From the NCBI GenBank assembly GCA_016789685.1, contig JAEUQQ010000555.1, forward strand, positions 1 to 37,695: a DNA stretch of 37,695 nucleotides, read 5' to 3'. Shown piece after piece: positions 1 to 37,695 of the stretch (its first letter is position 1; each line of letters begins with the position of its first letter). The DNA is from Acidobacteriota bacterium. GTDB taxonomy: Bacteria > Acidobacteriota > Vicinamibacteria > Vicinamibacterales > JAFNAJ01. The notes beneath the pieces are model-generated. The model saw nothing but the letters and a program-made list of their open reading frames with translations. It was not told the origin of the DNA and searched no databases. The position numbers were made by a program, and so were the translations under genes.

Positions 1-1
1 G

Positions 2-358
2 TGGACGCCGCAGATCATCGGAGCGCCCCTGACCCCGGCGGAACCCGTGCAGGGGTTCCTGTGGAATGGCAGTCAACCGACGCAGTTCTTCAGGGGCCAG
101 TTCACCAACAGCGCGAACTTCTACACCGACGGAAGCCTTGATCGTCGGTACAATTTCTATCCAAGCCAAGGGGCCCTCTTCCGATCATCCAGCTACGACC
201 TCCTGGTCACTGGTGCGCTGACGCTGAGTCCTGCGACGCCCCTGCCGTTGGCGCCCCCGCCGCCTCCCCCGACGACGGTTCCGGAGCCGATGACCCTGAC
301 GCTGCTGGCGCTCGGCTGCGCGGGGATGGTCGTGCGGCAGCGCAGGCGCCGGCAGTAG
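2..358 (+). CDS. C-terminal part of a PEP-CTERM anchored exported protein (5' end outside window)
   Basis: The reading frame is open from the left edge, so this is the 3' end of a longer gene. The last residues form a PEP-CTERM sorting signal: VPEP, then a short hydrophobic stretch (TLTLLALGCAGMVV), then a basic tail (RQRRRRQ). Known PEP-CTERM proteins are exported, processed by an exosortase and linked to extracellular polysaccharide in Gram-negative bacteria. A proline-rich linker (PLPLAPPPPPPTT) precedes the signal. The visible upstream part is rich in Asn, Ser, Phe and Tyr, as in secreted proteins, but I recognise no domain in it. The sorting signal is clear; the function of the mature protein is unknown. 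Confidence 0.8.
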   Translation, partial: WTPQIIGAPLTPAEPVQGFLWNGSQPTQFFRGQFTNSANFYTDGSLDRRYNFYPSQGALFRSSSYDLLVTGALTLSPATPLPLAPPPPPPTTVPEPMTLTLLALGCAGMVVRQRRRRQ

Positions 359-379
359 GACTCGCGGACTCGCCGTCGC

Positions 380-793
380 TCAGGACGCCGGCGGCGAGTC
401 TACCGGTCCCAGCAGGTCCCACCTGTTGCCTTCCAGGTCCAGGAAGACCGCGATCCGCCCGTACGGTTCGTCGCGTGGCTCCGTGACGAACCGCACGCCC
501 GCGGCGGCCATCCGCCGATACGCCACGTCGAAGTCGTCAACGCGCAGGAACAGGCCGACTCGGCCAGCGAACTGCTGACCCACGGCGGCGGCCTGGTGCT
601 CGCCGTCGGCTCGCGCGAGCAGGATGCCGGTCTGCCCCCCGGCCGGTCGAACGACGACCCACCGCTTGGGCCGGCCGTCGTTGGTCATGGATGGGGTGTC
701 TTCGACGAGCTCGAACTGCAGGACGTCGACGAAGAAGCGGATCGCTGCGTCGTAGTCGCGAACGACGAGCGCGACCAGGTCGAGATGGGCCAT
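380..793 (-). CDS. VOC-family (glyoxalase/bleomycin-resistance-like) protein
   Basis: A 137-residue protein of the vicinal oxygen chelate fold. It begins MAHLDLVALVVRDYDAAIRF, the usual first strand and helix of a single-domain VOC protein, and ends with a second module (VGLFLRVDDFDVAYRRM, then FLDLEGNRWDLLGP). The family uses paired beta-alpha-beta-beta-beta modules to bind a metal; activities include glyoxalase, dioxygenase and antibiotic binding. The frame is open about 41 codons further upstream, but homology begins at this ATG, so I place the start at 793. There is no Shine-Dalgarno sequence; a TAGTCT hexamer lies 8 nt upstream, suggesting a leaderless message. Neighbours on both sides are transcribed the other way, so it is a single gene. 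The substrate cannot be told. Confidence 0.85.
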   Translation of the reverse strand: MAHLDLVALVVRDYDAAIRFFVDVLQFELVEDTPSMTNDGRPKRWVVVRPAGGQTGILLARADGEHQAAAVGQQFAGRVGLFLRVDDFDVAYRRMAAAGVRFVTEPRDEPYGRIAVFLDLEGNRWDLLGPVDSPPAS

Positions 794-801
794 GGGCCGA
801 C

Positions 802-807
802 AGACTA
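802..807 (-). promoter_or_regulatory. Candidate -10 element (TAGTCT) of the VOC gene
   Basis: On the minus strand TAGTCT ends 8 nt before the ATG at 793, and no ribosome binding site is visible. This is one of several such arrangements in the window. No convincing -35 was identified. Confidence 0.3.
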
Positions 808-932
808 CATGACCAGCTGTCGCCGCGGGCGCCGATGTCGCGAACCGGGAGGTCGTACCGGGCAGGCCGTGGTAGGGTGATCCGCGCCGTGCGTCGATCC
901 GGCGCGCCGATTCCACACCGAGGTCGTGTCCT

Positions 933-1736
933 ATGCGCCTGTTCCCTGACCTGTCGCGTTACGCACTCGCCACGCTGACCGTGCTCGTGCTCACGCCGAT
1001 CGTGGTGTCGGCCCAGGATGCCCCGCCGCAGAGACCGCGTCCCCAGGAGACCGAAGTGTGGCAGCCGGTGCCGCCCGTGGTCGCCCCGGGCACGACGGAT
1101 GCGGCCGCGCCCGCCGATGCCCTCGTGCTCTTCGACGGCACGACCCTCGACGAGTGGGTGAACTCGAAAGACGCGTCGCCCGCAAGGTGGACCGTGGCCG
1201 ACGGCGCGATGACCGTCGTCAAGTCGGTGGGCAACATCCAGACGAAGCGCAGCTTCCGCAGCTACCAGCTGCACATCGAGTGGCGCATCCCGGTTGGCAT
1301 CACGGGCAAGGGACAGGGACGCGGCAACAGCGGCGTCTTCCTCGCGTCGACGGGCAAGGGCGATGCGGGCTACGAGATCCAGGTGCTCGACTCGTACGAG
1401 AACGAGACCTACGTCAACGGGCAGGCGGGGTCGATCTACAAGCAGCGCATTCCGCTCGTGAACGCGAACCGGAAGCCGGGCGAATGGCAGGCGTTCGACA
1501 TTGTCTGGACGGCGCCGACGTGGAAGGCCGACGGCACGCTCGGGAGCCCGGCATACGTCACGGCCTTCCACAACGGCGTGCTGATCCACGACCACGTCGC
1601 GCTCGACGGCGAGACGGTGTTCATCGGGAAACCGAGCTACAAGCCGTACGACCGCGCGCCGATCATGTTGCAGTCGCACGGCGATCCGAGCGAGCCCATC
1701 AGCTTCCGCAACATCTGGCTTCGCGAACTGAAGTAG
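933..1736 (+). CDS. Secreted DUF1080 / 3-keto-disaccharide hydrolase family protein
   Basis: A 267-residue exported protein. Residues 1-27 are a Sec signal peptide (hydrophobic core ALATLTVLVLTPIVV, ending near SAQ). The PF06439 domain starts near residue 62 with the hallmark FDGTTLDEW and continues through WTVADGAM, a GNSGVFL segment, YEIQVLDSY and a C-terminal strand near IMLQSHGDP. The fold is a concanavalin-like sandwich. Characterised family members act on 3-keto glycosides (hydrolase or lyase/hydratase chemistry). A Gfo/Idh/MocA dehydrogenase and an AP-endonuclease-2-type isomerase lie about 850 bp and more downstream on the other strand; these families often accompany DUF1080 proteins. 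It is transcribed alone. The family is certain; the exact substrate is not. Confidence 0.9.
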   Translation: MRLFPDLSRYALATLTVLVLTPIVVSAQDAPPQRPRPQETEVWQPVPPVVAPGTTDAAAPADALVLFDGTTLDEWVNSKDASPARWTVADGAMTVVKSVGNIQTKRSFRSYQLHIEWRIPVGITGKGQGRGNSGVFLASTGKGDAGYEIQVLDSYENETYVNGQAGSIYKQRIPLVNANRKPGEWQAFDIVWTAPTWKADGTLGSPAYVTAFHNGVLIHDHVALDGETVFIGKPSYKPYDRAPIMLQSHGDPSEPISFRNIWLRELK

Positions 1737-1778
1737 GGCCTGCCGCCTCCCGCCATCGCCATCGGCCGCTCAAGTTGT

Positions 1779-1787
1779 GTATATACT
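1779..1787 (+). promoter_or_regulatory. Promoter and candidate autoregulatory palindrome of brnTA
   Basis: GTATATAC (1779-1786) is a perfect 8-bp palindrome overlapping a -10-like TATACT (1782-1787). The hexamer ends 6 nt before the GTG start of brnT, so the transcript is probably leaderless. BrnA antitoxins are known to repress their own promoter; that BrnA binds this palindrome is inference. Confidence 0.45.
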
Positions 1788-1793
1788 GAATGC

Positions 1794-2080
1794 GTGTTCG
1801 ACTGGGATCCACGGAAGGCGGATGCCAACGCGGCCAAGCACGGCGTGACGTTCGAAGCGGCCATGACCGTCTTCCTGGATCCCGTCGCGCTGGATGGCCC
1901 TGACCTCGCACACTCCGCGCTCGAAGCCCGCGTCTGCGGCTGGGTCGAGCAGCGGACGGTCGAGTGCTGATGGTCGCGTACACGCTCCGGAGAGGGAATG
2001 GCGATGCCGAGAAAGTCCGTCTCATCAGCGCGCGGCGCGCGAGCCGCCGTGAGCGCGCGGCGTACGACGCGCACGATTGA
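1794..2080 (+). pseudogene. brnT: brnT toxin gene disrupted by a frameshift
   Basis: BrnT is a RelE-like ribonuclease toxin paired with BrnA. Translation from the GTG at 1794 gives FDWDPRKADANAAKHGVTF and TVFLDPVALDGPDLAHS, the conserved N-terminal half, then reaches a stop at 1968-1970. The C-terminal half is intact in another frame: GRAADGRVLMVAYTLRR, then [19 protein letters not shown], ending at 2078-2080. Joining the halves needs one missing base near 1925-1940 and would give about 95 residues, the usual length. As read, the toxin is truncated and lacks the conserved RRASRRER region, so it should be inactive. A sequencing or assembly error is possible. The gene overlaps the start of brnA. 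Confidence 0.8.
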
Positions 2081-2297
2081 CTTCGGGGACATTCCAGACG
2101 CGTCGTCAGAACAGCTTGCGGCGATGCGCCGAGTCGGCCGGCCGCCGCTCGGCGACGCGCCCCGGCAGTTGATCGCGATTCGCGTCGACGCTGCCGTGCT
2201 CGAGCAGTTCAGGAAGGAGGCCCGGCGCCGACGGGTCGGCTACCAGACGCTGATCAACGAGGTGTTGGCGCACCACGTGCGGACGAACGTCGCCTGA
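2004..2297 (+). CDS. brnA: BrnA-type antitoxin
   Basis: A small basic protein with the C-terminal DNA-binding core of BrnA antitoxins: [10 protein letters not shown], then [18 protein letters not shown], then [15 protein letters not shown], a ribbon-helix-helix arrangement. The segment [18 protein letters not shown] before it is typical of one BrnA subgroup. Start choice: ATG 2004 sits 7 nt after AGGG within GGAGAGGG; ATG 1998 is too close to that site; a GTG at 2049 is also possible. The known role is to neutralise BrnT and repress the operon. The antitoxin frame is complete although the toxin frame is broken. Confidence 0.82.
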
Positions 2298-2502
2298 TCC
2301 AGGAAGCCACCGGTCCCTGCGCCACGGGAAGCGCGACCAGCATGCCGATGCGATCGCCGATCACATCGGCACGCAGCACCTTGATGGCCACATCGCGATC
2401 CAGTCGCGGATCGCGGGCGCGATACACCGCGCCCATCCCGCCCTGGCCCAGCAGATCGAGAATTTCGTACGGACCGACACGGGAGCCGCACGACAGGGTC
2501 AT
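2254..2502 (-). pseudogene. Remnant of a Ser/Thr protein kinase gene (N-terminal lobe only)
   Basis: From the ATG at 2502 the translation starts like a bacterial Hanks-type kinase: [20 protein letters not shown] (glycine-rich loop, residues 11-30), then [16 protein letters not shown] with the VAIK lysine near residue 41. After about 46 residues similarity stops and the frame runs into sequence antisense to brnA, ending at 2254. No alpha-C helix, HRD, DFG or C-lobe is present, so no active kinase can be made. The break lies about 60 nt past the brnA stop codon, suggesting that acquisition or rearrangement of the brnTA module removed the rest. Confidence 0.7.
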
Positions 2503-2585
2503 GTGGGGAGAAGGGGATTATCGCCGATCACACCCGGGAAGTGGCATCCGATGCCGCGGCGACCGCCGGAGGACGTTCGGTGCCC

Positions 2586-3815
2586 TCAGGCTTTCAGCCC
2601 CTTCAGGTCCACGTCCATCCGCTTGTTCTCTTTGATCACCGCCTCCATCGTCAGGCGCGTGCGGCGGGCGGCGGCTTCGTAGCCGAGGACGCACGCGAGC
2701 ACGCCGTCTACTGCGCGGGCACAGGTGTCGTTCGCGAACTCTCCGGACGTGACCTCGCGGTAGAAGCGCGCGATGTTGGCCTCGGCGCCGGTGGTGTAGA
2801 GATTTTCGATCGCTCCGCCGCCGTAGTGGCCGGTGCCGCCGCGCACGTACGAGCGGCCCCAGTAGTTCATCAGGGCGTTGGCCAGCGTGCCGTGAATTGC
2901 CATGCTGAGTTCGTTCGTGCCGTTGTTGCTCAGGGCCTGACCGGCGTGCTGGTGCAGCAGGCCGCCGGCGTACTCGTAGATGAGGGCGCACACGTCACGC
3001 GCGTCGCCGTGGGCATCGGGCCGGCAGATGTCAGAGGCGCCGGTTGCGGCAACGGGTCGCCTGCCAAGGGTCCATATCGCGGCATCGATCGCGTGGATGT
3101 CGAAGTTGCCGATGTAGTCGCAGCTCAACGCGACGTCGTTCACCCAGACGAGCCCGCTCAGCCGGCTCTCGAGGTTCGCGGTCTTCGGCGGGTCCTTCTG
3201 CTGCCCGCAATGACCGGTGGTGACCACGCGCGCGATCCTGCCGAGTCCGCCCGCGCGGACGCGGTTCGCGACCTCGATGTTGATCGGATGCGTCGGCACC
3301 TGGTAGTCGACGAGGAAGCACCGCCGCGCGCGCGTGGCCTGTGCGCCGGTGGCCAACACCCGCAGCGCGCCTGGAACATCGGCGGCCACGGGCTTCGCCA
3401 TGTAGACGTGCAGGCCGGCGTCAACCGCGGCCTGCACCTGCTCGGGGATGAAGTACGGCGGGGTCTCGACGGCGACGGCCTCGACGCCGCTCTCGATGAC
3501 GCGCTTGTACCCCGAGAGTCCCGAGAAGCGACGCGCGCGATCCACGCCCAGTTCGTCGCCGCACTTGTCGGCGGTCGCCTGGAAGTAGTCGGCCACCGCC
3601 CACATGTCGTAGCCGCCGTGTGCCTGGAACAGCCTGGCGATCCAGCCGCCACGTCCTCCGTTGCCGATCACGCCCAGCTTGATCTTGCGCGTGAACGTCG
3701 GCGGCGTGTCCTGTGCGGATGCTGGCCAGGCGTGTGAGGACGAGGCCACCGCCGCCGCAACGGCGCCGCCGATGAAGCGGCGTCGCGACAGACCAGATTC
3801 GAATGGGGTGTGCAT
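2586..3815 (-). CDS. Tat-exported Gfo/Idh/MocA family oxidoreductase
   Basis: A 409-residue NAD(P)-dependent sugar oxidoreductase. The N-terminus has a twin-arginine signal (SRRRFIGG, then an alanine-rich core ending at SAQ), so it is probably exported folded with its cofactor. The Rossmann domain starts at LGVIGNGGRGG; a VETPP segment and MAKPVA, the family's equivalent of the EKP signature, follow. The C-terminal half has the alpha/beta substrate domain, including an HAIDAAIW helix. Start 3815 is chosen because AGGAG lies 7 nt upstream and the signal peptide begins there; an in-frame ATG at 3836 is less likely. It is the last gene of a five-gene operon, 50 nt after the exported isomerase. 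Some relatives are glycoside 3-dehydrogenases or GH109 enzymes; the substrate is not established. Confidence 0.88.
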   Translation of the reverse strand: MHTPFESGLSRRRFIGGAVAAAVASSSHAWPASAQDTPPTFTRKIKLGVIGNGGRGGWIARLFQAHGGYDMWAVADYFQATADKCGDELGVDRARRFSGLSGYKRVIESGVEAVAVETPPYFIPEQVQAAVDAGLHVYMAKPVAADVPGALRVLATGAQATRARRCFLVDYQVPTHPINIEVANRVRAGGLGRIARVVTTGHCGQQKDPPKTANLESRLSGLVWVNDVALSCDYIGNFDIHAIDAAIWTLGRRPVAATGASDICRPDAHGDARDVCALIYEYAGGLLHQHAGQALSNNGTNELSMAIHGTLANALMNYWGRSYVRGGTGHYGGGAIENLYTTGAEANIARFYREVTSGEFANDTCARAVDGVLACVLGYEAAARRTRLTMEAVIKENKRMDVDLKGLKA

Positions 3816-3865
3816 GGGGCTCTCCTGGGCGAGCAATACGCGGTCGTACGTGCGAGCCGAAGGGC

Positions 3866-4774
3866 CTATCGCAGCGCGAACACGCGTTCGGCGTATTCGC
3901 GGCCCATCCGCAGGTTCTCCAGCAGTGGCCGGCTGACGACGGTCTCCGGGTGATACGCGAGCTCGACGACGAGCAATGGATCGATCGTCATCGCCTTCAG
4001 TGCGCTGGCGATGGGGCGGTAGTCCACGTCACCCTCGCCGAAGCTCTCCTGCCACCGCTTCTTCGTCGAGCTGCGCAAGTGCAGGCTTGCCACGCGCGGT
4101 CCCGCGGCCCGCAGCAGCGCCAGCGGATCCTGGTCGCCCTGGTGCACCCAGTCGATGTCGAGGGCGACGTGGACGCGACGCGGGTCGGTGTTGCGCAGCA
4201 TGTGCCACCATTCCCTCGCCTGGCTCCGCATCTCGGGGGTGTGGTTGTGCGTCCAGTACTCGACGTCGATCTCGCCCAGCGCGGCTCCCACCCGATTCTG
4301 CATCCGCGCCTGCACGGCGAGTTCATCGTCGGTCTTCTCCGCGCTGGCAGCCTTGGGACTCGGGTTGCCGACGATGGCGCGGCAGCCGACGGCGCGGCAG
4401 GCCTTCGCGATGTCGATCGAGCGGGCGATGGTGTCGTCGGCCAGCCGTTCCTCGTGCATCGCGCCACCGACGTAGATCGAGGGCATCGACAACCCGCGCT
4501 TCGCGAGCCCGTCGAGCACGCGGCTGCGCAGGTCGGGCGTCATGAAGGGGTCGCTCAACTCGATCGTGCCGAAGCCCGCGTCACGAACGGTGTCGAAGAA
4601 CGTGTCGATGCCCTCGGCCAGCGTCTGCTTCAGGCGTGCCTGCTGCTGGATGTAGATGTAGCCCTCGACCGAGAGCGGTGAGGGCGTCGCGCGCCCCTGG
4701 CCCAGCACGCGCGCCGATGGCCAGGCCGACAGGGTGAGGAGTGACCCGAACAGCCGACGACGACTGAGCTTCAT
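3866..4774 (-). CDS. Tat-exported sugar phosphate isomerase/epimerase-like TIM-barrel protein
   Basis: A 302-residue AP-endonuclease-2-family (xylose-isomerase-like) TIM barrel. The N-terminus MKLSRRRLFGSLL with the following hydrophobic stretch is a twin-arginine signal. Barrel segments visible are FGTIELSD, MPSIYVGGAMH, CRAIVGNPSP, VEYWTHNHTPEM, VHVALDIDWVHQGDQDP, VASLHLRS and LLVVELAYHPE. The E, D, H and E residues at strand ends fit the usual divalent-metal site. Start 4774 is fixed by a good Shine-Dalgarno (AGGAG) and by the ATGA overlap with the preceding MBL gene. Families of this fold isomerise, epimerise or cleave keto sugars. Being exported next to an exported Gfo/Idh/MocA enzyme suggests both act outside the cytoplasm on an oxidised sugar. 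Confidence 0.85.
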   Translation of the reverse strand: MKLSRRRLFGSLLTLSAWPSARVLGQGRATPSPLSVEGYIYIQQQARLKQTLAEGIDTFFDTVRDAGFGTIELSDPFMTPDLRSRVLDGLAKRGLSMPSIYVGGAMHEERLADDTIARSIDIAKACRAVGCRAIVGNPSPKAASAEKTDDELAVQARMQNRVGAALGEIDVEYWTHNHTPEMRSQAREWWHMLRNTDPRRVHVALDIDWVHQGDQDPLALLRAAGPRVASLHLRSSTKKRWQESFGEGDVDYRPIASALKAMTIDPLLVVELAYHPETVVSRPLLENLRMGREYAERVFALR

Positions 4775-5631
4775 GGTGTGCTCCTGGACGTGCGTCGCGC
4801 CGAGAGCGCGCTCGTATCCCACCGTTCACCGCATCGCATCACCTGGTACGCCTGCCCGACGCGATCGCATGCCGCAACGAAGTCACGCGGGTCTGCGGTG
4901 TTGAACGTGAACATCTCGTAGTGACACGGGATCACGACGCCGGCGCCCACAGCCTTGCCGAGCGCAGCGGCTTCTTCGGCGTCCAGGTTCCCGGCCACCT
5001 GGCGCTCGGGCGCCCGCCCGTTGATCGGCAACAGCGCGACATCGATTGCAAACGCACGCAGCCGCTCCTCCATGCCGTCGTACAGCACCGTGTCGCCGCT
5101 GTGGTAGAGCGTCCAGTCGTCGCAGTGGATCACGTAGCCGACGAATCGCGGATCGAGCGTCTCGTGCGCGGCGGGCACGGCCTCGATGCGGAAGCCGGCA
5201 AGCTCGACGTGATCGCCCACCGTCAGCCCGATCGGCGCCGCGGCACCGGCAGGAAGCCGTTCGACGGTCACGCCGCGGTTGGCCTCGGCGATGACGACGG
5301 CGGTCGCCGGATTGGCCCGCAGCAGCGGCATCAGCGTCTCGGCATCGAGGTGATCGGTGTGGGCGTGGCTCGACGTGACCACGTCGATGAAATCGAGCTG
5401 CGCAGGATCGACAACGCGTCGCGTCATGCGCACGTGCAGTTTTCCGGTGTCGGCGTACTTCTTCGTCAGCGAGTCAGACAGGTAGGGATCGAGCAGCAGG
5501 TGGCGGCCGCGCCACTGCACCAGGAAGCCGCTCTGGCCGAGCCACCACAGGCGGACGTGGTCGTCCATCAGCCCGGCGGTCGCGCGGATATGGGCGACGA
5601 GCGCGGCGTCTGACGCGACCGGCTCGATCAT
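4771..5631 (-). CDS. UlaG-like metallo-beta-lactamase-fold hydrolase
   Basis: A 286-residue MBL-fold protein. LWWLGQSGFLVQWRGRHLLLD is followed by DPYLSDSL, then the metal motif SSHAHTDHLDAE (HxHxDH), a YHSGDTV strand and the late histidine in PCHYEMF. This layout matches the UlaG (L-ascorbate-6-phosphate lactonase) branch, which opens lactone rings or cleaves phosphoesters. The start at 5631 overlaps the stop of the MetE-like gene (TGA 5628-5630 on the minus strand) as ATGA, and its own stop overlaps the isomerase start the same way, so the three are translationally coupled. The frame is open about 125 codons further upstream, but that part is antisense-frame noise inside the MetE-like gene. 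No signal peptide; probably cytoplasmic. Confidence 0.88.
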   Translation of the reverse strand: MIEPVASDAALVAHIRATAGLMDDHVRLWWLGQSGFLVQWRGRHLLLDPYLSDSLTKKYADTGKLHVRMTRRVVDPAQLDFIDVVTSSHAHTDHLDAETLMPLLRANPATAVVIAEANRGVTVERLPAGAAAPIGLTVGDHVELAGFRIEAVPAAHETLDPRFVGYVIHCDDWTLYHSGDTVLYDGMEERLRAFAIDVALLPINGRAPERQVAGNLDAEEAAALGKAVGAGVVIPCHYEMFTFNTADPRDFVAACDRVGQAYQVMRCGERWDTSALSARRTSRSTP

Positions 5632-6668
5632 CCGAGTCCCAGCTCGCGGCGCACGATCGCGACGCCCTCGACCATCGATGCCAGCTTTCGCCGTGCCGCC
5701 CAGCGGGCGGTCTGGCTCAGGCCGCAGTCGGGTGCGAGCGAGAGCCGTTCTGCTGGTGCGAATGCCAGGCAGCGGCGGACACGATCGGCGACGTCGGTCA
5801 GGGTCTCGATGTAGTAGCTCTTCACATCGATGATGCCGATGGCGACGTCCATGCGCTTCGCGATCGGCCCGATGATCTCGAGTTCGCTCAACTCGCGGCT
5901 GGCCATCTCGACGTGCAGTTCGTCGACGTGCATCTCGAGAAATGCGGGGAAGAGGCAGGCGTAGCGGCGCGGAGCGACGGCGCGGCCCTTGTAGTTCCCG
6001 AAGCACAGGTGCGTGCCCAGGCGGACGCGGCCCACGGCAGGCTCGACGGTCTTGTTGAAGAGCGCCACCAGTGTCGCCGGATCCTCCTTGTGCCCGTAGC
6101 AGCTCATCGACGGTTCATCGACGCAGATCTCGCGGCAGCCAGCCTCGATCAGGGTCTCGAGTTCGCGGCGGACGATGGGCACGAGTGCCTGCGCGACCGC
6201 AGCCCGTGTCGGATACTGCGCGTTCGGGAGGAGTCGGCCGCTGAGCGTGTACGGCCCAGGCACGCTCACCTTCAGGGCCGTGCCTGGCGGCGCGATACGA
6301 CACAGGCGACGGTATTCCTCGAGTGTGCCCAGGCCACGTGGCGCAGCGAGTTCGCCGACGATCTCGTGCTTGCCGCGCTGATCGTGTCCCGGAGGGCCGA
6401 AGCGTCGCGGCGGCAACGGTTCTGGAGCGATGCCACTCAGAAAACCGTAGAACGACAGGTTGAAATCGAGTCGGGTCTGCTCGCCGTCGGTCACGACATC
6501 GAGGCCGGCGTCGAGCTGGTCTTTCACGGCCGCCGCCACGGCGTCGTCGAGCAGCTCGTTGAGGTCGTCGGGCCCGAAGGCGTCGAGGTGCTGCGACGCC
6601 AGCTCCAGCCATCCGGGGAAGGGATAGCTGCCGACGACCGTGGTACGCAGCGGAGGCGATGTCGGCAT
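5628..6668 (-). CDS. MetE C-terminal-domain-like (cobalamin-independent methionine synthase family) methyltransferase
   Basis: A 346-residue protein with the catalytic barrel of MetE but no N-terminal folate domain. It opens RTTVVGSYPFPGWL, continues with LDVVTDGEQTR, KVSVPGPYTLSG, ICVDEPSM, GTHLCFGN, HVEMASRE, IGIIDVKSYYIET and LSLAPDCGLSQ. The His and Cys of HLC, the Glu of HVEMAS and the Cys of DCGL match the zinc ligands of MetE, so a thiol methyl-transfer reaction is chemically possible. Short 'core' MetE-like proteins can use methyl donors other than methyl-folate. It sits between a sugar dehydrogenase (3 nt gap) and an MBL hydrolase (ATGA overlap), an unexpected context for methionine synthesis. 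Its true substrate is open. Confidence 0.85.
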   Translation of the reverse strand: MPTSPPLRTTVVGSYPFPGWLELASQHLDAFGPDDLNELLDDAVAAAVKDQLDAGLDVVTDGEQTRLDFNLSFYGFLSGIAPEPLPPRRFGPPGHDQRGKHEIVGELAAPRGLGTLEEYRRLCRIAPPGTALKVSVPGPYTLSGRLLPNAQYPTRAAVAQALVPIVRRELETLIEAGCREICVDEPSMSCYGHKEDPATLVALFNKTVEPAVGRVRLGTHLCFGNYKGRAVAPRRYACLFPAFLEMHVDELHVEMASRELSELEIIGPIAKRMDVAIGIIDVKSYYIETLTDVADRVRRCLAFAPAERLSLAPDCGLSQTARWAARRKLASMVEGVAIVRRELGLG

Positions 6669-6671
6669 GGC

Positions 6672-7712
6672 TCAGATCCTCACGCGCACCCAGCGGCCGC
6701 GTTGCATCGATTGATAGCCGGCATCGAGCACGCAGTTGACGATGTAGCCGTCTTCATACGTTTCGCGCGGCGTGACACCCTCGCGCACGCACTCGACGAA
6801 GTGCCGCATCTCGGCCTGGTAGCCGTAGGTGAACGCTTCTTCGGGCAACGGACGCGTCCAGCCCACGTCGGAATCGGCCTTCTCGACCACGTAGCCGGCC
6901 GGCGACGTCGTGAACGCGCTGATCGGCGTGCCGCGCGTGACGTCGGTGAAGACCGAGCCCTCGCTCCCGTGGATCTCGTTGCGCAGGTCGAGTCCGCCCT
7001 TGGTCGTCCACGACAGCTCGCAGTGGCCGATGCCGCCGCTGGCGAACTTGAGCACGAGCAGCGCGTTGTCTTCACCCGTGGTCTTGCCGTGGTGCACCAG
7101 CGTCGCGCCCCAGGCCATGACTTCGACGATCGGATCGTCCTTGCCGAAGAAATAGCGGGCCGCGGCGATGCAGTGGCAGCCGAGATCGTGCATCGCGCCG
7201 CCGCCCGTGCGCGCCGCGTCCCAGAAGTGCGGGCTGTGCGGCCCGCTGTGCGACTCGCGCGATCGCACCCAGAGCACTTTGCCAATGCCTCCGGCGGCGA
7301 TCATCTCGCGGGCCTTGACGACCGCGGGGGCAAACACCTCGGTCTCGGCGTAGCCGTGCATCGCGCCAGAGCGCTTCGCGGCCGTGAGCATCGCCTTCGC
7401 CTCGCCGCGCGTGCGTGCCAGCGGCTTCGTGCACACCTGGTGGCGCTTGGCTTTCGACAGTGCCAGCGACACGGCGACGTGTTCCTCGTTCGGCAGGGCG
7501 ATGACGTAGAGATCGATGTCGTCGCGCTGGATCAGCTTCTCGAGGTTGGTGGTCGGCTCCGGGATGTCCCACGTGCGCGCGAACGCGGCGGCGCGGCGTT
7601 TCGAGCGCGAGTAGTTCGCGACGACGCGCTGATGCCGCACGTTGGCCAGACCCTGCAGGTAGAAGCCGGCAACGAACCCCGACCCGAGCATCGCAATGCG
7701 GACCTCGTGCAT
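6672..7712 (-). CDS. Cytoplasmic Gfo/Idh/MocA family oxidoreductase
   Basis: A 346-residue NAD(P)-dependent dehydrogenase with no signal peptide. The Rossmann start is RIAMLGSGFVAGFYLQGL; LYVIALPNEEH and VCTKPLARTRGEA (the EKP-like lysine region) follow. In the substrate domain, GGGAMHDLGCHCIAAARYF carries the conserved aspartate and histidine. The C-terminus includes GYQAEMRHFVECV and ends RGRWVRVRI. Start 7712 is chosen because homology begins at MHEVRIA; the frame is open 14 codons upstream. It is the first gene of a five-gene leftward operon and lies behind a 13-bp motif shared with the divergent operon. It probably oxidises or reduces a sugar or polyol hydroxyl; the substrate is unknown. 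Confidence 0.88.
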   Translation of the reverse strand: MHEVRIAMLGSGFVAGFYLQGLANVRHQRVVANYSRSKRRAAAFARTWDIPEPTTNLEKLIQRDDIDLYVIALPNEEHVAVSLALSKAKRHQVCTKPLARTRGEAKAMLTAAKRSGAMHGYAETEVFAPAVVKAREMIAAGGIGKVLWVRSRESHSGPHSPHFWDAARTGGGAMHDLGCHCIAAARYFFGKDDPIVEVMAWGATLVHHGKTTGEDNALLVLKFASGGIGHCELSWTTKGGLDLRNEIHGSEGSVFTDVTRGTPISAFTTSPAGYVVEKADSDVGWTRPLPEEAFTYGYQAEMRHFVECVREGVTPRETYEDGYIVNCVLDAGYQSMQRGRWVRVRI

Positions 7713-7771
7713 GGCGCTAGTCTGCGCCGGGGCCGGAAGGCGCCGGAAGCACAAAGCGCGTCAGCCAGCCA

Positions 7772-7784
7772 TGAACTGATATGG
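7772..7784 (-). promoter_or_regulatory. Candidate operator of the leftward sugar operon
   Basis: Read on the minus strand this is CCATATCAGTTCA. The same 13 bases occur on the plus strand at 8822-8834. Its 3' edge is 60 nt from the ATG at 7712, against 59 nt for the other copy and the SDR gene. On the plus strand the surrounding 16 bases have a partial palindrome (GAA-N3-ATAT-N3-TTC). The adjacent GntR-family regulator is the obvious candidate ligand. Confidence 0.55.
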
Positions 7785-7814
7785 CTTCCACGGCCGGCGG
7801 CGCGTGCCTGCTGA

Positions 7815-8813
7815 TCAGTCGCGAATGATGAGACGCGTCGAGACGAGCTGCGCGATCGCCGCTGACGCCGGCTCGGCGCGCCGGCGCAGGATCACCCCCA
7901 CGGCGGCATCGACGAGGTCGTCCCACGGGATGGCGATCGTCGTGAGGTCGAGATAACGCGCCACCGGCGCATCGTCGAATCCCACGAGCGGCGGCCGACG
8001 GATCCTGCGATCCGCCACGCGCCGAAGCACCGCCTGCGCCAGCCGATCGTTGCAGCAGAAGAGGCCGCCGGGGCCTGCCGCCAGCGCACGGTCGGCGACC
8101 GCGAGTCCCCCCTGGAGGAACCAGTCGGGCGCCGCGATGACCGTGGCTGGCGCGACCGACAGGAAACCCGCGACGCGTCCGTCGCTGCGCGCGTCGTGCG
8201 GCGGGCCGGCGAGTATCGCCAACGGGGCCGTGCCGCGGCGCCGCTGCAGCAGGAACTGCGCCGCGTGGGCGCCGCCCGAGAAGTCGTCGATCGACACGCT
8301 GTCGATGAGGGCCGCACCGGCTCCCGCCGGCGGCCGTGCGTTCAGCAGCAGCGACGTGCGCGCCTGGCGGATCGCGGCGTCCACGGCATCTGGCCGCTCC
8401 CAGATGACGGGATACCGCGTCGCGCCAAGGCGTGGCCGATGCTGCCCGGGCGACGTCGTCCAGCTCATCACCCAGTTCACGTGTTCGACAGCCAGCCGGC
8501 TCCGCAGGCGATCGAGGAGGTGCGACCCGAAGCTGCCCTTGTGGCGCGCCCTGGGGCTGAACGCCAGGACGACGCCGCCCCATGCGGTGACGGTGCCCGG
8601 CACATAGCTGCCCGAGGCGGCGCGGCGGACGATGAGGCCTTCGTCGGCCAGTTGCCGCATCAGCACGTCTGCCGTCTGGTAGCTGACGCCGTATCGTCGC
8701 GCGACCGCGCGGTTCGAGAGGAAGCGCTGGCCGGGGCGGTGGCGCATCTCGCGCAGGCGGGCGACGAGCTGCTGCTTGACATCGGCCACATGTCGGCTGC
8801 GCGGGCGCGGCAT
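7815..8813 (-). CDS. GntR-type transcriptional regulator with LacI-like effector domain
   Basis: A 332-residue regulator. Residues 1-75 form a winged helix of the GntR type: DVKQQLVARLREMR, FLSNRAVARRYGVSYQTADV, LMRQLADEGLIVRRAASGSYV. The rest resembles the periplasmic-binding-protein-like sugar sensor of LacI repressors, with VVLAFSPRA, SIDDFSGGAHAAQFLLQRR, LAILAGP, LFCCNDRLAQAVLR and PPLVGFDDAPVARYLDLTTI near the C-terminus. AraR-type repressors share this architecture. Start 8813 is preferred: TATGGT lies 7 nt upstream, whereas the alternative ATG at 8825 sits inside the candidate operator. Copies of that operator lie before this gene and both flanking operons, so it probably represses all three units until a sugar effector binds. 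Confidence 0.88.
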   Translation of the reverse strand: MPRPRSRHVADVKQQLVARLREMRHRPGQRFLSNRAVARRYGVSYQTADVLMRQLADEGLIVRRAASGSYVPGTVTAWGGVVLAFSPRARHKGSFGSHLLDRLRSRLAVEHVNWVMSWTTSPGQHRPRLGATRYPVIWERPDAVDAAIRQARTSLLLNARPPAGAGAALIDSVSIDDFSGGAHAAQFLLQRRRGTAPLAILAGPPHDARSDGRVAGFLSVAPATVIAAPDWFLQGGLAVADRALAAGPGGLFCCNDRLAQAVLRRVADRRIRRPPLVGFDDAPVARYLDLTTIAIPWDDLVDAAVGVILRRRAEPASAAIAQLVSTRLIIRD

Positions 8814-8821
8814 CGCGATAA

Positions 8822-8834
8822 CCATATCAGTTCA
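8822..8834 (+). promoter_or_regulatory. Candidate operator between the GntR gene and the divergent SDR operon
   Basis: CCATATCAGTTCA is identical to the site at 7772-7784 and has the same orientation relative to its catabolic operon. It ends 59 nt before the ATG of the SDR gene. On the minus strand it overlaps TATGGT, the likely -10 of the regulator gene, which fits autorepression. Confidence 0.55.
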
Positions 8835-8892
8835 GCCAGCGATGGCCCGGAATCGCTCACGCCGCCCCGGTATCTCGCAGACACTACCGCCC

Positions 8893-9702
8893 ATGTCGGC
8901 AGCGCGCCTCGAGGGACGCTCGATCGTGATCGTCGGCGGGACCAGCGGCCTCGGACTTGCCGCCGCGTTGGCGTGTCTTCGCGAGGGCGCACGGCTGACG
9001 GTGGTCGGCCGCGACGACGAGCACCTGGTCGAGGCGGCCCGGGCGTTCGGGGCAGAGGTGGCGGTCATCGGCGGCGACGCCGTCGATCCAGGCGTGACCG
9101 AGCGGGCCGTGCGCCTTGCCGTCGAACGCCGTGGCGGGCTCGATGGCCTCTTCCATGTCGCAGGCGGTAGCGGTCGGCGGTTCGGCGATGGTCCGCTCGA
9201 TGCGATGACCGACGAGGGCTGGCGCTACACGCTCGACGTCAACGTGACATCGATGGCGTACAGCAACCGTGCCGCCGTGCGCGTCTTCCTCGCCGCCGGC
9301 CGCGGTGGCGTGGTTCTCAACGTGGCGTCGGTACTCGCGTTCTCTCCGTCGCCAACCCATTTCGCCACGCACGCGTATGCCGCAGCAAAGGCTGCGGCCA
9401 TCGGGCTGACGACCTCGTGCGCGTCGTACTACGCGCGGCACGGCATCCGCTTCAACGTCGTCGCGCCTGCGCTCGTCGCCACGCCCGGTGCCGTGCGCGC
9501 CCTGCAGCGTCCCGAGATCGCCGACTACGTCGGCCGCAAGCAACCGCTCTACGGCGGCCGCTTTGCGCAGCCGACCGATCTCGACGGCGCGGTGGTGTTC
9601 CTGCTGTCTGACGAATCGCGCTTTGTCACCGGCCAGGTGCTCGCGGTGGACGGCGGGTGGTCGGTGAGCGAGGCCGAGCCGCAGGCGGGCGGCGTGGAAT
9701 GA
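8893..9702 (+). CDS. Short-chain dehydrogenase/reductase (SDR)
   Basis: A 269-residue classical SDR. The cofactor loop is IVGGTSGLGLA (TGxxxGxG type); a DAVDP segment, GLFHVAGGSG (NNAG equivalent) and LDVNVTSMAYSN follow. The active site has Ser in LNVASVLAF and the YxxxK pair in HAYAAAKAA. FNVVAPALVATP and the C-terminal SRFVTGQVLAVDGGWSVS are standard. Start 8893 gives a normal N-terminus; the longer open frame from 8776 is unsupported. No Shine-Dalgarno is visible; GACACT ends 7 nt before the ATG. Its stop overlaps the ROK start as ATGA. SDRs in such clusters oxidise or reduce sugars, sugar acids or their lactones. Confidence 0.9.
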   Translation: MSAARLEGRSIVIVGGTSGLGLAAALACLREGARLTVVGRDDEHLVEAARAFGAEVAVIGGDAVDPGVTERAVRLAVERRGGLDGLFHVAGGSGRRFGDGPLDAMTDEGWRYTLDVNVTSMAYSNRAAVRVFLAAGRGGVVLNVASVLAFSPSPTHFATHAYAAAKAAAIGLTTSCASYYARHGIRFNVVAPALVATPGAVRALQRPEIADYVGRKQPLYGGRFAQPTDLDGAVVFLLSDESRFVTGQVLAVDGGWSVSEAEPQAGGVE

Positions 9703-10598
9703 GCTCGCCGGTCGCGATTGGCGTCGATGTCGGAGGGACGTACACGAAGCTGGTGGCCGTGACCGCCGATGGCATCGTGCGTTCGCGTGCGCGTGTCGAG
9801 ACCGATGGTGGGTCGGCCGAGCGACTGCTGGAGTCGGTTCGCAGCGAGATCACAGCGGCCGAGCAGCGTGTCGGCCAGGCCGCGTGCGTCGGCGTCGCGT
9901 GCCCGGGCCTGGTGCGGCGCGGCGCCGTCGCGGTGCACTGGATGAAGGGCCGGCTCGAGGTGCTCGAAGGGCTCGAGTGGCAGGCGGCGTTGGGTCGCAG
10001 CGCGCCCGTTCCGGTGATCAACGACGCGCACGCCGCCCTGCTCGGCGAGATGTGGCTGGGCGCGGCCCGCGGCTGCCTCGACGTCGTTCTGCTCACGCTG
10101 GGCACCGGCGTCGGCGGCGCCATCGTGTCAGACGGCCGCATCCTCGCGGGCGCCACCGGCCGTGCCGGTCATCTCGGGCACATCGCGCTGCAGGTGCCGG
10201 GTCCACGCGACATCGTCAACACGCCCGGCAGCCTCGAAGACGCCATCGGCAATCACAACATCCTCGCCCGGTCGAATGGCCTTTTCGCCTCGACCGAGGC
10301 GCTGCTGGCGGCGCACGCGCAGGGCGACGCGCACGCCAGCCAGGTGTGGCAGACGAGCGTCCGCTGCCTCGCCGCCGGTCTCGCATCGATCATCAACGCC
10401 GTCGACCCGGCGCGGATCGTGCTCGGGGGTGGCATCGCGGCGCGTGCCGGTCGCGCGCTCTTCGACCTGCTCGACGACTACATGCACGAATACGAGTGGC
10501 GACCCACCCTCGACCGTGTCGAGATCGTGCCCGCGTCGCTCGGCGACGAAGCCGGCGCGATCGGCGCGGCGTGGCACGCCATGGAGCGGACCGCATGA
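9699..10598 (+). CDS. ROK-family sugar kinase
   Basis: A 299-residue protein. The ATPase phosphate loop is GVDVGGTYTK near the N-terminus, GVACPGLV follows, the catalytic aspartate is in VINDAHAALLGE, and LTLGTGVGGAIV is the second phosphate loop. The late motif IVLGGGIAARAG is the adenosine segment. Unusually, the zinc-binding CxCGxxGC motif found in most ROK kinases is missing: the corresponding stretch is GHLGHIALQVPGPRD followed by NTPGSLEDAIG. The start at 9699 overlaps the SDR stop and the stop overlaps the SIS start, both as ATGA. The likely role is phosphorylation of the sugar formed by the upstream enzymes. A sensor function is less likely because there is no DNA-binding domain. Confidence 0.88.
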   Translation: MSSPVAIGVDVGGTYTKLVAVTADGIVRSRARVETDGGSAERLLESVRSEITAAEQRVGQAACVGVACPGLVRRGAVAVHWMKGRLEVLEGLEWQAALGRSAPVPVINDAHAALLGEMWLGAARGCLDVVLLTLGTGVGGAIVSDGRILAGATGRAGHLGHIALQVPGPRDIVNTPGSLEDAIGNHNILARSNGLFASTEALLAAHAQGDAHASQVWQTSVRCLAAGLASIINAVDPARIVLGGGIAARAGRALFDLLDDYMHEYEWRPTLDRVEIVPASLGDEAGAIGAAWHAMERTA

Positions 10599-11392
10599 CC
10601 CCAACCGAGCAGTACCTGGCGGCCTCGGCGCACCTGATCGAGATCGTGCGCGCGCAGGAGCCCGCCATCTGCCAGGCGGCATCCTGGTTTGCCGAGACCA
10701 TCCGGGCAGGCCGGATGGTCCACGTCTTCGCCTCGGGCCACAGCCGGATCATGGTCGAGGAGATGTGGCCGCGCTACGGGTCGTTCCCCGGCTTCAACCC
10801 GATCGTCGAGCTCTCGATGACCTTCCACAACCTGGTGGTCGGTGCCAACGGCCAGCGGCAGGCGATGTTCATCGAGAACGTCCCGGGCCTCGCGGATCGC
10901 ATCCTGCGGAACTTCGCGCTGTCGACCGACGACACGGCGCTCGTGATCAGCTCGAGCGGTTGCAGCGTCGTGCCGGTGGAGATGGCCGAGGCGTTTCAGC
11001 GTGCCGGCATTCGAGTCGTCGCCATCATCAGTGCGCGTCACAGCGAGAAGAGCACCCCGAAACACCGCGACGGGAAGCGGCTGCAGGACTTCGCCGATCT
11101 CGTGCTCGACACGGGTGCGCCGTCTGGCGATGCCATGGTCGCCATCCCCGGCCTCGACACGCCGGTGGCGCCCGGCTCCACGGTGGGTGGCTGCCTGCTG
11201 ATCAACTGCATCAAGGCCGAAGTGGCCAAGCGGCTGACCGATGCGGGTGTCGCCCTCAAGGTCCTGTCGGGCGGGGCGATCGTCGGCGACGCCCGCGCCG
11301 CCGAACTCTTCGAGGCCGCCTACGACGAGCACAGCCGACGGCTGGCCGCGCTGTACGCAGGCCTGGGCGCGCCAGGCGATTCCAGCCGCTGA
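10595..11392 (+). CDS. SIS-domain phosphosugar isomerase (UPF0309-like)
   Basis: A 265-residue SIS (sugar isomerase) protein. Phosphosugar-binding segments visible are VHVFASGHSRIMVEEMWPR, LVISSSGCSVVPVEMAEAF, and the family-specific run from IISARHSEKS to DTGAPSGDA. A C-terminal helical part (INCIKAEVAKRL, AAYDEHSRRLAAL) completes it. Relatives are annotated as UPF0309 SIS proteins, close to GmhA- and MurQ-type folds. ATGA overlap with the ROK kinase indicates coupled expression, which fits a kinase-then-isomerase sequence of steps. An etherase or deaminase activity on an amino sugar phosphate cannot be excluded. It is the last gene of the rightward operon; the next gene is convergent. Confidence 0.87.
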   Translation: MTPTEQYLAASAHLIEIVRAQEPAICQAASWFAETIRAGRMVHVFASGHSRIMVEEMWPRYGSFPGFNPIVELSMTFHNLVVGANGQRQAMFIENVPGLADRILRNFALSTDDTALVISSSGCSVVPVEMAEAFQRAGIRVVAIISARHSEKSTPKHRDGKRLQDFADLVLDTGAPSGDAMVAIPGLDTPVAPGSTVGGCLLINCIKAEVAKRLTDAGVALKVLSGGAIVGDARAAELFEAAYDEHSRRLAALYAGLGAPGDSSR

Positions 11393-11467
11393 GCGGCCGC
11401 AGCCAAGGTCGTCTGCGTGCGCGACCGCGCCCGCCTGGTCGAGGATCTCGCGTCGATTCCCGCCAGG

Positions 11468-12439
11468 CTACTCGTAGAACACCTGCATCGCCGCGAACCG
11501 CTTCTGCACCAGCGGAGACATCATCGGTTCGTAGGCGTACACCGCCCTGTCGCCGTCGCGCACCGTGATGCGGTACGGCTGGGCGAGCTTCTGCGTCAGG
11601 TGGTACCACGCGACGAACTCGGCGAGGTCGTCGGGCGCGCTGCTGCTGCCGTACAGCGAAGCGAACGGCGTCCGGCTCAACGCGGCATACAGATCGGGTG
11701 CCTGTGCGACAGGCAACGGGGCGCCACCCTTGCGGAAGACGATCCGATCGAGCAGCGGCTGCGCATGGACTGGCGCGACCGACACGCGGTCGGTCCAGAC
11801 GCCGGCTGCGAAGGCGCTCGTGACCGGCGCCTCGCTCGTCCCCCCATCGACCCACGTCCCAGGCGTCATGTGCATCGATCCGTCGACGATGTGCGTCGAT
11901 TCGTGGAGCAGGATGAAGATCAACGCGTCGAGCGAGCCACCGTCGATGGATACCGACATCGTCGATGAGCCGCCGTCGAAGAGCGTGCGCTCCTTCTTCG
12001 TCAGGAACTGCGACATGTTCTCGCGGAAGAGCCCCGCTCGCAGGGTGATATCGAACACGCGGTACGGCTCGTCGGTCGTCACCGCCGAGGTGAGCGCGTT
12101 GTTGGGCATGCCGTCGAGGGCGCTGACGGTGCGCAGGCGCTGCGCGAGCACGCGCTTGTGCAGCGGGGGAAGGGCGTCGAACGCGCGCGCGAGGATGGCG
12201 CGCTCGTCGGCCGAGAGCGGATGAGCCGTCGGCGATCCCATGCCGGCCTCGGTGAACATCTTCATCACCGACTCCGGAGTCTCGCCCACGCGTGACGCGA
12301 GCGGCGATGCGGGATCGATGCGGTGTGCGCGGAGCACGGCATCGCGCGCGACGTCCTGGCCCGCGCAGATGGCACCGACGAACGGCGCGGCCAGGGTGAC
12401 GAGGATGACGAGCAGGGTGGTGGGCCGACGATTGGTCAC
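11468..12439 (-). CDS. Secreted protein with HExxH zinc-protease-like motif, unknown family
   Basis: A 323-residue protein with a Sec signal peptide (core LLVILVTLAAPFVGAI). The helix LIFILLHESTHIVDG contains HESTH at residues 179-183, the zinc-protease HExxH consensus, and E274 in DDLAEFVAWYH is a plausible third ligand, as in gluzincins. No other protease domain is recognised. The start is GTG at 12439; there is no ribosome binding site, but TAGACT ends 7 nt upstream. The neighbour on one side is convergent, so it is probably a single gene. I infer an exported metallopeptidase or a protein that keeps the metal site for another use; the substrate is unknown. Confidence 0.7.
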   Translation of the reverse strand: MTNRRPTTLLVILVTLAAPFVGAICAGQDVARDAVLRAHRIDPASPLASRVGETPESVMKMFTEAGMGSPTAHPLSADERAILARAFDALPPLHKRVLAQRLRTVSALDGMPNNALTSAVTTDEPYRVFDITLRAGLFRENMSQFLTKKERTLFDGGSSTMSVSIDGGSLDALIFILLHESTHIVDGSMHMTPGTWVDGGTSEAPVTSAFAAGVWTDRVSVAPVHAQPLLDRIVFRKGGAPLPVAQAPDLYAALSRTPFASLYGSSSAPDDLAEFVAWYHLTQKLAQPYRITVRDGDRAVYAYEPMMSPLVQKRFAAMQVFYE

Positions 12440-12446
12440 GTGGAGC

Positions 12447-12452
12447 AGTCTA
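12447..12452 (-). promoter_or_regulatory. Candidate -10 (TAGACT) of the HExxH protein gene
   Basis: TAGACT on the minus strand ends 7 nt before the GTG at 12439. A TTGACT lies 21 nt further upstream (12474-12479), too far for a standard -35 spacing. The rest of the roughly 260 bases up to the Uma2 gene holds nothing I recognise. Confidence 0.35.
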
Positions 12453-12714
12453 CCCTTCGACTCGGCTGTGTGTAGTCAACCCTTGCAGCCCCTGCCCTGA
12501 CGATGGCATCGTCGTCGCGTCGGCGAAGTGGACTGCCTCGCGCGCGCGGACGGTGGAAGAGATAGCAGATCGTTCAGGAGGGCGGGGCTGTGCAGTTCCT
12601 GCGATCCGACGCACGTTGGCGGCCGAATGGCGCGGGTGCCGGCACGGCATGACCCTCGCACTCGACCGGCCCCATGACCATCGGTCGTCACGCGATTCCC
12701 GGAGGATGGACGCG

Positions 12715-13278
12715 ATGCTGTCTGCGGCCCGTTCGAAGCCCAAGCTCACCTACGACGACTACCTGCTCTTCCCTGAAGACGGCAAACGGCACGAGCTCAT
12801 CGACGGAGAGCATTTCGTGACCGCCGCGCCGAGCCGGCAGCACCAGCGCGTGCTGGGCCGGTTGTATCTGCAGATCGGGAAGTTCCTCGAGGCGCATCCT
12901 GACGTTGGCGAAGCGTTCCTGGCGCCATTCGACGTTGTGCTGTCGCACTGGGACGTGGTGGAGCCCGACCTGCTGTTCGTGGCCCACGATCAGGACATCG
13001 TCACCGAGAAGAATGTGCAGGGGCCGCCGGCCCTCGTGGTCGAAGTCGGCTCGCCGAGCACGCGGCGACTCGACCAGCACCTGAAACGGGAGCTGTTCGC
13101 GCGGACGGGGGTGCGCGAGTACTGGATCATCGACCCTGACAAGCACTCCATCGCCGTACATCGTCGCGACGACGCAGGCGAGCTCGTACAGGCCTTCGAG
13201 CTCACGGCCGACACCCCGTCGTTGACGACACCGCTGTTGCCGGGGCTCGAGGTACGACTCGACGCCCTGTTCGCGTGA
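12715..13278 (+). CDS. Uma2-family (DUF820) restriction-endonuclease-fold protein
   Basis: A 187-residue protein of the Uma2/DUF820 family, which has a PD-(D/E)XK nuclease fold. The N-terminal LTYDDYLLFPEDGKRHELIDGE is diagnostic; VVEPDLLFV carries the first acidic catalytic residue and PALVVEVGSPSTRRLDQ the E, with the K in DQHLKRELFARTGVREYWIID. Start: ATG 12715 is 9 nt after GGAGG (12701-12705); the ATG at 12706 is too close. Uma2 proteins are very numerous in cyanobacteria and other environmental bacteria, often beside mobile DNA, and their role is poorly known. No partner gene is visible here. Confidence 0.9.
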   Translation: MLSAARSKPKLTYDDYLLFPEDGKRHELIDGEHFVTAAPSRQHQRVLGRLYLQIGKFLEAHPDVGEAFLAPFDVVLSHWDVVEPDLLFVAHDQDIVTEKNVQGPPALVVEVGSPSTRRLDQHLKRELFARTGVREYWIIDPDKHSIAVHRRDDAGELVQAFELTADTPSLTTPLLPGLEVRLDALFA

Positions 13279-13306
13279 CTGGGAGGCCGCCTGGCCATCC
13301 GCCGGA

Positions 13307-14278
13307 TCAGAGCCGCGCGAAGCGTGCGGTCTCCTCGATCAACGCACTGCGGATGCCGACCTCGGTCATCGAGTGGCCGGCATCGCCAACGACCACGAGC
13401 TTCGCCTCTGGCCAGGCGCGGTGCAGATCCCAGGCCGAGCGCATCGGGCAGACCACGTCGTAGCGGCCCTGCACGATCACGCCGGGGATGTGGCGGATCT
13501 TCTTCGCGCCGCGCAGGAGCTGGTCGTCGCGATCGAAGAATCCCCTGTTGACGAAGTAGTGCGCCTCGATGCGCGCGAAGGCATCGGCGAACTTGCCGCC
13601 GCCGAATCGCTTCACGACCTTGGGATCGACGAAGAGCTTGCTCGTCGTGCCCTCCCACACCGACCAGGCGCGCGCCGCGCGCAGCCGCACGCGGCGGTCC
13701 TTGCTCGTCAGGCGCTTGTAGTACGCCTGCATCATGTCGCCGCGTTCACGCGGCGGGATCGGCGCCAGGTACTCCTCCCACGCATCGGGGAAGATGTGGC
13801 TCGCGCCCTCCTGGTAGAACCACAACAGCTCGCTGCGCCGCAGCATGAAGATCCCGCGCAGCACGAGCGCCTTGCACTTCGCGGGGTGTGTCTGCGCATA
13901 CGCGAGCGCCAGCGTGCTGCCCCAGCTGCCGCCGAACACGACCCAGCGATCGATGCCCAGGTGCTCGCGCAGCGTCTCGATGTCGGCCACGAGATCCCAC
14001 GTCGTGTTCTCGCGCAGTTCCGAGAAGGGCGTGCTCTTGCCGCACCCACGCTGGTCGTGCAGCACGATGCGCCAGACCTTCGGATCGAAATACCGGCGGT
14101 ACACCGGATCGATGCCGCCACCCGGCCCGCCGTGCAGGAAGACGATGGGCTTGCCGCGGGGGTTGCCGCACTCCTCGTAGTAGATGGTGTGCAGCGCCGA
14201 CACTGGCAGCATGCCCGTGTTGTACGGCGTCGTTTCGGGGAAGAGTTCGCGCAGTCGCGGGGTCGGTCGCGTCGTCAT
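13307..14278 (-). CDS. pip: Proline iminopeptidase (prolyl aminopeptidase)
   Basis: A 323-residue alpha/beta hydrolase of peptidase family S33 that removes N-terminal proline from peptides. Diagnostic segments: LRELFPETTPYNTGMLPVS, IYYEECGNPRGKPIVFLHGG (oxyanion HGGPGGG), LHDQRGCGKSTP, ENTTWDLVADIETLREHL, the nucleophile elbow FGGSWGSTLALAY, VQGRYDVVCP with the acid, and GDAGHS with the histidine. The length is normal. Start: ATG 14278 is chosen because TACCGT lies 7 nt upstream and overlaps the alternative GTG at 14287. Cytoplasmic, single gene. Confidence 0.95.
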   Translation of the reverse strand: MTTRPTPRLRELFPETTPYNTGMLPVSALHTIYYEECGNPRGKPIVFLHGGPGGGIDPVYRRYFDPKVWRIVLHDQRGCGKSTPFSELRENTTWDLVADIETLREHLGIDRWVVFGGSWGSTLALAYAQTHPAKCKALVLRGIFMLRRSELLWFYQEGASHIFPDAWEEYLAPIPPRERGDMMQAYYKRLTSKDRRVRLRAARAWSVWEGTTSKLFVDPKVVKRFGGGKFADAFARIEAHYFVNRGFFDRDDQLLRGAKKIRHIPGVIVQGRYDVVCPMRSAWDLHRAWPEAKLVVVGDAGHSMTEVGIRSALIEETARFARL

Positions 14279-14285
14279 GTCGTTC

Positions 14286-14291
14286 ACGGTA
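14286..14291 (-). promoter_or_regulatory. Candidate -10 (TACCGT) of pip
   Basis: TACCGT on the minus strand ends 7 nt before the ATG at 14278, and no Shine-Dalgarno sequence is present. This arrangement suggests a leaderless message and decides against the upstream GTG start. Confidence 0.35.
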
Positions 14292-14396
14292 GCACGCGCG
14301 GGGCAGCGATGTGACCGCCGAAGCGGTACGCCCGGGCGCAGTCGCCCCAGGCCGACGACTCATCGCCGCTCGCCAGCTCGGGCCGATCGCCGCGGG

Positions 14397-16343
14397 TCAG
14401 CGGCGGTCGTCGCGTTGCGCCGCGGCCAGCCTGTCGATCTCGGCGAGCGTCAGCCGCACGCTGGCGATGTACGGCGGGGCGCCGGCGGTCCACGATCCGT
14501 AGGTGGTGGTGACCAACGTGCCGTCGGGCAGGACCTCGAGGCCGGGATAGCAGCAGTCCCACGCGGTCGTGTTGTCCATGAGGCGCACACGGTACTGACC
14601 GGGACGCTGCTGCGCAATGTCGTCCCACGTCCCGACCCACGCGAGCCAGTCGCCCGACGTGGGTGACTCCGGCGCCGTATCGCGAAACGTCACGAAGATC
14701 CGGCCATCAGGCGCGTACGCTCCGACGTGTCGGTCACCAGTCAGCGTCCACGGCAACTCGCGGGGCTCGCTCCACGTCCGTCCCTCGTCGTCAGAGAACA
14801 CCACGTGCGAGTTGCGACGACGCGAGTTTTCGCGCAACAGCGCCGCCAGGCGGCGGCCGTCGGGCGAGCGGATCACGCCAGGCTCGCACAGGTGCACGTC
14901 GCTCGATCGGAAGATCGCCGTGGGTGCCGACCACGTGCGCCCGCCATCCTCCGACCTGGTGCCGTAGAGCGTGAAGACCGCCGGCGTCGCCTTCCTGCCA
15001 TCCGACGTGATGAATCGCCCGTCGTCGTGGAACATCGCGAGGTAGTGACCGGCGCCGGTGTTCAGCCGCACGACCGAGCTCATCGCGACGATGCCGCCGA
15101 ACGTGCCGATGGGCGCCAGTTCACTCCACGTCGTGCCATCGTCCTCCGACAGCGACATCCGGATCGGGTACAGGCCTGAGAACAGCACGAGCCGCTTCGT
15201 CCCACTCGCGTCGACCACGCGATGAATGGTCGGGGTTTCGCGCGAGGTGGCCCACGAAGCGGGGACGCTGGCGTGCGCCGACCACGTCAGGCCGCCATCG
15301 GTGCTGCGCTTGAGGAGGATGCCCCCTTCGCCATGGCCCTTGGGGTAGACGGCGACGATGGTGCGTCCGTCTTCGAGCAGCACCGTCGTGGGGTGCCCGA
15401 GGTACTGCGCGGGGTCACGATCGACGACAACCTGCCTGGCGACGTCGCCCGCGAGGTCGATGAGGGCTCGCTTCCGGATGGCCGCGATCGTGGCGGCCAA
15501 CTCGGCGTCACGTCCTGCGGCGACATCGGCAACGGTACGGGCGACGGGCAGGTCGGGCGCCAATCCGGCGTCGGGACCTGCGGTCGTGGCCGCCGCCTGC
15601 AGGCTCGCGACGCGTTGGTCGTAGGTGCTGGCCTTCACTTCGATGTCGATGGCGCTCGCGCTTCCGGGGCCGACGACGCGAAGTGCGAAACGGTCAGAGG
15701 CCGGCGGGAAGAACAGCGGGAAGAAGATATCGAAGGCCTCGAGCCGGCTGGTGCCCTGCACCTCGAGGTAGGCGACCCGCTTGGCGTCGTTGTTGCCGTC
15801 GGCACGCGCGACCGTCATCAGCCGTGCGAGGACGTCGCTGGCGCGCACGCCGTTGATCGCGACGATCTCGGTGCCTGCCACGAGGCGCGTGTCATCGGCG
15901 ACGCTGCGCGTCACGATCATGCGACCGTCGATCCAGCGGAAGTAGAACGGCACGCGCGGGCCGCGGAACAGTGCCTCGGCCACGGCCCTGGGCTGGTTGA
16001 AAAAGTTCGCGTAGGTGTGGCCGCACTTCACCTTGGCGGCGAAGGTCGACAACGCCAGGTAGGCGTCGGCGAGCGTGCGGTCGCGCGAGAACTCGCGTTC
16101 CAGTGCCGCGAAGTGCGCGTCCATCTGCGCGGGCGTGTTGTAGCGATGCAGCCCCGGGTGGAGCTGCTCGTAGGCCCGTCGCAGGATGGCGACGTCGGTC
16201 AGCAGATCGCCAGACTGCAGAATCGTGTCGGCGCGCAGTTGTACCGGGGCGGCAGGCGCAATGGCCTGGGCGCGACTGTCACCCGGGAGGACGACGGACA
16301 GCAGCGCCGAAATCGCGGCGGACACAAGCACCGTGGTGTGCAT
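14397..16343 (-). CDS. Secreted fusion: S41-peptidase N-terminal region plus sialidase (BNR) domain
   Basis: A 648-residue exported protein with a signal peptide (residues 1-25, ending SRA). Residues about 35-240 resemble the N-terminal part of S41 (tail-specific/tricorn) peptidases: LRRAYEQLHPGLHRYNTPAQ, KVKCGHTYANFFNQP, and a PDZ-like LVAGTEIVAINGVRASDVL. The S41 catalytic core with its serine is absent. Residues about 285-648 are a six-bladed sialidase: LGHPTTVLLEDGRTIVAVYP, four Asp boxes (STDGGLTW 347, SEDDGTTW 399, SEDGGRTW 464, SDDEGRTW 517), RSPDGRRLAALLREN, and TGDRHVGAYAPDGRIFVTFR with likely catalytic-site arginines. The two parts are in one frame with an alanine-rich linker. A predicted exo-sialidase or related glycosidase; the role of the first part is unclear. 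Confidence 0.82.
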   Translation of the reverse strand: MHTTVLVSAAISALLSVVLPGDSRAQAIAPAAPVQLRADTILQSGDLLTDVAILRRAYEQLHPGLHRYNTPAQMDAHFAALEREFSRDRTLADAYLALSTFAAKVKCGHTYANFFNQPRAVAEALFRGPRVPFYFRWIDGRMIVTRSVADDTRLVAGTEIVAINGVRASDVLARLMTVARADGNNDAKRVAYLEVQGTSRLEAFDIFFPLFFPPASDRFALRVVGPGSASAIDIEVKASTYDQRVASLQAAATTAGPDAGLAPDLPVARTVADVAAGRDAELAATIAAIRKRALIDLAGDVARQVVVDRDPAQYLGHPTTVLLEDGRTIVAVYPKGHGEGGILLKRSTDGGLTWSAHASVPASWATSRETPTIHRVVDASGTKRLVLFSGLYPIRMSLSEDDGTTWSELAPIGTFGGIVAMSSVVRLNTGAGHYLAMFHDDGRFITSDGRKATPAVFTLYGTRSEDGGRTWSAPTAIFRSSDVHLCEPGVIRSPDGRRLAALLRENSRRRNSHVVFSDDEGRTWSEPRELPWTLTGDRHVGAYAPDGRIFVTFRDTAPESPTSGDWLAWVGTWDDIAQQRPGQYRVRLMDNTTAWDCCYPGLEVLPDGTLVTTTYGSWTAGAPPYIASVRLTLAEIDRLAAAQRDDRR

Positions 16344-16470
16344 CGGGAATCCAGTGTCGAAGTGTAAATCCCTGAGACGCCGCCGCGGGGTCGGGCGGTG
16401 CATCACGCCCGTGCGCCCGGGTGCCAACGGTCGGGCGAGCGTGGCGTGTTCCCGACGCGCGACAAAACGG

Positions 16471-17190
16471 TCAGTCGCGTCCCTTTCGCCACTCCATGAC
16501 GACGAACCACGGGACACGTCGGTACTGGGCGGCCCTGTCGGCAGGGGCACCCGCCACCGGTTCGGGTTCGTCGAACCACGTCAGCGTCAGGCCCGCGGCG
16601 AGCAGGGCCTGCATGTAGCGGCGCATTGGCCGGTGGTGGTTCACGATCCGGATGCCGCGCCACTCGACCCACATCGCGCGTTCCTGCAGGTATCGATCGA
16701 TCGGGTAGTGTCGGCGATGGCCGAGCAGGCTCCGGCACCACCCGTCATCGGCGCTGGCAGAACTGAAGCCCGAGAGATTGGCGATGAGCAGCGTGCCGCC
16801 AGGTGCCAGCACGCGCGCCATCTCGCGAATCGCCGCGTCACTGTCGGCGATGTCGACCAGCGTGAGGTAGCTCACCACGAGATCGAAGCATTCGTCACCA
16901 AACGGCAGGTGCTCTCCAACGCCACGGAGGTACTGTCCGCCAGGCCCGCGCGCACGCGCGGCGCCGACCAGCGCGGGCGTGGGCTCGATGCCGGTCGCTG
17001 CGACGCCCGCCTCGGAGAGTTGGCGGCAGAAACGTCCCTCACCACAGCCGACATCGAGCGCGCGTGACGGCGATGCCGCCAGGGCGCGCGGAAGCATGAC
17101 CGGGTCGAGCACGTAGCGGCGGCCGAAGTCGCCGTGGTCGCCCTGCGAGGCGATCCAGGCATCGGCCGATTGATTCCACCCGTTGTCCAT
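16471..17190 (-). CDS. Class I SAM-dependent methyltransferase
   Basis: A 239-residue methyltransferase. SAM motif I is ALDVGCGEGRFC; ATGIEPTPALVGAAR is motif II; GVGEHLPFGDECFDLVVSYL covers the acidic loop and motif III; VLAPGGTLLIANLSG is the usual post-I strand and turn. The C-terminal part (residues about 150-239) includes VNHHRPMRRYMQALLAAGL, typical of the Methyltransf_11/25 type acting on small molecules. Start 17190 (MDNGWNQSADAW) matches where such proteins normally begin; the open frame extends 22 codons upstream without support. It is cytoplasmic. The substrate cannot be predicted from the sequence. Confidence 0.87.
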   Translation of the reverse strand: MDNGWNQSADAWIASQGDHGDFGRRYVLDPVMLPRALAASPSRALDVGCGEGRFCRQLSEAGVAATGIEPTPALVGAARARGPGGQYLRGVGEHLPFGDECFDLVVSYLTLVDIADSDAAIREMARVLAPGGTLLIANLSGFSSASADDGWCRSLLGHRRHYPIDRYLQERAMWVEWRGIRIVNHHRPMRRYMQALLAAGLTLTWFDEPEPVAGAPADRAAQYRRVPWFVVMEWRKGRD

Positions 17191-17281
17191 GAGTGCCCGT
17201 TGACGTGCGTGGCCTGCCGCCGGTTCCGCCAGCGTCAGCCCGCGCAACGGGGCCACGCGACGACCACGACCACGGCCCGCC

Positions 17282-17908
17282 TCACTTGCTCCAGGGCGGC
17301 GTGACCTTGTTGCTGCGCGCGTAGGCGATCAGCTGGCCCAGGTGCTCGTGCAGGTGCGTGGTCGTCGACAGCCAGAGCGAACGATGCGTGCGCGTCTGCC
17401 CGAACGCCTGGAGCGGCGCCTCGAGCTTCGCCTCGTCGAAGCCCGCCATCGACGACCTGAGGAAGGCAAACGACTTCTCGAGTTCCGCGATGATCTGGTC
17501 GCGCGTCAGCGGTCGCGCCTCATAGGTGAAGGTGGTCTTGTAGTCCTTCGCCGAGATCCCGGTCTCGGGTGGTGGGGCGATCCCCATCGCCGCCGGGAGG
17601 AAGTAATTGTCGGCCGCGACGTGCTTGAGCACCTCGCCCGTCGTACGAACGCCGTCGGCCGGCCTCCAGCCGTAGGCCGACGCGGGCATCGCCTTCGCGA
17701 GGCCCACGATCTTCGATTCGAGGTCGGCGGCGTTCGAGACGAAGTCGCCCATGAGGCCCGTGCGGGCCACGGCGGTGAGCGACGGCGCGACACACAGCGT
17801 CAGTGCGATCACGATCGCGAAGCCGGCCAGCGTGCGGCCTGGGCGCGATGGCGACATCACGGCATGACGAGACGAAACCGATGCGGCGAATCGTGGATCG
17901 TGGCGCAT
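17282..17908 (-). CDS. Exported DinB-superfamily protein
   Basis: A 208-residue protein. The first 45 residues contain a signal sequence or anchor (TLAGFAIVIALTLCVAPSLTA). The rest is a DinB-type four-helix bundle: NAADLESKIVGLAKAMPAS, TTGEVLKHVAADNYFLPAA with the first metal histidine, and STTTHLHEHLGQLIAYARSN with two more. These three histidines define the usual DinB metal site. Start 17908 is supported by GGGAGGG 5 nt upstream. DinB-like proteins act as thiol-dependent enzymes or have unknown roles; exported versions are frequent in Acidobacteriota. Transcribed leftward alone; the next gene is divergent. Confidence 0.85.
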   Translation of the reverse strand: MRHDPRFAASVSSRHAVMSPSRPGRTLAGFAIVIALTLCVAPSLTAVARTGLMGDFVSNAADLESKIVGLAKAMPASAYGWRPADGVRTTGEVLKHVAADNYFLPAAMGIAPPPETGISAKDYKTTFTYEARPLTRDQIIAELEKSFAFLRSSMAGFDEAKLEAPLQAFGQTRTHRSLWLSTTTHLHEHLGQLIAYARSNKVTPPWSK

Positions 17909-18112
17909 GGCGACCCTCCCGGGATTCCCCCAACGAATGGCAAGGCGGCGAACGGCGATGATACATCCGCACGCCCGCTGCGTGGATGGCTTGGGGCGCC
18001 ATCTTTGTGCCACGATCCTTGCCCATCATGGCCGTGACGCGTGGGCTGGCCCCGCGCGCGTCGGGCGTGAAGTCCCCGCCCGGGATCTCGCAGCACAACG
18101 AAAGCGGAGCGC

Positions 18113-19345
18113 GTGGTGGCGAAGAGCTGGAACCGGATCGAGACGTGGTTTGTGCTGGGCGTCGGGCTGATCTGCCTGCTGGTCGTGGCGGTGATGGGGC
18201 TGTTTGCCTTCATGAATGCCACTGCGACGCCGTTGCATCCCGATGCCCTCGAGGTGCCCACGGTGACCGATCGGGCCGCGTCACCCGGCTGGGCCGATGC
18301 CGTGGACCAGGCGCAGCAGGTCGCACGTGCCGGTCTCGTCGACCAGAACCTGCCGGGCCTCTCGGTGGCCGTCGGCGTCGGCGACGAGATCGTCTGGGCC
18401 CAGGGATTCGGTTGGGCCGACCTCGACGACCGCGTGCCCGTCGATCCTGAGACCCGATTCAGGATCGGGACAGCCTCGACCGTCCTGACTTCGGCGGGCG
18501 TCGGGCTGTTGATCGAGCGGGGCAGGCTGAAGCTCGACGATGAGATCCAGGCGCATGTGGCGGCATTTCCGCGCAGTCAGTGGCCCGTCACGTTGCGGCA
18601 CCTGATGGCGCACACCGCCGGCGTCAAGACCGATGGCGGTGACGAGGGGCCGCTGTTGGCTGCGCGCTGCGAACGGCCCGTCGACGCGCTGCAGGCGTTT
18701 GCCGACGCGCCGCTGCTGTTCGAACCCGGCACGCAGTTCCGGTACTCGAGCTACGGCTGGATCCTGGTGAGCGCCGCCGTCGAAGCGGCCGCTGGCGAGC
18801 CCTTCCTCAGGTTCATGCGGAAGGAGGTCTTCGCCTCGCTCGACATGGACGACACCGGCGCCGACTCCGCGACGGAGTCGGTCGCGCACAAGGCCACCTC
18901 GTATTTTCCGCGGTTTGCGGCCGAGCCCTACTACGGTCCGGATCGCATGCGCGACCTCGACTACTCCTGCTACGCCGGCGCCAGCGTCTTCGTCTCGACG
19001 CCGTCAGACATGGTGCGTTTCGCGATGGCGATCAGCGGCGGCAGGCTGTTGCGGCCAGAGACGGTGGCGCTGCTGCAGGCAGGACAACGCCTGTCGTCGG
19101 GCGACGAGACGGGCTACGGCCTTGGCTGGGATCTCGAGCACGCGACGTTCGCGGGCCAGCCGGTGCGCGTCGTCGGGCACGACGGCGACCTGCTGGGCGG
19201 GCAGGTGTCGTCGCTGGTGATGGCGGGCACGCACGGAATCGCGGTGTCGGTAATCTCGAACACGTCGTACGCCGACACGTACGGGCTCGCGGTGAAGATC
19301 GCCGAGGCCTTCGAACAGCAGGCGAGGCGCCGCGCGGGCAAGTGA
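18113..19345 (+). CDS. Membrane-anchored beta-lactamase-fold protein lacking the catalytic SxxK motif
   Basis: A 410-residue protein with one N-terminal membrane segment (residues 12-34) and a class-C beta-lactamase/D-peptidase fold outside. Fold markers: LPGLSVAVGVGDEIVWAQGF, DPETRFRIG, VGLLIERGRLKLDDEIQAHV, VTLRHLMAHTAGV, LLFEPGTQFRYSSYGWILVS, FASLDMDDTG, and HDGDLLGGQ near the C-terminus. Where active relatives have S-V-S-K after RIG, this protein has T-A-S-T (residues 120-123), so the nucleophilic serine and the general-base lysine both appear replaced. The YxN motif is YSS (211-213). It may be a non-hydrolytic binding protein. The start is GTG at 18113 or, with better spacing from GGAG, 18116. 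Confidence 0.85.
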   Translation: MVAKSWNRIETWFVLGVGLICLLVVAVMGLFAFMNATATPLHPDALEVPTVTDRAASPGWADAVDQAQQVARAGLVDQNLPGLSVAVGVGDEIVWAQGFGWADLDDRVPVDPETRFRIGTASTVLTSAGVGLLIERGRLKLDDEIQAHVAAFPRSQWPVTLRHLMAHTAGVKTDGGDEGPLLAARCERPVDALQAFADAPLLFEPGTQFRYSSYGWILVSAAVEAAAGEPFLRFMRKEVFASLDMDDTGADSATESVAHKATSYFPRFAAEPYYGPDRMRDLDYSCYAGASVFVSTPSDMVRFAMAISGGRLLRPETVALLQAGQRLSSGDETGYGLGWDLEHATFAGQPVRVVGHDGDLLGGQVSSLVMAGTHGIAVSVISNTSYADTYGLAVKIAEAFEQQARRRAGK

Positions 19346-19389
19346 ACGACGATGGGACCGTGGCCTTTGACTGGTGCCGCGGCCCGACG

Positions 19390-21849
19390 TCAGCGCCTGA
19401 CCGTCCACTCCTGGACGCCCGACGAGAACTCCGGCTGCGACGTCACCTCGAGCCGGAGGCCGCTGGTCGTCACCGGCGCGAAGGCGACCGCGTTGTAGGC
19501 GTCCTTCGCCGTGCCGTACGGCGTCTTCGCCTCGACGGGCGTCCACGTGTCGCCGGCCTTGTACAGCACGCGCCACGACGCGGGAACCCGGACCTGCCCG
19601 CTGCCGGTGTCGTCGAACCAGTAAACCTCGATGCCAGACACGCGCGTCGGTGTCGCGAATGCGTACTCGAGCCACTCTGACGTTCCACGCCTGGGCCACC
19701 AGTCGAAGTACGACGTCGGGTCGGCGGAGTTCTCCGGGGTCTCGCCGTCGTTGACGGCGCGCGGGTTCCTTCGGCCAGACGAGGTCACGGTGCTGGCCGA
19801 CGCGATGCTGGGAAACGGCGTGGGGCGCGCCGCCGATTCGGTGCGGGCCAGCCACACGGCCATCTGCCCCCGCCCGCGGTTCGCCCACGCATAGTAGGGA
19901 ATGGCGGTCAGCGTCTGGTCGTGCCTCGTGATGGTCCCGTTGGCGTCGTAGGCAAGCCCGACGGCCCTGGCCGTGATCACCTGCACGCCGTTGAGGAGGT
20001 TGGGACGGAACTCGGTCGATAGCGACGAGGTGTCGGGCAACACGAGGTTGCGGACGCGTCCGTTGTCGTTGTCCACCCACTCGGCCGTGTAGACGATGGG
20101 CCCACGCTGCAAGGCGACGCGGTTGCGGTTGGCCTCGACCTTGTCGTGGGCGACGACGCGTCGCACTGGCATCGGCAGCACGAGGTCGATCGTGTCGCCG
20201 GTCTTCCACTCGCGCGACACGGTGGCGTACCCCTTGTCGAGGGTGATGGGCACGGGAGCACCGTTGACGGCCAGCGTCACTTCGGCCGTCGATCGATCCT
20301 GGAAGCGGTAGAGATCAGAGGGCACGGGCTCGTTGCGCGCCCAACCCGGGATGCGCAAGCGGATCTCGAAGTGCCCCGGCGTCGTCGGCGCGAGTGTGAA
20401 CTTCACGGCACCGTCCCACGGGTAGCGGGTCGCCTGCGTGATCTCGAGCCGGCGTCCGCCGCCGACGTCGACGTTGGCGCGGCCCGCGGCGTAGAGGTTC
20501 ACGTAGAGCGTGTCGCCGCGGCGTGCGTAGACGTAGCCCGGCACCGAGGCAAGGAAGCGCGTCATGTTGCCGGGGCAGCAGGCAACGCCGAACCACGGGC
20601 TCCGCTCGTGCTGGCCGTTCGACTCGAGCGGGTTGGGGTAGAAGAACGACATGCCGTCGAGCGACACGCCCGAGATGAGGCCGTTGTAGAGCGTGCGCTC
20701 CATGACGTCGATGTACTTCGCGTCGGCGTGCAGCAGGAACAGGCGGTGGTTCCAGTAGTCGGCGCCGATCGACGCGCAGGTCTCGTTGTAGGCGGTCATG
20801 TTCGGCAGCTCGTAGTCGTCGCCGAAGGCCTCGCCTCGACCCGAGGATCCGATGCCGCCGGTGATGTAGAACTTCTTCTGGATGACACTGTTCCAGATCG
20901 CGTCGCCCGCCTTGAGGTAGCCGGGATCCCCGGTGAGGGCCGCGACGTCGGCCATGCCGGAGTACATGTAGGCGGCGCGCACGGCGTGTCCGACGGGTTC
21001 GGTCTGATCGACCACTGGCGCGTGCGCCTGGTTGTACGTGAGGCCACGCGGGTTGGTCTTCTCGCCGGGGCGGGGGCCGCGCTCGTCGAGCATGAACCTG
21101 GCGAGCGCGAGGTAGCGCTCGTCGCCCGTGACGCGATAGAGCTTTGCCAGGCCCATCTCGGTGATCTGGTGGCCCGGCCAGATCGACTGCTTGCCCGGAC
21201 CAAAGGTCGCCACGAGCAGGTTGGCCGCCTTGATCGCCACGTCGAGCAGCGTGCGCTTGCCCGTGGCCTGGTGGTGTGCGCAGGCCGCCTCGAAGAGGTG
21301 GCCGAGGTTGTAAAGTTCGTGGCTGTCGTCTCGCTCGAGCTCCCAGCGTGCCTTGCCGGCCCAGGGGTGGGGGTTCTTCGCGTCGATCGTTCGCGTCGTG
21401 TACAGGTAACCATCGGGCTCCTGCGCGGCGGCGATCTTCGCGATGAGGTCGTCGACGTACGCCTCGAGTTTCGGGTCGGGGTGCACGGCGAGCGCGTAGG
21501 CGGCGCCCTCGATCACCTTGTAGGGATCGGTGTCGTCGAAGGGGTAGCCCGGCGGCTTCGTGTTCGAGAGCGTCTCGCCGCGCAACGCGGCCGCGGCGCG
21601 GACGAAGTTGTCGACGCGGCCCGAGAGTTCGCATTGCTGGAACGCGAAGGGGATGCTGACCAGCCGGTTGGTCTCGATCTTCGGCGCCCAGAACTGGTCG
21701 TCGAGGTGGACGGCCGTGAAGGGCACCGGCTGCACGGGGTAGTCGCGGCCAGCGCCCCGGGGCTGTTGCGGCGCCGCGCGGCCGCCGGTAGCGACGAGGA
21801 CCACGACGAGGAGCAGGAGGCCGAGCGCGCGGGCGGTCGTAGGCGGCAT
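19390..21849 (-). CDS. Secreted GH127 beta-L-arabinofuranosidase-like glycosidase with C-terminal discoidin-like module
   Basis: An 819-residue exported enzyme with a signal peptide (residues 1-25). The GH127 (DUF1680) domain follows: VHLDDQFWAPKIETNRLVSI, IEGAAYAL, EPDGYLYTT, ELYNLGHLFEAA. Catalytic residues align with HypBA1: E340 (GEAF) fits E322, E356 and C358 (YNETCAS) fit E338 and C340, and C424-C425 (GVACCPGN) fit C417-C418, the zinc site with the nucleophilic cysteine. Residues about 680-819 look like an F5/8-type carbohydrate-binding beta sandwich. Start 21849 has GAGG upstream. A divergent second DUF1680 gene shares its promoter region. It predicts release of L-arabinofuranose from plant or microbial glycans. 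Confidence 0.92.
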   Translation of the reverse strand: MPPTTARALGLLLLVVVLVATGGRAAPQQPRGAGRDYPVQPVPFTAVHLDDQFWAPKIETNRLVSIPFAFQQCELSGRVDNFVRAAAALRGETLSNTKPPGYPFDDTDPYKVIEGAAYALAVHPDPKLEAYVDDLIAKIAAAQEPDGYLYTTRTIDAKNPHPWAGKARWELERDDSHELYNLGHLFEAACAHHQATGKRTLLDVAIKAANLLVATFGPGKQSIWPGHQITEMGLAKLYRVTGDERYLALARFMLDERGPRPGEKTNPRGLTYNQAHAPVVDQTEPVGHAVRAAYMYSGMADVAALTGDPGYLKAGDAIWNSVIQKKFYITGGIGSSGRGEAFGDDYELPNMTAYNETCASIGADYWNHRLFLLHADAKYIDVMERTLYNGLISGVSLDGMSFFYPNPLESNGQHERSPWFGVACCPGNMTRFLASVPGYVYARRGDTLYVNLYAAGRANVDVGGGRRLEITQATRYPWDGAVKFTLAPTTPGHFEIRLRIPGWARNEPVPSDLYRFQDRSTAEVTLAVNGAPVPITLDKGYATVSREWKTGDTIDLVLPMPVRRVVAHDKVEANRNRVALQRGPIVYTAEWVDNDNGRVRNLVLPDTSSLSTEFRPNLLNGVQVITARAVGLAYDANGTITRHDQTLTAIPYYAWANRGRGQMAVWLARTESAARPTPFPSIASASTVTSSGRRNPRAVNDGETPENSADPTSYFDWWPRRGTSEWLEYAFATPTRVSGIEVYWFDDTGSGQVRVPASWRVLYKAGDTWTPVEAKTPYGTAKDAYNAVAFAPVTTSGLRLEVTSQPEFSSGVQEWTVRR

Positions 21850-21944
21850 GAGATCCTCAGCGGTGGGCTCGGTCGAGCCGGCGGTCGCCGGCTGCGATTC
21901 GCCGGCCCTGCGGCCGGGCATTGCCCGGTGCGCAGGTGGGAAGT

Positions 21945-21968
21945 AGTGTACCGGGAACGTTGACGTTC
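21945..21968. promoter_or_regulatory. Candidate promoter and operator between the two divergent glycosidase genes
   Basis: GAACGT-TG-ACGTTC (21955-21968) is a perfect inverted repeat with 6-bp arms, resembling LacI-family operators. A -10-like TACACT lies next to it on the minus strand (21945-21950), about 95 nt before the ATG at 21849. No regulator gene is adjacent. The binding protein is unknown. Confidence 0.45.
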
Positions 21969-22066
21969 GCGTCGCCTTCCCGACGTGGATGTACCGGCGA
22001 CGAAGCCGCTGACGTCGCGCGGGCGCACGCTCGCGCCTGGTCCGACCGCCTCGTGGAGTGGCACAC

Positions 22067-25000
22067 ATGACCCGCGTCGTTCTTCCCCTGCTGCTGGCCG
22101 CTTCGACCCTTGTCGCCGCCGTGGCCCCGGCCTCCCGTGAGGCCACATCCGCCGCGCAGGCGACGCAGGCCACCACGTCGGGCGGCGACCAGTTCCTCGA
22201 CGGCATCGGCGAAACCGCGCTGATCGCCCGCTACACGTTCAACGGCACCGCCGAAGACTCGTCGCGAAACCAGTTGCACGGCACGGTACGCGGCGACGGC
22301 GGCGTCTTCGTCCAGGATGCCAGCGGCGGCCAGGTGCTGCTGCTCACCGGCGACGGCAGCCACGTCACGTTGCCACCCGATGCCCTCGCTGGCGAAGACG
22401 CCATCACCTTCGCCGGCTGGCTGTACCTCCCGACCGGCGCATCGGGACCAATCTTCGACTTCGGCCAGGGCCCCGCGACGAGGCTGCATGCGCTCGTGGA
22501 TGCGCATGGATTCCGCGCGGTGGCGGTGGTGGATGGCCAGATCCGCGGCGAGACGCCGGGTGCGCCAATCGTCGTGAACCAGTGGCGGCACGTCGTCGTC
22601 GTGCTCGATCCCGCCAGCCGGACGCTCACCACCTATCTCGACGGCGCGCGCGCAGGCCAGGCCACCAGCGTCGATGTCACGCCGGCGCACCTCGTGCCCC
22701 AGGGCTCGCCGACGACCCGGCTGCTGCTCGGACGCACGCAGGACGACACGGCGCCATCGCTGCACGGGCGCCTGCGCGACGTGCGCCTCTACCGCATCGC
22801 ACTCGGCGACGCGCCGGTGGCCACCATCCACCGCAACGCCCTGCCCACGAGCCCCTCGACCCGGGGTCGCGACGCGGCCCCGCCCGACATCTCGACCGCG
22901 GGCATCCCGATCGAGTCGCCGTTTGCGGCGCGGATCGAGAGCGTGGCCGCAGTCGCGGTCGACACGGTCGTCGGCATGCTGCCCAGGCTTCCGGCGACGG
23001 TCGCGGCGACGTTCGTCGATGGCACGCGGGGCGACGTCCGCGTCATCTGGCCGTCGCCGACCGACAACGCCGCGGTGCGGTCGCCCGGCACCTTCACCGT
23101 CACCGGACGCGTACCCGGCACGCGTGTCGAGCCGATGGCCACGGTGATCGTCAAGGTGCCCGTGGGCACGACCACCGCACCCCAGCGCCTCGTCGAGGCG
23201 TTTCCGCTCGACAGAGTCGTGCTCGACCGCGACGCGCAGGGGCGCGAGACGCCGTTCATCAGGAGCCGCGACAAGTTCCTGCGCGGCCTCGCGGCCACGA
23301 ATCCCGACAGCTTTCTCTACAACTTCAGGGATGCGTTCGGCCAGCCGCAGCCGCCTGGCGCCACGGCGCTCGAGGGATGGGACAACCAGACGACGAGGCT
23401 GCGGGGGCATGCGAGCGGCCACTACCTCACGGCCATTGCGCAGGCGTACGCGAGCACCGGCTACGATCCGGCGCTCCAGGCGCACTTCCGCCAGAAGATG
23501 CACTACCTCGTCGACACCCTGCACGACATGGCGCAGAAGTCTGGCCGTCCCGCGCGCCCCGGCGGGCCGTTCGTCGCCGATCCGGCGGCGGTGCCCATGG
23601 GGCCAGGGCGCACGAGCTACGACTCGAACCTTCGCGCCGGCGCCATCCGTACCGACTACTGGAACTGGGGCACGGGCTTCATCAGTGCGTATCCGCCCGA
23701 CCAGTTCATCATGCTCGAACGCGGGGCCACCTACGGCACGCAAGACAGCCAGATCTGGGCGCCGTACTACACGCTGCACAAGATCCTGGCGGGCTTGCTC
23801 GACGTGTACGAAGTCGCCGGCAACCAGAAGGCGCTCGAGATCGCGCGCGGCATGGGCGCGTGGGTGCACGCGCGGTTGCGGGCGCTGCCGCCCGAGACAC
23901 GGACGGCGATGTGGAGCCGTTACATCGCAGGCGAGTACGGCGGGATGAACGAGGCGATGGCGCGCCTCTTCAGGCTCACCGGCGAGCGCCGGTTCCTCGA
24001 TACGGCGCAGTTGTTCGACAACACCGTCTTCTTCTTCGGCAACGCGAGCCGCGATCACGGCCTGGCCAGGGGGGTCGACACCGTGCGCGGGCGGCACGCC
24101 AACCAGCACATACCGCAGATCACCGGCGCCCTCGAGACGTTCCGCACGACGAAGGAGCTGCCGTACTACCTGATCGCCTCGAATTTCTGGGAGATCGTCA
24201 ACAGCGGCTACACCTACAGCATCGGCGGCGTGGCGGGGGCGCGCAACCCGAACAACGCGGAGTGCTTCCCCGCCGAGCCGCACGCGTTGTGGGAGCACGG
24301 GCTCGCGCCGGGCGGCCAGAACGAGACGTGCGCGACCTACAACCTGCTCAAGCTCGATCGTCAGCTGTTCATGTACGACCAGGCGGCGAAGTACATCGAC
24401 CACTACGAGCGCGCCATCTACAACCACATCCTCGCGTCGGTGGCCGAGCACGACGCGGGCAACACCTATCACGTGCCGCTGAACCCGGGGGCCCAGAAGC
24501 GCTTCGGCAACGCGAACATGAACGGCTTCACCTGCTGCAACGGCACGGCGCTCGAGAGCCACACCAAGCTGCAGGACTCGATCTACTTCCACGGTGCCGA
24601 TCACGCGGCGTTGTACGTGAACCTGTTCATCCCCTCGACGGTGACCTGGGCCGAACGCAAGGTGGTCGTGCAGCAGGTCACCGACTTCCCCTACGCCGAC
24701 AGCACGCGGCTCGTCGTCAAGGGCGCGGGACGTTTCGATATCAAGGTGCGGGTACCAGACTGGGCGACCCGTGGTGTCTCGGTGAAGATCAACGGTCGCG
24801 ACGAGGCGGTGTCAGCGACGCCGGGCAGCTACCTGACCCTGGCGCGCACGTGGCGCGCGGGCGACGCGATCGAGCTGCGCATGCCGTTCACCTTCAGGCT
24901 CGACTACCTCGTGGATCAGCCCAACGTCGCGAGCCTCTTCTACGGCCCGATCCTGCTGGCCGCCGAGGAACCAGCCGCGCGTACCGACTGGCGCAAGGTC

Positions 25001-25141
25001 GAACTCGACGCGCGCGACATCGGTCGCTCGATCGCCGGTGATCCCGCGACGCTGCGCTTTTCGATCGCCGGCGTCGCGTTCAGGCCGTTCTACGAGACCT
25101 ACGGCCGTCATTCGGTCTACCTGCACGTCGTCCTCAGGTAG
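22067..25141 (+). CDS. Secreted multidomain GH127/GH146-clan glycosidase with LamG-like and Ig-like modules
   Basis: A 1024-residue exported protein. After a signal peptide, residues about 45-245 form a LamG/concanavalin-like module (ALIARYTFNGTAEDSSRN, TFAGWLYLP, VNQWRHVVVVLD, LHGRLRDVRLYRIAL). Residues about 280-365 look like a bacterial Ig-like domain (PATVAATFVDGTRGDVRVIW, GTFTVTGRVPGT). From about 370 on is the DUF1680 glycosidase: FLYNFRDAFG, LRGHASGHYLTAIAQAY, IWAPYYTLHKILAGLLDVYE, E753-T-C755 in NETCATYN and C823-C824 in FTCCNGTALESH, matching the zinc-cysteine site. The LRGHASGHYL segment resembles GH146 more than GH127. Start ATG 22067 has GGAG 8 nt upstream. A predicted L-arabinofuranosidase partner of the divergent enzyme. 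Confidence 0.88.
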   Translation: MTRVVLPLLLAASTLVAAVAPASREATSAAQATQATTSGGDQFLDGIGETALIARYTFNGTAEDSSRNQLHGTVRGDGGVFVQDASGGQVLLLTGDGSHVTLPPDALAGEDAITFAGWLYLPTGASGPIFDFGQGPATRLHALVDAHGFRAVAVVDGQIRGETPGAPIVVNQWRHVVVVLDPASRTLTTYLDGARAGQATSVDVTPAHLVPQGSPTTRLLLGRTQDDTAPSLHGRLRDVRLYRIALGDAPVATIHRNALPTSPSTRGRDAAPPDISTAGIPIESPFAARIESVAAVAVDTVVGMLPRLPATVAATFVDGTRGDVRVIWPSPTDNAAVRSPGTFTVTGRVPGTRVEPMATVIVKVPVGTTTAPQRLVEAFPLDRVVLDRDAQGRETPFIRSRDKFLRGLAATNPDSFLYNFRDAFGQPQPPGATALEGWDNQTTRLRGHASGHYLTAIAQAYASTGYDPALQAHFRQKMHYLVDTLHDMAQKSGRPARPGGPFVADPAAVPMGPGRTSYDSNLRAGAIRTDYWNWGTGFISAYPPDQFIMLERGATYGTQDSQIWAPYYTLHKILAGLLDVYEVAGNQKALEIARGMGAWVHARLRALPPETRTAMWSRYIAGEYGGMNEAMARLFRLTGERRFLDTAQLFDNTVFFFGNASRDHGLARGVDTVRGRHANQHIPQITGALETFRTTKELPYYLIASNFWEIVNSGYTYSIGGVAGARNPNNAECFPAEPHALWEHGLAPGGQNETCATYNLLKLDRQLFMYDQAAKYIDHYERAIYNHILASVAEHDAGNTYHVPLNPGAQKRFGNANMNGFTCCNGTALESHTKLQDSIYFHGADHAALYVNLFIPSTVTWAERKVVVQQVTDFPYADSTRLVVKGAGRFDIKVRVPDWATRGVSVKINGRDEAVSATPGSYLTLARTWRAGDAIELRMPFTFRLDYLVDQPNVASLFYGPILLAAEEPAARTDWRKVELDARDIGRSIAGDPATLRFSIAGVAFRPFYETYGRHSVYLHVVLR

Positions 25142-25196
25142 GGCTGGGCAGTGGTACGCCCCCTCGCTACACCACCGCAGCCTACGTGGATCCGCG

Positions 25197-26016
25197 TCAC
25201 AGTCGGAGCGTGAGGTCGGTCAGGTCCTGCGCAATCGCGCCCTGGTCCTCGAGCTCGCGACGGAGCGTCTGGTCGATGCGGGGAGCGATGGCCACGCGTT
25301 CGACACGCCAGCCGGTGAAGCGACGCTGCGCTGCGAGGAAGGTCTCGATGTTTCCCTGAAGCGTGGCCACGCAACTCGGCAGGCGCATCGCGTTGCGCTT
25401 GATGGTGCCGAACCGGACGACACGGTCATCCTCATTGATGGCCACGAGATCGATCTCGGTGTCCTTTCGATCCCAGTAGCCGTCGATCCTGTGGGTGCGC
25501 GAGAAGTCGCCGATGCCTCGGCGGCTCCGCTCCTCGTAGAGTTGGGCCGCAAGTCGCTCGAGTCCGTGTCCCTCCACCTGCGCCAGACGATCGTCGGCCT
25601 GATCGACGAGCCCTGCTTCTGGCCTGAAGTTGATGGCCGACACGGGACTGTGCAGCGCGGCCAGCCAGCTTCGGAGGAAGTTGTCTCGCAAGTGGTACCG
25701 ACCGCGACGGGCTGGCCAGCTGCCCCACGGTGCGGGCGAAGGCGAGGAGGCTGTCTGGCCTGGGAAACCGGTCGGGCGGGAGGCCGAACGTCTCCATGGC
25801 GTCGTGAGCGGCCGAGAGAACGCCGGCTGGTGCAGAGTCCGGGATCTGGACGTAGAAGACGGGGCGTGTAGGAGTCGCCTGGAGGGCCTGCTGAACCAGG
25901 GTGGTCTTGCCGATACGGCGCCGGCCCGTGATGCGGGCGAAGAACCAGCGCTGCCGGTTGAGCATGTCCCGGAGCCCCTGCAGTTCCTGCTGGCGTCCAT
26001 AAAAGCCCCAGCTCAT
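25197..26016 (-). pseudogene. AAA-type ATPase (DUF234-like) gene with internal deletion and frameshift
   Basis: From ATG 26016 (GAGGAGG upstream) the translation is a normal ATPase start: SWGFYGRQQELQGLRDML, then ARITGRRRIGKTTLVQQAL with the Walker A lysine. At about residue 95 the sense is lost. In the next frame the sequence resumes with the C-terminal domain: GRYHLRDNFLRSWLAAL, EGHGLERLAAQLYEE, RIDGYWDRKDTEIDLVAI, ending at a TGA at 25197-25199. The Walker B and sensor region, roughly 200 residues in intact relatives, is missing at the junction near 25680-25710. Such archaeal/bacterial ATPases are of unknown function. The gene cannot make a working protein. Confidence in the family is moderate; that it is broken is clear. 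Confidence 0.75.
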
Positions 26017-26175
26017 GCGCCTCCTCGTAACAAAAAAGACTTTTGCTTATCTGTTGTCTGGTGGCAAGTGCTTGCATCTTCGGCAGTTGCACCAGTAAGC
26101 AGGAGGTCGATCCATGCGGCCCTGAGCAACTCCGCATTCGTCGGCGAATCCGGCAGTTGGGCCGCAGGACCGGCT

Positions 26176-27099
26176 TCATCGCCCCGGCCCGCTGGCCACT
26201 GCGCCGAATCGTGGGGGGCAGTCGAGCCCTCGCTCGCCCCCTCCCGGCATCGCAGTGGGATCCACGGGCGCACAGCGTTCGCCGATCCACGTCGCGATGT
26301 CGGCGAGCACTTCGTGGCGATTCGTCTCGACGAAGAGGTTGTGCAGCGCGCCGTCGTACGTCGTGTACGCCTTGTCGGCGACGCCGGCGTGTTCGAAGAA
26401 CCAGCGGCTGCCCTCGGGAGACGTCACCGTGTCGGCCGTGCCGTGGAGCGCGAAGAACGGCACGCGCAGGTCGCGGGCCCGCGCCCGCACAGCCGCGATC
26501 GTCGTCATCACCTCGGCCGCGAGCCTGGGCGTGATCCGTCGCTGGTAGAGCGGATCGTTGCCGACGTAGGCCTCGAGCATCACGCGGTCGCGCGTGAGAC
26601 GGTCGAGGTCGAGGCCTGGATCGATCCCGAGCCGGGGGACGACACGCGACAGCACAGGGAGCAGCGCCAGCAGCACGCGCGATCCGCCAGTCTCGCCGAG
26701 CGCCGGTGCGACCGCGACCACGCCCGCCAGCCCCTCGGGGTGGTGCAGTGCGCAGTCGGTCACGATCAACCCGCCGAGGCTCACGCCGACGAGGAACACC
26801 GGCCCGTTTGCGTGGCTGGCCCGCACGTGCGAGGTGAAGGCGTGCAGATCCGCACGGAAGTCGTCGAACGCGTCAACGTACGCCTGGTGCCCGTCAGATC
26901 GCCCATGCCCGCGCAGTTCGAGACGATGCACGCCGAAGCCGTGGGCACAGAAGGCCTCGGCCGCGGTCGTGTAGGGGATGCCGTCGACATGGTCGCCGAT
27001 CCCGTGCACGAGCACGATGTCGGCGCGCCGTGGCGTCGTCGGTGTCGTGTGTCGCGTGCGCAGCGTGAGACCGTCGCGCGTCGTGAAGCCTGGAGTCAT
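26176..27099 (-). CDS. Alpha/beta hydrolase, lysophospholipase/monoacylglycerol lipase-like
   Basis: A 307-residue serine hydrolase of the Hydrolase_4 type. ADIVLVHGIGDHVDGI holds the oxyanion HG; FGVHRLELRGHGRSDGH is the typical second strand; the nucleophile elbow is VFLVGVSLGGLIV (GxSxG); VPFFALHGTADTVTSPEGS carries the acid and DGALHNLFVETNR the histidine. The cap region (residues about 145-205) is rich in Leu and Arg. There is no signal peptide; probably cytoplasmic. The likely substrate is a monoacylglycerol, lysophospholipid or other ester. Homology ends at about residue 280; the last 25 residues are low-complexity. Single gene. Confidence 0.87.
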   Translation of the reverse strand: MTPGFTTRDGLTLRTRHTTPTTPRRADIVLVHGIGDHVDGIPYTTAAEAFCAHGFGVHRLELRGHGRSDGHQAYVDAFDDFRADLHAFTSHVRASHANGPVFLVGVSLGGLIVTDCALHHPEGLAGVVAVAPALGETGGSRVLLALLPVLSRVVPRLGIDPGLDLDRLTRDRVMLEAYVGNDPLYQRRITPRLAAEVMTTIAAVRARARDLRVPFFALHGTADTVTSPEGSRWFFEHAGVADKAYTTYDGALHNLFVETNRHEVLADIATWIGERCAPVDPTAMPGGGERGLDCPPRFGAVASGPGR

Positions 27100-27171
27100 C
27101 GTGGATCCGCGGGGCTGACCGGGCCTGGATGTCGAGTCGACGTTCGCTTGCTCCGGCCAGCTGCGATGACT

Positions 27172-27837
27172 CTATACCCGCCGGGCGCCTCTGTGCGCAT
27201 CGGGGGCCCTCCGATACAGCGTCACCTCGCCAGCCTCGGAGACCAGGATGCCCGCATCGCAGGTGATCGCGACCGTCGGCGGCCAGTTGTGGCGGCCGCC
27301 CCCGCCGAGCGAGCAGCCACCCTGCCAGGCGTGGCCGACGCATGTGCCGTCGACGAAGACGACGAACTCGGTCCATGAGCGGCCGGGGCCATACTTCGTG
27401 CCGCTGACGCGATCGACGTGCACGCGGTGGCCGTCGATCTCGAACTCGCAATGCGCATGCGCGGGCGAGCCCTTCGCGAACCGCCACGAGACGCCGCCGC
27501 CTTCGTCGATCGTGGGCGGCTGCACTGACGCGTCGTGCGGGCCGCGCTCCCACGCGACGGCGATCGTCCCAACGCGCGGTCCCATCGCGCCGTACCGATT
27601 GAAGCGTTCCTCGTCGGCCCTGCTGGGCAACTCGCGGCGCGTGAGCGTGAGGAAGTCCCACGACCGCCACGAGTCGCCGAGCGGGCACCCCTCGACCGCG
27701 CGATCGCCCGGCGCCGGCGCCGGCGTGACGCCGGAGGCTCTGACGGTCGCACGTGCGTGGGCGACCTCATCGAGAAGGTCGTCGATCTCGGCCAACCGCG
27801 GATCGTCTTCGTCGTGCTTCGGTGGTGGATGCGTCAT
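27172..27837 (-). CDS. Hypothetical protein
   Basis: A 221-residue protein I do not recognise. GAGGAGG upstream of the ATG at 27837 and normal codon-position bias support it as a real gene. The N-terminus is acidic and helical (DDPRLAEIDDLLDEVAHARA), the middle has a RRELPSRADEERFNRYG segment, and the C-terminal 130 residues look like beta strands (GTIAVAWERGP, SWRFAKGSPAHAHCEFEIDG, SWTEFVVFVDGTCVGHAW, TVAITCDAGILV). A glycine-histidine stretch (GGGGRHNWPP) interrupts these strands. No signal peptide or membrane segment is seen. It lies between two unrelated genes with no operon partner. Confidence 0.7.
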   Translation of the reverse strand: MTHPPPKHDEDDPRLAEIDDLLDEVAHARATVRASGVTPAPAPGDRAVEGCPLGDSWRSWDFLTLTRRELPSRADEERFNRYGAMGPRVGTIAVAWERGPHDASVQPPTIDEGGGVSWRFAKGSPAHAHCEFEIDGHRVHVDRVSGTKYGPGRSWTEFVVFVDGTCVGHAWQGGCSLGGGGRHNWPPTVAITCDAGILVSEAGEVTLYRRAPDAHRGARRV

Positions 27838-27986
27838 GGGCCTCCTCGTGCGGCGTGGGCGGCGCCGCTCGACGAGGATGGTGGCATCCGGTGGTGTCAG
27901 CTCGGGTCACGAGGCGGAGGGCGACAGAACGACGTTGTATCGGCCGACATGTGCCACGGTGTACCCTGTCGCGGCACCCACAACCC

Positions 27987-29108
27987 ATGACAATCCTCCT
28001 CTACCTCCTGCTCGGACTTGCGTCTCTGCTGACACTCCCCGTCGTGTTGCTCGTCATCGACGCGCGGCACGCTGCGGGGGCCAACGCCATGGGCCTCGTC
28101 ATGGTGCCGATGTTGCTGGCACCGCGGTGGCTGGCCCTTGCCGGAGCGGTCGCGATTGCGTGCAGGCGGTCGGCGCTGGGCTGGATCCATCCGTCGCGCG
28201 CCTGGCAGGCCGTGGTCGCGTTCGGCTGGCTCGCCCTGAGCGGTGCCGCGTCGATCGCCTCGGTGATGATGGCCTACGGCCCCGACAGCGCAAGCTTCAA
28301 GCCGTGGGCCTTTGCCCTGGCCGTTGTCGTGCCGGTGTGCGTGGTCGCGGGCACGGTCATGGCCATCGGCGGGCCCAGGGGTTCGAATGCTGCGTGGCGC
28401 CTCGCAGCGGCGGCCGTGTCGCTGGTCGTGGTGTCTGGGGGCGCGACGATGTGGCGCGCCGAATGGATGCGCGAGCGCGAGGTCCGCGCAGCCGCAGCCG
28501 CGGCGGACGACGAACAACAGCGGTGGCTCGCTGCGCAGCGCCGTGCCCTGCAGGCGCTGTCGCCGCAGGCGCCGCTGCGCGAGTGGTTGCCCTGGCTCAA
28601 CGTGTCGATCGACGAGCTGCGCGACCCGGCGCTCGCTGCCGTTCGTGCACGTCCAACGCTCGAGCAGGACGTGGCGGCGATGCTTCGGGCACCAGGCGAG
28701 GCGCCTGTCGCGCTGCGCTTCCTGTGGCTGTGGATGCCAGACCCGCCAGCCTCGCTGGCCGATCCCATCCACGAGGCGATCGCCGGGCTGCCCGCGTGGG
28801 CCGAACGCCACATCACCGCGCGTGCCGGCGCCGCCCCCGTGGGCGCAAACGGCGAGACCGGGGCGCCCGATGACCTTCCGCGGGAGCGCCCGGTGGAATT
28901 GTCGGACATGGCGCAGGCCGCCATCGTCCTCGCCGACAAGTACGCGCAGAGCGGGCTCGACTTCGTGACGCCGATCCGCGCGTTCGACGAGGTGCTCACG
29001 CGTCACGCGTTGCCCGAGGAACAGCTCGGCTCCGACATCACCTACCAGCCGCGGTCGTATCTCGAGACATGGCTGGAGCGCGCAGATCGCGCGCGACAGC
29101 CTGACTGA
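27987..29108 (+). CDS. Hypothetical membrane protein
   Basis: A 373-residue protein with four or five hydrophobic segments in the first 155 residues (LLYLLLGLASLLTLPVVLLV, MGLVMVPMLLA, AVVAFGWLALSGAASIASVM, AFALAVVVPVCVVAGTVMAI, LAAAAVSLVVVSGG). An alanine- and arginine-rich, probably coiled-coil stretch (residues about 165-190) and a soluble C-terminal domain follow. The C-terminal part has no motif I know; it contains PLREWLPWLNVSIDELRD and LSDMAQAAIVLADKYAQSG. The frame is open far upstream, but the hydrophobic start at ATG 27987 is the natural one. A TACCCT 16 nt upstream could be the -10. Function unknown. Confidence 0.75.
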   Translation: MTILLYLLLGLASLLTLPVVLLVIDARHAAGANAMGLVMVPMLLAPRWLALAGAVAIACRRSALGWIHPSRAWQAVVAFGWLALSGAASIASVMMAYGPDSASFKPWAFALAVVVPVCVVAGTVMAIGGPRGSNAAWRLAAAAVSLVVVSGGATMWRAEWMREREVRAAAAAADDEQQRWLAAQRRALQALSPQAPLREWLPWLNVSIDELRDPALAAVRARPTLEQDVAAMLRAPGEAPVALRFLWLWMPDPPASLADPIHEAIAGLPAWAERHITARAGAAPVGANGETGAPDDLPRERPVELSDMAQAAIVLADKYAQSGLDFVTPIRAFDEVLTRHALPEEQLGSDITYQPRSYLETWLERADRARQPD

Positions 29109-29186
29109 TGCCCCGCTGCCGCGACGGATCGTTGCAACGCATCGTCGTGCGATGCCCGTCGCGACCCGGCCCGTCGTTGCGGCGGG

Positions 29187-30602
29187 CTACCGTCGATGCC
29201 GCGCAATCCCCATCGCCGCAGCGATCACGCCCGTCGCCACCGCGAACGTGATCCGCATGCCGACGGCGACCGACCCGGGCGTGGCGGTCGCGACATCGTT
29301 CGTGCCTGCCGCATGTGCGAAGACCGCCCCCATGGCCGACGCGCCGGTGATCAACCCGAGGTTGCGCGCGAGGTTGAGCAACCCCGACACGACGCCGCGC
29401 CGGTCGGGCGGCACGTTCGCGAGCACGGCGGTGGTGTTGGCGGCCTGGAACACGGCGTAGCCGACGGTGGTGGTGACGATGGCGGCGAGGTAGCCGGCGA
29501 TGCCGGCCGTGGTGGGCAGCAGGCTCAACGCGAGGCCGCCGGCGCCGATGCCGGTGAGCCCGGCCGCGGCCAGGCGTGTTGCGCCGAGGCGGTCGACGAG
29601 GCGTCCGGCGGGCACGCCCGCCATCGCCGCCACGATCGGCCCGAGCGACATGACGAGGCCCGCCGACGCGGCACCGAGGCCGAGCGCGCGCATGAGATAG
29701 AACGGGCTCACCACCAGCGTTGTCATCATCACCGTCGACACCAGCGCGGTCGCGCCCAGGCTCGCCGCCAACGTTCGGCTCCGGACCATCGCCAGCGGCA
29801 CGAGCGGCGATGCCGCTCGCATCTCGATCCACACGAAGAGGCCGAGGCCGGCGACGGCGGCTGCCAGCAGTGCGGCGTTGGCCGCGCCCGCCCGGCCGCG
29901 CCCGAGGGTCATGGCGAGGGCGTATGCGGCAAGCGTCAGCGCGAGCACGAACGTGCCCGTGGCGTCGATGCGGCCAGCGGCGCCGCGACGCGCGCGGTCG
30001 GCCGGCAGGCTGCGGAGGGCCACGACGAAGGCGAGGATGCCGAGTGGCACGTTGACGAGGAAGATCGTGCGCCATCCCGGCCCCGCGATCAGCACGCCGC
30101 CCAGCGAAGGTCCGAGGGCCGTGCCCACCGCCGACATGGTCCCGAGGAGTCCCATCGCGCTTCCCGTCCGCTCCTTCGGCACGACGTCGCCAGCGAACGC
30201 CGTGGAGAGTGCCATCAGGACCGCGGCGCCGAGGCCCTGCAGTGCGCGCGCCGCGATCAACCAGCCGAGCGATGGAGCGAGGGCGCAGGCGACCGAGGCG
30301 GTGGTGAACAGCGCGATGCCGGCAACGAGCAGCCGGCGGCGCCCGGCGACGTCGCCGAGCCGGCCGACGCCAACGATCAGCGTGGTGTTGGCGAGCAGGT
30401 AGGCGAGCACCACCCACTGCACCTGCGCAAACGTGGCGTCGAAGGCCCCCGTCAGCGCCGGCAACGCGACGTTGGCGATGCTCGTCCCGAGCGACGGCAG
30501 CAGCATGCACAGCGCGAGGGCGGCGAGCGCCCAGGTGGCCGAGGCCGTGTCTGTTGCGTTCCCGCGTGCCGCCTCACCAGGTATTGCCACCACTGTTGCC
30601 AT
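29187..30602 (-). CDS. MFS multidrug exporter, DHA2 (14-segment) type
   Basis: A 471-residue major facilitator with about 14 membrane segments. The first cytoplasmic loop has the MFS signature in GVGRLGDVAGRRRLLV; LGPSLGGVLIAGPGWRTIFL and FLVNVPLGILAFVVALR are the motif-C and segment-6 region typical of DHA2 drug/proton antiporters. A second loop signature is GVPAGRLVDRLGATRL. Start 30602 (MATVVAIPGE) begins shortly before the first segment; the frame is open 29 codons upstream. A -10-like TATCTT lies on the minus strand at 30645-30650. It is divergent from a LysR regulator 139 bp away, a standard pairing for an inducible efflux pump. The transported compound is not known. Confidence 0.92.
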   Translation of the reverse strand: MATVVAIPGEAARGNATDTASATWALAALALCMLLPSLGTSIANVALPALTGAFDATFAQVQWVVLAYLLANTTLIVGVGRLGDVAGRRRLLVAGIALFTTASVACALAPSLGWLIAARALQGLGAAVLMALSTAFAGDVVPKERTGSAMGLLGTMSAVGTALGPSLGGVLIAGPGWRTIFLVNVPLGILAFVVALRSLPADRARRGAAGRIDATGTFVLALTLAAYALAMTLGRGRAGAANAALLAAAVAGLGLFVWIEMRAASPLVPLAMVRSRTLAASLGATALVSTVMMTTLVVSPFYLMRALGLGAASAGLVMSLGPIVAAMAGVPAGRLVDRLGATRLAAAGLTGIGAGGLALSLLPTTAGIAGYLAAIVTTTVGYAVFQAANTTAVLANVPPDRRGVVSGLLNLARNLGLITGASAMGAVFAHAAGTNDVATATPGSVAVGMRITFAVATGVIAAAMGIARHRR

Positions 30603-30741
30603 GCGCACCGCCCATCTCGTGGATCCGGAAGTGGAGCCACGTCGAAGATAGGGCTTGGTATGAGATGGCGGAAGACGCATCATCTGCACTCAATACATGC
30701 ACGCAACGCCACATTTCACTGGTGGTGGAAAGGTCCCGGTC

Positions 30742-31650
30742 ATGGCTCGACCCGATTTCAACCTGCTCGTCACGCTCGACGTGCTGCTCGCCGAGGGCAG
30801 CGTGGCGCGGGCGGCCCGCCGCCTACGGCTCAGCCCGTCGGCGATGAGCCGCGCGCTGGCGCGCCTGCGCGCCACCACGGGAGATCCGCTGCTGGTCAGG
30901 GCCGGGCGCGGCCTCGTGCCGTCGCCGCGCGCGATCGAGCTGCGCGAGCGCGTCGCCTCGCTGGTCACCGACGCGGAGGCCGTGCTGCGTCCACAGAGGG
31001 CGCTGGATCCGCGGCGGATCGAGCGCACGTTCACGCTGCGCACCAACGATGGATTCGTCGAGACCTTCGGGCCCGCGCTGATCGCGAGGGTTGGCGACGA
31101 GGCGCCGGGGGTGCGGCTGCGCTTCGTGCAGAAGCCCGACAAGGACAGCGCGCCGTTGCGCGAAGGGGCCGTCGACCTCGAAACGGGCGTCGTCACCAGC
31201 TCGACCGGGCCCGAGGTGCGCGCGCAGGCATTGTTCAGCGACCGGTTCGTCGGCGTCGTCAGGCGGGGACATCCGCTCGGCGCGGCGCGGATCACGCCGG
31301 CCCGCTACGCGGCCAGCCGGCACGTCGTCGTCTCGCGGCGTGGCGTCGATCGGGGGCCGATCGACGAGGCCCTCGCGCCCCTCGGGTTCGAGCGGACGGT
31401 CGTCGCGATGGTCGGCACCTTCTCTGCCGCGCTCGCCCTGGCGCGGGAATCCGACCTGGTGGCCAGCGTGCCCGGGCGTCACACCGAGCGGCTGCGCGCG
31501 GGCATGCGCAGCTTCACGTTGCCGGTGCCGCTCGAGCCCATCACGATCTCGCTGCTGTGGCACCCGAGGCAAGAGGCCGATCCCGCGCACCGCTGGCTGC
31601 GCGGGTGTGTCGTGCAGGTGTGCAGGCGAGGGCGCATGCCGCCGGCGTGA
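30742..31650 (+). CDS. LysR-family transcriptional regulator (divergent from the MFS exporter)
   Basis: A 302-residue LysR protein. The N-terminal winged helix is FNLLVTLDVLLAEGSVARAA, RRLRLSPSAMSRALARLRA, GDPLLVRAGRGLVPSPRA. The effector domain includes FVETFGPALIARV, REGAVDLETGVV, FVGVVRRGHPL and SLLWHPRQEADPAHRWLR, a NodD/SyrM-like subgroup ending. Start ATG 30742 follows GGAAAGG; the ATG at 30697 is unsupported. It probably controls the divergent exporter and itself from the 139-bp intergenic region. I see no strong T-N11-A palindrome there, so the operator position is not assigned. Confidence 0.92.
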   Translation: MARPDFNLLVTLDVLLAEGSVARAARRLRLSPSAMSRALARLRATTGDPLLVRAGRGLVPSPRAIELRERVASLVTDAEAVLRPQRALDPRRIERTFTLRTNDGFVETFGPALIARVGDEAPGVRLRFVQKPDKDSAPLREGAVDLETGVVTSSTGPEVRAQALFSDRFVGVVRRGHPLGAARITPARYAASRHVVVSRRGVDRGPIDEALAPLGFERTVVAMVGTFSAALALARESDLVASVPGRHTERLRAGMRSFTLPVPLEPITISLLWHPRQEADPAHRWLRGCVVQVCRRGRMPPA

Positions 31651-31794
31651 GGATGCGTCACGGGGGTCCGCGAGTCGCTTCCGGTGATGGCCACCGCCAT
31701 CCCGGCTGTACGGCACGCCGCCCGCCGCGCGCGCGGCAGGCGACGTGTCGTGTGCTGTCGCGTTGGGGGCACGGTCGGCGCGGAGGCGCCGCCG

Positions 31795-33108
31795 CTACGC
31801 GTGTTCCACCACCGCGCGCTCGCGTGCGGCCGCGTGTTCCTGCGCCCACGCACGCAGCGTGTCGTCGAGGCGCGCGCGCTGCACGAACAGGTCGTGCACG
31901 GCCGGCGTGTCGCCCGCCGACTGCGGCGCCTTGAGGAAGAACGACAGCCACTCCTGCACGCCCGACGCGCCCTGCCGATGTGCGAGGTCGAGGAACAGCG
32001 CGAGATCGAGCACGATCGGCGCGGCAAGAATCGAGTCGCGGCAGAGGAAGTCGACCTTGATCTGCATCGGGTACCCGAGCCAGCCGAAGATGTCGATGTT
32101 GTCCCAGCCTTCCTTGTTGTCACCGCGCGGCGGGTAGTAGTTGATGCGGACGACGTGATCGATGTGCCCGTAGAGATCCGGGTACTGCCCGGGCTCGAGG
32201 ATGGTGTCGAGCACGCCGAGCTTCGACACCTCCTTCGACTTGAAGTTCTCGGGGGCGTCGAGCACCTCACCGTCGCGGTTGCCCAGGATGTTGGTCGAGT
32301 ACCACCCGCGCAGCCCAAGCATGCGCGCCTTGAGGCCTGGCGCCAGCAGCGTCTTCATCCACGTCTGGCCGGTCTTGAAGTCCTTGCCGGCCACCGGCAC
32401 GCCGTGGTGCGCCGCCGCCTCGATCATGCACGGCAGGTCGAGCGTGAGGTTCGGCGCGCCATTGGCGTACGGCACGCCCGACGTGATCGCCGCCCATGCG
32501 TAGATCTGGCTCGGCGAGATGTTGGCGTCGTTGTCCTTCAGGCCCTGCGCGAAGGCCGCCATCGACGCGTGCACGGCCGACGCCTCGTGATACGCCTCGG
32601 TCGACCCGCACCAGACCATCACGAGGCGGCTGCACCCGTGCTGCACCCTGAATCGCGCGATGTCGTCGATGAGCGCCTGCGCCTGTTCCCACTTCGATGT
32701 CTGCGGCTTGACGCGCACGCCCTCGAGTCGCGAGACCCACCGGCGATCGAACACGGCGTCCATCGGCACGATGGCTTCGAGCTCGTCGGCGATCGGTTCG
32801 AGATGTTCGCGGTCGAGGACCCTGGCCGTGCGGGCGGCGTCGAGCACGTTGCGCGTGATCGGGTCCCAGCCGCCAAACACGAGGTCGTCGAGGTCGGCGA
32901 GGGGCACGACGTTGCGGATGAGCTCCTCGCGGCTGTCGGGGCCCGAACCCACGTCGAGACGAGCCATCTGGCTGAGCGAGCCGATGGCCGGCGTCAGGCC
33001 CTTGCGCGCCAGCAGCACGCCGGCGATGAAGGTCGAGGCGACGGCACCCATCCCGGGGAGGAGGACGCCGAGTCTGCCGGTGGCTGAGTGGCTGCGTGTG
33101 GTGTGCAT
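31795..33108 (-). CDS. ino1: Inositol-3-phosphate (myo-inositol-1-phosphate) synthase
   Basis: A 437-residue synthase converting glucose 6-phosphate to 1L-myo-inositol 1-phosphate with NAD. Diagnostic parts: GVLLPGMGAVASTFIAGVLL (NAD loop), DLVFGGWDPITRN, LVMVWCGSTEAYH, YAWAAITSGVPYANGAPN, VAGKDFKTGQTWMKT with the catalytic lysines, RGWYSTNILGNRDG and DNKEGWDNIDIFGW. The long start from 33504 is spurious; ATG 33108 matches the protein N-terminus and has TACTGT 7 nt upstream with a GAGACA -35 at 17-nt spacing. The product feeds inositol phospholipids or inositol-based solutes. A LysR gene is divergent 69 bp away and probably controls it. Confidence 0.93.
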   Translation of the reverse strand: MHTTRSHSATGRLGVLLPGMGAVASTFIAGVLLARKGLTPAIGSLSQMARLDVGSGPDSREELIRNVVPLADLDDLVFGGWDPITRNVLDAARTARVLDREHLEPIADELEAIVPMDAVFDRRWVSRLEGVRVKPQTSKWEQAQALIDDIARFRVQHGCSRLVMVWCGSTEAYHEASAVHASMAAFAQGLKDNDANISPSQIYAWAAITSGVPYANGAPNLTLDLPCMIEAAAHHGVPVAGKDFKTGQTWMKTLLAPGLKARMLGLRGWYSTNILGNRDGEVLDAPENFKSKEVSKLGVLDTILEPGQYPDLYGHIDHVVRINYYPPRGDNKEGWDNIDIFGWLGYPMQIKVDFLCRDSILAAPIVLDLALFLDLAHRQGASGVQEWLSFFLKAPQSAGDTPAVHDLFVQRARLDDTLRAWAQEHAAARERAVVEHA

Positions 33109-33115
33109 GCCAGCG

Positions 33116-33144
33116 ACAGTAAGTGAAGATTCACGTCGTGTCTC
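33116..33144 (-). promoter_or_regulatory. Promoter of ino1 with embedded palindromic operator
   Basis: On the minus strand GAGACA (33139-33144) and TACTGT (33116-33121) are spaced 17 nt, with TACTGT ending 7 nt before the ATG at 33108. Inside the spacer GTGAA-GA-TTCAC (33123-33134) is a perfect 5-2-5 inverted repeat, and GTGAAG recurs at 33149-33154. The divergent LysR protein is the natural candidate to bind here. Confidence 0.5.
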
Positions 33145-33165
33145 TTTTGTGAAGCAACTCTGAAG

Positions 33166-33171
33166 TATCAT
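33166..33171 (+). promoter_or_regulatory. Candidate -10 (TATCAT) of the lysR gene at 33178
   Basis: TATCAT ends 6 nt before the GTG start, with no separate ribosome binding site at a usable distance. It suggests a leaderless message. A clear -35 was not found. Confidence 0.4.
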
Positions 33172-33177
33172 CCGGGA

Positions 33178-34080
33178 GTGCTTCCTGACCTCTCCATCCG
33201 GCAGCTCGAATACCTCGTGGCCGTGGACGAAGCGCCGACCTGGGCCAGGGCGGCGGCGTCGGTCGGGGTGAGCCCATCGGCGCTGTCGCAGGGGCTCGCC
33301 GAACTCGAGCGCCGCCTGGGTGTGTCGCTCTTCGACCGCGAGAGCCGCCGTCGGCAGCTGCGGCCGTCGGCGCAGCCCGTCGTGGCGCACGCGCGCCAGG
33401 TGCTCGGCCTGGCCGCAGACCTCGCGCGCTGGGCCGACCGGATCAAGCGCGGCGCGGCCGGACGTGTGCGCATCGGCATGATCGACGTCGCCGCCATCGT
33501 CCACTTCCCCGATACGCTGCAGGCGTTCCGCGCGGCCAATCCAGGGATCGACGTCCTGATCCGCGTCGCGCCGTCTGGCGCGCTGCTCAAGCTCCTCGCG
33601 GCCGGCAGCCTCGACGTGGCGGTGTGCGTGACGCCGCCGCGCGCGCTACCGGGCATCGAGACACGCGTGCTGCGCACCGAGGTGCTCGCGGTCTACGCGC
33701 CGCCTGGACGGGCGATTGGTGCTCCCTCGACGTGGGGACCGTGGGTGCTCTTCCCAGCGGGATCACACACGCGCACCGTGGTGTTCACCGAACTGCGCCG
33801 GCTCGGGGCACCGCTCGACGTAGTTGCCGAGAGCCACCAGCCCGACGTGCTGCGCGAGATGGTGCGCTTCGGCGCCGGATGGACGGTGCTGCCAAGTTCG
33901 CAGGCCGAAGATGGCCCGCGCGGCCTCGAACACGGGCGCGCGCTCACGACCCGGCAACTGGTCGTCGCAACCCGGGCGAGCGCCGTGCGTGACCCGGCGG
34001 TCGACCTGTTCGTGGAGCAGTTGCAGCCACGCCGATCAGCCAGGGCCGTGCGTCGAGGCCGGCCCCCGACGTCGCGCTGA
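33178..34080 (+). CDS. LysR-family transcriptional regulator (divergent from ino1)
   Basis: A 300-residue LysR protein starting at GTG. The DNA-binding domain is LSIRQLEYLVAVDEAPTWAR, VGVSPSALSQGLAELERRLG, VSLFDRESRRRQLRPSA. After a linker helix (LAADLARWADRIKRG) the effector domain reads GRVRIGMIDVAAIVHFPDTL, LLKLLAAGSLDVAVCV, WVLFPAGSHTRTVVF and VREMV-like RFGAGWTVLPSS. The last 20 residues are arginine-rich and probably disordered. The 69-bp region shared with ino1 contains a perfect palindrome, so it likely regulates inositol phosphate synthesis. The metabolite sensed is unknown. Confidence 0.92.
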   Translation: MLPDLSIRQLEYLVAVDEAPTWARAAASVGVSPSALSQGLAELERRLGVSLFDRESRRRQLRPSAQPVVAHARQVLGLAADLARWADRIKRGAAGRVRIGMIDVAAIVHFPDTLQAFRAANPGIDVLIRVAPSGALLKLLAAGSLDVAVCVTPPRALPGIETRVLRTEVLAVYAPPGRAIGAPSTWGPWVLFPAGSHTRTVVFTELRRLGAPLDVVAESHQPDVLREMVRFGAGWTVLPSSQAEDGPRGLEHGRALTTRQLVVATRASAVRDPAVDLFVEQLQPRRSARAVRRGRPPTSR

Positions 34081-34190
34081 TGTCGGTCGGCCGGCTGACG
34101 CTGGCGGTGTTCGCAGGCTGGCGAAGCCGGCAGCCACCGGGTGCGACGACTTGCGGGCAGGCAGTGTGCTCGAAACTGACGCCACGGGCT

Positions 34191-34196
34191 TATCAT
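34191..34196 (+). promoter_or_regulatory. Candidate -10 (TATCAT) of the nucleotidyltransferase pair
   Basis: TATCAT ends 7 nt before the ATG at 34204, with no Shine-Dalgarno sequence. It would start a short leaderless transcript covering both overlapping genes. No palindrome suggesting autoregulation was found beside it. Confidence 0.4.
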
Positions 34197-34203
34197 CCAA
34201 CGC

Positions 34204-34434
34204 ATGCCGCCGCGGGACTTGAGCAGCGACGACTCGCTGCGCGCCCTCATCGATCAGTACCGCACGCGCTGCCTCTGGTTCATGCGCGAGGGTTACTACC
34301 CCACGACCAACGACGAAGTGTTGCTGGTGCTCGATGCCATCCAGCGCCACGGCGACGTCGAGGCCTTCAAGCGGGCCGGAGTTCTCAGACAATGGGTCTC
34401 AGCGACTTCCAGCGCAGCATCTGCCAGCTCCTAG
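34204..34434 (+). CDS. Small protein overlapping an AbiEii-type nucleotidyltransferase gene (possible antitoxin or partner)
   Basis: A 76-residue protein, DSSLRALIDQYRTRCLWF-like at its start (SSDDSLRALIDQYRTRCLWF), then MREGYYPTTNDEVLLVLDAI, GDVEAFKRAGVLRQW and a serine/alanine tail. I see no DNA-binding motif. It overlaps the nucleotidyltransferase gene by 43 nt in another frame, a close coupling typical of toxin-antitoxin or two-component pairs. The tail SATSSAASASS lies within the overlap. Role as antitoxin is inference from position only; it could also be an assisting subunit. Confidence 0.7.
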   Translation: MPPRDLSSDDSLRALIDQYRTRCLWFMREGYYPTTNDEVLLVLDAIQRHGDVEAFKRAGVLRQWVSATSSAASASS

Positions 34435-35201
34435 CGACCCGTCGGCGGCAGCACGGCGAGAGCTACCTCGCTGGTGGCGCCACCCTGAACGAACTGCTCG
34501 GTGCCCCGCGGCTCTCGCACGATCTCGACATCTTCCACGACACAGACGAGGCGCTGGCGGCGTCGTGGCAGGCCGACCGGACGTCGCTGATCGCGGCGGG
34601 CTACCGCGTCGATCTGTTCAGGGAACGTACTGGCTTCGTCGAGGCGCAGGTGATCCTCGCCGGCGAGGGCGTGCTGATGCAGTGGGCCCGAGACAGCGCG
34701 TTCCGCTTCTACCCGCTCGTCGAGCACCGTGACTTCGGCCTCACGCTGCACCCCTTCGACCTGGCAACGTCGAAGATCCTCGCGCTCGTCGGGCGCGTCG
34801 AGGTGCGCGACTTCGTCGATACCCTGACGTGCGTCCACGAGGTCCAGGCCCTCGGCTTCCTCGCGTGGGCGGCCTGCGGCAAGGACCCGGGGTTCAGCCC
34901 AGCGGCGATCCTCGAGGAGGCCGCGCGGACGTCGCGCTATTCAGACGCCGAGGTGCGGACGCTTGCCTTCAGTGGCGATGCCCCCGACGCCGCGGGGTTG
35001 TCGCGCCTGTGGCGGACCCACCTCAACGACGCACGATCGATCGTGGCCGCGTTGCCGCCAGACCAGGTGGGCCAGGCGGTCCTCGACGAGACTGGCCGGC
35101 CGTACCGTGGAGGTCCCGACGATGTGCGCTCGTCCATGGCGTCTGGCCGACTGAGGTTTCACCCCGGGTCGATTCGCGGCGCGTTGCCCACCTTTGCGTA
35201 G
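34392..35201 (+). CDS. AbiEii/AbiGii-type nucleotidyltransferase (toxin-like)
   Basis: A 269-residue protein of the DUF1814/AbiEii nucleotidyltransferase type. The active site is LAGGATLNELLG (GG at residues 28-29) followed by LSHDLDIFHD with the metal aspartates D44 and D46, the DNA-polymerase-beta-like pattern. HPFDLATSKILALVGRVEVRDFVDTL is a further conserved segment with the third acidic residue. Family members include AbiEii toxins, which block growth during phage infection, and MenT-like tRNA-modifying toxins. Start ATG 34392 is inside the small upstream gene. Canonical AbiEi antitoxins are winged-helix proteins of about 200 residues; none is here, so the partner would be of another kind. 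Confidence 0.85.
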   Translation: MGLSDFQRSICQLLATRRRQHGESYLAGGATLNELLGAPRLSHDLDIFHDTDEALAASWQADRTSLIAAGYRVDLFRERTGFVEAQVILAGEGVLMQWARDSAFRFYPLVEHRDFGLTLHPFDLATSKILALVGRVEVRDFVDTLTCVHEVQALGFLAWAACGKDPGFSPAAILEEAARTSRYSDAEVRTLAFSGDAPDAAGLSRLWRTHLNDARSIVAALPPDQVGQAVLDETGRPYRGGPDDVRSSMASGRLRFHPGSIRGALPTFA

Positions 35202-35314
35202 CCGCCCGGATATGGCGCGACGCCGCGGCCGGCCCTGCAGTGGTGACGGGGATGGCTGACGTTCCCTGAGTGGCGCGACCGTGAGGCCTGCTGCGCCCGG
35301 ACCCGAACCCGCCG

Positions 35315-37695
35315 CTACCAGAGCACGGGATCGCTGCCCGAGCCACCCGGCGTGTCGAGGTCGAGGAATCGCACGAGCCCGCCCCAGCGCTGGTTGACCT
35401 GGAAGCCGTGCTTCGAGAACAGCTGGCCGAGGAAGAAGTTGGTCTTCACGCACCGCGCGCCCTGCGCGGCCATGCGCACGCAGAAGTCCTCGAGCAACCG
35501 CCCGCCGAGTCCCTGGTGACGCAGGCCCGCGGCGACGACGATGCCGTCGACGTAGACGACGCGCGACTCCTGCCAGCGGTAGAACAGCCCGCCGACGATG
35601 CGTTCCTCCTGGTCGGCGATGACGAGGTGTCGATCCTCGGCGCTGATGCGCTTGGGGTAGTCGGCTTCGAGGATGAGGCGGTACAGGTGGCCCACCTCGA
35701 CGGGCGTGATCGGCTCGCGCACTTCGTAGGGCGTGCCGGCCGTGTCGCCGATGATCGATCGCACCAGCACGCGGCGATCCTCGAGGCGGCCGACCTCGAG
35801 GATTTCGATCTGCTGGGCCTTCTGCGCCTGCGGGAACACCATCCGGCTGAACACGTCGCGGTCGTGCGCATCGACCATCAGGTTCTGCAGCTCCGACAGT
35901 TCCTCGAGCTGTCCGTGGCGCATCGCCGCCTTGCCGAGGCGCCGCGCGACGAGGCGATCGAACACGTCGTCGACCTGCGCACCGGCCTGCGCGAAGTACG
36001 TGTGCTGGTACACGTGGTAGCGCAGGGCGTCGTGGAAGCGCTCGAGCCGGTAGAGGTGGATCATCTGCATGACCGCTTCCTCGCGCGCTTCGGGGCTGGC
36101 GGTCGGATTGACGCGTTCCCAGTCGGCGAACCGCTGGATCGCGCACTGCACGGGAAGCGGCACGTACGGGTGCGCCTCGAGTCCTGCGCGATACGCGTCC
36201 AGCGTGCGCGTCAACGCACGCGTGTCGGTGGTCTCTGGCGCCGACGCGAGTTCCTGCTCGAGCGCCTCGAGGAACTGCATCGACGTCGCCGGGCCGACCG
36301 CCTCGACGCACGCGTCGAAGATCCAGCTCGGGTGCAGCATCTCGCGGCTGTGCGGGTGGAACGCCTCGGTCTGGCGGTAGAAGTTCCGGTACAGTCGCGA
36401 GACGAAGGCTGCGGGCCCCTCGTAGGCCCGCCACCCGGCCAGCGAGAGGATCATCGTGCCCTCGTGGAAGTCGGCCTCGGGCACGGCGACGTTGGCCGGC
36501 GTCAGGGCGCCCGGCACGATGCGATAGCCGCTCTGTTCCCAGGCGCGGAAGAACGCGGCCATGGCGCGCACGAACAGCTTCCGCCAGGCCCACTGCTTCG
36601 CCCCGGCGTCGGGCACGTCGGCCTCGCGCGACAGCGCACGGATGCGTTCCCACGCGGTCAGGTCGTTGACGTAGGTGATCGCGATCGCGCCGAGGTCCTT
36701 GCGCCACGCGCCGAAGCGCGGCAGCGCCGGCGGACCAAACGCCTGGTCAGACAGGGCGGTGAGCCACAGCACCGTCTCGCCGACGGCCTTCTTCTTCCGC
36801 AGCTGGTCGCCCGTGACGAGCAGCAGGTCGAAGTGGCGTCCGTCGAGCAGGTTGATCCCGAGCCTGTAGAGGTGCAGCCGCGGATGCGAGAGCACGGTCG
36901 AGACCCAGACACCGTCGGCGGCGACCCGGCTCCACGCGAAGCCGTCTTCGCCGAACGCCCGCGCGAGCGCGCGCGGCATGAACGTGCGATCGAACAGCAC
37001 CGTGCGCAGCCACTCGCGCTGCCTGGGACCGATGCCGAAGTCGAACACCACCTTGCCCGTCGGCTGCACGGTGGTGTCGGTCGGCGCCGCGTGCGCGAAC
37101 GTGCGTTCGTGCCAGGCCGTCAGGCGATCGAGCACGCGCGCCGCCGTCCGTGCCAGTGCGGGATCCTCGCGGAACAGCGCCCACGACGCGAGTTCGGCCT
37201 CGACGGCCGGGAACGACTCGCGATCGTGCCGTGCGAAGTCGCCCAGCATCTCGAGCACGCGCGTGAACTGCGTACGTCGCACGGGTGGCCCCGGCCATTC
37301 GAGCCGCGTGCGATAGCTGTAGAGGCGCTGGCGCAGGGCCTGCAGGCGCCGCTCGCCCTCGCGCGACCGCGCGATTGCCGCGACGCTCGCCTCGTTGAGG
37401 AAGGTCAGGCCCGACTCGACGAAGGCCGGGAACACCTTGTCGTAGTCGGCCACGGGCTCGTCGAGCAGGAGCACGCGATACGCGCGCGCGCGCACCTCTT
37501 CTTCGCGACGATACGCGAGCGCCTCGAGCCGCCTGCGGATGACGGCGGCCATGCGCTCGTCGGTCTGCCCGAGGACGCCGGCCAGGCGTTCGATGGCCTC
37601 GACGGCCTCCTGCCCGCTGCCGAACAGCGCCGGCACCACCTGGTCGTGCAGTTCGCGCAGGCGGTCGTCGCCGATCAGGCGTTCGGACTTCCCGG
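35315..37695 (-). CDS. Large protein with C-terminal GNAT acetyltransferase domain (5' end outside window)
   Basis: The frame stays open to the right edge, so the first part of the gene is missing; 793 codons are visible. The last 150 residues are a GNAT domain: ITPVEVGHLYRLILEADYPK, LVIADQEERIVGGLFYRW, VVYVDGIVVAAGLRHQGLGG (acetyl-CoA loop RHQGLGG), CVKTNFFLGQLFSKHGF. The 600 residues before it are helical and match no domain I can name; notable stretches are VVFDFGIGPRQREWLRTVLF, VSTVLSHPRLHLYRLGINLL and NDLTAWERIRAL. No signal peptide is visible in the part present. The acetyltransferase assignment is firm; substrate and the role of the long N-terminal part are unknown. Confidence 0.82.
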   Translation of the reverse strand, partial: GKSERLIGDDRLRELHDQVVPALFGSGQEAVEAIERLAGVLGQTDERMAAVIRRRLEALAYRREEEVRARAYRVLLLDEPVADYDKVFPAFVESGLTFLNEASVAAIARSREGERRLQALRQRLYSYRTRLEWPGPPVRRTQFTRVLEMLGDFARHDRESFPAVEAELASWALFREDPALARTAARVLDRLTAWHERTFAHAAPTDTTVQPTGKVVFDFGIGPRQREWLRTVLFDRTFMPRALARAFGEDGFAWSRVAADGVWVSTVLSHPRLHLYRLGINLLDGRHFDLLLVTGDQLRKKKAVGETVLWLTALSDQAFGPPALPRFGAWRKDLGAIAITYVNDLTAWERIRALSREADVPDAGAKQWAWRKLFVRAMAAFFRAWEQSGYRIVPGALTPANVAVPEADFHEGTMILSLAGWRAYEGPAAFVSRLYRNFYRQTEAFHPHSREMLHPSWIFDACVEAVGPATSMQFLEALEQELASAPETTDTRALTRTLDAYRAGLEAHPYVPLPVQCAIQRFADWERVNPTASPEAREEAVMQMIHLYRLERFHDALRYHVYQHTYFAQAGAQVDDVFDRLVARRLGKAAMRHGQLEELSELQNLMVDAHDRDVFSRMVFPQAQKAQQIEILEVGRLEDRRVLVRSIIGDTAGTPYEVREPITPVEVGHLYRLILEADYPKRISAEDRHLVIADQEERIVGGLFYRWQESRVVYVDGIVVAAGLRHQGLGGRLLEDFCVRMAAQGARCVKTNFFLGQLFSKHGFQVNQRWGGLVRFLDLDTPGGSGSDPVLW

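Follow-up and report, generated by a model that had tools for sequence, protein, structure and literature searches.

The S41 peptidase family (PF03572) includes the C-terminal processing proteases CtpB and D1 protease. The family, with the solved relatives 4ghn, 3k50 and 4l8k, has in common with the protein described here an N-terminal helical and PDZ-like part and a C-terminal tail, but the catalytic core with its serine nucleophile is lacking from this protein. Non-proteolytic use of S41-related sequence has a precedent in the modules of IRBP/RBP3, although in these the CtpA/crotonase-type core persists and provides a ligand site (PMC2000878), whereas here the core has been cut out. In microbial PDZ proteins, the PDZ domain is mostly combined with protease domains, and no sialidase partner is named (PMC6411480). 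The GH33 sialidases, with which the second half of the protein has to be compared, rely on a trio of arginines, an aspartate acid/base and a glutamate-tyrosine pair (PMC4747158). P. gingivalis PG_0352 (8gn6/8feb), NedA (1eus) and IT-sialidase (4x47) have the six-bladed Asp-box propeller in common with our protein; they carry the first arginine of the triad in an F/Y-R-I-P motif together with the acid/base aspartate, whereas our protein has Gly-His-Pro and a shorter loop devoid of aspartate. Its nearest counterparts are BNR_2 proteins for which we coin the name GHP-type and which have the LGHP, KGHG, HDDGR, CEPG and GDRH motifs in common with it; these are found alone or fused to sulfatase, GDSL, DUF3472, BD-FAE, ThuA or sialidase domains, whereas in our case the partner is S41. 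A limited literature search retrieved no published account of an S41-propeller fusion.

The window, by which we mean the whole analyzed stretch of 37,695 nucleotides from an Acidobacteriota bacterium, contains at positions 14397-16343 of the minus strand a 648-codon reading frame without internal stops. In the second half of the encoded protein, Pfam recognizes BNR_2 (E=2.5e-19) together with BNR repeats; residues 133-204 match PDZ_4 below the threshold (E=0.13), and Peptidase_S41 (PF03572) gives no match. The parts, all on the minus strand, follow one another in the order signal peptide, S41 helical/PDZ-like part, S41 C-terminal tail and four-Asp-box propeller. Residues 1-25 (16269-16343) resemble a signal peptide, as judged by eye from the translation rather than with a predictor, and represent the only secretion signal recognizable in the fusion. 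Identity to intact S41 peptidases delimits the helical and PDZ-like part to residues 26-255 (15579-16268), within which lies the KCGHTYANFFNQ motif, with GHTY at 16011-16022. Residues 256-292 (15468-15578; GPDAGLAPDLPVARTVADVAAGRDAELAATIAAIRKR) correspond to the C terminus of an intact S41 peptidase, with 62-64% identity, and residues 293-648 (14400-15467) form a GHP-type, sialidase-like six-bladed β-propeller (BNR_2), delimited from Pfam matches, homologues and the structure model.

The S41 origin of the first half is evident from a whole-genome protein search, in which the top match of the N-terminal part is an intact S41 peptidase from another family of the same order (G038, L013/P0002). 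Residues 22-255 of the window protein are 60% identical to this peptidase (E=5.6e-85), a similarity that, at the level of sequence, is not attributable to chance, and residues 256-292 match the same 574-aa frame with 62% identity; PF03572 (residues 324-491, E=2.8e-18) falls in the segment of the peptidase that separates these two matches. When this intact S41 protein was used as the query, its residues 2-215 matched window positions 15582-16223 with 62% identity and its residues 433-466 matched 15480-15578 with 64% identity. Since the two S41 flanks are only 3 nt apart in the window, about 217 codons, comprising the whole catalytic core and, according to the alignment with intact S41 proteins, its NSSAT motif, have been lost in frame at a joint (J1) located at 15576-15581. 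Among the hallmarks of the S41 family, the homologous N-terminal helical/PDZ-like part (62% identity to an intact member) and the C-terminal tail that follows the core (residues 256-292) are present, and the catalytic domain with the serine nucleophile is missing by both Pfam and alignment. The core and the NSSAT motif are retained in all close intact relatives (L013, L111, L112, L113/L114, L156 and L157); identity of the N-terminal part to L111, L112 and L113 is 52-57%. A search of the window's genome with the S41 protein did not locate the excised core elsewhere: the sole other match, C270, is 28% identical, and the remaining S41 domains of this genome belong to different proteins.

The second joint (J2, 15465-15470) lies at the RKR/ALIDLAGD boundary, where the S41 tail passes into the propeller. 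Nearly all propeller homologues, most of which are stand-alone proteins, begin to match at residues 292-295, that is, just past RKR at residue 292, which implies that a tail without its stop codon was joined to a mature propeller without its signal peptide; indeed, both the S41 stop and a signal peptide of the propeller's own are absent at J2. We consider it moderately probable that the gene arose as a lineage-specific fusion through two losses that both preserved the frame. In this scenario, the serine catalytic core of an S41 peptidase gene would have been lost at J1, with retention of the signal peptide, the helical/PDZ-like part and the C-terminal tail, and the 3' end of this gene would have been linked at J2 to a gene for a secreted GHP-type propeller of sialidase fold, of which the mature part was included. 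The original prediction, which had proposed an S41 N-terminal region devoid of a protease core and fused in frame to a sialidase, is borne out by these data, and its suggestion of a fusion by deletion is supported, because the segment missing from an S41 gene whose two flanks persist is exactly the core. Its boundaries need revision: the S41 part, which had been placed at residues 35-240 or so, extends as a remnant to about residue 292 with the tail (256-292) included, and the proposed junction at 15490-15620 covers J1 (~15579) and stops short of J2 (~15467).

Such an arrangement might also be produced if the contig brought together parts of an S41 gene and of a propeller gene that lie apart in the organism, and the draft status of the assembly (777 contigs, 4.3% contamination), along with the uniqueness of the fusion in all searches, is compatible with this explanation. 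An artefact, however, would have to account for two joints that are both in frame and free of stops, in a region that is single-copy in the genome; among direct repeats of at least 12 nt within the gene, none is located at the joints; and the gene is uniform in GC content and in third-position GC, without a break at J1 or J2, the weakest stretch being the Ala-rich segment around J1 (residues 241-280). We regard misassembly as quite improbable, with the proviso that, in a single draft genome of this kind, the fusion site may be misassembled or may represent a variant within the population.

The propeller belongs to a family that is represented in Planctomycetota, Verrucomicrobiota, Acidobacteriota and other groups (80 loci, 55-70% identity). 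Structure prediction, which had been proposed as a check, succeeded for this half, with pLDDT mostly above 90, and failed for the N-terminal part, where the models (from the single sequence or from a propeller-only alignment) were of low confidence, with a mean pLDDT of 43 in one case, and were not used. In a Foldseek search, the propeller model retrieved sialidases, with PG_0352 of P. gingivalis as the first hit, and the best target-normalized score belonged to the uncharacterized Dfer_1899 (5hx0). Together with the four Asp boxes (residues 347-354, 399-406, 464-471 and 517-524), the model and these hits place the domain within the six-bladed fold of the GH33 family. The catalytic positions were compared through a collinear alignment with the canonical sialidase domains of L028, L074, L016, L029 and L062, which come from the same set of loci; in a profile-profile alignment, the propeller was shifted by one blade against canonical sialidases, and this alignment was dropped for residue mapping. 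In the collinear alignment, the F/Y-R-I-P motif with the first triad arginine is replaced by LGHP (15390-15401, minus strand), which 82 of 82 relatives share, with G316-H317-P318 invariant in alignment A1, and the loop of the acid/base aspartate is about 7 residues shorter and contains no Asp. Candidates for the catalytic Glu, Arg, Arg and Tyr are, by their aligned positions, Glu487, Arg504, Arg587 and Tyr599, respectively. Glu487 and Tyr599 are invariant and aligned as the Glu-Tyr pair, although the blade register is ambiguous and other alignments give other registers; the Glu and the second Arg are less certain because the propeller repeats permit a shift by one blade. With two canonical GH33 catalytic positions replaced, sialidase activity is no more than a candidate function. 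The original description as a four-Asp-box sialidase is accurate with respect to the fold and the number of boxes, but two hallmark catalytic positions of GH33 are absent; judging from the model and the alignments, the name sialidase is right for the fold and putative for the chemistry.

More generally, a large BNR_2 sialidase-fold family (A1; L019-L098) has an invariant Gly-His-Pro in place of the F/Y-R-I-P arginine, together with invariant histidines 317 and 337, and is devoid of the acid/base Asp loop. The GHP-type proteins are probably a distinct glycan-active family that has been filed as sialidase. Family genes, of Planctomycetota/Verrucomicrobiota type, are also present in the records L062 and L065, which are titled as Klebsiella pneumoniae and Akkermansia muciniphila MAGs, titles that may be wrong.

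No second fusion emerged from searches with the N-terminal part (162 genomes of the order; 378 Verrucomicrobiota-type genomes sampled around G544), with the whole protein (193 genomes of the class; 392 Planctomycetota-type genomes sampled around G543) or with the S41 protein (396 genomes of the phylum). The roughly 1,300 genomes are samples from partly overlapping groups, in which architectures were assessed from match range and frame length rather than by a full census. One weak match in G033 (residues 214-305, L015) was set aside as it looks like a chance frame, and the long upstream frames of L004, L073, L055 and L052 were rejected as S41 fusions on the basis of Pfam. The presumed parent arrangement, with an intact S41 gene beside a propeller gene, was not encountered either: a relative of the fused S41 peptidase is absent from the flanks fetched at the 80 propeller loci, and no propeller adjoins the S41 genes at the S41 loci (L111-L114, L156 and L157 among them). 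These results lend no support to the notion of a true new architecture, if by that a widespread one is meant; as the fusion has been seen once, it need not be a new kind of enzyme and may have arisen by a recent genetic accident. The original prediction was to be abandoned if the fusion was lacking from other genomes and codon or GC breaks at the junction pointed to a recent deletion; the former is what we observed in the genomes sampled, and breaks in GC or codon position are absent from the joints.

Has the S41 remnant begun to decay? The window copy and L013 share 62% identity at residues 39-245, and the distance to outgroup S41 proteins is no larger for the window copy than for L013. By relative-rate counts with seven outgroups, the window copy has not accumulated an excess of changes (p 0.11-0.70); with L111 as the outgroup, for example, 17 changes fall on the window copy vs 21 on L013. 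Positions that are invariant across four close relatives are kept in 63 of 70 cases, and those invariant across eight relatives in 30 of 32; each intact S41 member, when excluded from the set and scored in its place, retains 32 of 33-34. The remnant is thus, as far as substitutions tell, not decaying. In the absence of acceleration and with the invariants kept, it is either recent or maintained, and the data do not separate these two possibilities. It is very unlikely, in our opinion, that the gene is a recent deletion pseudogene of an S41 gene whose propeller is expressed accidentally or never. The loss of the catalytic core and the single occurrence are what such a pseudogene would be expected to show, but the entire 648-codon frame is open, the secretion signal is retained, and all family-invariant motifs are kept over the whole propeller (alignment A1, 38 sequences, 55-68% identity).

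The kept invariants, the in-frame nature of both joints and the habitual fusion of the propeller family to other glycan enzymes would also fit a selected two-module protein, in which the core-less S41 scaffold, with its PDZ-like part and tail, docks the sialidase-like domain on glycoprotein termini or on a partner. The original suggestion that the peptidase part might bind the substrate protein is a hypothesis of this kind. Against this stand the single occurrence in about 1,300 genomes from four sampled groups and the N-terminal models, whose confidence is too low to lend structural support; moreover, a lack of decay is expected after a recent event as well. We consider selection of this kind unlikely, and it is likewise doubtful that a core-less protease acts, once secreted, as a docking scaffold for an enzyme of sialidase fold whose active site is non-canonical (Gly-His-Pro). 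Under the deletion-fusion scenario that we favor, the protein would be exported via the S41 signal peptide and would have no protease activity, the propeller would act on sugar chains outside the cytoplasm, and the S41 remnant would serve as a leader or scaffold, possibly with some of the old contacts of the PDZ region preserved. Most likely, the fusion still makes a secreted protein directed at sugar chains. It appears to capture domain shuffling almost to the base pair: a protease has had its catalytic core cut out, with both ends left in place, and what remains of it is now a scaffold attached to a sugar enzyme.

The gene is flanked downstream by a gene for an α/β hydrolase (13307-14287, minus strand) and upstream by one for a methyltransferase (16471-17256); no promoter-like site and no informative terminator were detected, and the window contains no tRNA. 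Farther to the right are two GH127 arabinofuranosidase genes on opposite strands, one at 19390-22206 and the other at 22058-25141 (plus strand), the latter with Laminin_G_3 and Big_4 domains ahead of the main catalytic stretch. To the left lie a gene for a SIS-domain protein (9884-11392) and, still farther, those for Gfo/Idh/MocA dehydrogenases, a xylose-isomerase-like protein and a GntR-type regulator. This sugar-catabolism neighborhood fits a glycan enzyme and does not name its substrate.

Fusion as such is in character for the GHP-type domain, which is often joined to other enzymes. A sulfatase (SGSH-like) shares one frame with it in L004 (1-2586), which belongs to the same taxonomic order as the genome of the window; DUF3472 is fused to it in at least four loci (L021, L024, L042 and L086), a GDSL esterase in L028, L052, L065 and L073, a BD-FAE esterase in L060 and L081, ThuA in L078, and a glucuronyl-esterase-like domain in L019. 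S41 was seen as a partner only in the genome of the window (G000) in this sample. The fusion also draws attention to a large, fusion-prone sialidase-fold family whose name has no backing from the catalytic residues and whose activity could be assayed. In two loci, a canonical sialidase is followed by a GHP-type propeller in one frame (L028, 3690-6776, with the GDSL esterase in addition, and L074, 228-2723), which suggests that the two domains act there on the same or neighboring substrates.
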